Source of the DNA: an uncultured Acidobacteriia bacterium | Lineage (GTDB): Bacteria > Acidobacteriota > Terriglobia > Bryobacterales > Bryobacteraceae | DNA length: 64,000 nt | Direction: 5' to 3' | Assembly (NCBI GenBank): GCA_903929755.1 | Contig: CAIYVZ010000014.1 | Location: forward strand, 62,001-126,000 | Shown here: one piece after another, positions 1-64,000 of the stretch | Numbering within the stretch: position 1 is the stretch's first letter | Layout: each line of letters opens with the position of its first letter | Notes under the pieces: generated by a model | The model's input: the letters and a program-made list of their open reading frames with translations, nothing else | The model's database searches: none | Told to the model about the DNA's origin: nothing | Position numbers and translations under genes: made by a program

Positions 1-242
1 ATCGGCTCGCCGATTTCTTCCATAACCGGCGCGGAAGGAATTTCGTATTTCACCAGACCGCGACGGGCTTCTTCCATCGCGATGACGGTGGGCTTGCGGG
101 AAGACGTTGGCAGCACGGGGCGATGGCCGCTCTGCAGCTGCCGGGCGCGCTTGGCCGCGACGATGATGAAACGGTAGGTGCTCTGGTCCGGATCGTCCGG
201 GATAGTGCAATGCAGGTTATTGCGAATGGGCGCGTCAGCCAT
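1..242 (-). CDS. rpoZ: RNA polymerase omega subunit, partial
   Basis: The reading frame starts at an ATG at 242 and runs off the left edge, so only about the first 80 residues are present. The product begins MADAPIRNN and contains the omega-type stretch 'YRFIIVAAKRARQLQ' followed by 'PTVIAMEEARRGLVKYEI'. Omega binds the beta-prime subunit and helps RNA polymerase assemble. It lies 11 bases downstream of gmk on the same strand. The gmk-rpoZ order is a classical bacterial arrangement and supports the call. The C-terminus is not visible. Confidence 0.9.
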   Translation of the reverse strand, partial: MADAPIRNNLHCTIPDDPDQSTYRFIIVAAKRARQLQSGHRPVLPTSSRKPTVIAMEEARRGLVKYEIPSAPVMEEIGEP

Positions 243-253
243 AGTCTTAGTCC

Positions 254-877
254 TTACTGTTTTCTTTCAACCTGATGGAAGGTAGCCAGAATCGGCTTAA
301 TTTTCTCTTCCACTTTGATACGCCTGATGCGCTCGGCCCTGACGACCGACTTTAAAGTTTCGGCCGCTTCATTCAGGTCTTCGTTTACGAGCACATAGTC
401 GTACAGACTGTAATCCTGGATTTCCCTGGCCGCATCAGCGAGACGTCGACGGATGACTTCATCCGAATCCTGACTACGCGCCCGAAGACGCTGCTCCAGC
501 TTCTCGCGAGAGGGAGCAAGGATGAAAATTGTTACGGCGGCGGGAATCCGCTTTCTTAATTGTGCCGCACCCTGCACATCAATGTCGAGCACAAGATCGA
601 GCCCTTTGTTTTCAGCTATTTGCAGAGCGCCCTGGTGGGTCCCGTAGTAATTCCCGAAAACTTCGGCCCATTCGAGGAACTCATGGCGGTCCCGGCGCTG
701 CTCAAATTCAGCCCGGTCAATGAAATGATAGGCTTCGCCATTCACCTCGTTGCCACGAGGTTTACGGGTGGTGTACGAGACGGAAAACGTCAGGTCGCGG
801 ACCTCGGCCATCAGCCGGTTAACCAGGGTCGACTTGCCGGATCCGGAAGGTGCCGAAATGATGAAGACAGAGGTCAT
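254..877 (-). CDS. gmk: guanylate kinase
   Basis: This cytosolic enzyme phosphorylates GMP (and dGMP) to GDP with ATP in purine nucleotide synthesis. The 207-residue product has a P-loop 'APSGSGKS' at residues 9-16, the GMP-binding 'SYTTRKPRGNE' segment, and the 'DIDVQGA' motif in the middle. Its length fits the family. The frame is open further upstream, but I place the start at the ATG at 877, because the protein then begins MTSVFIIS directly before the P-loop and the gene begins one base after the yicC stop. It sits between yicC and rpoZ, a common operon order. Confidence 0.95.
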   Translation of the reverse strand: MTSVFIISAPSGSGKSTLVNRLMAEVRDLTFSVSYTTRKPRGNEVNGEAYHFIDRAEFEQRRDRHEFLEWAEVFGNYYGTHQGALQIAENKGLDLVLDIDVQGAAQLRKRIPAAVTIFILAPSREKLEQRLRARSQDSDEVIRRRLADAAREIQDYSLYDYVLVNEDLNEAAETLKSVVRAERIRRIKVEEKIKPILATFHQVERKQ

Positions 878-878
878 T

Positions 879-1775
879 CTATTCAATATTGAGGGACTGC
901 TCTCGGATGCGGTCGATTTCCGCCTTCGCGGCCAGACCAAGGTCAGTCAGGACCAGACCCTGTTCGCCAATTCCGCCGGTCTTGGACAGGATGGTATTGG
1001 CCTCGCGATTCATTTCCTGCAACAGGAAATCCAGCTTCTTGCCAGTTTCGCCATCAGCCGTAATCAGGGCTTCGGTCTGAATGGCGTGAGTCCGCAGGCG
1101 GACGAGTTCTTCGCTGATATCGCTTTTTTCAGCCAGCATGGCGGCTTCCTGCGCCAAACGGGCAGGATCCAGCGAGGCTCCGGCCAATAAGTCGGCCAGA
1201 CGGTCCCGCAGGCGGTTTTGGAATTGAGGTAAGGCCCTCGATCGAGTGTCTTCCATGCGCCGGACGATGTCGGCGATGGAAGCGGTGCGCTGGCGGATCT
1301 CAGTTTCGATGGCAGCGCCCTCTCTTACCCGAAAAGCATCGAGTTCTACTAAGGCTTCGGCCGCGGCGTCCAGCAGGGTGGCATCGAACTCCTCGGTGGA
1401 AGCTTCCGGTGCGCGGGATTCCAGCATTCCCGGCAGGCGGAGGGCCTGGTTCAGATCCGGCTGACTATCCAGGCCGAATTGGGCGGCGGCGGCGCGAAAA
1501 CTCTCCAGCCAGGCGCGCAACATGGGTTCGTTAATCACGATGGACGACGCATTGCCGCTGGCTCGCTTGAAATGCACCATCACCTGAATATGGCCGCGCG
1601 TCAGACGTTTGCGCAAAGCCGCACGCAGCGCGGGCTCGGCGGAGTCCAGTTCCACGGGCATGTGCAGGTGCAAATCGAGCCCTTTGTGATTGACAGACTT
1701 GATGGAAAGGGTGAGTTCGCCCTGGGGAGTGGATCGTGAGACACGGGCAAAGCCGGTCATGCTGCGTATGGGCAT
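879..1775 (-). CDS. yicC: YicC family protein (endoribonuclease-like)
   Basis: The 298-residue product begins MPIRSMTGFAR, the hallmark N-terminus of the YicC family, and has 'SIKSVNHKGLDLHL' soon after. The C-terminal half matches the DUF1732 region, ending in 'LDFLLQEMNREANT' and 'AKAEIDRIREQ'. E. coli YicC has been described as an endoribonuclease acting on small RNAs; a similar role here is inferred from family membership only. It is the first gene of the yicC-gmk-rpoZ unit and is separated from gmk by a single base. The length is normal for the family. Confidence 0.93.
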   Translation of the reverse strand: MPIRSMTGFARVSRSTPQGELTLSIKSVNHKGLDLHLHMPVELDSAEPALRAALRKRLTRGHIQVMVHFKRASGNASSIVINEPMLRAWLESFRAAAAQFGLDSQPDLNQALRLPGMLESRAPEASTEEFDATLLDAAAEALVELDAFRVREGAAIETEIRQRTASIADIVRRMEDTRSRALPQFQNRLRDRLADLLAGASLDPARLAQEAAMLAEKSDISEELVRLRTHAIQTEALITADGETGKKLDFLLQEMNREANTILSKTGGIGEQGLVLTDLGLAAKAEIDRIREQSLNIE

Positions 1776-1807
1776 GAACTGAACTTCCGATTATTGCACC
1801 CTGAAAT

Positions 1808-1847
1808 GAATACGGCGGAATCCGGGGTTCCGGACTCCGCCATATTC
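1808..1847 (-). terminator. hairpin between the TonB receptor gene and yicC
   Basis: A long inverted repeat lies just after the stop of the minus-strand receptor gene. The arms GAATA/TATTC, GGCGGA/TCCGCC and TCCGG/CCGGA are separated by two A-C mismatches and closed by a GGTT loop. That gives 16 paired bases. There is no clean U-run, so it may be a terminator of weak type, an mRNA-stabilising hairpin, or a transcription barrier before yicC. Confidence 0.5.
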
Positions 1848-1862
1848 ACTAGTAATTGCCGT

Positions 1863-4841
1863 TTAGAAGCTAAAACGAAGCTGGATGCTGATCTTCCGGT
1901 TCGAGGTGGAGTTCCCCCCGCCCATCGGACCAAAGCCACCTGCAATCGCACGGTACTGGCCGAAATAGGGCGAAGAAAGGTCCCCGCTGGGAGCCGCGTA
2001 GTTCACGTGGTTGATGGCGTTGTTGGCGTTCAGGCTGAGCGTCATGTTGTACTTCATGCCGGTCTGCGCGCCACCAAACATTCCGGGAGGTGGACCGCCG
2101 CCACCAGGGCCACCGCCGCCACGCATGCCACCACCACCACCGCCGCCACCAGGACCGCCCGGACCACCGCCCATCATGCCCTGATTTTGGGGACCGGATT
2201 CACCCTTCTTGCCGAAGGTCCAGGTACGGGACAGGCGAAGGTTGATGCTGACGTTGGAAGGTCCGCGCGCTGAGTTGCGCTGGATGGAAGTACCAGCAGC
2301 GGGATTCAGATTGAAGCAGCCATAATCGGCCACGTACTTCAGGTCCGCGCCGGTGCAGGAGGAAGCCGCGGCGCTGGTGAGAGCCGGGCGGATGCTGGCA
2401 GCACCCGTACCGAACGGGTCGCGGCCGGTAGTGAGGTTGTACGGCGCGCCGCTCGACATGGACATGAACGGATTCAGCGTCACCTTCCACGGCAGGGGAA
2501 CGTTGGTGCCCACAATAGCGCGGTGGCGCACGTCAGCGAACGAGGACGGACCCCATTCCGCGCGGAGGTTATACGGATCGGCAGGCTGGCCTTCGGCGTT
2601 CGACTTCCCATAGGAGAGCGAGTAGAAACCGAACAGGAACAGCTTCTTGTAGTTCAGGTTCGGGCTAAACATGAACTGGTGGGTACGGCTGAGGCCTGCC
2701 GACTCCGTCAGGTTCCGAATCACGTTGTCCCTGAACGGGTACACGCCGTTAATGGGGGTATTGATGTTGCGGGTGTTCAGCAGGTGAATCCCGCGGCTGG
2801 TGACGTAGTTCCCGCTCACCCGGAGGTACTTATTGACCTGGCGATCCACGCCCACGTTGGCCTGCCACTGGCGCGGGGCGCGAACCCCACTGTAGAGGGG
2901 CTGCAGACGCTGTGCCTGTTTACCGGCGGCGAGCGATGTCAGGGAGGGAATCGTCGGGTAGAAATCCGGGTTCAGAATCAGGTAAGACTGTTGCGTGATG
3001 CCGTTGAAGCGGTCCGCGTTGAGCGTGTAGTTGTTGGAGACGCGGTCGTAGAAGGTGCCGAGACCGGCCCGAATCACCGTCTTGCCCTGCTTGCCTCCAC
3101 GCGAATCCACGCCCCAGGCGATGCCGATGCGGGGCGCCCAGTTGGCGTAATCCCCTATATTGCTCTGGTTTTCGTAACGCAGGCCATAGCTAAGCGTGAA
3201 GTTCGGCTTGATCTTCCAGTCGTCATTCAGAAAAAGTCCGATATCGAAAAGGCTGACCGAAGTGAGAGGTGTACCAGCGGCGAGGCTGAACTGCCCCGCA
3301 CCACCGCCCAGGGTCCGAATTGCCGAGGCGGTTAGGCCACGAGCCTGCAGTTGCAGGGTGCGCTGATAAACCTGCAGCGCGGTCAACTGGACCGAAGCGC
3401 CTGGAATCGCCACGAAATTGGCGTCCAGCTGCGGCGCCGTGGCGCCCAGGAAGCTGAACGAACCGTTAAAGTTGCTGAGCGACGTGCTGTCGAGCATCGA
3501 CTCGCGAATGCGCAGCCCGGCCTTCATCACGTGTGCGCCGTGGGTGAAGGTAGTGGTATTCGCCACTTCGAAGCTGTTCAGTTTGGTGCCGGAGTTGCCG
3601 ATCGCACTGCTGCCGCTGCTGAAGGCACCCTGCACATTCAGGGTGGGCAGCGTGCCGGTGGAGGTGTTCTGAGAGTTGGTGTTGATGTACTGGAACCTGG
3701 TCTCGTTCACCATGTTGGCGTTCACAATGGCGGTTTCCGTCATCTGCAGCATGTGCTCGGTGGTGGAACTGTCGTGCGCCAGAGATTCGAGGGAGAAATC
3801 GCCGACACCCTGCTTCTCCGACGTACCCTTCGTGAACTGATAGCGGGCCACCAGCGTGTTGTTGGTGTTGATCGTATAGTCGAGACGCGGCGTGATGCCG
3901 GTGCGCGTCTGCGGTGTCGTGATCGCCTTATTTACGGTCAGGGGATTCAGCGACGAATCGAGCGTCGTCGCAATGATGAAGGCATTTTCCGTGATGTCGC
4001 GGCGATCAAAATCCAGGCCGTAAGATGCCTTGTTCTTCTTAATCGGGCCGGTTACATTGGCTCCCACGAAGTTCTGTCTGTAGGGCGGAAGCGCGGCTGT
4101 AAGCAGAGGGCTGCGCGAGTTCAGGTGCTGGTCGTTGTACTGGTAGAAGACCTGGCCACGGAGCTTATCGCTACCGGGCCGGGTCAGAATTTCAATGCGC
4201 CCAAAGCCGGGGCGATCATACTCAGCCGAGAATGGGTTCGAATTGACGCGAATTTCACGAATGGACGACTTCGGCGGCAGCTGTCCACCGGAGAACCCGT
4301 CAATGTAAATCTGCCCGCCGCCCGGCCCTGCACCGGGACCGGCCATCGCCTGTAACTGCTGCGCGAGTTCGTCGGGGTCGTCAGAGAGCGCGGCGAGTTC
4401 CTTCTCTTTCAGCACCAGCGCGCCCCCATTGTTGGCCGCATCAGCGGTCACGCTGTTGGCTTCGTCTTCCACGTTCAGAACCGTGGCATCGGCCAGAATT
4501 TGTAGCTGCGCATCGAAGGTCATGGGCGCGGTGATTTCCACGTCGCGACGTTCATTGACGGTAAAGCCCTTCGCGATCACGCGAATCTGGTACTTGCCGG
4601 CGTTGAGACCGGTGAAGCTGTATAAACCCTGGGCATCGGTGGTATTTCTTTTCTCGCCACCGGGTCCGCGAAGTTGCACGATGGCCCCGGGGACGGATGC
4701 GCCCGAAGGGTCAGTAACCGCACCTTTCAATGAAGGTCCGGAAGGTGCCTGCGCAAAGGCGCTGGGCACAGCCGCAAGTAAAAGAGCGGCGAACGTGAGA
4801 ATAGACGCACGTGTAGTGTTCAGTATAAGCATTCGTTTCAA
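1863..4841 (-). CDS. TonB-dependent receptor with carboxypeptidase-regulatory N-domain
   Basis: This is a 992-residue outer-membrane receptor. A signal peptide ends near residue 30 (…AVPSAFAQAP). A carboxypeptidase-regulatory beta-sandwich follows at about 35-115 ('LKGAVTDPSGASVPGAIVQL'), then a plug-like region with 'NSNPFSAEYDRPGFGRIEI', then a long beta-barrel. The protein ends in an aromatic residue (…LRFSF), as outer-membrane barrels do. Near the C-terminus (about 895-945) is an unusual Gly-rich tract with PGG and GGGMRGG runs. The substrate is unknown; family members import polymers or oligosaccharides. It lies 39 bases downstream of a DUF5666-like secreted protein that carries similar Gly/Met-rich repeats, so the two are probably co-transcribed. 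Confidence 0.88.
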   Translation of the reverse strand: MKRMLILNTTRASILTFAALLLAAVPSAFAQAPSGPSLKGAVTDPSGASVPGAIVQLRGPGGEKRNTTDAQGLYSFTGLNAGKYQIRVIAKGFTVNERRDVEITAPMTFDAQLQILADATVLNVEDEANSVTADAANNGGALVLKEKELAALSDDPDELAQQLQAMAGPGAGPGGGQIYIDGFSGGQLPPKSSIREIRVNSNPFSAEYDRPGFGRIEILTRPGSDKLRGQVFYQYNDQHLNSRSPLLTAALPPYRQNFVGANVTGPIKKNKASYGLDFDRRDITENAFIIATTLDSSLNPLTVNKAITTPQTRTGITPRLDYTINTNNTLVARYQFTKGTSEKQGVGDFSLESLAHDSSTTEHMLQMTETAIVNANMVNETRFQYINTNSQNTSTGTLPTLNVQGAFSSGSSAIGNSGTKLNSFEVANTTTFTHGAHVMKAGLRIRESMLDSTSLSNFNGSFSFLGATAPQLDANFVAIPGASVQLTALQVYQRTLQLQARGLTASAIRTLGGGAGQFSLAAGTPLTSVSLFDIGLFLNDDWKIKPNFTLSYGLRYENQSNIGDYANWAPRIGIAWGVDSRGGKQGKTVIRAGLGTFYDRVSNNYTLNADRFNGITQQSYLILNPDFYPTIPSLTSLAAGKQAQRLQPLYSGVRAPRQWQANVGVDRQVNKYLRVSGNYVTSRGIHLLNTRNINTPINGVYPFRDNVIRNLTESAGLSRTHQFMFSPNLNYKKLFLFGFYSLSYGKSNAEGQPADPYNLRAEWGPSSFADVRHRAIVGTNVPLPWKVTLNPFMSMSSGAPYNLTTGRDPFGTGAASIRPALTSAAASSCTGADLKYVADYGCFNLNPAAGTSIQRNSARGPSNVSINLRLSRTWTFGKKGESGPQNQGMMGGGPGGPGGGGGGGGMRGGGGPGGGGPPPGMFGGAQTGMKYNMTLSLNANNAINHVNYAAPSGDLSSPYFGQYRAIAGGFGPMGGGNSTSNRKISIQLRFSF

Positions 4842-4880
4842 TCCTGTTATTTACTGCGTTTTCTTTGGTCAGGTGGAGAG

Positions 4881-6146
4881 TTACGGGGTCATCCCGGAGA
4901 GATCGAAGCCGCCCATGCCGCCACCACCCATGCCCTGGCCGCCACCCATACCGCCACCCATGCCCTGGCCGCCGCCCATACCCTGACCGCCACCCGCACC
5001 GCCCTGACGTCCGCCCCCGCCCTGCCCTGCCATCGCCGACGCCTGCGCCATGCGAATTATCATGCCCGCATTCCCGACAAGAGTAATCGCGGTCAACTGA
5101 TCCGGCTTGCCCGTCTTCGTGCTGGAAACGATGATGCTTTGGCCGGGTTTCAGAGCTTCCACCGTAACCGGCGGCATCCGTTCAATCATCTGGTTCACAT
5201 CCGGCATACCCGCGCCGCGCCCGCCCATACCGCCAGGGGCCCCGCCAGGCATACCGCCAGGACCACCAGGGCCACGCCCCATACCGCCGGGCATGCCACC
5301 AGGCGCACCGCCGGGCATTCCGCCAGGAGCACCACCGGGCATTCCACCAGGAGCACCACCAGGCATTCCACCGCCCATGGCGCCAAAATCCGGAAGGGCC
5401 TTCACCTGCGAATCCGGAGCGATCTTCACCGTGAACGTCTTCAGCGTCCCCACTTCCTTAACGGTGATTTCTTTCGCCGCCACATCCACCGAGACAATGT
5501 CCCCGGCGCGAGTCTGAAAGGTGCCGAAAACCAGTTCGTCAGCCTTTACCACCAGACCATCCTCGCTCTTTTCACCTCGGGCGCGAACCTGGTCACCCAC
5601 CGCAATTTCAGCCAGCTTGCTCGGCTTCGCTTCGAGGAACTTCACGCTGTCCGGAGCATAGCGCTTCAGATTCGCCTTGGCATCAACCGTCACAGTGGCA
5701 ACTTTATCCACGCCGCCAACCTTGAGCTTCAGCAGCAAAGTTTCGCCATCTTTCTTCGTGACCACACCCGAAACACCGCGGGTCGTCCATTCCTGGCGAT
5801 CTTTGTCGTTTTTTTTGGTGATGTCGGTCGCCGACATAATGATGATGCGGCGAAGGTCTGTTGTTCCAGGTTCCAGCGCGACCAAAACACGATCACCAAT
5901 CGCAACCTCGCCGACCGAAACAGTCTCGGCCTTCTTCAGATCTTTCTCACCAGGAGCGATCCGCTGCACAATACTGGAACCGGACACTTTGGCGGAGACA
6001 GCGTCACCCGTATCGGGCTTAACCACGATCTCAGCCGTTTCGGGCTTCAGCGCCGAAACGCTGCCAACAAACTGACGAACCTGAGCATTTGCCTGCGCGG
6101 CGATCCCCATGATCGCGATAAGACAAGTGAAAAATAATCGTTTCAT
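4881..6146 (-). CDS. secreted DUF5666-like protein with Gly/Met/Pro-rich repeats
   Basis: The 421-residue product has a signal peptide ([21 protein letters not shown]). Three small beta-rich modules of DUF5666 type follow, recognisable by '[12 protein letters not shown]', '[12 protein letters not shown]' and '[11 protein letters not shown]'. After about residue 255 comes a run of PGGAPGGM units. A second Gly/Met-rich stretch (GGGQGMGGG type) lies at the C-terminus. The modules probably form small barrels outside the cytoplasm; no function is established. The gene is directly upstream of a TonB-dependent receptor that also contains a Gly-rich tract, which suggests a shared envelope complex. 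The repeats are imperfect at DNA level and could vary in length between strains. Confidence 0.75.
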
Positions 6147-6239
6147 TAACCTCAGTAGACGACAGAACAGCGTGCTTCGAGTCTGAACATTTGTAAACAG
6201 GGAGGGGATTTTACAAACCTTTGCGAAAACAACTAAGGC

Positions 6240-6404
6240 TCAAGGCTTCGTTGGCGGGCGCCAGTTTGCCAGATTGCGGCCAAACCAGCCAATAGCGGAG
6301 GTGGCGGCGATAATCAGCCCAAACTGCCACCACAGGTGATTCAAGGCGCACCAGCCAAGCCCGGCTGCCGCAGCAATTAATAAAAAACATCCACAGGCGC
6401 ACAT
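6240..6404 (-). CDS. possible small membrane protein
   Basis: An ATG at 6404 opens a 54-residue frame with two hydrophobic segments ('CFLLIAAAAGLGW' and 'FGLIIAATSAIGWF') and a basic tail. It starts just past the metK terminator. I see no clear ribosome binding site and recognise no family. An overlapping frame at 6211-6402 is also open. A longer version using a GTG inside the terminator stem is unlikely. It could be spurious. Confidence 0.3.
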   Translation of the reverse strand: MCACGCFLLIAAAAGLGWCALNHLWWQFGLIIAATSAIGWFGRNLANWRPPTKP

Positions 6405-6410
6405 AAGAAT

Positions 6411-6445
6411 GAAAAAAGGAGCACAGTGGCGAACCACTGTGCTCC
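6411..6445 (-). terminator. rho-independent terminator of metK
   Basis: A perfect 12-bp stem (GGAGCACAGTGG at 6418-6429 against 6434-6445) closed by a CGAA loop is followed, on the minus strand, by a run of six U. It starts 19 bases after the metK stop codon. This is a textbook intrinsic terminator. Confidence 0.92.
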
Positions 6446-6463
6446 CTATAACTTACAGATTAT

Positions 6464-7615
6464 TTACAGACCAGCGGCGGTGCGAAGCGCGACGGCCTTG
6501 TCTGTCTTTTCCCACGTGAAGGTCTCTTCGTTGCGGCCAAAGTGGCCGAACGCCGCGGTCTTCTTGTAGATAGGACGACGAAGCTGCAGGGTTTCAATGA
6601 TGCCGCGGGGCGTGAGAACGAAGTTGGCGCGGACGATCTCCGTCAGCTTGCTTTCCGCTATCTTGCCCGTACCGAACGTATTCACCATCACGGATACCGG
6701 GTCCGCAACGCCAATGGCGTAAGCGAGCTGGACTTCCGCGCGGTCCGCAAGACCAGCGGCCACAACGTTCTTGGCGATGTACCGAGCCATGTAGCAGGCC
6801 GAGCGGTCAACCTTTGTCGGATCCTTGCCCGAGAACGCGCCACCACCGTGACGGCCCATGCCACCGTACGTGTCCACGATGATCTTGCGGCCGGTAAGGC
6901 CGGTATCGCCGTGGGGTCCGCCGATAACGAAACGCCCCGTGGGATTGATGTGATACTTGGTGTTTTCGTCCACCATGCTCTGGGGAACAACCACGTCGAT
7001 AATGTGCTTGCGAACGTCGGCGCGAAGCTGTTCGGTGGAGACATCGTCACCGTGCTGCGTCGAGATCACAACAGCGTCAATGCGAGTCGGGCGGCCATCC
7101 ACGTATTCCACGGAAACCTGGCTCTTGCCATCGGGGCGGAGATAGGTCAGTTCGCCGAAGTTGCGGGCATCGCTGAGACGCTTGCAGAGCTGGTGAGCCA
7201 GCTGGATCGGCAGCGGCATCAATTCTTCGGTTTCGTTGCTGGCGTAGCCGAACATCAGGCCCTGGTCGCCGGCGCCGCCCGTATCCACACCCATTGCGAT
7301 GTCGGGGGACTGCGTCTGAATGATGTTGATGATGCCGCAGGTCTTGGAATCAAAACCGAATTCGGCATTTGAATAGCCGATCTCGCTGATGGTGTTCCGC
7401 GCCAGCGTGGGCACATCGATGTGACCGTTGAAAGTGATTTCGCCCGAGACAACGCAAAGGCCGGTGGTGATAAGGACTTCGCAAGCCACGCGACCACTCG
7501 GGTCCTGCGCCAGAACGGCGTCAAGAACGGCGTCGGAAATCTGGTCGGCCATCTTATCCGGGTGGCCTTCAGTGACCGACTCGGATGTAAAAAGATACTT
7601 TTGAACTTCTGCCAT
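6464..7615 (-). CDS. metK: S-adenosylmethionine synthase
   Basis: This cytosolic enzyme makes S-adenosylmethionine from methionine and ATP. The 383-residue product has '[14 protein letters not shown]' near residue 12, the ATP-binding '[12 protein letters not shown]' near 115, and '[16 protein letters not shown]' near 258, all standard MetK motifs. The length is usual. It stands alone between a strong downstream terminator and a 250-base divergent intergenic region shared with hrcA. That region contains a candidate promoter and a structured leader, so expression may be controlled at the 5' leader. Confidence 0.97.
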
Positions 7616-7656
7616 GAATTCTCCGGTTTATGAGTAGAGGACTGCTGCGTGGACCT

Positions 7657-7677
7657 GCGGGAGGCGGCTACCCGCCT
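7657..7677 (-). promoter_or_regulatory. structured metK leader with two competing hairpins
   Basis: On the minus strand the predicted metK leader can form AGGCGG/CCGCCT (7662-7667 with 7672-7677). It can instead form GCGGG/CCCGC (7657-7661 with 7671-7675). The two stems share bases and exclude each other. A further long-range match, GGACCTG/CAGGTCC, pairs 7651-7657 with 7703-7709 if transcription starts further upstream. I do not recognise a known SAM riboswitch consensus. A regulatory role is inference. Confidence 0.3.
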
Positions 7678-7691
7678 GTACATAAGCCTTC

Positions 7692-7721
7692 AGTATAGAC
7701 AACAGGTCCGTTTAGCGGCAA
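7692..7721 (-). promoter_or_regulatory. candidate sigma-70-type promoter of metK
   Basis: On the minus strand TTGCCG (7716-7721) and TATACT (7692-7697) are separated by 18 bases. A start near 7685 would give a leader of about 70 bases to the metK ATG. It is assigned by consensus match only. Confidence 0.4.
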
Positions 7722-7890
7722 AACGCAAAGAACTCACGTCTGGCCCGGCCCAGCTTACCAGCGACACGACCACCGCCCAAAGCCTATGCAAGCGGACCGG
7801 AACACCGCGGACCACGCGAACCGTGCAACCCTCCCAGGCGGCAGAACACGGCCTGTGTCAAAATAATGAATGACGGGAGACTTTCGGCCA

Positions 7891-8925
7891 ATGGCGGCGC
7901 AGAGCAGGACACTGAATGCAAGAGAACGCGGCATTCTGCACCTGATCGTGCGCGGGTACATTGAGAACGGTGAACCGGTCGGCTCCCGAACTCTCTCCCG
8001 CATGCGCGATCTCGCGCTCAGTCCGGCAAGCATCCGCAACGTGATGGCCGAACTGGCGGACGAAGGTTACCTCGCCCAGCCACATACCTCAGCCGGTCGC
8101 ATCCCTACCGACAAAGCCTTCCGGGATTTCGTGGAGATCGTGAACACGTCGCCTGTTGCGGTTAGTGACCCCGGACACATCTTCTCAGCGATTCAGAACG
8201 CCGATACGCTGGAAGAACGGGTCGAAAACGCCTCCCGGGTGCTTGGCCAGATGACCGGCAACGTCGGCATCGTCACTGCGCTGCCCCGTTCCAGCCAGGA
8301 ACTGGAACATCTGGAACTGGTGAGCCTTTCTGATCAGCGCGTCCTGATGATTGTGGCTACCCGCGATCACCTGGTCCGCAACCGCGTGGTTCGCCTGGAG
8401 CGAGAGTTGACCTCCGACCAACTCTCGGCCATCCGTAATTACGTGAACATCAATTTCGCCGGCTGGACGCTCGACCGCGCCCGAACGGAACTGCTGCGCC
8501 GCATCGAAGAAGAGCGTGCGCTGTACGACGCGATGCTGCAGCAGATCGCCGTTCTCTGCCAAAAAGGTCTGCTGACCGTCGATCAGGACCCGCATGTAGC
8601 CATGGACGGCGCCTCGAACCTGGTCGGCATCGACCTGCACCTGACCCGCGAACGGTTGCGGGAAATATTCCGCGCCCTCGAAGAAAAAGCCAGCGTTGTG
8701 GCCATGCTCGACCGGTTCCTCGAATCCGCCCGCGGCGAAGTCGGTATTCAGGTCGGCCTAGAAGCCGCACACCCGGCCATGAGCGAATTCAGCCTGATCG
8801 GCATCACCATCGACCTCCCCTCAGGAGTAAGAACCCGGATGGCCGTCCTCGGACCCATGCGGATGGACTACGAACGGGTAGTTTCCGCCGTCAGCCAAAT
8901 CGGCGCAGTGTTCGGCAACCTGTAA
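7891..8925 (+). CDS. hrcA: heat-inducible transcription repressor HrcA
   Basis: HrcA represses heat-shock operons by binding CIRCE operators and needs GroEL to fold. The product of about 344 residues has the N-terminal winged-helix region ('RERGILHLIVRGYIENGEPVGSRTL' region, then 'SPASIRNVMAELADEGYLAQPHTSAGRIPTD' region) and the GAF-like C-terminal domain ending 'MRMDYERVVSAVSQIGAVFGN'. I place the start at the ATG at 7891, preceded by GGGAG; an in-frame ATG at 7870 is an alternative. grpE and dnaJ follow on the same strand. No CIRCE repeat (TTAGCACTC/GAGTGCTAA) is visible upstream of hrcA or grpE. Confidence 0.93.
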   Translation: MAAQSRTLNARERGILHLIVRGYIENGEPVGSRTLSRMRDLALSPASIRNVMAELADEGYLAQPHTSAGRIPTDKAFRDFVEIVNTSPVAVSDPGHIFSAIQNADTLEERVENASRVLGQMTGNVGIVTALPRSSQELEHLELVSLSDQRVLMIVATRDHLVRNRVVRLERELTSDQLSAIRNYVNINFAGWTLDRARTELLRRIEEERALYDAMLQQIAVLCQKGLLTVDQDPHVAMDGASNLVGIDLHLTRERLREIFRALEEKASVVAMLDRFLESARGEVGIQVGLEAAHPAMSEFSLIGITIDLPSGVRTRMAVLGPMRMDYERVVSAVSQIGAVFGNL

Positions 8926-8979
8926 TTCATGCGCCGTCAATATTGAGTCCGCCCCTGCGGATGTTAATCTGAAATCAGA

Positions 8980-9525
8980 GTGAACCCCGAAACAAATACC
9001 GTCGAGAACGAACCAGCCGAGCATATGTCGCAAGACAAAGCCCCTCAGGATAAAGCGCCCGACAACGCCCCCGGGCAAGCCCCCGAAATCGATAAGGTGA
9101 AAGCCGAGCGCGACGAATTGCGCGATCTCCTGCTGCGCCGCCAGGCGGAATTCGATAATTTCCGCAAGCGCACTGACCGGGAACGCAGCGAGTACCTGCA
9201 GTGGGCCGGCATGGAGACGGTGAAGGATCTGCTCCCCGTGCTGGACGATTTCGATCGTGCCATGAAAGTTGCGGGCGGAAGTTCCGACTACGTAAAGGGC
9301 GTGGAGATGATCTACACCCGCATGGTGGAGACCCTGAAGAAACTCGGCCTCGAACCGATTGATTCCGCCGGGAAACCCTTTGACCCCCACCAGCATCAGG
9401 CAATTGAGCGGGTAGAAACCGACAGTGTGCCCGATAACACCGTGCTGGCTGAATTCCAGCGCGGCTATAACTTCAAAAGCAAAATGCTGCGGCCCTCCAT
9501 GGTGAAGGTCTCCGTAAAACCGTAA
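8980..9525 (+). CDS. grpE: nucleotide exchange factor GrpE
   Basis: GrpE is the dimeric nucleotide exchange factor of the DnaK chaperone. The 181-residue product has a charged, Asp/Pro-rich N-terminus of about 30 residues. The long coiled-coil region follows ('LLLRRQAEFDNFRKRTDRER'), then the C-terminal beta domain with 'VLAEFQRGYNFKSKMLRPSMV', the family signature. A GTG at 8980 is the chosen start; an in-frame ATG at 9025 would shorten only the disordered N-terminus. It sits between hrcA and dnaJ, and dnaK is not in this cluster. Confidence 0.95.
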   Translation: MNPETNTVENEPAEHMSQDKAPQDKAPDNAPGQAPEIDKVKAERDELRDLLLRRQAEFDNFRKRTDRERSEYLQWAGMETVKDLLPVLDDFDRAMKVAGGSSDYVKGVEMIYTRMVETLKKLGLEPIDSAGKPFDPHQHQAIERVETDSVPDNTVLAEFQRGYNFKSKMLRPSMVKVSVKP

Positions 9526-9548
9526 GTATTTTTCACAGTTAACCGTAC

Positions 9549-10673
9549 ATGCCGGCCACAAAACGCGATTATTATGAAGTGCTCGGCGTTCCCCGCACGG
9601 CGGGTGAGCAGGAGCTCAAGAGCGCCTACCGCAAGCTTGCGCTGCAGTACCATCCGGACCGCAATCCGGATGATGCAGGCGCGGAAGAAAAGTTTAAGGA
9701 AGCTGCTGAAGCTTACGGTGTCCTTTCCGACGCCCAAAAGCGCGCCGCTTACGACGCCTACGGCCATCAGGGCCTCTCCGGCATGTCGGGCGGAGCAGGC
9801 TTCGACCCGAACAACATGGATCTGGGCGACCTGCTCAGCCAGGTCTTCGGCTTCGGGGATGTCTTCGGGCAGCAGCGTGGCGGTGGCCGCAGTCGTCCCA
9901 CGAAGGGCGACGATATGCGGTATGACATGACGCTGAGCTTCGAAGAAGCCGCGTTTGGCAAAGCCGTCGAAATTCAGATCCCCAAACTGGAACCCTGCGG
10001 ACGTTGTTCCGGCAAGGGCGCCGAACCGGGCAGCAGTTCCATCACTTGCCCGGCCTGCCATGGCCGCGGCGAGCAAATTGTCTCCCAGGGCTTCCTTTCC
10101 ATCCGGCGTACCTGCTCCCATTGCGGCGGCGCTGGCCAGATCATCAAAAACGTCTGCCGTGACTGCCGCGGTGAAGGCTACAAGCACGTCAATAAACGCC
10201 TGAAGGTGACGGTTCCGGCTGGTATTGGCGACGGCAACCGCCTGCGTGTCACCGGAGAGGGCCAGCCCGGAGCGAATGGTGGCCCCAACGGCGACCTGTA
10301 CGTCTTCTTTACTGTCAGGGACCACCCGGTCTTTGAACGCCACGAGAATGACCTGCACTGTTCGGTGCCCATCAACATTGCGCAGGCCGTCCTGGGCGAC
10401 GAAATCGAAGTTCCCACGCTGGAAGGTCCCCACAAACTGCAGATTCCCGAGGGCCTGCAGAGCGGCACGGAACTGCGCATCCGCGGCAGAGGCGTGGCCG
10501 AAGTCAACGGGCGCGGCCGTGGAGACATGGTAGTTCACGTGGTGGTAAAAACCCCCACAAAAGTTACCAAAGAACAGCGCAAACTCTTCGAGCAACTGGC
10601 AGCAACGCTGCCGGTAAACAACGAGCCGCACGAAAAAGGCCTGCTCGACAAAGTGAAAGATTTGTTTTCCTGA
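9549..10673 (+). CDS. dnaJ: chaperone DnaJ
   Basis: DnaJ delivers clients to DnaK and stimulates its ATPase. The 374-residue product has a J domain at about 5-70 with HPD at 35-37, and a Gly-rich linker ([13 protein letters not shown]). The zinc-finger region has four CxxCxGxG-type repeats ([32 protein letters not shown]). The C-terminal substrate-binding domains follow. All zinc ligands are present, so this is a complete class A DnaJ. It follows grpE by 23 bases. Confidence 0.97.
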
Positions 10674-10734
10674 GCCGGCAGCATTGGCTGAAGCGACGCC
10701 AGGATTGGATAATGATCGATTGGATAATAGTCGC

Positions 10735-11643
10735 TTGAACCCTGCCATAACTGTCCGCGTGCCCGGCTCCAGTGCAAACCTGGGCCCCGGCTTCGACGCG
10801 TTGGGCATCGCCCTGCAAGTCCACCTGGAGTGTACGTTTCGCGTGGCGGACCACCTCTCCATCGAGGTACAGGGTCGCGACGCCGGAATTATCTCCACCG
10901 GCCCCGACAATCTCATCTGGCAGACCGCCCTCGCGGTGGCTGTCCGCGCGCACCGTCCACTTCCTCTCGTCAACCTGGCGATTACCAATGAGGTGCCCCT
11001 CGGCAAAGGTCTCGGGTCCAGCGCCGCCGCCATTATCGCGGGCGTGGTCATCGCGGAACGCCTTCTGAATCTGGGCTGGAAAACAGCCAGGATTCTGGAT
11101 GAAGCGGCCCGCCTTGAAGGTCACCCCGATAACGTCGCGGCCAGCATTCTCGGCTCTGTGGTAGCCAGCGCCGTCGATACCGGCGGCATGACGCACTCAG
11201 TCCGCCTCGAAATGCCGGCACAATTCGAAGCCGCCGTCATTGTCCCCAACTTCCAGCTCCCCACCAAAGAAGCCCGCGCCGTTCTTCCCGATTCGTACTC
11301 CAAAGCCGATGCCGTTTTCAATATCCAGCGTTCCGCGCTCCTCATCGCGGCCCTCGCCACCGGAGACCGCAACGCTTTCCCCACGGCTCTGGAAGACCGC
11401 CTCCACCAGCCCTTCCGCGCCTCCCTCGTCCCCGGCCTCTCTGAAATCCTCCGCCTGCGGGCTCCCGGCCTGCTCGGTTGCGCCCTGAGCGGCGCCGGTC
11501 CGGCAGTCCTCGCTTTCTACGAACGCGGCTCCGCCCACGTGACTGATCTGATTCGACAGGTTTTCGCCATGCACGGCTGCACCACCGAACTGATCTCCGG
11601 CGGTGTCTGCAAGACCGGTCTTGAAATCTTCTCCGCCAAATAA
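10735..11643 (+). CDS. thrB: homoserine kinase
   Basis: This enzyme phosphorylates homoserine in threonine synthesis. The product is a GHMP kinase with 'VRVPGSSANLGPGFDALG' at the N-terminus, the ATP-binding 'PLGKGLGSSAAA' loop, and a C-terminal 'LGCALSGAGPAVLAF'. I favour the TTG at 10735 (MNPAITVRV), because homologs begin about there and a GATAAT box lies exactly 6 bases before it. An in-frame TTG at 10684 would add 17 residues. The extra segment contains an 11-base direct repeat (10703-10713 and 10718-10728), so a second GATAAT lies 6 bases before another TTG at 10720. Confidence 0.93.
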   Translation: MNPAITVRVPGSSANLGPGFDALGIALQVHLECTFRVADHLSIEVQGRDAGIISTGPDNLIWQTALAVAVRAHRPLPLVNLAITNEVPLGKGLGSSAAAIIAGVVIAERLLNLGWKTARILDEAARLEGHPDNVAASILGSVVASAVDTGGMTHSVRLEMPAQFEAAVIVPNFQLPTKEARAVLPDSYSKADAVFNIQRSALLIAALATGDRNAFPTALEDRLHQPFRASLVPGLSEILRLRAPGLLGCALSGAGPAVLAFYERGSAHVTDLIRQVFAMHGCTTELISGGVCKTGLEIFSAK

Positions 11644-11685
11644 ACCTGCACGCCCCACCCGCCCCGTCCGTCTATCCGGGTAATC

Positions 11686-13164
11686 ATGCGGTTCGCTGTG
11701 TTCATCCTGCTGGCCCTCAGAGCCTCTGCGGCCGTTCTGCAGGGCATTGTTACCGATGACGAGACGGGCAACGTGCTGGCCAGAACTACCGTCACCCTGA
11801 CACCGCTCGCCACCAGCAAACCTGCCGCCGACGTCACCCCGCTTACCATTCGCAGCGGCGACCGCGGAGCTTTCTCCATGCTGAGCGTCCGCCCCGGCTG
11901 GTATGTCCTGAAAGCCAGCCGCCCGGGTTACGCAGACGCCGAAGCAGGCCAGCTCCGCCCCGGTCGCCCCGGGATGCCGTTCGAAATCCTGCCCGACACC
12001 CAATCCACTTTCGTCCAGTTGCGCATGAAACACCTCGCCGCCATCGCCGGCAGCCTTCTCGATGAGAATGGCGTTGGCCTCCCGGACCTCCCCGTCCACG
12101 TCTACACCGCCCGCCGCCCCGTGCGGCGCATCGCCGAAGGGAAGACGGACGACCGGGGCGTCTACCGCATCGGGGGCCTCGACCCGGGCCGCTACCTCGT
12201 TCGCTCCGGCCCCGGCCAGCTGGAAGACTCCAGCGGCGTCATTCCAACTTATTACAAGTTCGGCCTGGCCCTGGAAACCGCGGAAGCAGTCACCCTCCGC
12301 CTCGGTGAGACCCTGCCCGATGTCGTCATTCGCCCTCAATCCGGCAAACTTCTCACGCTTCGCGGAATTCTCTCCCCCTCGCCTCGGCGCCCGGACGCCC
12401 CCGTCCGCCTGACCCTCATCACCGACACGGGTCGACGCCTGACCGCCAGCTCCGCCGGACCTTTCGAGATCCCGAACGTCCCCCCCGGCCCCATTGAACT
12501 GGTCGCCGATGGTTTCGAATGCGGTTCGTACTCAAAACTCATCATGGATCGGGATATGACGGATCTTCGCATCGGCTGTAATCCTCTGTACCCCCCGGCG
12601 GTCGATTGGCTCGTTACAGGCCGCCCCAGAGCCAGCATCACCTATCCTCTGTTGGCGCGCCGGGTCGATCTGGATGGTGCCAGCGCACCCCGTGTCTTCC
12701 GCACCAACGAACTAATCCTGCCCGGCCATTACGAACTCATGGTCCAGACCGGCCCGAAACACTACGCTCAATCAATGCGCATGAACTTCGCTGGCACGGT
12801 TACCAGGGAGGACGGCTGGTTCGGCGCGGACTTCGGTAATCAGGTCCGCCTCGCCATCACTTTGTCGGAAACGCCCGCCGCGGTTACCGGTCTCGTGACC
12901 GCCAACGGGAAGCCGGTCGCCGGAGCCCTCGTGTTCATGGAGTTGTTTAATCAGGACGCCGTCGAACCGCGACTGCAACTCTGGACCGCCCGTTCCGACG
13001 CCACCGGCAAGTACACCTTCAGCGGCCTGACACCCGGTCGCTATCGCCTGCTCAGCACCTTCGACTTCGACCCTGAAGACCGCTTCGCCATGCAAAAGGC
13101 CAAACCGATAAAGCTCGCGGACGCAGAGACCGGCGTCGCGGACCTGGAACTGCAGTTGCCCTGA
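11686..13164 (+). CDS. secreted carboxypeptidase-regulatory-like protein
   Basis: The 492-residue product has a short signal peptide (MRFAVFILLALRASAA). Several carboxypeptidase-regulatory-like beta-sandwich modules follow: 'LQGIVTDDETGNVLARTTVTL' region near 18, 'IAGSLLDENGVGLPDLPVHVY' region near 125, and 'VTGLVTANGKPVAGALVFM' near 400. No catalytic residues or barrel are present. Such proteins are common in Acidobacteriota; their role (adhesion or envelope scaffold) is not established. The gene stands 42 bases after thrB, with no obvious functional link. Confidence 0.75.
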   Translation: MRFAVFILLALRASAAVLQGIVTDDETGNVLARTTVTLTPLATSKPAADVTPLTIRSGDRGAFSMLSVRPGWYVLKASRPGYADAEAGQLRPGRPGMPFEILPDTQSTFVQLRMKHLAAIAGSLLDENGVGLPDLPVHVYTARRPVRRIAEGKTDDRGVYRIGGLDPGRYLVRSGPGQLEDSSGVIPTYYKFGLALETAEAVTLRLGETLPDVVIRPQSGKLLTLRGILSPSPRRPDAPVRLTLITDTGRRLTASSAGPFEIPNVPPGPIELVADGFECGSYSKLIMDRDMTDLRIGCNPLYPPAVDWLVTGRPRASITYPLLARRVDLDGASAPRVFRTNELILPGHYELMVQTGPKHYAQSMRMNFAGTVTREDGWFGADFGNQVRLAITLSETPAAVTGLVTANGKPVAGALVFMELFNQDAVEPRLQLWTARSDATGKYTFSGLTPGRYRLLSTFDFDPEDRFAMQKAKPIKLADAETGVADLELQLP

Positions 13165-13486
13165 CACCCGCGGCGTCACCAGGCTCAACCACCACTTCGG
13201 TACCCGAAGATCAAGTTGCTCGAGCGGGGGAAGAATGCTCACACCGGCAGTTCCACACGCCGCGGCCACGCCGCATCATGCCCCACCGGCGCATTCCGCC
13301 GCGCCCAGCGAACCCGCGCCTCACCCTCCGCAACCTCACCCGCCGTCTTCCGCGCAGAGTAGCGCGACTCGGCAAAGGAACGTGAACCACTGGCGAAACG
13401 CCGGCGTTTTAGCCGACAGCAAAGATATTCGCGCCGTATCACCCGGCAGCGTCAACGCTGCTCCCCCGGGCGGCTAAGATGAAACG
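13165..13486 (+). other. intergenic stretch without a supported gene
   Basis: This 322-base gap separates the secreted protein gene from the phosphoesterase gene. Both strands have short open frames with low-complexity Pro/Ala or Arg-rich translations that look like shadows of GC-rich DNA. The only signal I see is the TAAGAT box immediately before the phosphoesterase start. Confidence 0.5.
13475..13480 (+). promoter_or_regulatory. -10-like box 6 nt before the phosphoesterase start
   Basis: TAAGAT is followed by six bases and then the GTG start. The spacing would place the transcript start at or next to the start codon, predicting a leaderless mRNA. Confidence 0.5.
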
Positions 13487-14137
13487 GTGAAGGTACTGGT
13501 ATTCTCCGACATCCATAGTGACGCGCAAACACTTGCCAGGCTCGTCTCAACCGAAGCCGACTATTATTTCTGTGCCGGCGACCTGGTGAACTGGGGCCGC
13601 CGGCTCGACGCCATGGGTGAGATCCTGAAGCCCCTCGGCGACCGCCTCTTCCTCATCCCCGGCAACCACGAATCCGCCAGCCAAATCACTGACCTCTGCA
13701 ACCGCTTCGGCTTCCGCGACTTCCACGGCCGGCATGTGGAACTGGGAGGCTTCCTCTTTACCGGCCTCGGCTATTCAAACCCGACACCCTTCGACACTCC
13801 CGGCGAGTACAGTGAGGCGGAACTCGAAGAGAGACTACACGCCTTCGACGGCCTCGCCCCCATGGTCGCTATCTGCCACGCCCCACCCCACGGCACCATG
13901 CTCGACCGCATCACCAATCTGAAGCACGTCGGCAGCCGCTCCGTCCGCGAATTCCTGCAACGCGAAAAACCTCGCTATTTCTTCTGCGGCCACATTCATG
14001 AAGCCGCCGGAGTCACCGAAAAACTGGGCGTCACCTCCGCCATGAACGTCGGCAAACACGGCTATCTGCTCGATTTCGAAGAACAGCGTCGTCTCGGCTT
14101 CATCGGGAACGGTTTAGTCCAGCTGGAGATCAAATAA
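13487..14137 (+). CDS. calcineurin-like metallophosphoesterase
   Basis: The 216-residue cytosolic protein has the metallophosphoesterase motif series: 'FSDIHSD' near residue 6, 'CAGDLVNWG' near 30, 'IPGNHES' near 58, 'CHAPPHG' near 130 and 'FCGHIHEA' near 165. These residues bind a dinuclear metal centre. The substrate cannot be told from sequence. Translation starts at a GTG, chosen because it opens the first beta strand. The stop codon shares one base with the ATG of the next gene, so the two are translationally linked. Confidence 0.88.
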   Translation: MKVLVFSDIHSDAQTLARLVSTEADYYFCAGDLVNWGRRLDAMGEILKPLGDRLFLIPGNHESASQITDLCNRFGFRDFHGRHVELGGFLFTGLGYSNPTPFDTPGEYSEAELEERLHAFDGLAPMVAICHAPPHGTMLDRITNLKHVGSRSVREFLQREKPRYFFCGHIHEAAGVTEKLGVTSAMNVGKHGYLLDFEEQRRLGFIGNGLVQLEIK

Positions 14138-14535
14138 TGGCAACTCTCGGCCTGGTTGAATACGCGGACGCCACACCCGAAGTCCGCGCCGTCTACGACG
14201 ACATCATGGCAGTTCGCAAAACCGACTGGATCAATAATTTCTGGAAGGCCCTGGCGCACGACCCCAAAACGCTCCGCCGCACCTGGGAGAGCATCAAAGA
14301 AATCATGGGCCCCGGCGAGCTCGACCCTCTCACTAAAGAGCTGATCTATCTCGCGGTCAGCACCACTAACCAGTGCGGCTACTGCATCGCTTCTCACACG
14401 GCAGGCGCGCGCAAAGCGGGTATGACGGACGGGATGTTCGCCGAACTCATGGCCGTCGTCGGCATGGCGAACGAAACCAACCGCCTCGTCAGCGGCTATC
14501 AGGTGGAAATCGACCAGCGCTTTCTCGCAAAATAG
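14137..14535 (+). CDS. carboxymuconolactone decarboxylase / AhpD-like protein
   Basis: The 132-residue helical protein has the AhpD-type redox motif CxxC followed by a histidine ('NQCGYCIASHTAGARKAG') near residue 85, preceded by 'LTKELIYLAVS'. Proteins of this family act as small peroxidases, or as decarboxylases when the Cys pair is absent; here the pair is intact, so alkylhydroperoxidase-like activity is likely. It overlaps the upstream phosphoesterase gene by one base and is followed closely by an alkyltransferase-like gene, suggesting a small stress-related unit. Confidence 0.85.
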   Translation: MATLGLVEYADATPEVRAVYDDIMAVRKTDWINNFWKALAHDPKTLRRTWESIKEIMGPGELDPLTKELIYLAVSTTNQCGYCIASHTAGARKAGMTDGMFAELMAVVGMANETNRLVSGYQVEIDQRFLAK

Positions 14536-14546
14536 CAACCGTGCCC

Positions 14547-14852
14547 ATGTTTCCCGCCATACTGGATCAGGTCCGCCGCATCCCCCGCGGAAAAGTCGCT
14601 ACCTATGGCGACGTGGCTGAGGCCAGCGGTCACCCCGGCTGCGCGAGGCAGGTAGTATGGGCCCTGCGCACGGCGGAGGGCTTGCCCTGGCACCGCGTCC
14701 TCGGCGCAAAAGGCCATATCCGCCTCCCCGGCGAAGCGGCTCTGGAACAAATCCTGCGCCTCCGCATGGAGGGCGTTGAGATCTCCAACAAGCGCGTGGA
14801 CCTCGCCCTCTATCGCCACAAGTTCCGGCCAGACAAACAGCCCAACCCTTAA
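14547..14852 (+). CDS. atl: alkyltransferase-like protein (ATL)
   Basis: The product of about 102 residues matches the DNA-binding domain of O6-alkylguanine-DNA alkyltransferases ('IPRGKVATYGDVAEASGHPGC' region, 'RQVVWAL'). The active-site PCHR is replaced by PWHR ('GLPWHRVLG'), as in E. coli Atl. Such proteins bind alkylated guanine without repairing it and flag it to nucleotide excision repair. The ATG at 14547 is chosen; a GTG at 14541 is in frame two codons upstream. It follows the CMD gene by about 10 bases. Confidence 0.88.
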   Translation: MFPAILDQVRRIPRGKVATYGDVAEASGHPGCARQVVWALRTAEGLPWHRVLGAKGHIRLPGEAALEQILRLRMEGVEISNKRVDLALYRHKFRPDKQPNP

Positions 14853-15049
14853 CGCGCCGGTGTAAGTACCCTGCCGCGCCGGGTATGGACCACAATCCCC
14901 GCAAGCACACAGAACTCGCCATTTTTGATCAGGAAGTTCGAAACGGGGCTGCGCATCTCATTCAAACAATACGCCTGCGAATAAGGACAAGTCCCGAACG
15001 GCCGCGTCGCATAAAGTAAATCGCCGAATGCCACCCAGACGCTTCGGGC

Positions 15050-15055
15050 TAAACT
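15050..15055 (+). promoter_or_regulatory. -10-like box 6 nt before polX
   Basis: TAAACT is followed by six bases and then the TTG start of polX. The spacing predicts a leaderless transcript. Confidence 0.5.
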
Positions 15056-15061
15056 GAAGAC

Positions 15062-16801
15062 TTGGAAAATCGCGATTTCGCCCGCATCCTGTCCGAGACT
15101 GCCGACCTGATGGAAATCGCAGGCGAAGACGGCTTCCGCATCCGAAGTTACCGCAATGGGGCAAGCATCCTCGAAGGCCACACCGAACGTGTGTCCGATA
15201 TCCTGCGCGACCCTGGGCGCAAAGTCACCGACATTCCCGGCATCGGCAAAGGTCTCGCCCTGGTCCTCACAGAGATCGAAGCCCGCGGCAGTTGCGACAC
15301 CCGCGACAAACTCCTGCAGCGCTTCTCTCCGGCGGCGCTCGAATTCCTGAAGATTCAGGGTCTGGGCCCCAAGAGCATCGCTCTCCTCATCGAGCGATTT
15401 GAGCTCAAATCGATGGACGATCTGGAACGTGTCTGCCGCGAACAAAAGCTCCGCGATCTGCCTCGCATGGGCGCCAAACTCGAAGAGAAGGTCCTCCGCA
15501 GCATCGAGCAGTACAAGCAGCGCACCGGCCGTTACCTCCTCAGCATCGCCGATCAGACCGCTGAAGAACTCATCCAGCACCTCTCCTCGCTCACCGGGAT
15601 CGATTCCATCACGCCCGCCGGCAGCCTGCGCCGCGGCAAGGAGACCATCGGCGACCTCGACCTTCTCGTTACCGGCCCCAACGCCGTCGCCGCTCTCGAA
15701 GCCGTCGCCACCCACCCCAAGGTTCAGGAAGTCCTCGGTCGCGGAGCCAACAAGACCAGTGTGAAGTTTGGGCGCGAAGGCCTGCAGGTAGACGTCCGCG
15801 CGCTCCTCCACGACAGCTTCGGTGCCGCCATGCAGTACTTCACGGGCAGCAAGGAACACAACGTCGCCCTCCGCCAGCGCGCCGTCCGCATGGGCTTCAA
15901 GCTCAGCGAATACGGCCTCTTCCGTATCAGTGACGAAGTTCGCGTCGCCGGCGCCACCGAAGAGGAAATCTACGAGGCGCTCGGCCTCCAGTGGATCCCG
16001 CCCGAGCTCCGCGAAAACCTCGGTGAAATCGAACTGGCCGAAGCCCGCGCCCTGCCCCGCCTGGTGGAACTCTCTGACATTCGTGGCGACCTCCACATGC
16101 ACACCACCGCCACAGACGGCCGTGCCACGCTCGAAGAAATGGCTCTCGCCGCCAGGGCTCACGGCTACGACTACATCGCCATCACGGATCACTCCAAAGC
16201 CCTCGCCATGGCCTTCGGTCTGGATGAAAAACGCGTCACCGACTTCGCCGCCACCGTGCGCAAGATCAACGAAACCGGAGACCTCGGTATCCACATCCTC
16301 TCCGGCCTCGAATGCGACATCCTCCAGGCCGGCGACATGGACATCGAATGGGACGCCCTCGCCGAACTCGACCTCGTCATCGGCAGCGTCCACAGCCACA
16401 TGAATCAGGAGCCCGCCGCCATGACGGACCGCCTGCTCCGTGCCCTCGAATGCCCCCACCTCACCGCGTTCGGCCACCCCACCGGCCGCCTCCTGCTGCA
16501 TCGCGATGAGTTCCCCTTCGATTTCGACCGCGTAATCGGCGCCGCCGTGCAGCGCGGCGTCCGCATGGAGATCAACGCGAGCCCCGAACGCCTCGACCTC
16601 AGCGCCAACCACGCCCGCGCCGCCAAAGCGAAGGGAGCGAAGTTCATCGTCTCTACTGACGCGCATCACCCGAAAAGTCTTGCGAACATGAAGTATGGAA
16701 TCGCCACCGCGCGCCGCGCCGGCCTCGCCCGGGAAGACATTCTGAACACTTTAGCCCCGGAACAATTCCTTTCAGAACTTCGTACGTCAAAAATATCCTG
16801 A
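15062..16801 (+). CDS. polX: DNA polymerase/3'-5' exonuclease PolX
   Basis: The 579-residue protein is a bacterial family X polymerase fused to a PHP phosphoesterase, used in gap filling and repair. Helix-hairpin-helix loops lie near 57-64 and 99-105. The nucleotidyltransferase motif 'GSLRRGKETIGDLDLLV' carries Asp198 and Asp200, with the third Asp at 244 ('QVDVRA'). The PHP domain begins near 342 with 'DLHMHTTATDG' and contains later metal-site motifs 'ITDHS', 'GLECDI', 'GSVHSH' and 'STDAH'. All catalytic residues appear intact. The start is a TTG preceded by a -10-like box at 6 bases. Confidence 0.94.
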   Translation: MENRDFARILSETADLMEIAGEDGFRIRSYRNGASILEGHTERVSDILRDPGRKVTDIPGIGKGLALVLTEIEARGSCDTRDKLLQRFSPAALEFLKIQGLGPKSIALLIERFELKSMDDLERVCREQKLRDLPRMGAKLEEKVLRSIEQYKQRTGRYLLSIADQTAEELIQHLSSLTGIDSITPAGSLRRGKETIGDLDLLVTGPNAVAALEAVATHPKVQEVLGRGANKTSVKFGREGLQVDVRALLHDSFGAAMQYFTGSKEHNVALRQRAVRMGFKLSEYGLFRISDEVRVAGATEEEIYEALGLQWIPPELRENLGEIELAEARALPRLVELSDIRGDLHMHTTATDGRATLEEMALAARAHGYDYIAITDHSKALAMAFGLDEKRVTDFAATVRKINETGDLGIHILSGLECDILQAGDMDIEWDALAELDLVIGSVHSHMNQEPAAMTDRLLRALECPHLTAFGHPTGRLLLHRDEFPFDFDRVIGAAVQRGVRMEINASPERLDLSANHARAAKAKGAKFIVSTDAHHPKSLANMKYGIATARRAGLAREDILNTLAPEQFLSELRTSKIS

Positions 16802-16846
16802 TCAGGTATCACTAAACACCGGTAACAATACACAGAGGAAAGGTCC

Positions 16847-18226
16847 ATGATTCGAACACTGCTACTCCTGGCCTCGGTTACCGCCGCGCTCGTCAGCGCC
16901 GCCGGTAACGAGGTCCACATACCGTTTGAGAAATACAAGCTGCAGAATGGCATGAGGGTTGTTCTTTCCCGGAACACTGCCGTGCCCGTCGTCGCCGTCT
17001 ACGTCATCTACGACGTCGGCGCACGTGCTGAAGAGAAGGGCCGCACTGGCTTCGCCCACCTGTTTGAACACATGATGTTCCAGGGCTCGGCCAACGTCGC
17101 CAAAGGCGAGCACTTCAAATACGTGGAGTCCAACGGCGGCTCCATGAACGGCTCTACGCACCCCGACTTTACTGACTACTTCGAGACCATGCCGTCAAAC
17201 AAGCTCGGCCTGGCTCTCTGGCTCGAATCAGACCGCATGCGCAGTCTCGCCATCACCGCTGACAACCTGAAGAACCAGCAGGAGGCGGTGAAGCAAGAGC
17301 GTCGCCTCAGTTTCGATAACCAGCCCTACGCCACCGCCATCGTCGATAAATGGCCGATGCTGGCCTACGGCAACTTCCAGAGTTCGCACTCGCTCATCGG
17401 CTCCTTCGAAGACCTGAATGCCTCCTCCGTGGATGACGTGGCGAAGTTCTTCAAGACCTACTACGCGCCCAACAACGCGGTCCTCGTCATCTCCGGAGAC
17501 TTCCAGACCGATGACGCGAAGAAGCTCGCCCAGCAGTACTTCGGCGATATCGCGCCCCAGCCCCAGCCCAAAAGGCCCGACATGACCGAACCCGAGCGCA
17601 CCGCCGGCAAGACCGAAACCGTCACTGACCCGCATGCGCAGGTCCCCGCCGTCATCATCGGCTGGCCCGCTCCCAAACGCCACTCCGCCGACTGGTACGC
17701 TCTCAACATGCTCGATGCCGTCCTCACCGGTGGCCAGAGCTCCCGCCTGCAGCTCGACCTCGTGAAAGGCAAGCAAAGCGTCCTCCAGTTTGAATCGAAC
17801 CTCGGCTGGCCCTTCGCCAGCGCACAGGACTTCAAAGACCCCGGCATCTACGGCGCCTTCCTGGTCCACAAACCCAATTTCACCGCAAAACAAATTGTGG
17901 AGCAGTATCAGGAAGAGATCGACCGCATCGCCAAAGATGGCGTCGATGCCAAGGAACTGGAACGCGTGAAAACCGTGCTCCGCTTCGGTAAGGCCAACAG
18001 CCTGCAAAGCGCCATTGAACGCGCCAGAACGCTCGGCATCTATGAGCTGCTCGACGGCAACCCCGCCATGTTCGACCAGGATTTCACCGAAGGCTTCAAA
18101 GTAACGTCCGCCCAGATTCAGGCCGCCGCAAAGAAGTACCTCTCCGCAGCCAGAAGAGATGTTTTGATCATGCAGCCCGCTCCGCAGCAAACAAAGCCGC
18201 CCGCAGCGGCAGAAGGTGCAAAATGA
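16847..18226 (+). CDS. M16 family zinc protease, catalytic member
   Basis: The 459-residue protein has a signal peptide (MIRTLLLLASVTAALVSAA) and the inverted zinc motif HLFEH at residues 71-75. Downstream glutamates ('QEAVKQERR') complete the site, so it should be an active pitrilysin/processing-type peptidase outside the cytoplasm. A purine-rich ribosome site (GAGGAAAGG) precedes the ATG. The stop overlaps the start of a second M16 gene by four bases. Such pairs form heterodimers in which only one partner is catalytic. Confidence 0.92.
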   Translation: MIRTLLLLASVTAALVSAAGNEVHIPFEKYKLQNGMRVVLSRNTAVPVVAVYVIYDVGARAEEKGRTGFAHLFEHMMFQGSANVAKGEHFKYVESNGGSMNGSTHPDFTDYFETMPSNKLGLALWLESDRMRSLAITADNLKNQQEAVKQERRLSFDNQPYATAIVDKWPMLAYGNFQSSHSLIGSFEDLNASSVDDVAKFFKTYYAPNNAVLVISGDFQTDDAKKLAQQYFGDIAPQPQPKRPDMTEPERTAGKTETVTDPHAQVPAVIIGWPAPKRHSADWYALNMLDAVLTGGQSSRLQLDLVKGKQSVLQFESNLGWPFASAQDFKDPGIYGAFLVHKPNFTAKQIVEQYQEEIDRIAKDGVDAKELERVKTVLRFGKANSLQSAIERARTLGIYELLDGNPAMFDQDFTEGFKVTSAQIQAAAKKYLSAARRDVLIMQPAPQQTKPPAAAEGAK

Positions 18227-19644
18227 AGACCACACTCACGTTCATCACCCTCGCATGCGCGGCCACCAGCCTCTGCACCGCGCAGCCTCTGGACCGCACC
18301 AAACCCCCAGTCTCGCCCGACCCCAGGCCCTACAAGCTCCCGCCCATCACCGATTCGAAGCTGCCCAACGGGATGAGCATCATGCTGGCCGAGGATACGC
18401 GGGTCCCGCTTGTTACCGTGCGCCTCGTCTTCCCCTCCGGCAATCGCCGCGACCCGCGGGACCTGCCCGGCCTCGCCGCCAGCATGGCCGGCATGCTCAC
18501 CCAGGGCACCAGGACCCGCACCTACCAGCAGATCGCCGAGCAACTGGATGGCATGGGCGCTTCCCTCTCCGCCAGCTCCGGAGCAGACCAGATCACCCTC
18601 CAGGGCGCGGTGCTTTCCGATAAACTCCCCGCCCTGCTCGACATCATGGCCGACATCGCCCGCAATGCCTCCTTCCCGGAAAGCGAACTCACTCTGCACA
18701 AACAGAACCGCAAGCAGCAGTTCGCCATGGATCACGCCGAGCCCGCCTACCTTGCCACCGAAACCTTCCGTAAGGCCACCTTTAAGGAACACCCTTATTC
18801 GCACATCGGCCCCACGGCGGAGGCCATCGAAAAGCTGTCGCAGAAGGCGCTCATTGACTACCGCGACACTTTCCTGGTGCCCAACAACGCCACCATGATC
18901 CTGGTTGGCAGCATCCCGTCCAAGGCCTCTGTCCTCAAGACCCTCACCACGCTCTTCGGCTCGTGGCAGCAGAAGACCCTGCCCGCGTACAAGCCCTCTG
19001 CCGTGCCTGCCGCAGACAAACAACTCGTCCTCGTGAACCGTCCCGGCTCCGTCCAGGCGGATATCGAGATCGGCCGTACCGCGGCTCTCCACAGCGATGC
19101 CGATTACTTCCCGCAAATGATGGCTTCCGTCATCCTCGGCGGCGGTACCAATTCGCGGCTGTTCATGGACATTCGCGAGAAGCGCGGTTACGCCTACGAC
19201 GCCCATACTGAACGAAATTCTTTCGATGAAGCCGGCACCCTCGCCGCCGTCACGCAGATCCGTAATGAGGTCGCGGCTGAAGGCCTCACAGCTGTTATTG
19301 AACACCTGGATCGCATGGGTAAAGAGCCCGTCTCCGCCGAAGAACTTCGCGACGCCAAGAACCTTGCTAACGGCATGTATCTGATGCGCCTCGAACCCCA
19401 GTCCGGCCTCGCCGATCAGCTGGTCACCATGCAGGTTCAGCATCTGCCGAAGGACTATCTGGAGACCTACACCACGAAGGTAAACTCCGTCGAGCCCGAG
19501 CAGATTCAGCGCGCGGCGAAGAAGTACATCTCCAGCGAGAACTCCACCGTAGTCGTCGTCGGCGATGCCACAATACTTGCGCAGCCCCTTGAAAAACTGG
19601 GCAAATTCACCCTTGTGCAGGCGCCCCAGTCAGGTCAGCAATGA
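18223..19644 (+). CDS. M16 family peptidase, non-catalytic partner
   Basis: The 473-residue secreted protein (signal peptide ending …ATSLCTAQ) has the M16 fold: 'KLPNGMSIMLAEDTRVPLVTV' region near 45 and a C-terminal domain with 'GGGTNSRLFMDIREKRGYAYD' region. The expected HxxEH is absent: the corresponding region reads 'GLAASMAGMLTQGT'. It is therefore likely the substrate-binding partner of the upstream catalytic gene, with which it shares an ATGA overlap. The last codons overlap the next gene (nudix) in the same way. Confidence 0.9.
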   Translation: MKTTLTFITLACAATSLCTAQPLDRTKPPVSPDPRPYKLPPITDSKLPNGMSIMLAEDTRVPLVTVRLVFPSGNRRDPRDLPGLAASMAGMLTQGTRTRTYQQIAEQLDGMGASLSASSGADQITLQGAVLSDKLPALLDIMADIARNASFPESELTLHKQNRKQQFAMDHAEPAYLATETFRKATFKEHPYSHIGPTAEAIEKLSQKALIDYRDTFLVPNNATMILVGSIPSKASVLKTLTTLFGSWQQKTLPAYKPSAVPAADKQLVLVNRPGSVQADIEIGRTAALHSDADYFPQMMASVILGGGTNSRLFMDIREKRGYAYDAHTERNSFDEAGTLAAVTQIRNEVAAEGLTAVIEHLDRMGKEPVSAEELRDAKNLANGMYLMRLEPQSGLADQLVTMQVQHLPKDYLETYTTKVNSVEPEQIQRAAKKYISSENSTVVVVGDATILAQPLEKLGKFTLVQAPQSGQQ

Positions 19645-20162
19645 AGATAGTCTCGCAGAAAGAAGTCTATCGGTGCCGCCTCTTCCACATCACAGAAGAG
19701 GTGGCTTCCGGTGACGATGGCTTCGTCATTGAACGCAGCATCGTCCACCATCGCGGAGCCGCCGTCATGCTGGCCTCTGACAGCAAAGGCCGCGTGCTGC
19801 TGGTCCGCCAGTTCCGCCTGCCCGTAGGCCGCAAATTATGGGAGCTTCCCGCAGGCACGGTGGATGAAGGCGAGAAGCCTTTCGCCACTGCGAAGCGTGA
19901 GTTGAAAGAGGAGACGGGCTACACGGCGAAGAAGTGGAAGAAGCTGTGCGAATACTATCCAAGCCCCGGTTTTGTGGATGAAAAAATGACCATCTGGCAC
20001 GCCACCAAACTCACAAAGGGCCAGGCTTCCCCCATGGATGACGAGCGCATCGAGACCCGCTGGTTTGCGAAGAAAGAATTCAAGGACATGATCCGGAAGG
20101 GCCGTATTCAGGACTCCAAAACCCTGGTAGGCTACCTGATGTGGCTGCGAATGGGGAAGTAG
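19641..20162 (+). CDS. Nudix hydrolase, ADP-ribose pyrophosphatase-like
   Basis: The 173-residue cytosolic protein carries a complete Nudix box at about 72-94 (G-x5-E-x7-REL-x-EE-x-G). The preceding 'RQFRLPVGRKLWELPAG' is typical of ADP-ribose pyrophosphatases. It likely hydrolyses ADP-ribose or a similar nucleoside diphosphate derivative. It starts four bases inside the upstream M16 gene and seems to be the last gene of that operon. The link with the proteases is unexplained. Confidence 0.88.
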   Translation: MKIVSQKEVYRCRLFHITEEVASGDDGFVIERSIVHHRGAAVMLASDSKGRVLLVRQFRLPVGRKLWELPAGTVDEGEKPFATAKRELKEETGYTAKKWKKLCEYYPSPGFVDEKMTIWHATKLTKGQASPMDDERIETRWFAKKEFKDMIRKGRIQDSKTLVGYLMWLRMGK

Positions 20163-20192
20163 TCTGAGGCGCAAAGTAAGCCTGCGGGCAAT

Positions 20193-20217
20193 AAAAAAAG
20201 GCCCGCCGAAGCGGGCC
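20193..20217 (-). terminator. rho-independent terminator of the histone H1-like gene
   Basis: On the minus strand GGCCCGC/GCGGGCC pairs over seven bases around a four-base loop and is followed by seven U. It lies 22 bases after the stop codon of the minus-strand gene. On the plus strand it may also act weakly after the nudix gene. Confidence 0.85.
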
Positions 20218-20239
20218 CTGGTGAAGCTCCCAACAGAAT

Positions 20240-20686
20240 TTATGCCTTCTTGGCAGCAGCCTTTTTCGGAGCGGCTTTCTTGGCAGCAGCTTTCTTCGGA
20301 GCAGCGGCCTTCGGGGCAGCGGCCTTCGGGGCAGCGGCCTTCGGGGCAGCGGCCTTCGGGGCAGCAGCTTTCGGAGCAGCAGCAACGGCTTTCTTCGGCG
20401 CAGCAGCTTTCGGAGCAGCGGCTACAGGCTTCGAAGCAGCAGCAACGGCTTTCTTCGGCGCAGCAGCAACAGCTTTCTTCGGAGCAGCAGCAACGGCTTT
20501 CTTCGGCGCGGCAGCGGCTTTCTTCGGAGCAGCAACAGCTTTCTTCGGCGCGGCAGCGGCTTTCTTCGGCGCGGCAGCGGCTTTCTTCGGAGCAGCAGCG
20601 GCTTTCTTCGGCGCAGCGGCCTTCTTGGGTGCGGCAGCGGCTTTCTTGGGGGCCGCTTTCTTTATTGCTTTTTTGGCAGTAGCCAT
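20240..20686 (-). CDS. histone H1-like Ala/Lys/Pro repeat protein
   Basis: The 148-residue protein is almost entirely made of AAPKKA-type repeats, with no folded domain. It resembles the C-terminal tail of eukaryotic histone H1 and the bacterial H1-like DNA-compaction proteins, and is likely an abundant nucleoid-binding protein. The gene has its own promoter (CATAAT and TTTCAC, 17-base spacer), a ribosome site (AGGGAG), and a strong terminator. The plus strand is also open over this stretch because of the codon repeat; the minus frame is the real one because of those signals. Confidence 0.85.
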   Translation of the reverse strand: MATAKKAIKKAAPKKAAAAPKKAAAPKKAAAAPKKAAAAPKKAAAAPKKAVAAPKKAAAAPKKAVAAAPKKAVAAAPKKAVAAASKPVAAAPKAAAPKKAVAAAPKAAAPKAAAPKAAAPKAAAPKAAAPKKAAAKKAAPKKAAAKKA

Positions 20687-20709
20687 GATTGTGATTCTCC
20701 CTGTTCCCC

Positions 20710-20738
20710 ATTATGAATCGAAAGTTTCTAAAGTGAAA
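20710..20738 (-). promoter_or_regulatory. promoter of the histone H1-like gene
   Basis: On the minus strand TTTCAC (20733-20738) and CATAAT (20710-20715) are 17 bases apart, upstream of an AGGGAG ribosome site. The AT-rich stretch stands out from its surroundings. Confidence 0.55.
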
Positions 20739-20746
20739 CAAAAAAG

Positions 20747-20775
20747 TTGAAAAATGTTTTGGACTGTGCTTAGAT
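20747..20775 (+). promoter_or_regulatory. promoter of rnhA
   Basis: TTGAAA (20747-20752) and TTAGAT (20770-20775) are 17 bases apart on the plus strand. The promoter is divergent from that of the histone-like gene; the -35 boxes are nine bases apart. Confidence 0.55.
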
Positions 20776-20831
20776 GCCATGGCGTCTCGCACAGCACTCC
20801 CACAGCACACAGGAGCAGTGAACAGGCATCA

Positions 20832-21275
20832 ATGAAAAAAGTTAAAGTCATCACCGATGGAGCATGCCTCGGCAACCCCGGCCCCGGAGGCTGGGCCGTA
20901 GTGCTTCGATATGGCCCGCACACCAAGGAAATATATGGTTGCGAAGCCCACACCACCAACAATCGGATGGAGCTTACCGCTGCCATTCAGGGCCTGCGTC
21001 TGCTTCGTGAGAAGTGCGACATTGAAGTCATCACAGACTCCGAATACCTCCGCAACGGCATCATGTCGTGGATCGCGGGCTGGAAGAAAAAGGGCTGGCT
21101 GACGGCCGCAAAAAAGCCCGTCGTGAATCGCGATCTGTGGGAAGAACTGGACGCCGAGGCCAACCGTCACCAGGTCCAGTGGCTCTGGACCAAAGGCCAC
21201 GCTTCACACGCCGATAACAACCGTGCCGACGAGCTTGCCTCACTCGCCGCGAAGACACAATCCTCGCAGATGTAG
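20832..21275 (+). CDS. rnhA: ribonuclease HI
   Basis: This enzyme cuts RNA in RNA-DNA hybrids. The 147-residue product has the full catalytic set: Asp9 ('[10 protein letters not shown]'), Glu47 ('NRMELTAA'), Asp69 ('TDSEYLRNG'), His123 ('TKGHASH') and Asp133 ('NRADELA'). The basic handle '[15 protein letters not shown]' is present. The frame is open 26 codons further upstream, but the ATG at 20832 gives the standard N-terminus. Confidence 0.96.
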
Positions 21276-21306
21276 CCGCCGCGCCCTACAAGACAATCGA
21301 GACCGC

Positions 21307-21312
21307 TAAAAT
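21307..21312 (+). promoter_or_regulatory. -10-like box 6 nt before the cyclophilin gene
   Basis: TAAAAT, preceded by CGC, is followed by six bases and then the ATG of the cyclophilin gene. A leaderless transcript is predicted. Confidence 0.55.
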
Positions 21313-21318
21313 CAACTT

Positions 21319-21807
21319 ATGGCAAACGAAACCTACGCTTTGTTCGACACCACAGAGGGAAGCTTCAAAGTGAAGCTCTACGCCGACAAGGCGCCCAAGA
21401 CAGTCCAGAACTTCACTGACCTTGCTGAAGGCATCAAAACCGGCAAGCCTTTTTATGACGGCATCGTCTTTCACCGCGTCATTCCCGACTTCATGATTCA
21501 GGGCGGCTGCCCCCAGGGCACCGGCACCGGCGGCCCCGGCTACAACTTCGCTGATGAGTTCGCCCCCGGCCTGAAGCACAGCAAACCCGGCCTTCTCTCC
21601 ATGGCCAACGCCGGCCCCAACACCAACGGCAGCCAGTTCTTCGTCACCGTTGCCGCCACACCATGGCTCGATAATCGTCACGCCATTTTCGGTGAAATCA
21701 TCGAGGGTTACGACGTTGCCGAGAAGATCTCCAAGCTCCCCCGCGACAGCAGTGACCGTCCGCGCAAGGAAGTGAAGATCAATTCCGTGAAGATCGAGCG
21801 CCTCTAG
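21319..21807 (+). CDS. peptidyl-prolyl cis-trans isomerase, cyclophilin type
   Basis: The 162-residue protein has no signal peptide and is probably cytosolic. Cyclophilin motifs are complete: 'YDGIVFHRVIPDFMIQGGCP' in the first half and 'GLLSMANAGPNTNGSQFFVT' in the second, followed by 'WLDNRHAIFGEI'. It speeds proline isomerisation in folding proteins. It sits between rnhA and nadD with short gaps. Confidence 0.95.
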   Translation: MANETYALFDTTEGSFKVKLYADKAPKTVQNFTDLAEGIKTGKPFYDGIVFHRVIPDFMIQGGCPQGTGTGGPGYNFADEFAPGLKHSKPGLLSMANAGPNTNGSQFFVTVAATPWLDNRHAIFGEIIEGYDVAEKISKLPRDSSDRPRKEVKINSVKIERL

Positions 21808-21827
21808 TTCTGCCCTATTCAGATTCA

Positions 21828-22406
21828 ATGTCCGGAACCACGGTGTTGTTTGGCGGCACATTTGATCCCGTGCACAACGCCCATCTCACCGTGGCCCGGG
21901 CAGCTCTGGAAAAGTTTCACCCGCGCCGAATCCTCTTTGTGCCGGCGGCCCGTCCGCCCCACAAAGGGGGTGGCGCAAATGCCTCGTTTGAAGCTCGCGC
22001 CCGCATGCTGGAACTGGCCTGCCAGGGCGAACCCCGTTTTGAAGTCTCCCGCATTGAGTCGCCCCTGAACTCCGGCGACCGCCCCAGCTACTCCATCTTC
22101 ACCATTGAGCATCTGCTCGCTGCCGGCGTTGGCCCCCTGCTGTTCCTCATCGGCGCCGATGCCTTCGCCGAAATCCGCTCCTGGTTTCGCTGGGACGACG
22201 TCGTGCGCCTGGTGGAATTCATCGTCGTCACCCGCCCCGGCTCAGCTTATGAAACCCCTCCGGGCGCAACCGTCCACGAGTTGAGCGGCCTCCAGTTGCC
22301 CGAATCTTCTTCAGAAATTCGAGACCAACTCGCGCGCGGCGCAGCCACCGTAGCAGTCCCTGTATCCGTCCAGGAATGGATCACCGAACACCAGCTGTAC
22401 CGCTGA
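21828..22406 (+). CDS. nadD: nicotinate-nucleotide adenylyltransferase
   Basis: NadD makes deamido-NAD from nicotinate mononucleotide and ATP. The 192-residue product has 'GGTFDPVHNAH' at residues 9-19, 'PAARPPHKGG' near 40, 'YSIFTIEHLL' and 'FLIGADAFAEIRSW'. The usual ISSTxIR motif reads 'ESSSEIRDQL' near 160, a normal variant. It follows the cyclophilin gene by 20 bases. Confidence 0.94.
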   Translation: MSGTTVLFGGTFDPVHNAHLTVARAALEKFHPRRILFVPAARPPHKGGGANASFEARARMLELACQGEPRFEVSRIESPLNSGDRPSYSIFTIEHLLAAGVGPLLFLIGADAFAEIRSWFRWDDVVRLVEFIVVTRPGSAYETPPGATVHELSGLQLPESSSEIRDQLARGAATVAVPVSVQEWITEHQLYR

Positions 22407-22526
22407 CCCGGAAATCCGGTCACGGCCGCTGAAAATAATCTGAAGTCTCGCAAAATCAGATATTTACAGTGGAAATCCACCTGCCCCGCGAACCGTTTGC
22501 TACCCGCCGAATGTTAATCGTTGGCC

Positions 22527-23873
22527 ATGAGGCATACGCGAACTCTACTCCACTTCCTGCGCCAGCGCGCCGCCACCTTTGGGTGCGCCCTCCTGGCTGC
22601 TGCAACCTTCTGCTGCGTCTTGCTCGCGCAGAACCAACTCGTAACCATTCAGGACACACTGTTCATGGCGGATGGCATCCGCTTCAGCGGTACCCTGTTC
22701 ATCCGCTGGAATACCTTCGACACCACCAGCGGCACCATCGTGCAGCAAAACAAAACCGTTGTCGTCTCGAATGGCAATTTGCAGGTGCAACTCACCGCCA
22801 ACGCCGGAGCCCCTGCCCCAGCCAACTCGTACTCAGTCGCTTATCAAAGCGACGGCCGCGAACAGTTCAGTGAAGCCTGGACTGTCCCGCAGGTTTCCCG
22901 CACCCTCAAGGTTGCAGAAGTCCGTACCGGAACCTTCTCCGCCTCCACCAGTGGTGGCTCCGTCGGGAACCAAACCCCCATCGCCGAATCCGCCATCGTG
23001 GGCCTTATTGCCGACCTTGCGCAGCGCCCCACCAAGGGCCCCGGCTTCGGCGCAGGCAGCGTTGCCGTCATCAATCAAAACGGCCAAATCGAAACCGCCG
23101 CAGGCAACGTTGGCGACTGCGTCTACGTGGATGGCACCGCCGGCACCTGCGGTTCACCCGCGTCCCAGTTCTTCGATGCGGAGACGCCCGGCGGCGTTGT
23201 CGATGGCACAAATCTCACTTTCACCCTCGCAAACCCTCCCACAGGCAACAGCCTCCTCTTGTTTCGCAATGGCATGTACATGAAGGCCGGCTTCGACTAC
23301 AACCTGACCAGCTCCATTGTTCAGTTCGTTAGCAATGCTGCCCCGCAGCCCCAGGACACCCTGGTCGCCAACTATCGTATTGACCCCAACGCGGGTAACA
23401 TCGGCAATCTGAACTCGGGCAGCAACAGCGGCAGGACTCTTCTTGCCCAGGTCCTCTGCAGTTCAGCCGGCCGGGTCAACAGCCTCGATGTTTGGGCCTC
23501 TCTCGGAGCCTGCGACATTCCTGCTCCCCTCGTGAAGTCTGGTGATCGCTTCGAGATCCGCTTCAACTTCGCCCACACCGGTGCTGCCTCCGCATTCGAC
23601 GCGCAGATCATGTGGGGGAATACTCAGGTACTGCTCCGCCACGGTAACAAGCTCGACACTGCCCTTGTTGGCCGCGCAGAGGCGTCCGTGTCCGCTCTGG
23701 AGACCCAGATCACCACCGAGAGCTGGGGCACGCTCCTGCCCCTGCTTCCCGGCATCGTTTCCACCGGCATTCAAAATGGCCTCAAGCTCGATATCCTCGG
23801 CAAGCTCACTTCCCTCGGCATCGACACGATCGGCCTCACCAACTTCACCGTTCTTCGCTACCCGGCCATCTAG
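22527..23873 (+). CDS. secreted adhesin-like protein with tail-fibre-type module
   Basis: The product of about 448 residues begins MRHTRTLLHFLRQ and has a signal-anchor stretch ending near residue 35 ('CCVLLAQNQLV'). I do not recognise a named family for the whole. Residues around 55-150 form a beta-rich domain ('FSGTLFIRWNTFDTTSGTIV' region). A module at about 230-290 ('DGTNLTFTLANPPTGNSLLLF' region, then 'YMKAGFDYNL') resembles beta modules found in phage tail fibres and bacterial surface proteins. The last 110 residues look like a receptor-binding beta domain. A perfect hairpin follows the stop. Adhesion is inferred. Confidence 0.55.
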   Translation: MRHTRTLLHFLRQRAATFGCALLAAATFCCVLLAQNQLVTIQDTLFMADGIRFSGTLFIRWNTFDTTSGTIVQQNKTVVVSNGNLQVQLTANAGAPAPANSYSVAYQSDGREQFSEAWTVPQVSRTLKVAEVRTGTFSASTSGGSVGNQTPIAESAIVGLIADLAQRPTKGPGFGAGSVAVINQNGQIETAAGNVGDCVYVDGTAGTCGSPASQFFDAETPGGVVDGTNLTFTLANPPTGNSLLLFRNGMYMKAGFDYNLTSSIVQFVSNAAPQPQDTLVANYRIDPNAGNIGNLNSGSNSGRTLLAQVLCSSAGRVNSLDVWASLGACDIPAPLVKSGDRFEIRFNFAHTGAASAFDAQIMWGNTQVLLRHGNKLDTALVGRAEASVSALETQITTESWGTLLPLLPGIVSTGIQNGLKLDILGKLTSLGIDTIGLTNFTVLRYPAI

Positions 23874-23874
23874 T

Positions 23875-23914
23875 GAGGAAGCGGCGGGCTTCGGCAGCAG
23901 CCCGCCGCTTCCTC
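23875..23914. terminator. perfect 15-bp hairpin after the adhesin-like gene
   Basis: Two 15-base arms (starting GAGGAAGCGG, ending CGCTTCCTC) pair perfectly around a 10-base loop, beginning one base after the stop codon of the upstream gene. There is no U-run, only AAAAGCGC, so it may be a terminator of atypical type or an mRNA 3' end stabiliser. Confidence 0.6.
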
Positions 23915-23991
23915 AAAAGCGCACAGGCCACAACAGTCCCTATCCTGGCTAAGCTGGACCAGAGTCTGCGCTTCTGGTCCAGCCAGTTCAA

Positions 23992-25197
23992 TTGCCCGGA
24001 TGCGAGAATGCCCATGTGGGGCAACTGGCACAATCAACTCTCGCCGTACCAACTTCCAGAATTCGGGAACTGGCCGAAATCGCGTTTCGCATGGACGGAG
24101 TCCTCAAGCTCTACTTCGGCGAATCCAATCAGCCGACCCCGGACTACATCAAACAGGCCGCTAAAAACGCGCTCGACAACGGCTACACGTTCTACACCGA
24201 AAACGCCGGCCTGCTCTCTCTCCGCGAAGCTCTCGCCTCCTACTACCAGCGGCTCCAGGGAGTCACTCTCGATCCCCGCCGCGAGATCGTCGTTACCGCC
24301 TCCGGCGTCCAGGCCCTCAACGTCACCATCCGCTGCACCCTCGACCCCGGCGACGAAGCGCTCGTCCTTACCCCCGCCTGGCCCAACGGCGCCTCCATCG
24401 TCGCCATGTCCAACGCCCGCCCCATCGAGATCGCCCACGTTCTTCGCCACGGCCGATATGAAATCGACTGGGATGCGCTCGAAGCCAACGTCACCGCACG
24501 CACCAAACTCCTCGTCTACACCTCCCCCTCCAACCCTCTCGGCTGGACCGCGACCTTACAGGACCAGCAACGCCTCCTCGATTTCGCCCGCCGCCACCAC
24601 CTCTGGCTCCTCGCCGATGAAGTCTACGATCGTCTCTGGTATGGCACAACGCCGGGCGACGCAACCCTCGGAGACCCCGTCCCCTCCATCCTCCGCCTCG
24701 CCACCCGCGACGACGCCGTCATCGTCGTCCAGTCCTTCAGCAAAGCCTGGTGCATGACCGGCTGGCGCATCGGCTGGATCATCACCCGCGCCGACCTCGC
24801 CGCCAAAGCCACCCAGCTCAACGAATTCATCATTTCCCACGCGCCCAGCTTCACCCAAAAGGCCGCCGAAGCAGCCCTCGAACACGGTGAACCCGAAATC
24901 CGCAGCATGCTCACCAGCCTCAAGGCCAATCGCGATTTCTGTCTCTCCGCACTCGCCACCATGCCCCGCCTCACCACCCCCAGTCCCGACGGAGCCTTCT
25001 ACCTCTTCCCCAAAGTGGAAGGCCTCACCGACTCTTTCGCTTTCTGCCGCCGCCTCCTCGAAGAAACCCGCGTCGGCCTCGCGCCAGGCGTCGCTTTCGG
25101 AGCCGGTGGCGAAGGCTCCATTCGCATTTGCTATGCCGCCGATCGCAGCGTCCTCGCGCCCGCTATGGAGCGCTTAGGTCGCTATCTGTTAAGCTAG
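23992..25197 (+). CDS. PLP-dependent class I/II aminotransferase
   Basis: The product (up to 401 residues) is a fold-type I aminotransferase of the aspartate aminotransferase-like group. It has 'YTFYTENAGLLSLREAL', 'SPSNPLGW' with the PLP-pocket Asn, 'LLADEVYDRLWYG' with the pyridine-binding Asp, and 'SFSKAWCMTGWRIGW' with the Schiff-base Lys. The amino donor and acceptor cannot be told. The start is uncertain: TTG at 23992 gives the longest frame, and a GTG at 24016 is equally possible since the conserved region starts at 'PTSRIRELAEIAF'. It has no obvious pathway neighbours. Confidence 0.85.
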   Translation: MPGCENAHVGQLAQSTLAVPTSRIRELAEIAFRMDGVLKLYFGESNQPTPDYIKQAAKNALDNGYTFYTENAGLLSLREALASYYQRLQGVTLDPRREIVVTASGVQALNVTIRCTLDPGDEALVLTPAWPNGASIVAMSNARPIEIAHVLRHGRYEIDWDALEANVTARTKLLVYTSPSNPLGWTATLQDQQRLLDFARRHHLWLLADEVYDRLWYGTTPGDATLGDPVPSILRLATRDDAVIVVQSFSKAWCMTGWRIGWIITRADLAAKATQLNEFIISHAPSFTQKAAEAALEHGEPEIRSMLTSLKANRDFCLSALATMPRLTTPSPDGAFYLFPKVEGLTDSFAFCRRLLEETRVGLAPGVAFGAGGEGSIRICYAADRSVLAPAMERLGRYLLS

Positions 25198-25222
25198 GGC
25201 GGCACTGGAGGCAGTAAAACGT

Positions 25223-25627
25223 ATGAGTGGTTTTAAAGACTTTATTCTGCGCGGTAATGTAGTGGATCTCGCAGTCGGCGTCGTCATTGGCGGAGCGTTC
25301 GGTGGCGTCGTCACCGCCTTCACCAAAGACCTGATCACCCCCTTGATCGCGGCCCTCGTCGGCAAACCCGACTTCTCCGCCATTATCTACGAAGTCAACG
25401 GGACGAAATTCCCGGTCGGCGATTTCCTGAACGCGGTCGTCGCCTTCCTCCTCGTCGCCGCAGCCATTTACTACATCATCATCCTGCCCCTCGCCGCCGC
25501 CGACGCACGTCTGAAGAAGCCCGAGCTCCCCGCGCCGCCATCAACAAAAACCTGCCCCGAGTGCATCAGTGAAGTGCCCGTAGCCGCAAAACGCTGCGCC
25601 CACTGCACCTCCGCCCTCGCCGCGTAG
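25223..25627 (+). CDS. mscL: large-conductance mechanosensitive channel with C-terminal zinc ribbon
   Basis: MscL opens under membrane tension to release osmolytes. The 134-residue protein has the conserved N-terminus 'FKDFILRGNVVDLAVGVVIGGAF' region (TM1), a periplasmic loop, and TM2 'AVVAFLLVAAAIYYIIILP'. The usual cytoplasmic helix is replaced or followed by a short zinc ribbon with two CxxC pairs ('CPECISEV' and 'CAHCTSAL') near 112-131. A zinc-binding tail is not part of classical MscL. It is convergent with the NicO-type gene, two bases away. Confidence 0.92.
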   Translation: MSGFKDFILRGNVVDLAVGVVIGGAFGGVVTAFTKDLITPLIAALVGKPDFSAIIYEVNGTKFPVGDFLNAVVAFLLVAAAIYYIIILPLAAADARLKKPELPAPPSTKTCPECISEVPVAAKRCAHCTSALAA

Positions 25628-25629
25628 CC

Positions 25630-27075
25630 TTACCCCAGCGAATAGCGCGTCATCACGATACCGATCACCACGATCGCCGCGGCCGACACCACCGGCATGT
25701 AACGGACCAGCATCCCGCTTGGCCCCCTGCGCCCCGGGAAGAGGTTCCGTGCGTAAAGTACCAGCATCCCGGTGGCCGTCAGCACCAGCGCCAGCCCCAG
25801 GCTGAACGTCACCAGCAGCAGCATTCCCAGCGCAACCTTGCCCATCGAAATCGCGCTCAGCAGCAGGATCAGCGCCGAAGGGCACGGCACCAGGCCCCCG
25901 CTCGCCCCCAGCGCCAGCAGCCCGCCCATTGAAACCTCGCCCTCCTGCCCATGCGTGTGAGTGAGCCGCCCATGCGAATGCGCATGCCCGCGTTCCTGCG
26001 CATGCGCATCCCCCAGCTTCCGTACCCGCCGCCAAAGCATCACCCCGCCAATCCAGATAATCGCCCCCCCCGACACAATGCCCAGTACTTTCGCAAGCTT
26101 CTCCGGCAGAACGTACTGCGATAGAAACATCGTCGCCAGCCCCAGCGCGAACACGCTGACCGTGTGCGTGAACGTCACCATCCCGCCCAGCACAAACGCA
26201 TGTTTCGGAGTCCCCCGCGCCCCCACCAGATACGCCGCCACCATCGTCTTCCCATGCCCGGGCTCCAGCGCATGCAGCGCGCCAAACCAGAATGCCAGCG
26301 CCAGCAAAAGCCCCATCGCACCCCACGACATGTGGTCTCTCCGCAACAGCTTTGATATCGCGTCATTCCGCTGGATCGTCCCCGCAGCGGCCACTTCCGC
26401 TGGCCGCGCTCCCGACGGTAACAGAACCTCCGTCGCACCAGAACCACGCACAGGCACCCCCCTCACCTCAACCGGATGCCCCGCCCGCTTCCACTCAAAC
26501 CACGCCGCCTGGTCCTGCCGCGGAGCCACCTGCGGATCCAGCGGATACGCCGTCAGCCCGTGGCTCAAATCCACCGCCCCCTTCGACGAACGCAGCACCT
26601 CCGCGCCCTCACTCGCCACCACCACAATCTCTCGCCAACCCGCCCGCGCCGCATAATTCCGGTCCTCAAACTCCACACGCCCGCCCTTCGCGGCCACATG
26701 CAGCCGCGTCGTCACCCGAAACACCGGCAGATTCCCCGCCCCCTCCACCACCACCAGTTCCGTAACCTCAATCCGCGGCGCCAGAGCCTTCCCGCCCTCC
26801 GTGATCCGCAGCTCAGAGACCCAGCGCTTCGCCTCCGCCGCCGCCCGCCGCTCCAGAACTTCCCAGGGCGCGTCTTTCGTCAACTCCCACGCCTGCAGCA
26901 GCTCAAACGTCGGAATCTCCGCCAGATCCAGCGCGAACGTAATCTCCACACCCGTCCCCGACGGCGTCAGCTTCGCGTAATGGTTCACGCTCAGGTTTCC
27001 CATCGGATGCGCATAACCCACCGCCGCCACCAGCGGAAGCGCCATCATTTGCCGTAAAACGCTGCTCGCTCTCAT
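25630..27075 (-). CDS. NicO/RcnA-type nickel/cobalt exporter with large extracytoplasmic N-domain
   Basis: The 481-residue product begins with a signal-like segment and a roughly 230-residue extracytoplasmic domain starting '[15 protein letters not shown]'. A polytopic membrane domain follows with NicO motifs '[20 protein letters not shown]' and '[17 protein letters not shown]'. Between membrane segments lies a His-rich loop ('[14 protein letters not shown]') likely to bind metal. Family members export or import Ni and Co ions. The substrate here is inferred from motifs only. Confidence 0.8.
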
Positions 27076-27161
27076 GTCAGACGGGTATACGAAACCGGCC
27101 CGGATTCGGATTTATGTTTTTGCCGATATGCTACGGTAGTGGTTTCCCCTGCCCACAAATC

Positions 27162-27854
27162 ATGAGCTTTGACCGCAATCTCGCACGCCTCATCGATCAC
27201 ACCATTCTCCGGCCCGACGCCGTTCGTGCCGATGTTGCCAGAGTCTGCGCCGAAGCCCTCCGTTTTCAGTTCGCCAGCGTCTGTGTCAACTCCTTCTGGG
27301 TGCCTTTTATCGCTCAGGAACTGGCCGGTTCCCCCGTCAAAGTCTGCACCGTCGCAGGCTTCCCCCTCGGCGCCGCCACAACTGCTGCCAAGGTCGCGGA
27401 AACCACCGAAGCCGTCGCCGCCGGGGCCACGGAAATCGACATGGTCCTCAACGTGGGAGCCCTCCTCTCCGGTGAAACCGCCACCGCCGAAAACGACATC
27501 GCCGCCGTAGTCCGCGCCAGCCATGCCGGTGGTGCCATCGTAAAAGTCATCATCGAAACCGCCCTGCTCACCGACGCCGCGAAAGTCCTCGCCTGCCAGC
27601 TCTCGCAGGCCGCCGGCGCCGACTTTGTGAAGACCTCCACCGGCTTCGCCAAATCCGGAGCCACCGCCGCCGACATCGCGCTCATGCGCAAAACCGTCGG
27701 CCCCCTCATGGGCGTCAAAGCCTCCGGCGGAATCCGGACTCTTGACGACCTCCGAACCATGGTCGACGCCGGAGCCTCCCGCGTCGGAGCCAGCGCCAGC
27801 GTGGCCATTATGGAAGCCGCTCTTCTGGAATCAGGGCCAGTGGAAAACGCGTGA
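27162..27854 (+). CDS. deoC: deoxyribose-phosphate aldolase
   Basis: DeoC cleaves deoxyribose-5-phosphate to glyceraldehyde-3-phosphate and acetaldehyde. The 230-residue product has '[10 protein letters not shown]' near residue 11, '[11 protein letters not shown]' with its Asp, 'KVIIETALL' with the catalytic Lys, and 'DFVKTSTGF' with the Schiff-base Lys. The phosphate-binding 'VKASGGIRT' follows. The frame is open 16 codons upstream, but ATG 27162 gives the standard start. Its stop overlaps the GTG of the next gene (GTGA). Confidence 0.95.
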
Positions 27855-29593
27855 GCGTTCCCCGTCAAAAAATCCGTTTCAAAGAGCGGACCGAACTCCT
27901 CGACTTCCTCCTCGAAGTCTCATCCCTCTCCGCCGAAACGCTCGACCTCGATGAACTCCTCGCCCGCATCGCCGGCATCGTGCAGCGCGTCGTTCCCTTC
28001 GACCTTTTCGCCATCCTCCTCCTCAGCGAAAAGCGCAAAGAACTCCGCATCCGCTACGCCCTCGGCCACCGGGAGGAGGTTGTCCGCAATCTCGCCATCC
28101 ACGTCGGCGAAGGTATCGTCGGTTCAGTAGTCGCCGAGCGAGCCCCCATCCTCGTCCCCGACGTCTCAAAGGACGAGCGCTACCTCTCGGTCTCCGACGC
28201 CGTCCGCTCCGAACTCTGCGTGCCCATGATCGCCCGCAACCGCGTCATCGGCGTCATCGACGTGCAATCCGCCAAACTCGCAGCCTTCAAAGAGGACGAG
28301 CGCACCATGCTCCGCCTCATCGGTGGCCGCGTCGCCAGCGCCATCGACAACGCCCAACTCTACCGCAAGGCTGAACGCCAGTACCGCACCATTAAAACAC
28401 TCTCCAAAATCTCCCACGAGTTCTCCTCCATCCTCGAACTCGAAGAGCTCCTCGGCAAAGTCGCCTCCAGCGTCCGCGGCCTCATCAACTACGACGCCTT
28501 CTCCATCCTCACCGTCGATGAAGCCACCAAATCCCTGAAGCACCGCGTCAGCATCCGTTTCGACGAACGAGTCCAGGTCGACAGCATCCCCCTTGGCAAG
28601 GGCATCACCGGAGCCGCCGTCACCTCCCGCGAAATCGTCCGCGTTCATGACACCGGCGCCGACCCGCGCTACATCTCCTCCCACCCCGGTATTCTCTCCG
28701 AGATGGCCGTCCCGCTCATCGTCAAACACCGCGTCATCGGTGTCATGGATGTAGAGAGCAAGCGCATGGGCTTCTTCACCGAAGAGCACGCCCGCACTCT
28801 GGGCCTGCTCGCCCCGGCCGTCGCCATCGCGCTCGAAAACGCCCGCCTCTACGAGGAGCTTGGCCTTCGCGAACGCGCCATGCAGGCCGACCTCGAAGCC
28901 GCCTTCGAACTCCAGACCGTCCTCCTCCCCCAGGAAGCCCCCGAAGTCGATGGTCTCGAAATCGCCATCGGCCTCCGTCCGGCACGCCAAATCTCCGGCG
29001 ATCTCTACGACTTCTTCGCACACTCCGATGACCACTTCGTCGTCGCTTTCGGTGATTCCTCCGGCAAAGGCGCCGCCGCCGCCCTCTACGGCGCCATGCT
29101 CAACGGTCTGATGCGAACCCTGGCCCCCCGTCGCCGCGGCCCTGCCGAGCTCATGAAGGCGCTCAACGACGAACTGGTGGGCCGCGCTACCGCCGGAAAA
29201 TACGCCACCCTCCAGCTCCTGCTCTGGCACCCGCACTCGCTCGAATTCAACATCGTCAACGCCGGCGGCTCCCCCCCCATGGTGCTGCGCGGCAAAGAAA
29301 TCATCAATATCCAGATCGCCGGCGTCCCGCTCGGCCTCCTCCCCTGTCAGGAATATGAAGAGACCACTTTCAAGGTCCAAAGCGGCGATGTCGTCGTCCT
29401 CTACTCCGATGGCGTCAGCGACCACCTCAGCCCGGACGGCCAGGAATACGGCAGCAACGGCCTCGCCAATATCCTCCGCGGCTGCCAGGGCTGCACGCCC
29501 AAAGACATCGTCAAGTCCATCTTCACTGACCTCGACATATTCAACACCGACCGCTTCGACGACCAGACACTAATCGTAATGAGGGTTCTTTGA
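27851..29593 (+). CDS. GAF-domain SpoIIE-type serine phosphatase (RsbU-like)
   Basis: The 580-residue cytosolic protein has two GAF sensor domains (about 10-165 and 185-340) joined by a helix, then a linker ('[18 protein letters not shown]') and a PP2C/SpoIIE phosphatase domain (about 365-578). The metal-binding motifs include 'GDLYDFF', '[16 protein letters not shown]' and 'YSDGVSDH'. Such enzymes dephosphorylate anti-sigma factor antagonists in partner-switching signalling. No anti-sigma partner is in the window. It starts at a GTG overlapping the deoC stop, and its own stop overlaps the TTG of lysA. Confidence 0.9.
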
Positions 29594-30828
29594 CATTTCG
29601 GTACCAAAACGACAATCTTTTCTGTGACGGCACAGACCTCGCCTCCATCGCCCACGCCACCGGGACACCCTGCTATGTCTACTCCGCCGACGCCATCCTG
29701 AGCGCCTGGCGAGCTTATGACGTGGCCTTCGCTGATCTGCCCCACCTCGTCTGCTACGCCGTCAAAGCCAACTCCAACCTCGCCATCCTGAAGCTCCTCG
29801 CCGACGCCGGCTCCGGCTTCGATATCGTCTCCGGCGGCGAACTCTTCCGCGTCCTCCGCGCCGGTGGCGACCCGAAGAAAATTGTCTTCTCCGGCGTCGG
29901 GAAAACCGAAGCGGAAATCGAGCTCGCCCTCAACAGTGGCATCGGCACTTTCAACTGCGAATCCGAAGGCGAACTCGCCGTCATCGACGCCGCTGCGGGA
30001 CGCCTCGGTCTCACCGCAGACTTCTCCCTCCGCGTCAACCCCGACGTCAACGCCGATACCCACCCCTACATCTCCACCGGGCTCCGGGACCACAAATTCG
30101 GTATCGACATCGCCGACGCCCCCGCCGTTTACAACCGCGCCCGGGCGTTTAAGAACCTCCGCGCCGCCGGCGTCAGTTGCCACATCGGCTCTCAGATTCT
30201 CGACTACTCGCCCATCCTCGAAGCCGCCGACAAAGTCCTCACCCTCATCGAAAACCTGAAGGCTGACGGCCACGCCATCCGCCACATCGATTTGGGCGGA
30301 GGCCTCGGCATCGCCTACAAAAACGACGATGCCGCCCCCTCAATCGGCACCTTCATCGCCGACCTTCGGGAACGTGTCCAGCGAGCCGGCCTCACCGTCA
30401 CCATCGAACCCGGTCGCTCCATAGTCGGCAACGCCGGAGCTCTGCTCACCAGAGTTCTCTACCTGAAACAAAGCCCGTCCAAACAGTTTGTAGTTATTGA
30501 CGCGGCCATGAACGACCTCATCCGCCCCGCGCTCTACAACGCCCACCACAACATCCGGCCCCTGAAGACGACCGGCGGCGAAATCGTGGCCGATGTAGTC
30601 GGCCCCGTCTGCGAAACCGGAGACTTCCTGGCCAGAGACCGGAAACTCCCCAACGTGCAGCCAGGAGACCTCCTCGCCGTCGAATCCGCCGGAGCCTACG
30701 GCTTCGTACAAGCCTCCAACTACAACTCCCGCCCCCGCCCCACTGAAGTCCTGGTGGAAGGCCACACCTGGAGAGTCATCCGAGCCCGCGAAACCTGGGA
30801 AGACCTTGTCCGGGGCGAACTACTCTAA
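29590..30828 (+). CDS. lysA: diaminopimelate decarboxylase
   Basis: LysA makes lysine from meso-diaminopimelate, using PLP. The 412-residue product has 'CYAVKANSN' with the PLP Lys at residue 59, the 'GFDIVSGGELFRVL' segment, the PLP-phosphate-binding 'DLGGGLGIAY' near 240, 'EPGRSIVGNAG' near 275, and 'GPVCETGDFLA' near 340. The start is a TTG that overlaps the phosphatase stop (TTGA), so translation is probably coupled. This places lysine synthesis in one unit with a signalling phosphatase, an unusual arrangement. Confidence 0.95.
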   Translation: MTFRYQNDNLFCDGTDLASIAHATGTPCYVYSADAILSAWRAYDVAFADLPHLVCYAVKANSNLAILKLLADAGSGFDIVSGGELFRVLRAGGDPKKIVFSGVGKTEAEIELALNSGIGTFNCESEGELAVIDAAAGRLGLTADFSLRVNPDVNADTHPYISTGLRDHKFGIDIADAPAVYNRARAFKNLRAAGVSCHIGSQILDYSPILEAADKVLTLIENLKADGHAIRHIDLGGGLGIAYKNDDAAPSIGTFIADLRERVQRAGLTVTIEPGRSIVGNAGALLTRVLYLKQSPSKQFVVIDAAMNDLIRPALYNAHHNIRPLKTTGGEIVADVVGPVCETGDFLARDRKLPNVQPGDLLAVESAGAYGFVQASNYNSRPRPTEVLVEGHTWRVIRARETWEDLVRGELL

Positions 30829-30833
30829 CTAAA

Positions 30834-31358
30834 ATGCCCGATCCTCGCTACCCCGCAGGTAAATTCACCTGGCCCGAAATCATTACCCCTGAAGACCTCG
30901 AGCGTTGGATCGCCGAAATCGCCGCAACCCCCGCCAACCTCCGCGCCGCAGCCGCCGGACTAACCGAGGACCAACTCAACACCCCCTATCGCGAAGGCGG
31001 CTGGACGGTACGCCAGGTCATCCACCACCTCCCCGACAGCCACATGAACAGCTACGTCCGCTTCAAGCTCGCGCTGACAGAGGACGAACCCACCATCAAG
31101 CCCTACGACGAAGCCGCCTGGGCCGAACTCCAGGACACAAACGTCATCCCCACAGAGACCTCCCTCTGCCTCCTCGACTGCCTCCACCAACGCTGGGTAG
31201 CCGTCATGGAAGCAATGTCCGAAGCCGACTGGAAGCGCAACCTGACCCACCCCGCGCTCGGCAAAATCTCCCTCGAAAAAATGGCCGCCCTCTACGCCTG
31301 GCACGGCCGCAACCACGTAGCCCACATCACCGAACTCCGCAAACAAAACGGCTGGTAG
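30834..31358 (+). CDS. DinB/YfiT-like putative metal-dependent hydrolase or thiol transferase
   Basis: The 174-residue protein fits the YfiT/BstA branch of the DinB four-helix superfamily. The metal-binding histidines are at 'VIHHLPDSHMNSY' near 63 and 'WHGRNHVAHI' near 160. Family members act as bacillithiol or other thiol transferases; the thiol in this organism is unknown. It follows lysA by five bases. Confidence 0.8.
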   Translation: MPDPRYPAGKFTWPEIITPEDLERWIAEIAATPANLRAAAAGLTEDQLNTPYREGGWTVRQVIHHLPDSHMNSYVRFKLALTEDEPTIKPYDEAAWAELQDTNVIPTETSLCLLDCLHQRWVAVMEAMSEADWKRNLTHPALGKISLEKMAALYAWHGRNHVAHITELRKQNGW

Positions 31359-31386
31359 GGACCTATTGCCCGGCGTCTTCTTCCCA

Positions 31387-31608
31387 TCACAGAAGCTGTC
31401 GGACATTGCGTTTGCCGTGAAGAACCCGCACCACCCGCAGGACATCGGGAGCGCCCACATAGTAGCTTCGGATGACTTCAAAACCGTTTACAGGCCATGT
31501 TTGAAGGCCCGTGACCGAGCCATGAATTAATGCGCCCATCAGTGGATGAGGTCGGAGTTGTAGCGTATAGTTCCCGCAACCGTCTCGGTGCAGGCCAAGA
31601 CGCCTCGG
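31387..31608 (-). pseudogene. remnant of a ParE/RelE-type toxin
   Basis: On the minus strand a frame open from 31608 to a stop at 31387 encodes the C-terminal half of a ParE-type toxin. The pieces are 'LRPHPLMGALIHGSVTGLQ', 'WPVNGFEVIRSYYV' and 'VLRVVRVLHGKRNVRQLL'. The last piece is the family's C-terminal strand motif. The N-terminal helices are missing and the frame has no upstream start with the correct domain; an ATG at 31539 would give only 50 residues. No antitoxin gene is next to it. It is most likely a decayed toxin. Confidence 0.6.
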
Positions 31609-31620
31609 CTATCCCCGCAA

Positions 31621-34600
31621 TCACCCCACCGCGCTCGGATCCGCCCCAATCGTCCCCACCAACTCCTCCAAATACCCCTCCGCCGAAACAAGCGCCACCT
31701 GCGCCGCATCGCCCTGCGCCGTCCAGAACGCCACATCCCGCCGCTGCTTCGCCTTCAGCCGCGCCCCATACCAATCGCTCGCCACCAGCGCCTCCCGGCT
31801 AAACATCCCCCGAATCTCCGGGGCATGCACATCCTTCCCCTCGTAATGCCCGTCGCGCATGATATGCAGCAAGGCCCGAATCGGTGGACAAGCATCTGCC
31901 ACACTCCCGTCCTCAAAGTAATGCGCCGCCACCCTCTGCTGCGCCTCGCAAATCGCGTCCACGCCCTCCGCAAAAGCCCCCAAATCCTGCTTCTCCGGTC
32001 GCAGCATCTCGTCCGTAAACACGGACCCCGGCGATTCAAAAATCCGTCCTAAAAACCGGTCCACAAACGTCGAAGTAATCCGATACCCCAACCGGCTCGC
32101 CAGTACCTGCCGCCCCTCGTGCCCGAAATCGTTTACCCTCTCCAGCAACCCGTGCGAGATCAGGTAATCCGCCTCCCGCTCATGAATCCGCATCCGGCAC
32201 CAAAGCTCCGGCACCAGCATACTGTTGTCGTGATCCACCCGGTACTTCGGCCCCACATACCCCGCCGCCGTCGTGAACCCGCTATACCCCGTCAGAATCG
32301 CCGACACCAGCGCATTATTCACGTCAATCACCGGAGGCAGCGCATTGAACGGACCCTTCGTCAGCGCCCCCTCACTCCCGAACCCGGTGGTCGAAGGGGA
32401 CTTCCCCGTCAGGCTGCAAATGAAGTCCATAAACAGCTCCGGCAGTTCCTGGTAATGAATCGGACTGTACACCGCCAGATTCGGAATCCCCGCCTTGGCG
32501 TCTGGTGGATTGTTTCTGCGCCCCGCCAGCACCGCGTTCACAGGGAAATACACAGGCTTGTCCGCCGGAATCTCCCGCGCCAGCCGAGTCCCCATCTCCG
32601 CCAAATGCCCTTCCCTCGGACTCGCCAGATCCGGCCGGAGCTGCAAATACCGCGGATTCTTCGAAGGCGAACCATCCACCAGCCGGGGCTCCGACGACGA
32701 CACCACAAACTCCGGCTTCCCCTCCGCCACAAACCCCGCCAGCAGCTTCTTCATCGGCTCGCTGAACGCGTCAAACGCCACCACGTTGTCCAGCATCTTC
32801 TGGACATCCGCCTTCGTCAAAGGCTCAAAATTCGAAAGGAAATTCCGCGGCCCCGCCAGATCCGCCTCAGCGTCTTTGTCAAAGCCCCGGTGAATCGCAT
32901 CGTCCGGCCTCTGGAACAACCGCGCTTCGCAGTTCCCCAGCAACTTCACACTCTTGTGCGGATACCCTGCCTCCAGGTTCGTCAGGCTCTCGCGCGGCAA
33001 CACCACCGATGCCGTAATGTCATCCTCAACCTGCACTTTATCCGCCGGACTGAAATCCGGACGCAGCTTGAAAATCCGCCACGACCCGTCCGGATCCCAC
33101 CCCACCCGCATATAGTTCCCCATCAGCTTCTGGTTATCGAACTTCAGCTCGTGCCCCAGCAGCCCGTTAATTCGGTCCACCGTAAAGTGCGATTGCCACT
33201 GCTCGCCCCACTCCGGCCGATAATACCGTTTCACCGCCACAATTAACTGCCGGATCGTCGCCGCCAGCCCGCGTACCCAGGCGTTGTGCGCATCCGTGTA
33301 CTCCGCCGAAGGCGTCAGCAGCTTAATCACCGAACCCAGTGACCTCTGCGAACTCAGAATCGGCCGCGCCGCCCGTGCCTTGTCCTTTTCTTCCCGATAA
33401 ATGCCCGAAAAATCCCTCTTCAGGATCGCCGTCACTTCTTCCATCGCCCGGTGATAATCGCCCACAAACACCGGCCCGCGCATCAAAATACTGCTCAGCG
33501 ACTTCGAAATTTCAGATTTTCCGCCGCCGGAAACCGTGCACGGCTTATGGCATAGAATCCCATCCGCACGGCTCGCAATCAGCCGCCAAACCGACCCGCT
33601 CGGCTGCTTCTCCAGCCGGATCTTTGTCCCCCAGGGCAACACATAAACGTCACCCGCCCGCAATACCAGTTGGGCACTTCGATCACCCAGCGGCCACCGA
33701 ACCACACCCTCGCGCACGTGGAAATCCGCATTCTCGGGAACGTAATAGACGTTCGGATACGCCTTATCCACCGCATACCGCTCCGTCTTCAACTCCACCT
33801 GGTCGCCCAGCAGCGCCATCGCCTCTTCATACACAACGGCTTTAGTCAGCACCGTCCGCCCGGCCTGAAAATCCTGCCCCAAAACATAGGCCGGAAACGC
33901 AATCGCCCCGCCCGCATGCTCTTCTTCAGCCATGCCGAACAGATTCGCCGCATAGCTGATCTGCGTCTTCACTTCCTTCTTGCAGTAGCCGTAGTAGTTG
34001 TCGGCGATGATCGTCACAATCACGCCCCGGTGGTCGCGGCAAGTCGCCTTGAAAGCGTTGCCGTCGTTGTACGGCTCGGCCTCGCTCTCCCAGCACATCC
34101 CGTTCGCGCGCTCCAGCTCCGTCGCCGCCGAAACGTGCGGAAGCCCCAGCGATTTCTTCGATACCCCCGCCAAATGCGGTGCCAGAATCACGCACCCTGT
34201 ATGCCCGCTCCAGTGCGCCGAATCCTTCGCCGCATCGTTCTCCGGCAGATACGGATCCCCGGCGTTGCCGAAGATGCTCTCCACAAAGTCCAGATTGCTC
34301 ACCAGACTCGCCGGAGCGAAGAACCGGGTCTCCATACTGCGCGCGCCATCCGTCCCCGTCGCCGGACACACCAGGGGCCGCAGCAGCAGCGACACGAACA
34401 TGTGCGCACGTTCCGCCTGGTTCGCCGTAAACGGCAAAGCCTGCACCTCCGCAGGCGGCTGCAGAGCCTTTTCCAGCAACGCCGCAAACGCCACCTTCGG
34501 GACCGTAATTTTGTCCGCCGGAACCGGCATCCCGCCCTCCACCACGTGGAAGATTCCCTTCGTCGTCCGCCGGTCGCTCTTCGGATTATGCAGAACGCCC

Positions 34601-34944
34601 TGCGCCACCCGATACGACTTCAAATAAGGCGAAGAAAAGTAGTCCTCACCCGCCGGCAACGACATCGCTCGCGCCAGCCCCGGCCTGTCCAGCACCAAAG
34701 TATTGGCCGGCAGCTTCGCCACAGCGAAACCATCCAGGTACGCTTCCAGAAAATTCTGGATGCGCCCGTCCGCCGGACACATCTTCCCCGCCAGCAACAG
34801 GTCTTTCTGGTGGTAATTCCGCAACAGCGGGCCCGCCAGATGCAGGAACGCCGGGTCTTTCGGATGCGCACTGGTCGGCTGCCCCAGCGCCGCCAGTTTC
34901 AGATCGATATACCGGAGAAGTTCATCCTGGTCAGCAGAATACAC
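31621..34944 (-). CDS. probable PPi-type phosphoenolpyruvate carboxykinase
   Basis: The 1107-residue cytosolic protein has no signal peptide or membrane segment. Its size and motifs fit the diphosphate-dependent PEP carboxykinases (about 1100-1150 residues) known from Propionibacterium and Entamoeba, which interconvert oxaloacetate plus PPi with PEP, phosphate and CO2. Telling segments are 'GNCEARLFQRPDDAIHRGF' near 668, the loop 'LTGKSPSTTGFGSEGALTKG' near 845-865, and 'DNYYGYCKKEVKTQISY' near 315. The start is a GTG with an AGGAG site seven bases upstream. It is not in an operon with other carbon-metabolism genes. The family assignment is from memory of its motifs. Confidence 0.6.
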   Translation of the reverse strand: MYSADQDELLRYIDLKLAALGQPTSAHPKDPAFLHLAGPLLRNYHQKDLLLAGKMCPADGRIQNFLEAYLDGFAVAKLPANTLVLDRPGLARAMSLPAGEDYFSSPYLKSYRVAQGVLHNPKSDRRTTKGIFHVVEGGMPVPADKITVPKVAFAALLEKALQPPAEVQALPFTANQAERAHMFVSLLLRPLVCPATGTDGARSMETRFFAPASLVSNLDFVESIFGNAGDPYLPENDAAKDSAHWSGHTGCVILAPHLAGVSKKSLGLPHVSAATELERANGMCWESEAEPYNDGNAFKATCRDHRGVIVTIIADNYYGYCKKEVKTQISYAANLFGMAEEEHAGGAIAFPAYVLGQDFQAGRTVLTKAVVYEEAMALLGDQVELKTERYAVDKAYPNVYYVPENADFHVREGVVRWPLGDRSAQLVLRAGDVYVLPWGTKIRLEKQPSGSVWRLIASRADGILCHKPCTVSGGGKSEISKSLSSILMRGPVFVGDYHRAMEEVTAILKRDFSGIYREEKDKARAARPILSSQRSLGSVIKLLTPSAEYTDAHNAWVRGLAATIRQLIVAVKRYYRPEWGEQWQSHFTVDRINGLLGHELKFDNQKLMGNYMRVGWDPDGSWRIFKLRPDFSPADKVQVEDDITASVVLPRESLTNLEAGYPHKSVKLLGNCEARLFQRPDDAIHRGFDKDAEADLAGPRNFLSNFEPLTKADVQKMLDNVVAFDAFSEPMKKLLAGFVAEGKPEFVVSSSEPRLVDGSPSKNPRYLQLRPDLASPREGHLAEMGTRLAREIPADKPVYFPVNAVLAGRRNNPPDAKAGIPNLAVYSPIHYQELPELFMDFICSLTGKSPSTTGFGSEGALTKGPFNALPPVIDVNNALVSAILTGYSGFTTAAGYVGPKYRVDHDNSMLVPELWCRMRIHEREADYLISHGLLERVNDFGHEGRQVLASRLGYRITSTFVDRFLGRIFESPGSVFTDEMLRPEKQDLGAFAEGVDAICEAQQRVAAHYFEDGSVADACPPIRALLHIMRDGHYEGKDVHAPEIRGMFSREALVASDWYGARLKAKQRRDVAFWTAQGDAAQVALVSAEGYLEELVGTIGADPSAVG

Positions 34945-35037
34945 GTGTGGCTCCTAAGGGTTTCGGTTTGGATTCGACAGAGGATCCAGCGGTTGAACCT
35001 TCAGGTTAACAAGTGACCAAAAGCTAAGTCCCGGCGC

Positions 35038-35784
35038 TTAGGTTCCAACCACAATTCCACCATCCACCGGAATCACCGCCCCATGCACGAAAGACGCCGC
35101 GTCCGAAGCCAGCCAAAGATAAGCGTTGGCAATATCCTCCGGCGCCCCCATCCGGCCCAGCGGCGTATGCTGCCGCATGCCTTCCAGCACCTTCTCCGGC
35201 ATCGCCTGCACCATCTCGGTGGCAATGAAACCGGGCGTCACCGCATTCACCCGAATCCCGTACTTCCCCAACTCCCGGGCCCACGTTTTCGTCATCCCGA
35301 TCACCGCCGCTTTCGCCGCCACATAGTTCGTCTGCCCGAAATTCCCGTACAACCCCACCACGCTCGAAGCATTCAGAATCACGCCCGACTTCTGTGCCAC
35401 CATCACCTGCGCCACCGCCCTTGTGCACGCGAAAACGCCCTTCAGATTTACCGCGATTACGGCATCGAAGACTTCGTCTGACATCACACCCGCAACCACG
35501 CCGTCCTTCGCCTTCACCAGCTGCCCGTCCCGCAGAATCCCGGCGTTATTCACCAGCACGTCAATCCGACCCCACTTTGCCACCACCGCGTCCGTCGCAG
35601 CCTGAATCGAAGCCGTATCCGTCACATCCACGCGCTGGAAATCAAACGCGCCCGCAGCCTCGCGGACGTCCCAAACCGACACCCGGCACCCTTCCGCCAG
35701 AAACCTCTCCGCAGTCGCCTGGCCAATTCCCGCCGCGCCCCCGGTCACTACTACAACCTTGCCCTCTAACCCTGTCTGAATCAT
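35038..35784 (-). CDS. short-chain dehydrogenase/reductase (FabG-like)
   Basis: The 248-residue protein has the NAD(P)-binding 'VVVTGGAAGIGQA' near residue 11, 'LVNNAGILRDGQL' near 80, the catalytic Ser in 'NASSVVGLYGNFGQ', and the YxxxK pair in 'TNYVAAKAA'. The product ends 'FVHGAVIPVDGGIVVGT', as in 3-oxoacyl-ACP reductases. The Asp near 39 ('VWDVRE') suggests NADH preference. Substrate unknown. It is 11 bases downstream of the MgtC-like gene. Confidence 0.88.
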   Translation of the reverse strand: MIQTGLEGKVVVVTGGAAGIGQATAERFLAEGCRVSVWDVREAAGAFDFQRVDVTDTASIQAATDAVVAKWGRIDVLVNNAGILRDGQLVKAKDGVVAGVMSDEVFDAVIAVNLKGVFACTRAVAQVMVAQKSGVILNASSVVGLYGNFGQTNYVAAKAAVIGMTKTWARELGKYGIRVNAVTPGFIATEMVQAMPEKVLEGMRQHTPLGRMGAPEDIANAYLWLASDAASFVHGAVIPVDGGIVVGT

Positions 35785-35795
35785 CTGTCCCCCGT

Positions 35796-36254
35796 TTAAC
35801 TGTCCGGATCTAACGGCTCCTGGTCCAGCTTCCTCTTCACCGGCACTAAGGCCTGCAGCGTGAACAAATTCAGCACTGCCAGAATCACTGCAACTTCATA
35901 ATTCCCGAGCGCACACGCCGCCCCAATCGCCCCGGTATTCCAGATGCTGGCGGCGGTTGCCGTCCCGTGGACACTCAGCCCGTCTTTAACAATCGCGCCG
36001 CCGCCTACAAAACCAATACCCGCCATCAGACCCTGCAGCAGCCGGGACATGTCACCCGGCCCGCTCTGATCGCCCAAAACCAGCAGATACCCGCAACACG
36101 CCATCGCCACAATCGGAAACGTCCGGATGCCAACCGCGTGCCCCTGCTTCTCCCGAAACCACCCCGTCGGCAGTGCCAGCATATACGACAACCCAATCCT
36201 GGCCGCCGTCACCGCCCCCGGAATCGCCGCGAAAGACTTCGAGTCAAATTGCAT
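35796..36254 (-). CDS. MgtC/SapB family membrane protein
   Basis: The 152-residue protein has four to five membrane segments and the MgtC core 'ARIGLSYMLALPTGWFREKQG' region near 20, with 'GIRTFPIVAMACCGY' and 'GLMAGIGFVGGGAIVKDG' following. It ends in a short charged tail. MgtC proteins affect Mg homeostasis and ATP synthase in pathogens; the role in free-living bacteria is unclear. It is probably co-transcribed with the downstream SDR gene. Confidence 0.88.
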   Translation of the reverse strand: MQFDSKSFAAIPGAVTAARIGLSYMLALPTGWFREKQGHAVGIRTFPIVAMACCGYLLVLGDQSGPGDMSRLLQGLMAGIGFVGGGAIVKDGLSVHGTATAASIWNTGAIGAACALGNYEVAVILAVLNLFTLQALVPVKRKLDQEPLDPDS

Positions 36255-36412
36255 GGTTCACCGCCGGTTTCATTCTAAGCCCGATCATGCCAGCGTTCTT
36301 GCCCTCGTTGTTGCTGCGCTGCTTTTCAATATGCAGGACACCGTCGTCGGGTACTCCACATGCAGTAGAAGTTATGTCAGGATAGAATCATGGTTCAGGA
36401 TTAGCGTCCGAC

Positions 36413-36904
36413 ATGAATTTCCTTAGAGAATCACTCGATGGCCTATTGCCGGTGCTTCCGGTCCTGGTCATTCTTGTTGCCCTCACCCAATGGGCACTTT
36501 GGATATTGGGTCTGGGGAGGTTCCGGAACCGGGTCCCACAATCTAGGATCCGCTATGTTCTTGCGGATCTTTTCGTAAAAATTATTAACGATTTCCGGCA
36601 CCTGCTGGCGCTGGCGATCGTCACGCTCTTTGGCGTTGTGGTTCTCGCTGCGATTTGGCCCGGCATGATGAAGCAGGATGTCGCCCTCATTAAAGAGGGC
36701 TTGCAGGGGGTATCTGCAACATTAGGCGGACTAATCGGCTCAATCATTGGCTACTACTTCGGCGAGTCCGCCGGAAAGAACAGCATGCGAGGCGGGGACG
36801 CTACACCGCCTGTCGCGATAGAGCAAGAACTTCCCCAAGAGAAGACCGATATCCAGATTCCGCCGAAACCAACAGGGCTGGGAGAAAACGGAGAAGACAA
36901 ATGA
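36413..36904 (+). CDS. membrane protein of the pYEATS cassette
   Basis: The 163-residue product has three hydrophobic segments: 'LPVLPVLVILVALTQWALWIL' region (about 12-34), 'LLALAIVTLFGVVVLAAIW' (about 63-82), and a C-terminal helix 'GGLIGSIIGYYFGESAG' (about 105-122). A hydrophilic cytosolic tail of about 40 residues follows. I recognise no named family. Helices of the GxIIGYYFG type are frequent in small membrane partners of bacterial conflict systems. Its stop overlaps the ATG of the pYEATS gene (ATGA), so the two are coupled. Its base composition looks less GC-rich than the neighbours. A TAGAAT box lies at about 36385. Confidence 0.65.
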   Translation: MNFLRESLDGLLPVLPVLVILVALTQWALWILGLGRFRNRVPQSRIRYVLADLFVKIINDFRHLLALAIVTLFGVVVLAAIWPGMMKQDVALIKEGLQGVSATLGGLIGSIIGYYFGESAGKNSMRGGDATPPVAIEQELPQEKTDIQIPPKPTGLGENGEDK

Positions 36905-37257
36905 TCGTTCCCAAGCTTGAACTAAAAGATTCGCTCTTTGATCCCGATTCACCAGACCAAACACCGCGGTGGCGTAATCCACGCAGCGACAAGCCCCTGT
37001 ACAGGGTCTTTCTCTACTTAGACGGGCCCGGCTTACCGTATGTAAACGCCGTGACTTACGTACTACACCCTACATTCAAAGAGCCCACCCGGCAAGTCTT
37101 CCGCACCTATGCCAATCCCCACTGCAAGCTGGAATTATGGACTTGGGGGTTGTTCCGAGTTCAGGCTATCGTCACTGATCGCGACGGAAACATGCTAACG
37201 CTAACCCACAACTTGCAGTATTCGAGCGAGTTTCCAAAAGTGACCTTCGCCGCATAG
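36901..37257 (+). CDS. pYEATS-domain protein (predicted conflict/immunity)
   Basis: The 118-residue soluble product matches the prokaryotic YEATS (pYEATS) domain: 'YRVFLYLDGPGLPYVNAVTY', 'VLHPTFKEPTRQVF', 'CKLELWTWGLFRVQAIV', 'LTHNLQY'. Eukaryotic YEATS domains read acyl-lysine. Prokaryotic versions are predicted sensors or adaptors in nucleotide-activated and other conflict systems, and are not characterised biochemically as far as I know. The domain fills the protein, with only about 30 residues before it. Translation is coupled to the upstream membrane protein by a 4-base overlap. No CARF, TIR or nuclease gene is adjacent, so this may be a minimal two-gene unit. Confidence 0.75.
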   Translation: MIVPKLELKDSLFDPDSPDQTPRWRNPRSDKPLYRVFLYLDGPGLPYVNAVTYVLHPTFKEPTRQVFRTYANPHCKLELWTWGLFRVQAIVTDRDGNMLTLTHNLQYSSEFPKVTFAA

Positions 37258-37574
37258 TTTGCACCCATGTCTTCGGCCCGTTTTTCAGGGACTCCTCAGC
37301 TCAGGACCAGGGCGAAATCACGGTCCGCCTCGAGCAATGGCGGGACGGTCAGCCCCCGCCTCAGCAAAACGTACGGCACCAGCCAGTGCCGGGCCTCCAG
37401 AAAGGCTTCGCCTGCTACACAACCGAAGCCGCCGAATTCGCTGCCCTCCATCAGCACCTCGAACGCATGACCAAAGTCGATGATCACAGGGCCAGGTCTT
37501 CGGCCAACCGAGATTAGCGCAGCACCGCAAGACCTCAACGCGCTGACCGTGCGCCTGTAACAAAACCGCACAAA
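37258..37574 (+). other. gap after the pYEATS gene with a start-less coding-like stretch
   Basis: This 317-base gap has no supported gene. In the plus frame ending at TAG 37515-37517, about 80 codons are open and read like real protein ('DQGEITVRLEQWRDGQ', 'GFACYTTEAAEFAALHQHLE'). No ATG, GTG or TTG opens the frame at a sensible place. The first part resembles the N-terminus of ECF-type sigma factors (GEIT-xxL-xxW-xxG), but the rest does not. It may be a gene remnant. Other short frames on both strands look spurious. Confidence 0.3.
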
Positions 37575-39371
37575 TTATCGCCCGTAAACGTACCGGCCGC
37601 GCCGCGGATCCGCCGCACCATGAAATGCCCCCCCGCTGATCTGAATCACCACCGGCGCCGACCCGTTGCTCCAGGGCCGCGAAACCGTCACCTTGTGGCC
37701 CAGCTTCGTCATCTCGTCCATCGTCGCTTTCGGAATCCGGTCTTCAATGTTCACCTTGCCGGCAATAAACTCATGGTTCGCAAACGTGGCATAGAAATGC
37801 TCGCTCTGGAACCGTGGCGCTTCCACCGCTTCCTGCGGCGTCATCCCGAAATCAATCAGGTTCAACAACACCTGCAGCATCGCCTGATCCTGGTTATCGC
37901 CACCCGGCGTTGACATGGCAAAAATCGGCTTTCCGTCCTTCAGCACCATCGTCGGGCTCAATGTCACCCTGGGCCGCTTCCCGCCCACCAGCGAATTCGC
38001 GTGGGTCGGCGTATTTACCAGCAGGCACTGCAGTCGCGTCCCCATCGGAATCCCCGTATCGCCCGCAATCACCGAAGGCAGCCACGCGCCACTCGGCGTC
38101 GCCGAGAACACATTGCCCTGCGCATCCGCCGCATTCACACAGGTCGTATCGGCCACACCTTCCGTCACACGAGTCGTCTGCGCCATCGGCAGCGGACCAC
38201 CAAACGCCCCCGGACGGCTGTCCATCGAAGCCTTCGCCGGATCAATTTCGCCCATGCGCTGCTTGCCATACTCCTTCGACAGCAGCGTCTCTTCCGGAAT
38301 CTTCGAGAACTTCGGATCCCCGTAGTACCGGTCGCGATCCGCAAACGCCAGCTTCACCGCTTCCAGTACCGTATGCAGATACTTCGGCGAATTATGCCCC
38401 ATCGCCTTCAGGTCATAACCTTCCAGAATGTTGAGCGCTTCCAGCATCACCGGACCCTGCGTCCAGAAACCCGGCTTCTGCACCTCGTACCCGCGATACG
38501 TTGTCGTCCGCGGCGTATCGATCTCGGCATGAAACTTCGCCATATCGTCATACCGAATCAGGCCGCCGTTCTTCTCATTGAAATCCGAGATCTGTCTTGC
38601 AATCGGCCCGCGATAGAAGTAATTCCGAACCGCTTCCAGCTTCGCCACGCGATTGCCCCGGGCCTTCTTTTCGGCCGCCACCAGCTGTTGCATGGTGCGG
38701 GTCAGGGAAGGTTCGGCAAAGATTTCGCCCGGTGCCGGGACATGCCCGTTCGGCTGGAAGAACTTCATCGAGACCGGCCACAATTCAAGATACTGTTTGC
38801 TGGTGCCGATGTAGCTGGAGAGAATTTCGGGAGTCGGGAAACCTTTCGTGTAGTCGAGAGCCGGAGCCACCACCTGGGCGAAGCTCATGGTCCCGTATTT
38901 TTCCAGCGCCAGCATCAGGCCGTCGAACACACCAGGCACCGTCGCCGCCAGAATACCGTTGGCGGGAATCGGAGGCATGGTTGCCTTCTCTTCCCAGGGT
39001 TCAGGCTTGCGGTTGCGGAAGAATTCGGGTGTCGCCAGCGCGGGCGCGGTCCCCACGCCCGAAATCACCACCACCGGCTTATCTTTCATCTTGATCAGGA
39101 TCGGCATCTCGCCGCCCAGTCCAAAGTGATCGAGTTCGGTGACGGAAGCCGCCAGCACCGAAGCGACGCCCGCGTCCACCGCGTTGCCACCCTTTTCCAG
39201 AATCTGGACCCCGGCTGCGACTTCCAGGTTGTTCCCCGCGCCCAGCATGAACTTCGTGCCGCGCACCGCCGGGAACATGGTGGCCGGATTCTGCGCCACC
39301 AACACCACGCCGCAGCCCAGAACCAGACCCATCGCTCCAAAACGCCGAACTCTCTTCGAAAGCCTCATCAT
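37575..39371 (-). CDS. ggt: gamma-glutamyltranspeptidase
   Basis: The 598-residue secreted precursor has a signal segment (…LVLGCGVVLVAQNP), the N-terminal 'ILEKGGNAVDAGVASVLA' and 'PGVFDGL' motifs, and the autoprocessing nucleophile Thr409 in 'VADTTCVNAADAQGN'. The C-terminal small subunit has 'STPGGDNQDQA' and 'GGKRPRVTLSPTMV'. It cleaves gamma-glutamyl bonds of glutathione and related peptides. A cysteine in place of the usual His after the Thr pair is a mild deviation. An AGGTGA site precedes the ATG. Confidence 0.92.
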   Translation of the reverse strand: MMRLSKRVRRFGAMGLVLGCGVVLVAQNPATMFPAVRGTKFMLGAGNNLEVAAGVQILEKGGNAVDAGVASVLAASVTELDHFGLGGEMPILIKMKDKPVVVISGVGTAPALATPEFFRNRKPEPWEEKATMPPIPANGILAATVPGVFDGLMLALEKYGTMSFAQVVAPALDYTKGFPTPEILSSYIGTSKQYLELWPVSMKFFQPNGHVPAPGEIFAEPSLTRTMQQLVAAEKKARGNRVAKLEAVRNYFYRGPIARQISDFNEKNGGLIRYDDMAKFHAEIDTPRTTTYRGYEVQKPGFWTQGPVMLEALNILEGYDLKAMGHNSPKYLHTVLEAVKLAFADRDRYYGDPKFSKIPEETLLSKEYGKQRMGEIDPAKASMDSRPGAFGGPLPMAQTTRVTEGVADTTCVNAADAQGNVFSATPSGAWLPSVIAGDTGIPMGTRLQCLLVNTPTHANSLVGGKRPRVTLSPTMVLKDGKPIFAMSTPGGDNQDQAMLQVLLNLIDFGMTPQEAVEAPRFQSEHFYATFANHEFIAGKVNIEDRIPKATMDEMTKLGHKVTVSRPWSNGSAPVVIQISGGAFHGAADPRRGRYVYGR

Positions 39372-39419
39372 TCACCTGCCCTCAACATTGTGCACCACGA
39401 AACCTCCAGGTCAAGCTGA

Positions 39420-40352
39420 TTATCTGAGCGGAGCAAACAACATGGTCGTGAAATACCGTTCCATGCGGTCCGGGAATACGGTTACCACCTGGGAATCTTT
39501 GCCCAACTGTTCAGCGGCCATCACGGAAGCCGCATAGTTCAGGCCGGAACTCGGGCCCACCGGGAAGCCCCGCCGGATCAACTGCCGGGCTGTCGCCATA
39601 GCCAGTTCCTGCGGCACGTCCACCGTCATCATGTCCGGCATCTCACTGGGCCGGAACAACTTTGACAGCCCTTCCACCACCCCGGGAATCTGCGAAGAAA
39701 AGCTGCAGCATTCCGCGTCCACCGATTCCCGAATCTCCACCGGTCGCGCCAGCACCGCACGCAGGCTCGGAGAGTACGGCCGCAACCCGGCATACAAGCC
39801 AGCCAGCGTCCCGCCCGTCCCCACGCCACTCACCACGGCGTCAAACGACACGCCCGGCTGCGCCTCATCAATCTCTCTCGCCGTATGTAATTCATGAGCC
39901 CGGGCATTGTCAGGATTCGCGAACTGCCGGGGCAGGAACGCCCCGCATTCCGCGCCCAGGCGCTCCGATTCCATAATCGCGCCCCGCACCCCCAGCGCCG
40001 CGGGAGTAAACCGGACCTCGCCCCCAAAGCCCCGGATCATCAGGACGCGCTCATTGCTGACGCCTTCCGGCATCACCGCAATGAACTTCAACCCGTGCTG
40101 CGCGCAAGCCAAAGAAAACGCGATGCTCGTGGATCCGCTGGAAGCCTCAATTACCGTCTGCCCCGGTTTCAACTCGCCGGTCTTCCGCGCACGGTGCAGA
40201 ATGAACGCCGCAATCCGGTCTTTGGTCGACCCGCTGGGATTCAGATATTCCAGCTTGCACCAGATGGAAGGGCCGTCCGGAGAGAGCCGAATCGCGGCCA
40301 AAGGTGTGCCGCCGGGAGGAGTAATGAGGCCTGACATATCGCGCCAGTCCAC
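39420..40352 (-). CDS. cysteine synthase family PLP enzyme
   Basis: The 310-residue protein is a fold-type II PLP enzyme of the CysK/CysM group. The PLP Lys is at about 44 ('NPSGSTKDR'), 'EASSGSTS' follows as the substrate loop, the phosphate-binding loop is 'GVGTGGTLAG', and the end 'VTVFPDRMERYFTT' is typical. It likely makes cysteine from an activated serine. A GTG at 40352 gives the longest protein; an ATG at 40337 (MSGLITPPGG) is equally plausible, since a TATAGT box lies one base before the GTG. Downstream is ggt, linking cysteine and glutathione-type metabolism loosely. Confidence 0.88.
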   Translation of the reverse strand: MDWRDMSGLITPPGGTPLAAIRLSPDGPSIWCKLEYLNPSGSTKDRIAAFILHRARKTGELKPGQTVIEASSGSTSIAFSLACAQHGLKFIAVMPEGVSNERVLMIRGFGGEVRFTPAALGVRGAIMESERLGAECGAFLPRQFANPDNARAHELHTAREIDEAQPGVSFDAVVSGVGTGGTLAGLYAGLRPYSPSLRAVLARPVEIRESVDAECCSFSSQIPGVVEGLSKLFRPSEMPDMMTVDVPQELAMATARQLIRRGFPVGPSSGLNYAASVMAAEQLGKDSQVVTVFPDRMERYFTTMLFAPLR

Positions 40353-40401
40353 AACTATAGCGACAATGGCAGTTTCGCCCGTCTCCGCGACATCGCGCGC
40401 A

Positions 40402-40950
40402 CTACCCTCGGAAGGCCGCTTCCTGCCGGAGTGCCCGGTATTTCCGGAGCAGTTCGTAGAGCACCACGCCTCCGGCCGTAGCCACGTTCAGCGAGTGCTT
40501 CTGGCCCAGCATCGGGATGCGGACGTGGGTGTCGGCCTGCGCCGATAACTCCGGCGTCAGACCGTCGGTTTCGTGCCCGAACAGGATACAAACCGGAAAC
40601 CGGGGACGCCAGTCGAACAGGTCAACGGCATGTACCGTAGTCTCGATGGCCACGATTTCATAGCCCGCTTCGCGCATGGCCACGACGGCTTCCACGGGGT
40701 GTTTCGTGTGCTCCCAGGGCAGAGTTTCTTCGGCTCCGAGGGCGGTCTTCGAGATCATGTTCTGGGGCGGAAAGCCGGTGAAGCCAGCTAAGATCAGCTT
40801 TTCCAGAGCGGTTGCGTCGCCGGTCCGAAAGAACGAGCCAACGTTGTAAAGGCTGCGAACGTTCTCCAGCAGCACGCGCACCGGCAGAGGCTGAATCCCT
40901 TCATAAGTAGTTCCCGCGTTGGTGGCCCGAAAGGGCGTACGACTATCCAC
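40402..40950 (-). CDS. SpoU/TrmH family RNA methyltransferase
   Basis: The 182-residue product is a compact SPOUT enzyme without the extra N-terminal domain. It has 'VLLENVRSLYNVGSFFRTGDA' region (motif 1), 'CILFGHETDGL' (motif 2) and 'IPMLGQKHSLNVATAGGVVLY' region (motif 3), which form the trefoil knot and SAM site. It probably 2'-O-methylates tRNA or rRNA. The GTG start is preceded by TATGTT at exactly 6 bases, predicting a leaderless mRNA. Confidence 0.9.
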   Translation of the reverse strand: MDSRTPFRATNAGTTYEGIQPLPVRVLLENVRSLYNVGSFFRTGDATALEKLILAGFTGFPPQNMISKTALGAEETLPWEHTKHPVEAVVAMREAGYEIVAIETTVHAVDLFDWRPRFPVCILFGHETDGLTPELSAQADTHVRIPMLGQKHSLNVATAGGVVLYELLRKYRALRQEAAFRG

Positions 40951-40956
40951 CTCCCG

Positions 40957-40962
40957 AACATA
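40957..40962 (-). promoter_or_regulatory. -10-like box 6 nt before the SpoU gene
   Basis: On the minus strand TATGTT, preceded by GGC, is followed by six bases and then GTG. It is divergent from the TAAAAT box of the glycosyltransferase 14 bases away. Confidence 0.45.
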
Positions 40963-40975
40963 GCCTATACCTCGC

Positions 40976-40981
40976 TAAAAT
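40976..40981 (+). promoter_or_regulatory. -10-like box 6 nt before the glycosyltransferase gene
   Basis: TAAAAT, preceded by CGC, is followed by six bases and then the ATG. It is the same arrangement as before the cyclophilin gene. Confidence 0.55.
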
Positions 40982-40987
40982 GAAGGC

Positions 40988-41959
40988 ATGCTGTCCATAG
41001 TCGTGCCTGTTCACAACGAAGAGCGCTCCATTCTGCCGCTCTATGACCGCCTGACCGTAGTATTGACAGCGACGGGCCGGCCCTACGAAATCATCTTTGT
41101 GGACGACGCTTCGAGCGACAAGAGCGTGGAACTGCTGACCAACCTGGTACTGACCGACGGCGCACTGAAAGTGATCCGGCTGCGGCGTAATTTCGGCCAG
41201 ACGGCGGCGCTTTCGGCGGGTTTCCATGAAGCACAGGGCACTATTGTGATCGCGATGGACGGCGACCTGCAGCATGCACCGGAAGATATTCCGGCGCTGC
41301 TGGCCAAGATCGACGAAGGCTACGACATCGCTTCCGGCTGGCGTAAAGAACGCATCGACAACGCGATTACGCGCAAGATTCCGTCGAAGATCGCCAACTG
41401 GCTGATGTCGAAGGCTTCGGGCATTGATCTCCGCGACTTCGGCACTACGTTCAAGGCTTACCGGGCCGAGGTTTTGAAGGACGTCCATCTGTATGGCGAA
41501 CTCCACCGCTTCATCCCGGCGCTGGCCAGCTTTTATGGTGCGAGGGTTTGCGAAGTGCCAATCCAGAACCCGCCGCGGATTGCGGGCGAATCGCACTACG
41601 GTTTGAGCCGAACGTTTCGCGTGCTGTTCGACATCCTGACGATCCGCTTTCTGCTGAAGTACTTCACCCGTCCGATGCACTTTTTTGGTGCCATTGGCCT
41701 GACGGGCGTCACGCTGGGTGGCGGCATTCTGGGTTTCTGCGCCATTGAAAAGCTGGTGACCAGGATCGACATCATCCTGGAACACGGGCCACTGATGCTG
41801 GCCGGGGCGATGCTGCTGATGGCCGGGCTGATGATGTTCAGCACGGGCCTGATCGGCGAACTGGTGATGAGAACGTACTTTGAATCGCAGGACCGGCGCA
41901 TCTATGCGATCCGCGAAATTCTGACCCGCGACAAGCTGGAACCGACGCGACGCACGTAA
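40988..41959 (+). CDS. GT2 family glycosyltransferase (GtrB/DPM1-like)
   Basis: The 323-residue membrane protein has an N-terminal GT-A domain with 'VPVHNEERSILPLYDRL', 'IFVDDASSDKS' (nucleotide-binding Asp pair) and 'VIAMDGDLQHAPEDI' (DxD-like metal site). Two C-terminal membrane helices follow (about 235-258 and 270-295). This layout is that of polyprenyl-phosphate glycosyltransferases, which load a sugar onto undecaprenyl phosphate. The sugar is unknown. The ORF order has no other cell-wall genes nearby. Confidence 0.9.
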   Translation: MLSIVVPVHNEERSILPLYDRLTVVLTATGRPYEIIFVDDASSDKSVELLTNLVLTDGALKVIRLRRNFGQTAALSAGFHEAQGTIVIAMDGDLQHAPEDIPALLAKIDEGYDIASGWRKERIDNAITRKIPSKIANWLMSKASGIDLRDFGTTFKAYRAEVLKDVHLYGELHRFIPALASFYGARVCEVPIQNPPRIAGESHYGLSRTFRVLFDILTIRFLLKYFTRPMHFFGAIGLTGVTLGGGILGFCAIEKLVTRIDIILEHGPLMLAGAMLLMAGLMMFSTGLIGELVMRTYFESQDRRIYAIREILTRDKLEPTRRT

Positions 41960-42034
41960 ACTTTGAGCCCAATTAAAAGGTGTGTAAGTTTTCAGGGAAA
42001 CTTCAGATCCACCTGTTAGACTGCGTTTGCAACG

Positions 42035-43330
42035 ATGAAAACGCTTTGGGTTTCGTTGTGCCTGGCTGGCGTCGCCATGGCACAGGCGCCACCACTTTCC
42101 ATAACGCTTCCGGACGCTGTCGCACGCGCCCGGCAACATGCCGGGCAACTGCAGGCGGCGAACTTTGCCGTTTCGCAGGCCCGGGAAGACAGCCTGCAGA
42201 CGAAGACGCTGCGGCTGCCGACCGTCAACGCCTTTAATCAGGCGGTTTACACGCAGGGCAACGGCACACCTTCGGGCGTGTTCGTAGCCAACGACGGCGT
42301 GCATATTTACAACGAACAGGCGCAGGTCCATGAGGAAGTGTTGGCGATCTTCCGCAAGGGCGAAGTCCGGCGGGCGCTTTCCGCCGAAGCCGCGGCCCGG
42401 GCGCGGGTGGAGGTGGCGGCTCGCGGGTTGAATGCCGTGGTGATTCAGAACTTCTACGGCGTGATTGTCGCGCAGCGGCATTTCACGAACGCTCAACTGA
42501 GCCTTCGCGAAGCCGAGCGGTTTGTGGACGTGACCGAGAAGCAGGAAAAGGGCGGCGAAGCGGCCCACTCGGACGTGATTAAAGCCCGGTTGTTGCTGCA
42601 ACAGCGGCAGCGCGATCTGCAGGATGCGCAAGTGGCGATCGAGAAAGCGAAGATCGCGCTTGGCGTGCTGATTATGCCGACCTTCAGCACCGAATACTCG
42701 CTGGTGGAAGACGCCGGCGACCCTTCGCTGCTGCCCCCGACAGAAGAGGCACGGGCGAAGGCTACGGCGACAAGTCCGGACATTCATGCGGCTCAGTTGA
42801 CGGTGGATGCGGCAGGTTACGACGTGGGCGTGGCGCGTTACGGGTATCTGCCCTCGCTTTCGGTGGATCTGTTTTACGGCATCAACTCGAATCGCTTCGC
42901 GGTGACGGGGGGGCGCTATCCGGATGAGAAAGATCGCAATAATCTGGGCTACCAGGCGCAGGTGACGCTGAATATCCCGGTTTGGAACTGGGGCGTGACG
43001 GGGAGCAAGATCCGGCAGGCGGAACTGAAGCGCTCGCAGGCGCAACTGGACCTGACGCTGGCCGGGCGTGTACTGGAGGCGAATTTGGCGGCTTCCATTT
43101 CGGAATCGAAGGCGGCTCAGCGCCAACTGGATTCTTTGAAAAGCACGGTGGAGCTGGCGGTGGAAAGCCTGCGGCTGACGCTGCTGCGATATCAGGCGGG
43201 CGAGGCCGTGACGCTGGAAGTGGTGGACGCGCAGACCACGCTGACGCAAGCCCGCAACGGTTACAGCGACGGACAAGTACGGTACAAAGCGGCAATTGCC
43301 AATCTGCAGACGCTCATGGGGACTTTGTGA
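42035..43330 (+). CDS. TolC family outer membrane efflux protein
   Basis: The 431-residue protein has a signal peptide (MKTLWVSLCLAGVAMAQ) and the TolC repeat of two long coiled-coil domains ('AVARARQHAGQLQAANFAVSQA' region, and 'LAASISESKAAQRQLDSLKST' region). It forms the trimeric outer-membrane channel of the pump encoded downstream. Its stop codon overlaps the GTG of the adaptor gene (GTGA), so the three pump genes form one operon: TolC, adaptor, RND. Confidence 0.92.
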   Translation: MKTLWVSLCLAGVAMAQAPPLSITLPDAVARARQHAGQLQAANFAVSQAREDSLQTKTLRLPTVNAFNQAVYTQGNGTPSGVFVANDGVHIYNEQAQVHEEVLAIFRKGEVRRALSAEAAARARVEVAARGLNAVVIQNFYGVIVAQRHFTNAQLSLREAERFVDVTEKQEKGGEAAHSDVIKARLLLQQRQRDLQDAQVAIEKAKIALGVLIMPTFSTEYSLVEDAGDPSLLPPTEEARAKATATSPDIHAAQLTVDAAGYDVGVARYGYLPSLSVDLFYGINSNRFAVTGGRYPDEKDRNNLGYQAQVTLNIPVWNWGVTGSKIRQAELKRSQAQLDLTLAGRVLEANLAASISESKAAQRQLDSLKSTVELAVESLRLTLLRYQAGEAVTLEVVDAQTTLTQARNGYSDGQVRYKAAIANLQTLMGTL

Positions 43331-44598
43331 TAAATCGTAGAACATTTCAGGCTTTCGGCTGCGTGGCTGCGCTGCTGCTGAGCGGGTGCAAGGGCAAGGA
43401 AAAAGAGAAGGAAGCATCAGAGGCCGAACCTCCCGTTCAGGTGCAGGTGACGGAGGCCAGGAAAGGCCCGATTGACCGCGTGATTACGGCGGACGCGGTG
43501 CTGTACCCGATCGACCAGGCGAATGTGACGCCGAAGATTGCGGCTCCGGTGAGAAGGGTTCTGGTGAACCGTGGTGACCATGTGAAAGCGGGCCAGGTTC
43601 TGGCGGAACTGGAGAACAGAGATCTGGTGGCGGCGGCGGCCGAAAGCAAGGGCCAGTGGGAGCAGGCACAGGCCTCGTATCAGGCGATGACGGGTGCTAC
43701 GGCTTTGGATGAAACGCAGAAGTCGGAGAGCGATGTTGCGAGTGCGCGGCAGGCGCTGGAAGCGGCGAAGAAGGTTTACGAGAGCCGCGTGGAGCTGGTA
43801 AAGCAGGGCGCTTTTGCCCAGAAACTGGCGGACGATGCGCGGGTGAGCATGGTGCAGGCGCAGGGGCAGTTCGATACGGCGCAGCGGCACTTGCAGACAC
43901 TGAATTCGGTGGGTCGGCGGGAACAGACGCGTGGCTTGCAGGCGGCGATAGATTCGGCGAAGGCGCATTATGACAACGCCTCCGTGCAGGCCGGGTATGC
44001 GACGATCACGAGCCCGATCAGCGGGATAGTGGCGGACCGGGCGGTGTATCCGGGCGAGATGGCGGCACCGGGTTCTCCCCTGGTTTCGATTGTGAATATT
44101 TCGCAGGTGGTGGCGAGAGCCAACATTCCGGTGAAAGACGCGGCGTTCATTAAACCGGGGAGTCCGGCCACGCTCTCGGGACCTGAGGGCGACATAGCAG
44201 GTAAGGTGACGGTGGTGAGTCCGGCAGTGAATCCGGCAACGACAACGATTGAAGTCTGGATCTCGGCTCCGAACCCGGGCGAGGTGATGAAACCAGGGGC
44301 GACGATCCGGGTCACGATTAAGGCGGAGACGCTGAAGGACGTGATTCTGGTACCGGTGGCGGCGATGCTGAACCACGACGAGGGTGGCCAGAAGGTGATG
44401 GTGATCGGCGCGGATAACAAGGCGCAGGAGCGGAAGATTGTGGTGGGCGTCCGGCAGGGCACCAACCAGCAAATTGTGAGCGGCGTGCAGGAAGGCGAGA
44501 AGGTCGTGATTGCGGGCGGCCTGGGCCTTGAGAACAAAGCGACAGTCAAGATCGTGGAGGCTCCTGTGGAAGCCGACGACGACGATGACGACAAATAG
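43327..44598 (+). CDS. RND efflux periplasmic adaptor lipoprotein (HlyD/MFP)
   Basis: The 423-residue product begins at a GTG (VINRRTFQ) and has a lipobox ending at Cys21 ('LLLSGCKGK'), so it should be anchored by lipid. A lipoyl half-motif lies near 70-105 ('VLVNRGDHVKAGQVLAELEN'), followed by a long coiled-coil hairpin, the second lipoyl half ('ATITSPISGIVADRAVYPGE' region), a beta-barrel and a membrane-proximal domain. The tail is a run of six Asp and a Lys. It bridges the TolC channel and the RND pump. The GTG overlaps the TolC stop. Confidence 0.9.
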   Translation: MINRRTFQAFGCVAALLLSGCKGKEKEKEASEAEPPVQVQVTEARKGPIDRVITADAVLYPIDQANVTPKIAAPVRRVLVNRGDHVKAGQVLAELENRDLVAAAAESKGQWEQAQASYQAMTGATALDETQKSESDVASARQALEAAKKVYESRVELVKQGAFAQKLADDARVSMVQAQGQFDTAQRHLQTLNSVGRREQTRGLQAAIDSAKAHYDNASVQAGYATITSPISGIVADRAVYPGEMAAPGSPLVSIVNISQVVARANIPVKDAAFIKPGSPATLSGPEGDIAGKVTVVSPAVNPATTTIEVWISAPNPGEVMKPGATIRVTIKAETLKDVILVPVAAMLNHDEGGQKVMVIGADNKAQERKIVVGVRQGTNQQIVSGVQEGEKVVIAGGLGLENKATVKIVEAPVEADDDDDDK

Positions 44599-44615
44599 GG
44601 ACGAGGATAACAGCA

Positions 44616-47600
44616 ATGCATGAGCACTGGACAGCGCGATATTCGCGTCCCATTATCTTCGTCGTTATTGCCCTGGTGGGGATGGGCGGGTACCTTGCGT
44701 TCAATATTCCGGTAGCGGTTTTCCCGGCGACCGATTTCCCCCGCATTGTGGTGGGCGTGGACAACGGTGTCTCGCCGATTGACCAGATGCAGGTGGTGGT
44801 GACGCGGCCGATTGAAGAGGCTTTGAATGCCGTGCCGGGTTTGGAGACGGTGCGTTCGACGACGAGCCGCGGGTCGGCCGATATCAGTCTGTTTTTCAAC
44901 TGGAACGTGGATATGTTCCGGACGCTGGAGTTTGTAAATGCAGCGCTGGCGAGGGTGCAGCCTTCCCTGCCCCCGACGGCGAAACTGACATCGAACCGGC
45001 TGACGTTCGCGGCGTTCCCGATTATGGGGTACAGCATTACGTCGGAGTCGGTGCCGCAGCGTGCCCTGTGGGAGATGGCGCAGTACCAGATCAAGCCACG
45101 GCTGAATCGCGTGAATGGCGTGTCGATGGTGGTGCTGCAGGGCGGGCAGGTTCCGGAGTTCCACATTGAGCCGGATCCGGCGAAGATGCTGGAAGCGCAA
45201 GTCACGGTGCCAGGGATTCTGGACGCGGTTTCGAAGAGCAACATGATCGATTCGCCGGGGTTGCTGCAGAACAACCATGAGTTGTCTTTGGCGCTGGTGA
45301 CGGGCCAGACGCGGACTCCGGAAGAGATCGGCAACATTGTGGTGAAGACGTCGCCCGCGGGCATTCCGGTGCGGGTGGCGGATCTGGGTACCGTGAATCC
45401 GGGCGTGATGCCGGTGTACACGATTGTGACGGCGAACGGCAAGCCGGCGGTGCTGCTGAATATCTTCCGGCAACCGGACAGCAATACGGTGGCGGTGGCG
45501 GATCTGGTGACGAAGGAACTGGAGCAGATTAAGACAACACTGCCTCCGGGCGTGAAGCTCCAGGCGTTTTATGACCAGTCGGCTGTGGTGCGGGATTCGA
45601 TTGCGAGTGTTCGCGATGCGATCCTGATCGGGCTGATCCTGGCGGCGATTATTCTGGTGCTGTTCCTGCGGGACTGGGGCAGTTCGATTGTTGCCGGGCT
45701 AGTAATTCCGGCCACGATTGCGATCACGCTGATTGTGCTGCGGTTCCTGGGCGAGAGCTTCGACCTGATGACGCTGGGGGGCCTGGCGGCGGCGGTTGGT
45801 CTGGTGATTGACGACGCGATTGTGGTGGTGGAAAACATTGTGATGCACCGGGATTCGGGGCAGAGTTTGAGCGATGCGATCCGGAGTGCGATTGCGGAGA
45901 TTCGGGTGCCTCTGGTGGGCTCGACGATTACTCCGATTGTGGTGTTTCTGCCGCTGATTTCGATAACGGGCGTGACGGGGACATTCTTCCGCGCGCTGGC
46001 TGTGACGGTGGGCGCTTCGCTGCTGACGTCGCTGTTGCTGGCGTTGACGTGGACTCCGGCTTTGAGCCATTACCTGCTGAAGAAAAAGAAGTCGGTGAAC
46101 GCGCTGGCTAATACGGACGCCCACGGGCATGCGGCTCATTTGATCAACCCAACTGGCTTCATGGGTAAGCTGACGCGGTTCTACGTGGCGGTTTTGAAGT
46201 TCGCATTGGCCCGGCCTTTGGTAGTGGCGGTGAGTTGTTTGCTGCTGGTGGGGGTGTCGTATTTCGGGTTCACGGCGCTGGGCAGCGACCTGTTGCCGGA
46301 GATCGATGAAGGCGCGTTTGTGCTGGATTATCTGATGCCGGCGGGGTCCTCGCTGGAGGACACGAACGCGGTGCTGCTGGGCGTGGAGAAGATTCTTTCG
46401 AAGATTCCGGAAGTTTCCACGACGTCGCGACGGACGGGCCTGCAGTTGGGGCTGGCGGCGGTAACGGAAGCCAATACGGGCGACTTCCTGATCCGGCTGA
46501 AGAACGATCGTGAGCGGGGCATGGACGAAGTGATTTCCGATGCGCGCAAGCAGGTGAACGCGGCGTATCCGCAGCTGGATGTGGAGTTCATTCAGATCCT
46601 GCAGGACATGATTGGCGATCTGAGTAATTCGCCGGAGCCGATTGAGATCAAGATGTTCGCGCAGGACCCGGCGCTGCTGAAGAAATGGTCGCCGAAGGTG
46701 GCGGACCGGATCAAGAAAATCCCGGTGGTTAAGGACGTGAAGGACGGGATTGAGAACACGATTTCGGGGTCGGCAATTGTGATGCGGGTGGACCCGGTCA
46801 TAGCGGCTCGGTCGGGCTTTACGCCGCAGGAGATTGAGCTGGATGCGTCGGCGATTCTGCAGGGTGAACCGGCGTCGACTCCGGTGGTGGTGAATGACCG
46901 GTCGTACACGATTCGGGTGCGGTTTCCGGAGAGCACGAGGGTGAATCTGGAGCAGATTAAGAACACGATGATCGTGAGCTCGACGGGGAAGAATGCGACG
47001 CTGGGGTCGCTGGCGAAGTTTGAGGATGAGGCGGGACAGACGGAGATCCGGCGTGAGAATTTGCTGCGGAATGTGGCGGTGACGGGCCGGTTTGAGGGCG
47101 TGAGTCTGGGCCAGGGAATTCGGCAGGTGCAGGCGGCGGTGGATGAACTGAAGCTGCCTGCGGAGATTCGAGTGGTTTACGGCGGGACTTACGCGGAGCA
47201 GCAGAAATCGTTCAAAGACCTGGTGTTTGTGCTGTTTTTGGCTGTGGTGCTGGTGTTCGTGGTGCTGCTGTTTGAGTTCCGGGTGTTTGGGGCTCCGGCG
47301 GCGATTCTGGCATCTGCCTTGCTGTCGACTTCGGGCGTATTTGGCGCGTTGCTGATTACCGGGACCACGTTCAATATTTCGTCGTTCATGGGCCTGATTA
47401 TGGTGATCGGGATTGTGGCGAAGAACGGGATTTTGCTGCTGGACGCGGATCAGCGGTTCCGGGCTGAGGGGTATTCGGCCTGGGACGCGATGATTGAAGC
47501 GGGCGAGCGCAGGTTGCGGCCGATTTTGATGACGGCATTGGCGACGGTGGCGGGGATGGTGCCGCTGAGTTTGGCGATTGGGGCGGGGTCGCAGATGCTG

Positions 47601-47756
47601 CAGCCGCTGGCGATTGCGGTGATTGGGGGAGTGGCGGCGAGTATGGTGCTGTCGCTGGTGGTGACTCCGGCGGTGCATTATTATTTGTCGGATAAGGGCG
47701 GGCAGGCTCCGGCGGTGCTGATGGATGAGGGGCTGTTGCCGGCGGGTGGGGAGTAG
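44616..47756 (+). CDS. RND multidrug efflux transporter (AcrB/HAE1 type)
   Basis: The 1046-residue inner-membrane pump has twelve predicted membrane segments in two halves. The proton-relay Asp pair lies in 'AAVGLVIDDAIVVVENIVMH' near 395-415. The second half shows 'GLIMVIGIVAKNGILLLDAD' near 925 and 'RLRPILMTALATVAGMVPLS' near 965. Substrates cannot be read from sequence. It is the third gene of the pump operon and is followed by a decayed toxin-antitoxin locus 21 bases away. Confidence 0.95.
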   Translation: MHEHWTARYSRPIIFVVIALVGMGGYLAFNIPVAVFPATDFPRIVVGVDNGVSPIDQMQVVVTRPIEEALNAVPGLETVRSTTSRGSADISLFFNWNVDMFRTLEFVNAALARVQPSLPPTAKLTSNRLTFAAFPIMGYSITSESVPQRALWEMAQYQIKPRLNRVNGVSMVVLQGGQVPEFHIEPDPAKMLEAQVTVPGILDAVSKSNMIDSPGLLQNNHELSLALVTGQTRTPEEIGNIVVKTSPAGIPVRVADLGTVNPGVMPVYTIVTANGKPAVLLNIFRQPDSNTVAVADLVTKELEQIKTTLPPGVKLQAFYDQSAVVRDSIASVRDAILIGLILAAIILVLFLRDWGSSIVAGLVIPATIAITLIVLRFLGESFDLMTLGGLAAAVGLVIDDAIVVVENIVMHRDSGQSLSDAIRSAIAEIRVPLVGSTITPIVVFLPLISITGVTGTFFRALAVTVGASLLTSLLLALTWTPALSHYLLKKKKSVNALANTDAHGHAAHLINPTGFMGKLTRFYVAVLKFALARPLVVAVSCLLLVGVSYFGFTALGSDLLPEIDEGAFVLDYLMPAGSSLEDTNAVLLGVEKILSKIPEVSTTSRRTGLQLGLAAVTEANTGDFLIRLKNDRERGMDEVISDARKQVNAAYPQLDVEFIQILQDMIGDLSNSPEPIEIKMFAQDPALLKKWSPKVADRIKKIPVVKDVKDGIENTISGSAIVMRVDPVIAARSGFTPQEIELDASAILQGEPASTPVVVNDRSYTIRVRFPESTRVNLEQIKNTMIVSSTGKNATLGSLAKFEDEAGQTEIRRENLLRNVAVTGRFEGVSLGQGIRQVQAAVDELKLPAEIRVVYGGTYAEQQKSFKDLVFVLFLAVVLVFVVLLFEFRVFGAPAAILASALLSTSGVFGALLITGTTFNISSFMGLIMVIGIVAKNGILLLDADQRFRAEGYSAWDAMIEAGERRLRPILMTALATVAGMVPLSLAIGAGSQMLQPLAIAVIGGVAASMVLSLVVTPAVHYYLSDKGGQAPAVLMDEGLLPAGGE

Positions 47757-47777
47757 CACAGAGGAGTCGAGGTCGCC

Positions 47778-48167
47778 ATGCAGATCACAATCCGTCCAGA
47801 GCATGAAGAATTGATTTCCCCGGTGCTCCATTCGGGGGCCTACGCAAATGCCGATGAGAGCATCGGTCGCGCGCTGGAAGTGCTTCGGGCTGATGATGGC
47901 TGGCTTGCTGTGAACAGAACGCTGATGGAGTCGTTGTACCAGGTTTCGGCGGGAGCACAGGAAGATCTGTTCGAGATCTGGCGTCGGATCGGATGAGACA
48001 GCGTTAGTCTCGCTGATCGTATTGAAAGCGAAATCTATGAAGTGTTCGAGGCCGTGGGCCGAATGCCGTCCGTAGGGCATACGCGCCTGGATGCGCGACC
48101 CGCACGGATTATGGCAGTGCTGCGGGGTAAGCGGGATCTGCGGCGGGTTTTGGCGGATCGGCTTTAG
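47778..48167 (+). pseudogene. decayed ParD-ParE fusion locus
   Basis: One continuous frame carries first about 46 residues of a ParD-type antitoxin ('ITIRPEHEELISPVLHSGAY', 'RALEVLRADDGW'), then the N-terminus of ParE ('YQVSAGAQEDLFEIWRRIG'). An in-frame TGA follows at 47994-47996. After it the frame continues as ParE ('DSVSLADRIESEIYEVFEAV', 'PSVGHTRLD') to the C-terminal 'VLRGKRDLRRVLADRL'. The middle strands of ParE are missing, so two deletions and one nonsense change are needed to explain it. If translated, only a 72-residue hybrid would be made. All parts are in one frame, which points to recent decay. Confidence 0.75.
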
Positions 48168-48248
48168 GGGCGCTGGCGGCACGCTCACCCGTAGTCCGGA
48201 GACACTTCGGGCGTTTGGAGTATTGAGCATCTTGATTTCGACCCGGTT

Positions 48249-48986
48249 TTAGGCGGCCTGGGGCATGGTTAGGGCCCTGGGGACGGGCTTTGAGGCGTCC
48301 CAATTGTTGGCTTTGTAGAAACGGGCGGTGGCGAGGGCGGTTTTTCGGTCGAGGCCGGCGCTAAGTTTTGCAACTGAAAAAACAAAGCCACGGACTTCGA
48401 GCGTTTGGTTGGGGGCCTGGGGCTCGCGCTTCATCAGTGACTGGTTGAGCAGGAGTTCGGCTTCTTCTCGCGCGATTTCTTCGGCGGCCATGCGGTTGAC
48501 CTGGAGAGCTTCGAGGCGTTTTTCGTTGCGGGCGAGCATGCGTTCGATGCGGTTCTCGTAGAGGGTCAGGTTCGCGATGGCGTGGTGGTGATTGAGCCAC
48601 ATTTTGGCGTGCGTGATGGCGGCTTCGGTTTCGGCGGTGTCGGCGTTGGTATCGGCGGCGTATTCGTGATGGCAGAGGCCTTCGATGTTGGATTCGAGGG
48701 CGCGGGCGCGGTTGAGTCGCCAGTTGTTTTGGGCGAGGGTGATGGCGAGTTGACGCTCGACGGCTCCGACGGGCGCGAGGTCTTCGAGATAGTCCTTTTC
48801 GAAGGCGGTGTAAGCGATACGGTCGGCTTCGTTCATGACATAGAACTGGCCGGTGAGGCCGTGACGCCGCGCGTTCATTCTGGATTTGGCTTTGCCGGCT
48901 TCGGTTTTCGGGCCCGTGGACTGCTGGGCGTTGAGGTAATTCGCCAGGAGTTTGGAGGGGGAGAGATCGTTCGTTTGTTTCGACAT
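48249..48986 (-). CDS. conserved protein of the STGPKT...HGL family, unknown function
   Basis: The product of about 245 residues starts at ATG 48986 (MSKQTNDLSP). It carries an N-terminal signature 'AQQSTGPKTEAGKAKSRMNA' followed by 'RRHGLTGQ', seen in many Acidobacteriota proteins, often in several copies per genome. The rest is mostly helical and charged, with coiled-coil potential ('NEKRLEALQVNRMAAEEIAREEAELL' region). No known domain or motif is visible. A longer frame extends upstream, but its translation looks unnatural. It follows a decayed toxin locus and precedes a TPR gene on the other strand. Confidence 0.7.
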   Translation of the reverse strand: MSKQTNDLSPSKLLANYLNAQQSTGPKTEAGKAKSRMNARRHGLTGQFYVMNEADRIAYTAFEKDYLEDLAPVGAVERQLAITLAQNNWRLNRARALESNIEGLCHHEYAADTNADTAETEAAITHAKMWLNHHHAIANLTLYENRIERMLARNEKRLEALQVNRMAAEEIAREEAELLLNQSLMKREPQAPNQTLEVRGFVFSVAKLSAGLDRKTALATARFYKANNWDASKPVPRALTMPQAA

Positions 48987-49191
48987 TTGCGTTCGCTTTC
49001 CGGCGGCCAGATGGGGGCTCGCCTGTCTACGGATTAGCAGGGGGAGGAGGTAAGAAGTAGCGGGGTGGGCCGGATGTTGTTGAAAAGGTGGGAAAGATAG
49101 TTTGAAATTCGCGTGACGCTCCACTTCATTCCGCTCAAATTACCGCCCTGCGGGTCGCAGAATCGATTACGCTGGTGGAAGTGGCTCGCGA

Positions 49192-50766
49192 ATGAGTTTC
49201 CGTTATCCAACAACAGCGATTCTCTTTCTTGCTGCAGCCAGTTCGCTGTGCGCCGACGCGGGTGTGTTGGTTGTGCAGGTGCAGGATATTCACAAGAAGG
49301 CTCTGACTAAACTGCAACTCCGAGCGGAGGGTGGGGCGGTGGCTCCCCCGACGGATGTTGCCGGTATTGCCCGTCTACCGCTGTCGCCCGGGACCAAGGC
49401 TGGCGAAAGGGTTGGCCTGCAGTTGGTAATGCCGCCGAGAGACCTGGTTTTCATCTCTCCCTGGGACGCGGAGGTTATCGTACCGCCTTTCGACAGTTCA
49501 AAGGAAGTTCTGGTAGTGCTGGCGGATCGGGGGGACCGTGCGCTGCTGGAGGATGGGGCGGCGCTACAGTCGCTCACGGCGAACGTTTTGAAGAAGATTC
49601 AGCCATCGCCGGCAAAGGAACCTGGTGCCGATGACGAGCAGCGCCGCCGCGAGGCGCTGGTGGCGGTCTCGAAGATGTATGGATTCAGCCCTGAGAATCT
49701 GGACGCTGCAATCCGCGCGTGGGGTGAGAAAACGGAGGATCCGTACGAAAGGGGGCTTGCCGCTCTCTATGAGAAGCGATATCCGGAGGCAACGCTGCAG
49801 CTTCAGAAGTCGATGGAGAGGCGAGAGGCAGAACTAGTCAAAGCGCAGGACCGGCTTTCGGATGCGGCGTTCTATCTGGGCCAATCGCTTTACGCACAGG
49901 GAAGGTATCGGGAGGCCGCAACGGCGTTTGAGAAATGCGCGACGTTGCGTCCGAATGAAAGTATCGTGTTGAATAACTGGGGATTGAGTCTATTAAGCGC
50001 TGGCGACTATACGGAGGCGGAGCCATTGTTGCGTCGCGCGTTGGTGATTCGGGAGAAGGCCCTGGGTCCGGATCACCCGGACACCGCGACCGCGCTCAAC
50101 AATCTGGCGGGGCTGCTGGAATCCAAAGGCGACTATGCGGGGGCGGAGCCGTTGTACCGTCGCTCACTGGCCATTCGGGAGAAGGCGCTGGGGCCCGATC
50201 ACCCGGACACCGCGACCTCGCTCAACAATCTGGCGGGGCTGCTGGAATCCAAAGGCGACTATGCGGGGGCGGAGCCGTTGTACCATCGCTCACTGGCCAT
50301 CGCGGAAAAGGCGCTGGGGCCCGATCACCCAAACACCGCGACCTCGCTCAACAATCTGGCGGCGCTGCTGAAATCTAAAGGCGACTATGCGGAGGCGGAG
50401 CCGTTGTACCGTCGCGCGCTGGCCATTTGGGAGAAGGCGCTGGGGCCCGATCACCCGGACACCGCGACCTCGCTCAACAACCTGGCGGCGCTGTTGAGAG
50501 TCAAAGGCGACTATGCGGGGGCGGAGCCGTTGCACCGTCGCGCGCTGGCCATTTGGGAGAAGGCGCTGGGGCCCGATCACCCGGACACCGCGACCTCGCT
50601 CAACAATCTGGCGGCGCTGCTGGAATCCAAAGGCGACTATGCGGGGGCAGAGCCGTTGTACCGCCGCGCCCTAGCCATTCGGGAGAAGGCGCTGGGGCCC
50701 GATCACCCGACGACCCGAACGATACGCAAGAATCTTGGCGAAGTTTTGAAACAATTGGGGAAATAA
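49192..50766 (+). CDS. secreted TPR protein with kinesin-light-chain-type repeats
   Basis: The 524-residue product has a signal peptide (MSFRYPTTAILFLAAASSLCA) and a short beta domain resembling a carboxypeptidase-regulatory module (about 25-110). It also has a central helical region and, from about residue 270, six tandem TPRs of exactly 42 residues with the pattern GDY-x-EAEPL-xxRAL-xIxEKALGPDHPDTAT-xLNNLA. TPR arrays bind protein partners. The repeats are nearly identical at DNA level. The next gene is probably in the same unit. Confidence 0.85.
   Translation: MSFRYPTTAILFLAAASSLCADAGVLVVQVQDIHKKALTKLQLRAEGGAVAPPTDVAGIARLPLSPGTKAGERVGLQLVMPPRDLVFISPWDAEVIVPPFDSSKEVLVVLADRGDRALLEDGAALQSLTANVLKKIQPSPAKEPGADDEQRRREALVAVSKMYGFSPENLDAAIRAWGEKTEDPYERGLAALYEKRYPEATLQLQKSMERREAELVKAQDRLSDAAFYLGQSLYAQGRYREAATAFEKCATLRPNESIVLNNWGLSLLSAGDYTEAEPLLRRALVIREKALGPDHPDTATALNNLAGLLESKGDYAGAEPLYRRSLAIREKALGPDHPDTATSLNNLAGLLESKGDYAGAEPLYHRSLAIAEKALGPDHPNTATSLNNLAALLKSKGDYAEAEPLYRRALAIWEKALGPDHPDTATSLNNLAALLRVKGDYAGAEPLHRRALAIWEKALGPDHPDTATSLNNLAALLESKGDYAGAEPLYRRALAIREKALGPDHPTTRTIRKNLGEVLKQLGK
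50002..50757 (+). repeat. six tandem 126-bp TPR-coding repeats
   Basis: Six copies of a 126-base unit lie head to tail, with starts at 50002, 50128, 50254, 50380, 50506 and 50632. The copies differ by few bases, so the array probably expanded recently by unequal recombination. It is within the TPR gene and always in frame, so copy number could vary without breaking the protein. Confidence 0.9.
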
Positions 50767-50774
50767 TCGAATCC

Positions 50775-51470
50775 ATGGCTCGACTATTCGAAACTGCGGC
50801 CCGCATCTCCACGCCGTGGGCGCTCGCCGCGTTCGCTATCGCCGCGATTGTCTTCGTGCTTGCGAAGCGGCGAGGTAAGGTACCGGCGATCGCGTGGGCG
50901 GGCATTGGCGCGATCGTGCTGCTGGGCATTGTGCCGATCCTGGCCCAACTTCGCAGCGCGGCGATTTATCATGTGCGGATCACGGTTGTCGGTCCGGACG
51001 GAACGCCTGTAGAGGACGCGAAGGTTTGGTCGGCGGCGGGGGGTGAGCCGAAGAAGGTGGCGGGAGGGTGGCAATTCGATATTCCGGCGGCTGCCGCTCC
51101 GGCGGACGGCATGCTGACGGTTTGGGCATCGCTGGAGACTGCATTTTTGAAGGGCAGCCAGGAGGTGCGGCTCGCTGAGGACCACAATCCGGTTACAACC
51201 ATTCGGCTCGCGGGAGACAAGACAGCCACGGTACGGGGAATCATTATGGACAGACAGAATGAGAGAGCTATCGCGGGGGCCAGGGTCAGCATTGTGGGGT
51301 ATGAGAGTGAACAGGTGGTAACTGGTGAGGGTGGTGGCTTTGTGCTGCCTGCGCATGCCGCTTCGAGTCAAAATGTACTGCTTCATGTGGAAGCGAGTGG
51401 TTATGAAGGACTCACGCAGTGGCACCCGGCCGGAGATCAGCCGGCAACAATCATGCTGGCCAGGAAGTGA
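50775..51470 (+). CDS. membrane protein with carboxypeptidase-regulatory-like domain
   Basis: The 231-residue product begins at ATG 50775, eight bases after the TPR stop. It has two N-terminal membrane helices ('ALAAFAIAAIVFVLA' and 'AWAGIGAIVLLGIVPIL') and then two carboxypeptidase-regulatory-like beta domains ('VRITVVGPDGTPVEDAKVW', 'VRGIIMDRQNERAIAGARV'). The close spacing to the TPR gene suggests a partner at the membrane. The function is unknown. Confidence 0.65.
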   Translation: MARLFETAARISTPWALAAFAIAAIVFVLAKRRGKVPAIAWAGIGAIVLLGIVPILAQLRSAAIYHVRITVVGPDGTPVEDAKVWSAAGGEPKKVAGGWQFDIPAAAAPADGMLTVWASLETAFLKGSQEVRLAEDHNPVTTIRLAGDKTATVRGIIMDRQNERAIAGARVSIVGYESEQVVTGEGGGFVLPAHAASSQNVLLHVEASGYEGLTQWHPAGDQPATIMLARK

Positions 51471-51634
51471 GATTTACGTTAGCTTTCGCTTTTGGTAAAT
51501 GTATTGTGATCGCCCAGTAGATTGCGGTTACATGGCGGCAGGCACTCTATGTGGTGCTTGAGGACTACGAGGGGGCCGATTGAGACCTAGAAGGTCGGGT
51601 GCCTGACCTTGGCGAAACCGGTAGAATTGAAGGA

Positions 51635-51853
51635 ATGAGCACGCTTTCGTCGATCATCGTCAGCGATCCCGGGATCATGAGTGGAACTCCGTGCTTCCGT
51701 GGGACGCGGGTGCCGCTCAAGAACCTTCTCGACTACATTGAGGGGGGGTATCCGCTCGCCGAATTTCTGGAGGATTTCCCGACGGTGAGTCGGGAGATGG
51801 CGATCCAGGCGCTGGAAGACGCCAAAGAATCGTTGGTTGCCCGAATCGCATGA
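51635..51853 (+). CDS. DUF433 family antitoxin
   Basis: The 72-residue product has the DUF433 core: 'PGIMSGTPCFRGTRVPLKNL' and 'LAEFLEDFPTVSREMAIQAL'. These small helical proteins pair with PIN-like toxins. The ATG at 51635 is preceded directly by AAGGA; a GTG at 51599 is in frame upstream. A TAGAAT box lies 7 bases before the ATG. The stop overlaps the ATG of the next gene (ATGA). Confidence 0.82.
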   Translation: MSTLSSIIVSDPGIMSGTPCFRGTRVPLKNLLDYIEGGYPLAEFLEDFPTVSREMAIQALEDAKESLVARIA

Positions 51854-52182
51854 AGGTTCTGCTTGACGAGTGCGTCCCGGAGAGACTGCGCCAACATATC
51901 CCCGGACATGAAGTGCACAGTACTCGGTATGCGGGCCTCACTGGCCGGAAGAACGGGGAATTGCTCCGCATGGCGACCGAGGCGGGTTACGAAGTCCTCA
52001 TTACGGTCGATCAGGGCATTCCGTATCAGCAGAGTCTGCCCGGAGTGGGGATGGCGCTGATCGTGCTTGCCGCACCGGGGAATGATATCGAGACGCTGAA
52101 ACGGATGGTGGATGCGATCGTGCGGTCGCTGGAGAGTGCCGGTCCAGGGAAAATCATCAAGCTGGACTACGCGACTGCGTGA
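51850..52182 (+). CDS. DUF5615 PIN-like toxin
   Basis: The 110-residue product fits the DUF5615 PIN-like family: 'MKVLLDECVPERLRQHI' with the first acidic residues, 'GKN'-like 'GRKNGELLRMATE' and 'VLITVDQGIPYQQ' with the second Asp. PIN-like proteins are predicted RNases. It overlaps its DUF433 partner by four bases, and both look intact. This is the only complete toxin-antitoxin pair I see in the window. Confidence 0.85.
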   Translation: MKVLLDECVPERLRQHIPGHEVHSTRYAGLTGRKNGELLRMATEAGYEVLITVDQGIPYQQSLPGVGMALIVLAAPGNDIETLKRMVDAIVRSLESAGPGKIIKLDYATA

Positions 52183-52197
52183 TCAGGCCGTACATTC

Positions 52198-52494
52198 ATG
52201 ATGCGCTGCGATTTGGTTCACTTTGACGATGCGACTTTGAAGGCGATTGATCGGGTTGCCCCGTTGCCGACCACGGTGATCTGGTTTCTTGCGGGAGACC
52301 CCAGGCTATCCGTGAGGGCGAGGGCCTTCATTGAGGACGAGCGGTTGCAGCAGCAAGGCGCAGGACTTCCGGTCGATTCGCGAGCGTGTCGAAAAAGAGC
52401 TGGAGCGCTCACTTCTTTGGACGGACTTACTGTCACGTGTCCGTCAGGGTTTTGTAATAGGCAGTTTACATTGCTTTCCTATGCTGGGAGCCTT
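52198..52494 (+). pseudogene. remnant of a ribbon-helix-helix antitoxin and PIN toxin
   Basis: A frame in phase with the downstream receptor reads 'DLVHFDDATLKAIDRVAP', which looks like the start of a ribbon-helix-helix antitoxin. It continues directly into 'IWFLAGDPRLSVRARAFIED', a typical VapC-type PIN N-terminal segment whose 'LLDTHV' start is missing. After that the frame becomes nonsense, and a neighbouring frame (from about 52365) reads 'FRSIRERVEKELERSLLW', which looks coding. A fused and decayed toxin-antitoxin locus is the simplest reading. The receptor gene's own ATG is at 52495. Confidence 0.45.
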
Positions 52495-55400
52495 ATGCGA
52501 AAACCAATACTGTTGGTGTCTGGTTTGCTGTTACTGGCTGCGGGATTACAGGGTCAGTCGACCTTTGGGGTGGTGGTGGGCTCGGTGAAAGATCCGTCGG
52601 GGGCTGTGGTTGGCGGGGCGGGCATTACTTTGACGAATACGGGTGAGAACGTGGCCCGGGACACTAAGTCGACGGCTGACGGGAGTTATGAGTTTCAAAA
52701 TGTTAAGGCAGGGACTTATACGGTAGCGGTGAAGAGCGCGGGGTTCCGGACGTTTGCTTCGGGGACGGTGGAACTGGTGGCGCGGCAGACGTTGCGGGTG
52801 GATGCGACGATGCAGGTGGGCGATATTTCGGAGACCGTAACGGTGGAATCCAATGCGGGGGTGATTGCCACGGATTCGGCGGCGATTGCGCAATCTTTGA
52901 GCAGCGAGAAAGTGCTTTCTTTGCCCGCGAATGTTCGCGCAGGCGGGAGCACGACACCTTATAACCTGATCGCAACGTTGCCTGGCGTGCAGCCGGACAA
53001 CGGCAACGGTTTCTCGATTCAGGGCGGGCTACCGGCGCAGACGGAGACCAGTGTAGACGGGATTTCGATTACGAATGTGACGGGCAACAGTCCGAACCGG
53101 AATCTGTTTCCTTCGGTGGAATCGATTGCCGAAATTCGGGTGCAGGGTGTGGGCAACGGGGCGGAATACGGGGCTCCGGGCGATATTACGACGACATCGA
53201 AGAGCGGGACGAATGAGATTCACGGGGCGGGCTTTTGGTATCACCAGAACAGGGCCTTTGACGCTTTGAGCTTCGGTCAAACTTCGTTGCCGGCGAAGGT
53301 GGGCAATACGTTTGGCGGGACTTTGGGCGGTCCGGTGCTGATTCCGAAAATCTATAACGGCAAGAACCGGACGTTCTTCTTCTTTACGTGGGAAGGGTTC
53401 CGTTTGCCGCGGCAGACGACGATTCAGAACAGTGTTCCGACGGCGGCGATGCGGGCGGGTGATTTCTCGGGCGAAGGCATTACGCTGCGGGATCCGTTTT
53501 CGGGAACTCCGTATCCGGGGAATAAGCTGCCGGTATCGGTGATCAACAAGGTTGCGACGGCTGTGATTCCGTTCTATCCGGTGCCGAATATTGGGGCGGG
53601 GGTAAAGTCGGCGGCCTCGAACTTTGTGGATAACCGGAGTTCGAAGGTGACGTCGGACCAGTACGATGTGCGGCTGGATCATCAGTTCAATTCGAAGCAC
53701 TCGATCTTTGGACGGTACACGCAGAAATGGAATTCAGCGGACAGTCCGAACAGTCTGCTGCTGCCGGCGGATTCGGGTTACACGGATCACCAGCAGGCGG
53801 TGGTGAGCTACACGGCGACGCTGCGGCCGAATTTGCTGAATGAGTTTCGGGGCGGAATTTCGTATGCGCCATCGGGTGCAAGCTTCCCGTTTGACGGACG
53901 AACGTTCACGAACAATCTGGGGCTGCAGGATATCCAGAAAGACATTTTCTTCAATGCGCTGCCGGCTTTTTCGATTTCGAATCTGACTTCGTTTTCGAAG
54001 GGGCGGCCGGGGCAGGGTGCGTCCTGGACGACGCAGCTGCTGGACAACGTGACGTGGATTAAGGGCAGGCACACGATTAAGACGGGCGTGGATATCCGGA
54101 CGCTGCGGGCGCAGTCGAACCTGGGGTTCACGACGGGGGATAACTACGGCGATTACAACTTTACGGGGAACTTCACGGGGTCACCGTGGGGCGATTTCCT
54201 GATGGGCGCGCCGGCGAGCACGCAGATTGCGGTGGTGGTTTCGGATAACGACGGGCGGGCGACGCATTACAAGTCGTACGTGCAGGATACGTTCCGGGCG
54301 ACGCAGAAGCTGACGGTGGATGTGGGAATTCGGTGGGAGTTTCAGCCGGGGTACCACGATGCGGGGCTGAATGTGGCGAACTTTGACCGGACGGTGGCGC
54401 GGACGGGGCAGGTGATTATTCCGACGGACCCACAGGCCTTGAAACTGGTGGCATCGGCGACGTTGCTGGCGGTGAACGCGTGTCCGGCGGCGGCGATTGG
54501 CGGGGTGGCGTGCACTCCGTTTGTAACGGCTTCGGCGGCGGGGCTGCCGGAGGGTCTGCGGAAGAATTATGCGAAGGAGTTTTTGCCGCGGTTGGGGCTG
54601 GCTTACCGGCTGAATGACAAGACGACGATCCGGGCGAATTTTGGGGACTACGACATGATCCTGCTGGGGTCGGTGTTCTTCTCGCTGACGGGGACGGTAC
54701 AGAGCGATGTGCGGTCGTTCAACAATGTGGGCGCGGATGGGAAGCCGGTGTTCCTGCTGCCGCAGACGCGGACGCCGGGGTCGGGGATCAAGGCGGGGTC
54801 GTTGGGGACGTTCCAGTTCCGGACGGCGAACCAGATCGATTTCCATCCTCCGTACATGCTGCAGTGGGGTTTGTCGGTGGACCGGCAGTTGACGAACAGC
54901 ATGGGGCTGCGGGTTTCGTATATTGCGAACCGTGGAGTGCAGTTGCCGTGGGCACCGGATCTGAATCAGCCGCAGGCTTCGACGTCGTTTTACAGCCAGA
55001 GATCGGCGAACGACCGGCCGTTCCCGTTCTGGGATTTGATTTACAGCCGGGATTCGGGCGCGAACTCGATTTATCAGGCGCTGCAGGCGGAAATGACGCG
55101 GCGGTTCCGGAAGGGCCTGTCGTTCACAACGGCTTATACGCTGGCGAAACATCTGGCGGACAACGCGGGGCCGAATCCTTCGGGTTATGCGGGGGAGACG
55201 GGCGGCGGACGAGTGACGAACTCGCTGGACAGGCGTGCGGACCGGGGCGACGTTTATGCGACGCGGCGGCATCGTGCGATTACGACGCTGGTTTATGAGT
55301 TACCGGTGGGACGGAAGCATCAGTTTCTGGGTGGTGTGAGCAAGGGCGTGGATGCGGTGATTGGCGGGTGGAGTGTGTCGTCGATTGTAACGATGCAGTC

Positions 55401-55890
55401 GGGGGCGTTTTTGACGCCGACGATGAGTGGCGGGGATCCTTCGGGGACGAATGCTCCGAACCGCGGTACGCAGCGGCCGGACCGGCTTGCGAGTGGCAGT
55501 TTGGCGAATCCGACGGCGGATATGTGGCTGGACCGGAACGCGTTTGTATGTCCGGGACGGACGGTGGGCGCGAACCAGTTCAACTGCGCGGTTGGCGTGG
55601 TACCGGGGCGCGATGCGGCGCCGCTGGGGCGGTTCGGAAATTCGGGCGTGGGCATAGTGGTGGGCCCGGGCACGTTTACGTGGAATGCGGGTATGTCGAA
55701 GAAGGTTGCGTTGACGGAGAAGCTGGGGTTGAAGCTGGAAGGCACGTTTACCAATGTGACGAACCGGCTGAATCTGGGGGATCCGCAGTTGAATATTACG
55801 AATAACAGCTTTGGGAAGATTACCAGTGGGCGCGGCGTGGATTTTGGCGGCGGGCGGACTGGTCAGGTATCTTTGCGGCTTGAGTTCTAG
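52495..55890 (+). CDS. TonB-dependent receptor with carboxypeptidase-regulatory N-domain
   Basis: The product of about 1131 residues starts at ATG 52495, preceded by GGGAG. It has a signal peptide (MRKPILLVSGLLLLAAGLQG), a carboxypeptidase-regulatory domain (about 25-105, 'VGSVKDPSGAVVGGAGITL'), a plug with 'SVDGISITNVTGNSP' and 'GTNEIHGAGFWYHQNRAFD', and a large beta-barrel ending in an aromatic residue (…RLEF). An upstream in-frame extension belongs to a toxin remnant. The substrate is unknown. A terminator follows, and a second receptor of the same type lies 300 bases downstream. Confidence 0.88.
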   Translation: MRKPILLVSGLLLLAAGLQGQSTFGVVVGSVKDPSGAVVGGAGITLTNTGENVARDTKSTADGSYEFQNVKAGTYTVAVKSAGFRTFASGTVELVARQTLRVDATMQVGDISETVTVESNAGVIATDSAAIAQSLSSEKVLSLPANVRAGGSTTPYNLIATLPGVQPDNGNGFSIQGGLPAQTETSVDGISITNVTGNSPNRNLFPSVESIAEIRVQGVGNGAEYGAPGDITTTSKSGTNEIHGAGFWYHQNRAFDALSFGQTSLPAKVGNTFGGTLGGPVLIPKIYNGKNRTFFFFTWEGFRLPRQTTIQNSVPTAAMRAGDFSGEGITLRDPFSGTPYPGNKLPVSVINKVATAVIPFYPVPNIGAGVKSAASNFVDNRSSKVTSDQYDVRLDHQFNSKHSIFGRYTQKWNSADSPNSLLLPADSGYTDHQQAVVSYTATLRPNLLNEFRGGISYAPSGASFPFDGRTFTNNLGLQDIQKDIFFNALPAFSISNLTSFSKGRPGQGASWTTQLLDNVTWIKGRHTIKTGVDIRTLRAQSNLGFTTGDNYGDYNFTGNFTGSPWGDFLMGAPASTQIAVVVSDNDGRATHYKSYVQDTFRATQKLTVDVGIRWEFQPGYHDAGLNVANFDRTVARTGQVIIPTDPQALKLVASATLLAVNACPAAAIGGVACTPFVTASAAGLPEGLRKNYAKEFLPRLGLAYRLNDKTTIRANFGDYDMILLGSVFFSLTGTVQSDVRSFNNVGADGKPVFLLPQTRTPGSGIKAGSLGTFQFRTANQIDFHPPYMLQWGLSVDRQLTNSMGLRVSYIANRGVQLPWAPDLNQPQASTSFYSQRSANDRPFPFWDLIYSRDSGANSIYQALQAEMTRRFRKGLSFTTAYTLAKHLADNAGPNPSGYAGETGGGRVTNSLDRRADRGDVYATRRHRAITTLVYELPVGRKHQFLGGVSKGVDAVIGGWSVSSIVTMQSGAFLTPTMSGGDPSGTNAPNRGTQRPDRLASGSLANPTADMWLDRNAFVCPGRTVGANQFNCAVGVVPGRDAAPLGRFGNSGVGIVVGPGTFTWNAGMSKKVALTEKLGLKLEGTFTNVTNRLNLGDPQLNITNNSFGKITSGRGVDFGGGRTGQVSLRLEF

Positions 55891-55925
55891 GCGACTGGAA
55901 TTTTAGAGTTTGGTTGGTTTGATGG

Positions 55926-55961
55926 GGCCGGCTTCCTTTGGGGAGCCGGCCTTATTCATTT
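55926..55961 (+). terminator. terminator after the first tandem receptor gene
   Basis: GGCCGGCTTCC (55926-55936) pairs with GGGAGCCGGCC (55941-55951) around a TTTG loop with one wobble, followed by TTATTCATTT. It lies 36 bases after the receptor stop. The remainder of the gap to 56187 shows no supported gene; a few short frames on the minus strand have no recognisable similarity. Confidence 0.8.
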
Positions 55962-56187
55962 CAGCGGCGAGGGGGGAGGTTTTGGTGAAGCCGTGGTTGA
56001 AGCCGCCATCGTGACCCTGGAGGTAGCCAACCGTTGTTGGGGCACGGCTAAAAATGGCAATATTCGACCGCGTGTTAAGATCGGGGTAGTTCAGGCGAGT
56101 TTTTCCTTCCTGGCCCTGTCGCCTCTTTTGCACCCAGTCAACTGTGCACCTGCGTTTATTCGCGTGCCTGAATGACAGGAGAGCAAG

Positions 56188-59100
56188 ATGAGGCATTTTT
56201 CTTTTACAGTTTTGATAGGTAGTTTACTGGCATTGGCAGCGGCGGGTCCGATTTGTGGGCAGACGTTCCGGGGGGCGATCAGCGGGCAAGTGGAAGACCC
56301 TTCGGGCGCGGTTTTGGCGGAGACGAAGATTGTGGCAACCAATGCGGGAACCGGGTTTTCCCGGGCCACGTTGACGGGCACTTCGGGCGAGTTTTCGTTG
56401 CCGGATCTTCCTCCCGGCAGCTATGCGGTAACGGCTTCGAAAGTCGGCTTCAGCGAACAGAAGAGCCAGGTGGAAGTGGCGGTCTCGCGAGTGTCCGCAA
56501 TTACGTTTAAGCTGGGCCTGGCTTCACAGGCCTCTACGGTTTCAGTGGAAGCATCGGTGGGGACGATTGAGACTTCATCGACCACGATTACGGGGGTGGT
56601 GGGCAGTAAGACGGTCAGTGACCTGCCGATGAACGGGCGCGATTTCCGGCAGATGATTAAGCTGGCTCCGGGCGTTTCGCCTGCGACGACCTCGATCAAC
56701 GGCGGCAGGACGCGTGGCAATAACTACATGATTGACGGGGCGGACAACAATGACGGCTTCCAGAATGCTGCGGCGGTGAATCAGGGAGGGGTGGCCGGGA
56801 TTGCGGGCACGCTGTTGCCGGTGGAAGCTGTGGACCAGTTTTCTGTGGCGACGAATGGCAGCGCGGAGATGGGACGGAATGGCGGCGGGGTGGTGAACAT
56901 CGTGATCAAGAGCGGCACGAATGAGCTGCACGGGTCAGCGTTCTACTTCAACAGAAATGAGTATTTTGCGGCGAATACGCCGCTGGCTCCGGCCGGGGCG
57001 AAGGTTCGGCGGATTCGGAATCAGCAGGGTGGATTCTCGGTGGGCGGACCGATTCTGAAGAACAAGACTTTCTACTTTCTGACGGGGGAGTACCAGATTG
57101 CGGATGCATCGAATGCGACGGCGGTAACGACGCTTTCTCCCGCGTGGATTGCACAGGGGCAGACGATTCTGAGTTCGTTTGGGATTGCGCAGAATCCGGT
57201 GACAGCGAAGCTGGTGAATTTCTGGCCGGACCGGGTGCGGACGGGCGGGGCTGTGGTGAATAACTTCTTCTCGCAGGATCCGAACACCTACAACAGTTAC
57301 AACGGCATTGTGAAGATTGACCATTCATTTAACTCTGCGAATTCGCTGAGTGTGCGGTACTACGGCGGGACAGGCACGCAGAAGGCGGTGGTGGATTCGC
57401 TGGCTCCGTTTCAGGAGTACTTCCAGGTTGCGCCGAGCCACATGCACAACGTGGCGGTAGCGCTGACGAGCGTGCTCTCGCCGCGGATGGTGAACAACCT
57501 GGTGCTGGGCGCGAATTACTTCCTGCAGACGTTTAACGATCTGGATACGAGTCCGAACCCGATTGCGGCGGGGCTGAATACGGGGGTGACGGCGGGAACG
57601 CTGGCGGGGTCGCCGACGATCCGTGTTTCAGGTTTTGCAACCGCCGGGGCGACGCAGCCGCTGGGCCGGATCGACACGACGGGACACCTGACGGATACGC
57701 TGAGCTGGACGCTGGGCAAGCATCAGTTGAAGATCGGCGGGGAGTATCGCCGGGCTTTGCTGGATATTTTCTACGACTCGAATGCGCGCGGAACGTTCAC
57801 GTTCGACGGGACGCGGGGACCGTGGGCAACGAGTTCGGCTTACTCTTCGCAGCAGAGAGCTCTGGCGGATTTCCTGGCAGGCTATGTAACGAATTCAAGT
57901 GGGGCGACGATTGTGCGTCCGGCTCCGGGTGTGAAGGTTACGGGCAGCTTCCTGCAAAGAGATTACACGCAGAATTCGTTTGACTGGTTTGTGCATGACA
58001 ACTGGCAGGTAACGCAGACACTGGCGGTAAATTTTGGGATGCGGTATTCGTATCTGGGGCCGCTGGGCGATAAGAAGCAGCTGATAACGACGTTTATTCC
58101 TGGCCAGGGGATTGTGGGCCCGGGGCATGGTTTGAGCGCGCTGTATCAGCGAGACTTGAATAACTTTGCGCCTCGGCTGGGCTTTGCGTGGCAGCCGTTG
58201 AAGGGCAAAGCTACGGTGATTCGCGGCGGGTACGGGATCTTCTACGATGTACCGGCGGTGGCGTTCTTTGCGGCGAATACGGGCGGCGGGAATGGCGGCG
58301 CGGCGGGCGTGAATGCGAATCCGGGCGGGGCGTTGCCGATCTACTCGCTGAGTGCGCCTCCGAACGTGACCCTGCAGTCGGGCGTTGATCCGTGGGCAAG
58401 CGCGACGGTACCGATTTTGGGAGTGCTGAGCGTGAATCAGAATCTGCGGACGCCTTATGTGCAGAACCTGAACTTCAATGTGCAGCAGGGTTTGTGGAAG
58501 GGCGGACTGTTGCAGGCGGGGTATGTGTCGAGCCTGGGACGGAAGCTGATCTACACGCGGAACATAAATGCGGCGGTGCCGGGGGCGGGGACGGTGCAGT
58601 CACGGCGTCCGTTTGCGGCGCAGTATCCGACGCTGGGTTCGATTAACCAGGTGGAGTCGGGTACGAGTTCGGACTACCATTCGCTGCAGATGCAGTTCAC
58701 GCAGAAGCTGTGGACGGGGCTGACGGTGAACTTCAACTACACGTGGGGCCACGCGATTGATACGGCATCGGAAGCGCGGAGCGTGGTGCCGAGCTACAGC
58801 GCGAATCTGCGGCTGGACCGGGGCAACTCGGATTTCGATACGCGGCATATTGTGACGACGTTTGTGAGCTGGCAGATTCCGACGATGACGCAGCACTTGA
58901 AGAAGCTGACGTCGGGGTGGCAGCTGAATGCGCTGGCAACGGCGCATACGGGGCTGCCGATACTGTTCCGTGCGGGCACGGATGTGAATGGAGACGGGGA
59001 CACGTTTGACCGGATGAATCTGGTGGGCGACCCGTTTGCCAATGTGCCGGGGACGACGAGTGCGACGAGCCGGGTATGGGTAAATAAGGCTGCGTTTGCG

Positions 59101-59394
59101 GCGGCGCCGGCGGGGACGCTGGGGAATCTGGGTCGGAACGCGATCTTTGGACCGGGGTTCTTCAGCATCGATCCTTCGCTGTTTAAGGAAGTAGCGGTGA
59201 CGGAGAGGATTCGGGCTCAGTTCCGGGTGGAAGTATTCAATGTTCTGAACTGGACGAACTTCGCGAATCCGACAGCGACTTTCAATTCGGGCAGCTTTGG
59301 CACGATTTCGAATACGCGGAATGGTGGCGGGGCGCCGGGGTTGGGTTTTGGGGAGCCGCGGAATGCTCAGGTAGCTTTGAAATTGCTCTGGTAA
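56188..59394 (+). CDS. TonB-dependent receptor with carboxypeptidase-regulatory N-domain
   Basis: The 1068-residue product has a signal peptide (MRHFSFTVLIGSLLALAAAG), a carboxypeptidase-regulatory domain ('ISGQVEDPSGAVLAETKIV'), a plug with 'DLPMNGRDFRQMIKLAPGVSP' region and 'NNYMIDGADNNDGFQNA', and a long beta-barrel ending …LKLLW. The 'NGRDF' motif is typical of acidobacterial receptors. An AGGAGA site is seven bases before the ATG. It is a distant relative of the preceding receptor, not a recent duplicate, as their sequences differ widely. Confidence 0.9.
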   Translation: MRHFSFTVLIGSLLALAAAGPICGQTFRGAISGQVEDPSGAVLAETKIVATNAGTGFSRATLTGTSGEFSLPDLPPGSYAVTASKVGFSEQKSQVEVAVSRVSAITFKLGLASQASTVSVEASVGTIETSSTTITGVVGSKTVSDLPMNGRDFRQMIKLAPGVSPATTSINGGRTRGNNYMIDGADNNDGFQNAAAVNQGGVAGIAGTLLPVEAVDQFSVATNGSAEMGRNGGGVVNIVIKSGTNELHGSAFYFNRNEYFAANTPLAPAGAKVRRIRNQQGGFSVGGPILKNKTFYFLTGEYQIADASNATAVTTLSPAWIAQGQTILSSFGIAQNPVTAKLVNFWPDRVRTGGAVVNNFFSQDPNTYNSYNGIVKIDHSFNSANSLSVRYYGGTGTQKAVVDSLAPFQEYFQVAPSHMHNVAVALTSVLSPRMVNNLVLGANYFLQTFNDLDTSPNPIAAGLNTGVTAGTLAGSPTIRVSGFATAGATQPLGRIDTTGHLTDTLSWTLGKHQLKIGGEYRRALLDIFYDSNARGTFTFDGTRGPWATSSAYSSQQRALADFLAGYVTNSSGATIVRPAPGVKVTGSFLQRDYTQNSFDWFVHDNWQVTQTLAVNFGMRYSYLGPLGDKKQLITTFIPGQGIVGPGHGLSALYQRDLNNFAPRLGFAWQPLKGKATVIRGGYGIFYDVPAVAFFAANTGGGNGGAAGVNANPGGALPIYSLSAPPNVTLQSGVDPWASATVPILGVLSVNQNLRTPYVQNLNFNVQQGLWKGGLLQAGYVSSLGRKLIYTRNINAAVPGAGTVQSRRPFAAQYPTLGSINQVESGTSSDYHSLQMQFTQKLWTGLTVNFNYTWGHAIDTASEARSVVPSYSANLRLDRGNSDFDTRHIVTTFVSWQIPTMTQHLKKLTSGWQLNALATAHTGLPILFRAGTDVNGDGDTFDRMNLVGDPFANVPGTTSATSRVWVNKAAFAAAPAGTLGNLGRNAIFGPGFFSIDPSLFKEVAVTERIRAQFRVEVFNVLNWTNFANPTATFNSGSFGTISNTRNGGGAPGLGFGEPRNAQVALKLLW

Positions 59395-59435
59395 CCAGTT
59401 TGGAGCAAACCAGTTGGAGCAAGCGAGGTGGGAGC

Positions 59436-59474
59436 AAAAAAAGGGGCAGTGCGGAAGTTCGCGCTGCCCTTTTT
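59436..59474. terminator. bidirectional terminator between receptor and pit genes
   Basis: GGGCAG-T-GCG (59444-59453) pairs with CGC-G-CTGCCC (59460-59469) around a six-base loop. It is flanked by seven A on the left and five T on the right, so it can terminate transcription from both convergent genes. Confidence 0.88.
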
Positions 59475-59523
59475 GCTTCTGGTGGAACAATGTCTTCGGT
59501 CGAGCCAGGTGCCGAATTGCAGC

Positions 59524-60519
59524 CTAAGCGCCGGGCGCGAACATGCGGACCACGAAGTAGCAGATGGCGGCCACAAAAGCCGAGCAGGGGATGGTGAGAA
59601 CCCAGGCCCAGACGATCTCACCGGCCACGCCCCAGCGAACCGCTTTACGGCGGCTAACAGAACCGACCCCGGCAATGGCACCGGCGATTACATGGGTAGT
59701 GGAGACGGGCAGCCCGAGGAAGGTCGGGAAGAAGATGGAGATAGCGGCTCCGGTTTCGGCGCAGAAACCACTGCGGGGTTTCAGCCGGGTGAGGCGGGAG
59801 CCCATGGTCTTTACAATACGCCAGCCTCCGCTCAGGGTGCCGAGACTGATGGCCGCGCTGGCGCAGCCGATTACCCAGGGTTGAACGTGATTATCGTGCT
59901 GGTATCCGGCGGAAATAAGAAGAGCAGTGATGATGCCCATGGTCTTCTGCGCATCATTGGTGCCGTGGGCACAGCTAAACAGAGCCGAAGAAGCGAGTTG
60001 GAGGTGGCGGAAGTAGCGGTCCGCGCGGGCGGGGGGAGTTCGACGAAACAGCCAGTGAACAACGGCCATGAGGAGATAGGCCAGGACCATGCCCACGATG
60101 GGGGAGACGACGATGAAGGACAGAGTGGTGGGCCATTTGCCCCGAACCAGGCCGGCAAAACCGGCTTTGGCGACTGCGGCACCCGCATAACCACCGATGA
60201 GCGCGTGCGAGGAACTGCTGGGGAGCCCCAACCACCAGGTGGTCAGATTCCAGATAATGGCCCCGGTCAGGCCGGCGAAGACCAGGTGGGGGGTGACGAT
60301 GTGAGCGTCAACATAATCCTTGCTGATGCTGCTGGCGACGCCGGTGCCCAGAAAGAAGGCGGCAACCAGGTTAAAAAATGCGGCCCAGAGAACAGCCTGG
60401 ACGGGCTTCAGAACGCGGGTGGCCACAATGGTGGCGATGGAGTTCGCCGAATCATGGAAACCGTTGATGTAATCGAACAACAGCGCCAGAATGATGACGG
60501 TTATTGCCAGCAGTGTCAT
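59524..60519 (-). CDS. pit: inorganic phosphate transporter, PiT family
   Basis: The 331-residue membrane protein has about ten membrane segments and the PiT signatures 'DYINGFHDSANSIATIVATRV' region near the N-terminus and 'SCAHGTNDAQKTMGII' in the middle, where the GxNDxxK-type site binds phosphate. 'GLPVSTTHVIAGAIAGVG' marks the C-terminal repeat. It takes up phosphate with a cation. It is 12 bases downstream of the DUF47 gene, its usual partner. Confidence 0.95.
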   Translation of the reverse strand: MTLLAITVIILALLFDYINGFHDSANSIATIVATRVLKPVQAVLWAAFFNLVAAFFLGTGVASSISKDYVDAHIVTPHLVFAGLTGAIIWNLTTWWLGLPSSSSHALIGGYAGAAVAKAGFAGLVRGKWPTTLSFIVVSPIVGMVLAYLLMAVVHWLFRRTPPARADRYFRHLQLASSALFSCAHGTNDAQKTMGIITALLISAGYQHDNHVQPWVIGCASAAISLGTLSGGWRIVKTMGSRLTRLKPRSGFCAETGAAISIFFPTFLGLPVSTTHVIAGAIAGVGSVSRRKAVRWGVAGEIVWAWVLTIPCSAFVAAICYFVVRMFAPGA

Positions 60520-60531
60520 GCAGTGCGCAGC

Positions 60532-61146
60532 CTAGCTGTTCTTCACTACGATGGTCTGGAGGATGTCGGCGACATCTTCGCAGCGATCCGTCGCATTTTC
60601 GAGCGTTTCGTAGATCTCTTTGTACTTGACGAGGCGGATGGCATCGGTTTCATGCAGGAACAGATCGCTGACCAGATTCCGGACGGCTTCATCGGCCTTG
60701 TTTTCGAGGCGGTTGATCTCGATGCACTCATCGAGCATGGGCTGGTGACTTTTCAGCCTGCCGACGGCGCTTTGCAGCGATTTACAGCACTCGTGGATGA
60801 TACCGGCCTGATCGACCATACCCTGCGGAATCACGTCGATACGATACGCGGAGAGGCGGAAGGCGGCATCCTCGATGATGTCAAGAACGTCGTCGAGAGC
60901 CGACCCGAGGTTATGTAAATCTTCGGGATCGAGGGGGGTAACGAAAGTCTGATTGAGGCGGATGAAAAGCTGGTGGGTGAGCCGGTCGCCTTCGGCCTCA
61001 ATGCGTTTAATCTCGCCGGCAACGCCAGGCAGGGCCTGCGGTCCGGTAGTCAGAGCCTCAAAAAGAAGACGGGCAGCCTCAACACTGTGTTCAATGTGGG
61101 CTTCCAGTAGATCGAAGAACTTCTCTTCGCGGGGAAATAATCTCAC
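60532..61146 (-). CDS. DUF47/PhoU-like phosphate transport regulator
   Basis: The 204-residue helical protein begins 'MRLFPREEKFFDLLEAHIE', the DUF47 signature, and contains 'IEAEGDRLTHQLFIRLNQTF' and 'EDLHNLGSALDDVLDIIED', related to PhoU helices. In many bacteria it is encoded next to a PiT transporter and supports its function. The pit gene follows directly. Confidence 0.93.
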   Translation of the reverse strand: MRLFPREEKFFDLLEAHIEHSVEAARLLFEALTTGPQALPGVAGEIKRIEAEGDRLTHQLFIRLNQTFVTPLDPEDLHNLGSALDDVLDIIEDAAFRLSAYRIDVIPQGMVDQAGIIHECCKSLQSAVGRLKSHQPMLDECIEINRLENKADEAVRNLVSDLFLHETDAIRLVKYKEIYETLENATDRCEDVADILQTIVVKNS

Positions 61147-61339
61147 GTGCTCGTCCTCACCTTTTTAGCGCACGAAGTCGTGGCATACGGGGCCAACCCG
61201 AAAATTTCCAATCCCCGGAGAAAGATAAACACAACGGGTAGAACTTTGATGCTAGCAAAGACAGCGCCCCCAACGATGAATATTTGGTTACACTGCTGTT
61301 AAAAAGGGGGAAGAAGCAGCAAATTTTGTACTGGTCCGT

Positions 61340-61345
61340 TAGACT
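61340..61345 (+). promoter_or_regulatory. -10-like box 6 nt before the M20 peptidase gene
   Basis: TAGACT, preceded by CGT, is followed by six bases and then the GTG of the M20 gene. A leaderless transcript is predicted. Confidence 0.5.
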
Positions 61346-61351
61346 GGGAGT

Positions 61352-62593
61352 GTGCCCCCCCATCTGCTGCAAGTAACGGCAACCGCTGGAGATGTGGCGG
61401 CAAGTCCGGGTGTGCGCGAGGCCCTGCAGTGGTTCACGCGTGAGAAGCAGTGGGTGAACGAGATGCACCTGCAGGTATGCCGGGTTCCGGCGCCCACCTT
61501 CATGGAACAGGAGCGCGCCGAGTGGATGAGCTCGACGCTGCGGGGGCTGGGCTGGCACACCTCGATTGACCGGGCCGGCAACGTTTTGGCGGCGCTGGAG
61601 CCAAATCCGCAGGGACAACTGGTAGTGGTAACAGCACACCTGGACACGGTTCTTGCGCCCCGTACGAAAGAGGACATTTCGATTGACCGGGATGGTGATT
61701 TTCGGGGTCCGGGGATCTCGGATAACGGCGCGGGCCTGGCGGCACTGCTGGCAATCGCAAAATCCCTGCGGTCTGTACCGCGACCGGAAGAGCTTTGGGG
61801 ACGTTTACTGCTGGTGGCGAACGTAGGGGAAGAGGGCGAGGGGAATCTGCGAGGGATGCGACACCTTTGTTCGCAACCTGCGCTGGTGGCAAGAATCCGG
61901 GCCATGTTAGTGCTGGACGGTGCGTCGCTGGACCGGATTACGACCCACGCGCTGGGAAGCAGGCGATTCGAGGTAACTTTTTCGGGGACCGGGGGCCACA
62001 GCTGGAGCGATTTCGGAGCCGGTAACCCTGTGCATGCCCTTGCCAGAGCGGTAGCCGCTTTTGTGGATTCGAACCCGCCGGACCCTCGTGCGACGCCGAA
62101 AGTCTCCATCAACGTGGGGATCATTGAAGGCGGCAGCGGGATCAACGCGATTCCGGCGGGGGCCCGGGCGAAGATCGATATCCGGTCTGAGAGCAATGAG
62201 GCGATCGAGGCGCGGATTACGGCGCTGCGGGTGGCGGTGCTGCAGGCGGAAGATGTGGAAAATGTACGGGCTCTGGGCGGATGCCGGGTAACGGCGAAGA
62301 TAAAGGAAATTGGTAATCGCCCGGCCGCCCGGCTGCCGGAATCGGCTGGCCTGCTGGCTGCGGTGCGGGCGACCGATGCGTATTTGGGGGTTCGGGCGCG
62401 CCTGGACTGCTCCTCGACGGATGCCAATATTCCGTTGTCCATGGGCATGGAAGCGCTTTCCATTGGCGCAGGAGGTCAGGGTGGCGGGGCCCACACAACG
62501 CTGGAGTGGTACAACCCGGAGGGTCGGGATCTGGGGCTCAAGCGCGTTTTGCTGACGGCGGCGCTGATGCTGCGAGAGTCAGCAGGCGCATGA
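61352..62593 (+). CDS. M20 family metallopeptidase
   Basis: The 413-residue cytosolic protein has the M20 zinc site: 'VVVTAHLDTVLA' (His and Asp), 'GPGISDNGAGLAALL' (bridging Asp) and 'VGEEGEGNLRGM' (general base Glu and second Glu). 'GGHSWSDFGAGNP' lies in the dimerisation domain, and a C-terminal 'GGGAHTTLEWYN' supplies the last His. It resembles tripeptidases or dipeptidases; the exact substrate is unknown. The GTG start has a -10-like box at 6 bases. The stop overlaps the ATG of the next gene (ATGA). Confidence 0.9.
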   Translation: MPPHLLQVTATAGDVAASPGVREALQWFTREKQWVNEMHLQVCRVPAPTFMEQERAEWMSSTLRGLGWHTSIDRAGNVLAALEPNPQGQLVVVTAHLDTVLAPRTKEDISIDRDGDFRGPGISDNGAGLAALLAIAKSLRSVPRPEELWGRLLLVANVGEEGEGNLRGMRHLCSQPALVARIRAMLVLDGASLDRITTHALGSRRFEVTFSGTGGHSWSDFGAGNPVHALARAVAAFVDSNPPDPRATPKVSINVGIIEGGSGINAIPAGARAKIDIRSESNEAIEARITALRVAVLQAEDVENVRALGGCRVTAKIKEIGNRPAARLPESAGLLAAVRATDAYLGVRARLDCSSTDANIPLSMGMEALSIGAGGQGGGAHTTLEWYNPEGRDLGLKRVLLTAALMLRESAGA

Positions 62594-63486
62594 AACAGCG
62601 CCGTGCCGAACTCGCGATGGTCGGCGTCACGGTGGTGTGGGGCTCCACGTTCGTGCTGGTAAAAGAAGCCCTCGCCGACGTCTCCACCATGCTGTTCCTG
62701 GCGCTGCGGTTCTCGCTGGCGGCGGTGGTGCTTTGGGTCATCTACAGGAAGGCGGTGCGGGCCAGGTCTGCCGGACTTTCGACGTTGGGGCCGGGAGCGG
62801 GAGCCGGGGTGCTGCTATTTGCCGCCTACCTGTTGCAGACGGCGGGCCTGAAGCTGACTTCGCCGTCAAAATCCGCCTTTATTACAGGTCTTTCGATCCC
62901 GATGGTACCTTTGGCGAGTTCGCTCGTCTACAGGATTAAGCCGCGCCTGGTGGAAGTGGCAGGGATTCTGATCGCTTCGTTCGGGATGGGCCTGATGACG
63001 TTACCGGCTGGAAGAGTGGAGCTGAGCAGAGGGGACTTCCTGAGTTTTTTGTGCGCGGTGACGTTTGCGCTGCATCTGGTGTTTATGAGTCACTACACGC
63101 CGGTAATCGGATTCGAATCGGTATCCGTATTACAGGTGGCGGTGGCGGCGGGGCTGGGGCTGGTGGCGTTCCCGGTGGCAGAAACAGTGGTATTCCACCC
63201 GAATTTTGCGGTGGGTTCCGCTGTGGCAGTTACGGGGCTTTTCGCGACAGCTTTCGCGTTTACCACCATGTCGTGGGCGCAGCAGTACACGACGGCAACG
63301 CGAACGGCGCTGATTTGTGCGCTGGAACCGGTGGTCGCGTGGTTGGTTTCGTGGTGGCTGACAGGGGAGAGTATGCCGGTGAGGGGACAAATCGGCGCAG
63401 TTTTGATCCTGGGCGGCATCATAGTGGTGGAGTTGAGGCGTCCGGTGAGGCCGGAAACCATTGGAGAAGTAACAGCATCAATCTAA
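62590..63486 (+). CDS. EamA/DMT superfamily transporter
   Basis: The 298-residue membrane protein has ten predicted membrane segments in two EamA repeats. The first begins 'GVTVVWGSTFVLVKEAL' and the second 'FLSFLCAVTFALHLVFMSHY'. It ends with 'GQIGAVLILGGIIVVEL'. Such proteins export or import amino acids or other metabolites. It overlaps the M20 peptidase gene by four bases, which hints at peptide or amino-acid handling. Confidence 0.92.
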   Translation: MKQRRAELAMVGVTVVWGSTFVLVKEALADVSTMLFLALRFSLAAVVLWVIYRKAVRARSAGLSTLGPGAGAGVLLFAAYLLQTAGLKLTSPSKSAFITGLSIPMVPLASSLVYRIKPRLVEVAGILIASFGMGLMTLPAGRVELSRGDFLSFLCAVTFALHLVFMSHYTPVIGFESVSVLQVAVAAGLGLVAFPVAETVVFHPNFAVGSAVAVTGLFATAFAFTTMSWAQQYTTATRTALICALEPVVAWLVSWWLTGESMPVRGQIGAVLILGGIIVVELRRPVRPETIGEVTASI

Positions 63487-63556
63487 ATATGGAGGGTCCG
63501 GGAACGTTGTATGATCGAAACAGCGCAGGGCCTGAGTCAAGGAGTTAGATAAAACA

Positions 63557-64000
63557 ATGAATTTCTTCGAAAAAGTGCGTGGACACAAGCTCGTGTCCTT
63601 TTCTTTGATCCTTCTGACGCTCACGATCGGAGTCCTGATTGGGACTGTGATCCAGACGGGAACGCGGGCCGCGGGCCAACCTGCCGCGCCTGGTGCCACA
63701 CCGCTGGTGATTCCGAGCCCGGTGCAGATGCAAAACGAGTTCACGAAGATTGCCCGCAAGCTGGAACCGGCTGTGGTGAATATTTCGACGGAGTACATTC
63801 CGAAGGCTGCGGCGAAAGCGGAAAAGGCAGTGCCGCGCGGCGGACGCCGCCAGCAGCAGCCCCAGCCGGATGAAGAAGACGACCAGAACAACATGCCACA
63901 GTTTCTGCAGCGCTTTTTCGGTAACGGCGGCGGTGGCCTGCAGATGCCGGAGCAGGATGTTCCCAGTTCCGGCGTGGGTTCGGGCGTGGTGGTAGACACG
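63557..64000 (+). CDS. DegP/HtrA-type serine protease, partial
   Basis: The gene runs off the right edge; 148 codons are present. The product has an N-terminal membrane anchor ('LVSFSLILLTLTIGVLIGTVI') and the start of a trypsin-like domain ('FTKIARKLEPAVVNISTEYI' and 'SSGVGSGVVVDT'). A Gln/Asp-rich insert ('RRQQQPQPDEEDDQNNMPQF') lies between. The catalytic His, Asp and Ser and the PDZ domains lie beyond the window. It probably degrades misfolded envelope proteins. Confidence 0.88.
   Translation, partial: MNFFEKVRGHKLVSFSLILLTLTIGVLIGTVIQTGTRAAGQPAAPGATPLVIPSPVQMQNEFTKIARKLEPAVVNISTEYIPKAAAKAEKAVPRGGRRQQQPQPDEEDDQNNMPQFLQRFFGNGGGGLQMPEQDVPSSGVGSGVVVDT

Follow-up and report, generated by a model that had tools for sequence, protein, structure and literature searches.

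YEATS domains are readers of modified lysines in human chromatin, and their bacterial counterpart, the pYEATS domain (PF20305), is said to play a role in conflict systems, as proposed earlier from comparative genomics; in the literature that we searched, no mention of the term "pYEATS" was found. In the pocket of human YEATS2, Y262 and W282 form a clamp around acetyl-lysine, H259, S261, G283, E284, and F285 make further contributions, and mutations in this pocket abolish binding (PMC5651844). YEATS2 and the other eukaryotic readers GAS41, Taf14, Yaf9, and AF9 share both the fold and the pocket residues with the protein described below as ORF2, at approximately 14 to 22% identity over the aligned part. 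In contrast to these readers, however, ORF2 is bacterial and is accompanied by a membrane partner rather than a chromatin partner.

Within bacteria, the pYEATS loci that we collected from other contexts carry the domain fused to SIR2 (L047/L008), to TIR (L113 and L117), or to a papain-family protein (L114), joined to a membrane domain in a single protein (L046, L096, L098, and L112), or next to a patatin gene (L048 and L095), with a patatin-like gene, recognized by eye, three genes away in L101. Proteins of the SIR2, TIR, and patatin types are well known as effectors in bacterial immunity. These contexts agree with the view, expressed in an earlier note on this DNA, that pYEATS domains are usually fused or linked to effectors.

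Here, we analyze a two-gene cassette in a 64,000-nt stretch of DNA (the window) from a host genome of 6.9 Mb in 212 contigs, whose gene content and nearest named relative (L012) point to an acidobacterium. ORF2 is a clear member of PF20305 by Pfam score, structure, and pocket, but differs from other members in that it is a lone 118-aa domain, obligately paired with a specific three-helix membrane protein, ORF1. While the TIR-, SIR2-, and patatin-linked loci place an effector-type protein beside or in fusion with the same sensor domain, ORF1 is a membrane protein without a recognized enzyme domain. We give a near-even chance to the reading that the pair is a mobile module in which ORF2, a predicted acyl-lysine reader, acts as sensor and controls ORF1 as its effector.

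Results

The earlier note had described an ATGA-joined gene pair that stands alone on the plus strand between minus-strand genes and is less GC-rich than its surroundings, and all three points were borne out. Both frames are open and share four bases (Table 1), an overlap that likely couples the translation of ORF1 and ORF2. They are the sole plus-strand genes at this site, and both flanking genes lie on the minus strand. The cassette has a GC content of 53.0%, whereas the window, which served as reference, has 60.4%; only 0.16% of all 845-base segments of the window have a lower value, and each of the two genes lies near the bottom of the window's per-gene GC distribution. A search for sigma-70-type promoters found none, although the sigma-70 model may not suit the promoters of this host. 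As judged from comparative sequence data, ORF1 and ORF2 are not chance open reading frames, since 19 relatives elsewhere retain both genes in the same order. In addition, both genes are under purifying selection, with dN/dS values of 0.08 to 0.16 among close relatives.

Table 1. Features of the ORF1/ORF2 cassette and its surroundings (positions in the window)
Feature	Position	Strand	Basis or remark
MgtC-family gene, left flank	35796-36254	-	Neighbor of cassette
Region without synteny with nearest relative G003	36291..37572	.	Left flank collinear to 36290, right flank from 37573
ORF1, membrane protein, 163 aa	36413..36904	+	Open reading frame, 20 homologous loci
ORF1 codons 104-118, LGGLIGSIIGYYFGE	36722..36766	+	Most conserved stretch of ORF1
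ORF1 C-terminal tail, disordered, acidic, predicted cytoplasmic	36767..36901	+	AlphaFold2 model, charge analysis
ATGA start/stop overlap of ORF1/ORF2, 4 bases	36901..36904	+	Sequence
ORF2, pYEATS protein, 118 aa	36901..37257	+	Open reading frame, Pfam match
Gamma-glutamyltransferase gene, right flank	37575-39371	-	Neighbor of cassette

The genes were found together wherever their pairing could be assessed. With ORF1 as the only query, a scan across 84,980 species genomes returned 20 loci in seven phyla, namely, Acidobacteriota, Pseudomonadota (alpha, beta, and gamma), Bacteroidota, Planctomycetota, Actinomycetota, Verrucomicrobiota, and Nitrospinota; these labels follow the record titles, and since most of the genomes are metagenome bins, individual assignments may be in error. 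A pYEATS gene lies directly downstream of ORF1 on the same strand in each of the 19 loci with enough flanking sequence, either overlapping ORF1 or within approximately 130 bases (genes in the relatives were called with a simple composition-based script, and their starts are approximate). At the twentieth locus, L014, the contig ends 150 bases past ORF1. Since the scan made no use of ORF2, this co-occurrence is an independent test of the conserved pairing, and across the genomes scanned the pairing is obligate as seen from the ORF1 side. One sequence was reached by separate searches, in that L023 is identical to L002/L011 of genome G049. Pairwise distances of the two proteins correlate (Mantel r of 0.54, permutation p of 0.0002; r of 0.45 without near copies), which is what linked inheritance alone predicts.

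ORF2 matches PF20305 over residues 34 to 105 of its 118 (E-value of 3.8e-17; 62.4 bits against a curated cut-off of 26.9), so that its description as almost only a pYEATS domain is accurate, and it also passes the general YEATS family PF03366 (7.3e-6). Its AlphaFold2 model (pLDDT of 92) is a beta-sandwich that resembles solved YEATS domains, as had been expected: among the PDB matches listed, 50 of 50 are YEATS structures, with E-values down to 5.6e-5 and TM-scores of 0.5 to 0.63. By sequence, the closest PDB entry is human YEATS2 (4.9e-5), whose residues H259, S261, Y262, W282, G283, E284, and F285 align with H56, T58, F59, W82, G83, L84, and F85 of ORF2. H56, S/T58, W82, G83, and F85 are present in all 20 pair-linked pYEATS proteins and F59 in 19 of them. 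Likewise, the pocket histidine and serine/threonine are invariant among 13 pYEATS proteins of other contexts, in which phenylalanine or tyrosine is always found at its position and the tryptophan position usually holds W or Y. Because these residues are fully or largely conserved in both sets, the most economical prediction is that the ligand of ORF2 is acyl-lysine. A further tryptophan, W80, is found in every member of the pair family, whereas each of the 12 other pYEATS domains aligned at this position has a different residue there; W80 may mark a contact of ORF2 with ORF1.

The intact pocket also bears on a toxin-antitoxin-like arrangement, in which ORF1 would be toxic on its own, silenced by bound ORF2, and set free when ORF2 is lost or titrated. 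An obligate pair of tight or overlapping genes with a wide, sporadic spread would fit such an arrangement, as would a small membrane protein with a glycine-rich helix on the toxin side. A plain antitoxin, however, needs no intact ligand pocket, and no copies were found on the plasmids searched, so that we consider this arrangement quite improbable.

The three-helix architecture ascribed to ORF1 was recovered, with two helices visible by hydropathy and the third supported by the AlphaFold2 model and by conservation. Hydropathy gives two strong hydrophobic stretches at about residues 3 to 37 and 57 to 87, while the model places helices at residues 2 to 32, 44 to 87, and 90 to 128. Helix 3 is glycine-rich, only weakly hydrophobic, and extremely conserved. 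The conserved core of the protein comprises the entry of the second transmembrane helix, INDFRHLLAL (core part DFRHLLAL), and the motif GGLIGSIIGYYFGES of the third. In the LGGLIGSIIGYYFGE stretch, 11 of 15 residues are invariant or almost so among 21 ORF1 homologs, and G109 and I111 to E118 are invariant in the homolog alignment. The likely topology of ORF1 has the N terminus outside and the acidic tail in the cytoplasm, since most of the positive charge resides in the loop joining helix 1 to helix 2, which has 4.8 K+R per protein, compared with 1.4 for loop 2. The disordered acidic tail is 38 to 66 residues long.

Searches with ORF1 in Pfam, NCBIfam, PADLOC, and the PDB gave no meaningful match. 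Assignments to Colicin V, Yip1, VTT, or other Pfam families were rejected, as the matches are weak and scattered and those of ORF1 itself are far below the cut-off. Membrane proteins of phage lysis modules that match phrog_1544 (L036 to L041) have a hairpin and an IIGYYFG-SA motif as in ORF1, whereas their N-terminal half differs. Comparison of the ORF1 family with these proteins by hhalign gave a probability of 95% (E-value of 3e-8 over 59 columns), but the unrelated YajC family, used as a control in the same comparison, scores almost as high (87%, 4e-6). We therefore do not claim kinship with holins or common descent with the phrog_1544 proteins.

A location in defense islands, which the earlier note had raised, did not hold up. 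Within 5 kb, the pairs are accompanied by 106 genes, which match 147 Pfam families; none of these families occurs in more than two genes, and neither recurrent nor visibly defense-enriched neighbors were found among them. The PADLOC matches near the pairs, among the matches listed, are single genes that mostly hit kinase-type models. In the neighborhoods sampled, then, the pair stands by itself outside defense islands, surrounded by ordinary metabolic and envelope genes. Such unremarkable neighbors would suit a regulatory role outside conflict, in which the YEATS protein reads protein acylation as a stand-in for the acyl-CoA pool and adjusts the membrane protein in metabolism or stress adaptation; so would the strong purifying selection and the intact pocket, which makes a real ligand likely. 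Nevertheless, the pair is missing from 18 of 18 same-genus genomes and from nearly the entire family, and other pYEATS domains are linked to effectors of the SIR2, TIR, and phospholipase types, which leaves this regulatory role somewhat unlikely in our estimate.

At one locus (L013, positions 2580 to 5002), the pair precedes a contractile tail-sheath gene and a T4 gp19-like tube gene by approximately 600 bases, in an injection-system-like cluster that is cut by the contig end. This position just upstream of sheath and tube could mean that the pair is accessory to a larger apparatus, for instance a contractile injection system. Yet L013 is the only locus with such neighbors, and a scan of the 20 host genomes gave a sheath match in only 4 of them, over the cut-off in only 2. 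An accessory gene of this kind is mostly refuted by these results, and we regard the idea as very improbable.

The distribution of the pair is sporadic, as had been suspected: seven phyla hold it, and neither gene was found in the 18 other genomes sampled from the same genus. A further 199 genomes of the family yielded no true ORF1 homolog; the weak matches to the ORF1 profile (L118 to L122) turned out to be YajC proteins or chance frames. A tree built from both proteins has well-supported branches that mix phyla, and it puts the three named Acidobacteriota members at three separate positions. The pYEATS domain itself is scarce in the four phyla surveyed (4/297, 9/396, 2/399, and 8/343 genomes, counts that include the index genomes). 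Searches of 72,556 plasmids and of phage and viral collections including IMG/VR gave no copy of the pair. In comparison with the nearest relative, G003, synteny breaks exactly at the cassette (Table 1), and the matches to its left and right flanks lie on two different contigs of G003; in G006, the best matches to the two flank genes are approximately 115 kb apart. This evidence consists of matching breaks in relatives rather than a clean empty site and is consistent with acquisition at a rearranged site. Taken at the level of sequence comparison, the best reading is that the pair is a horizontally spreading, mobile two-gene module.

The surroundings of the cassette hold further features. Positions 37296 to 37571 of the window may contain a gene remnant, of which 37379 to 37492 are 75% identical to DNA of G008 (L072, positions 722 to 835), where the match adjoins the same flank gene as in the window. 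G003 carries a serine/threonine-kinase-like frame beside the corresponding right flank. On the left, a minus-strand gene for a 1107-aa protein (positions 31621 to 34944) has no Pfam match and is kept with the left flank in G003.

Other arrangements were seen among the remaining pYEATS loci. A second recurrent dyad, found in two different phyla (L045, positions 5985 to 6955; L101, positions 6134 to 7123), consists of a protein of approximately 225 aa, without Pfam match and TIR-like by eye, directly before a lone pYEATS protein of approximately 100 aa. In L095 (positions 6097 to 8836), a patatin gene, a gene for a 92-aa two-helix protein, and a membrane-pYEATS gene follow one another; a similar two-helix protein is encoded near the membrane-pYEATS gene of L098 (positions 4708 to 4995), with a muramidase gene between. 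Finally, papain-like proteins in L114 (positions 4908 to 6806) and L115 (positions 5211 to 7082) have a signal-like stretch at the N terminus and at least two tandem YEATS-like domains, which is an uncommon context for a lysine-reader fold.

Discussion

The best argument for the roles of the two proteins comes from analogy: ORF1 occupies an effector-like slot that is filled by enzymes in other pYEATS loci, and because it stands where SIR2, TIR, or patatin stand elsewhere, ORF1 would be the effector and ORF2 the sensor. For the proposal that a membrane effector works with a pYEATS partner, this slot and the obligate pairing speak in favor, while the part that could have come from defense islands fell away. 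Neither observation that the earlier note had named as refuting its idea was made: ORF2 does resemble YEATS in structure, and the homologs pair the two genes and are spread sporadically across phyla. The conflict interpretation is nonetheless the one that we favor, and the pair probably has a role in conflict or abortive infection.

In the working model of sensor and effector, ORF2 would be a soluble YEATS-fold sensor with a complete pocket for acyl-lysine of the acetyl or crotonyl type. ORF1 would be its dedicated inner-membrane partner, with helix 1 running from outside to inside, a hairpin, the glycine-rich helix 3, and the cytoplasmic acidic tail, and would hold ORF2 at the cytoplasmic face. 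ORF2 would bind an acylated lysine of a protein that arises or builds up when the cell is infected or its metabolism collapses, and this binding would change the complex; ORF1 might then assemble via its glycine-rich helix and depolarize or permeabilize the membrane, so that growth stops or the infected cell dies. We infer the ORF1-ORF2 complex, the binding of acyl-lysine, the formation of a pore, and the role against phage or in other conflicts. In its strictest form, a minimal two-gene immune system in which a YEATS reader senses lysine acylation and a membrane-permeabilizing partner executes the response, the idea is unlikely. If true, it would to our knowledge be the first immune trigger based on the reading of acyl-lysine, and it would bear on the origin of the eukaryotic YEATS readers.

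What is new here, as far as sequence comparison goes, is a pYEATS system pared down to a single reader with a single membrane protein. Among bacteria, pYEATS domains are uncommon, and they are related to a major class of chromatin readers; a lone reader obligately tied to one membrane protein is the simplest such system, small enough for direct testing. If its pocket binds acyl-lysine, the bacterial reading of protein acylation as a signal of danger or infection would become testable, and the pair would offer a prokaryotic point of comparison for the origin of YEATS readers.
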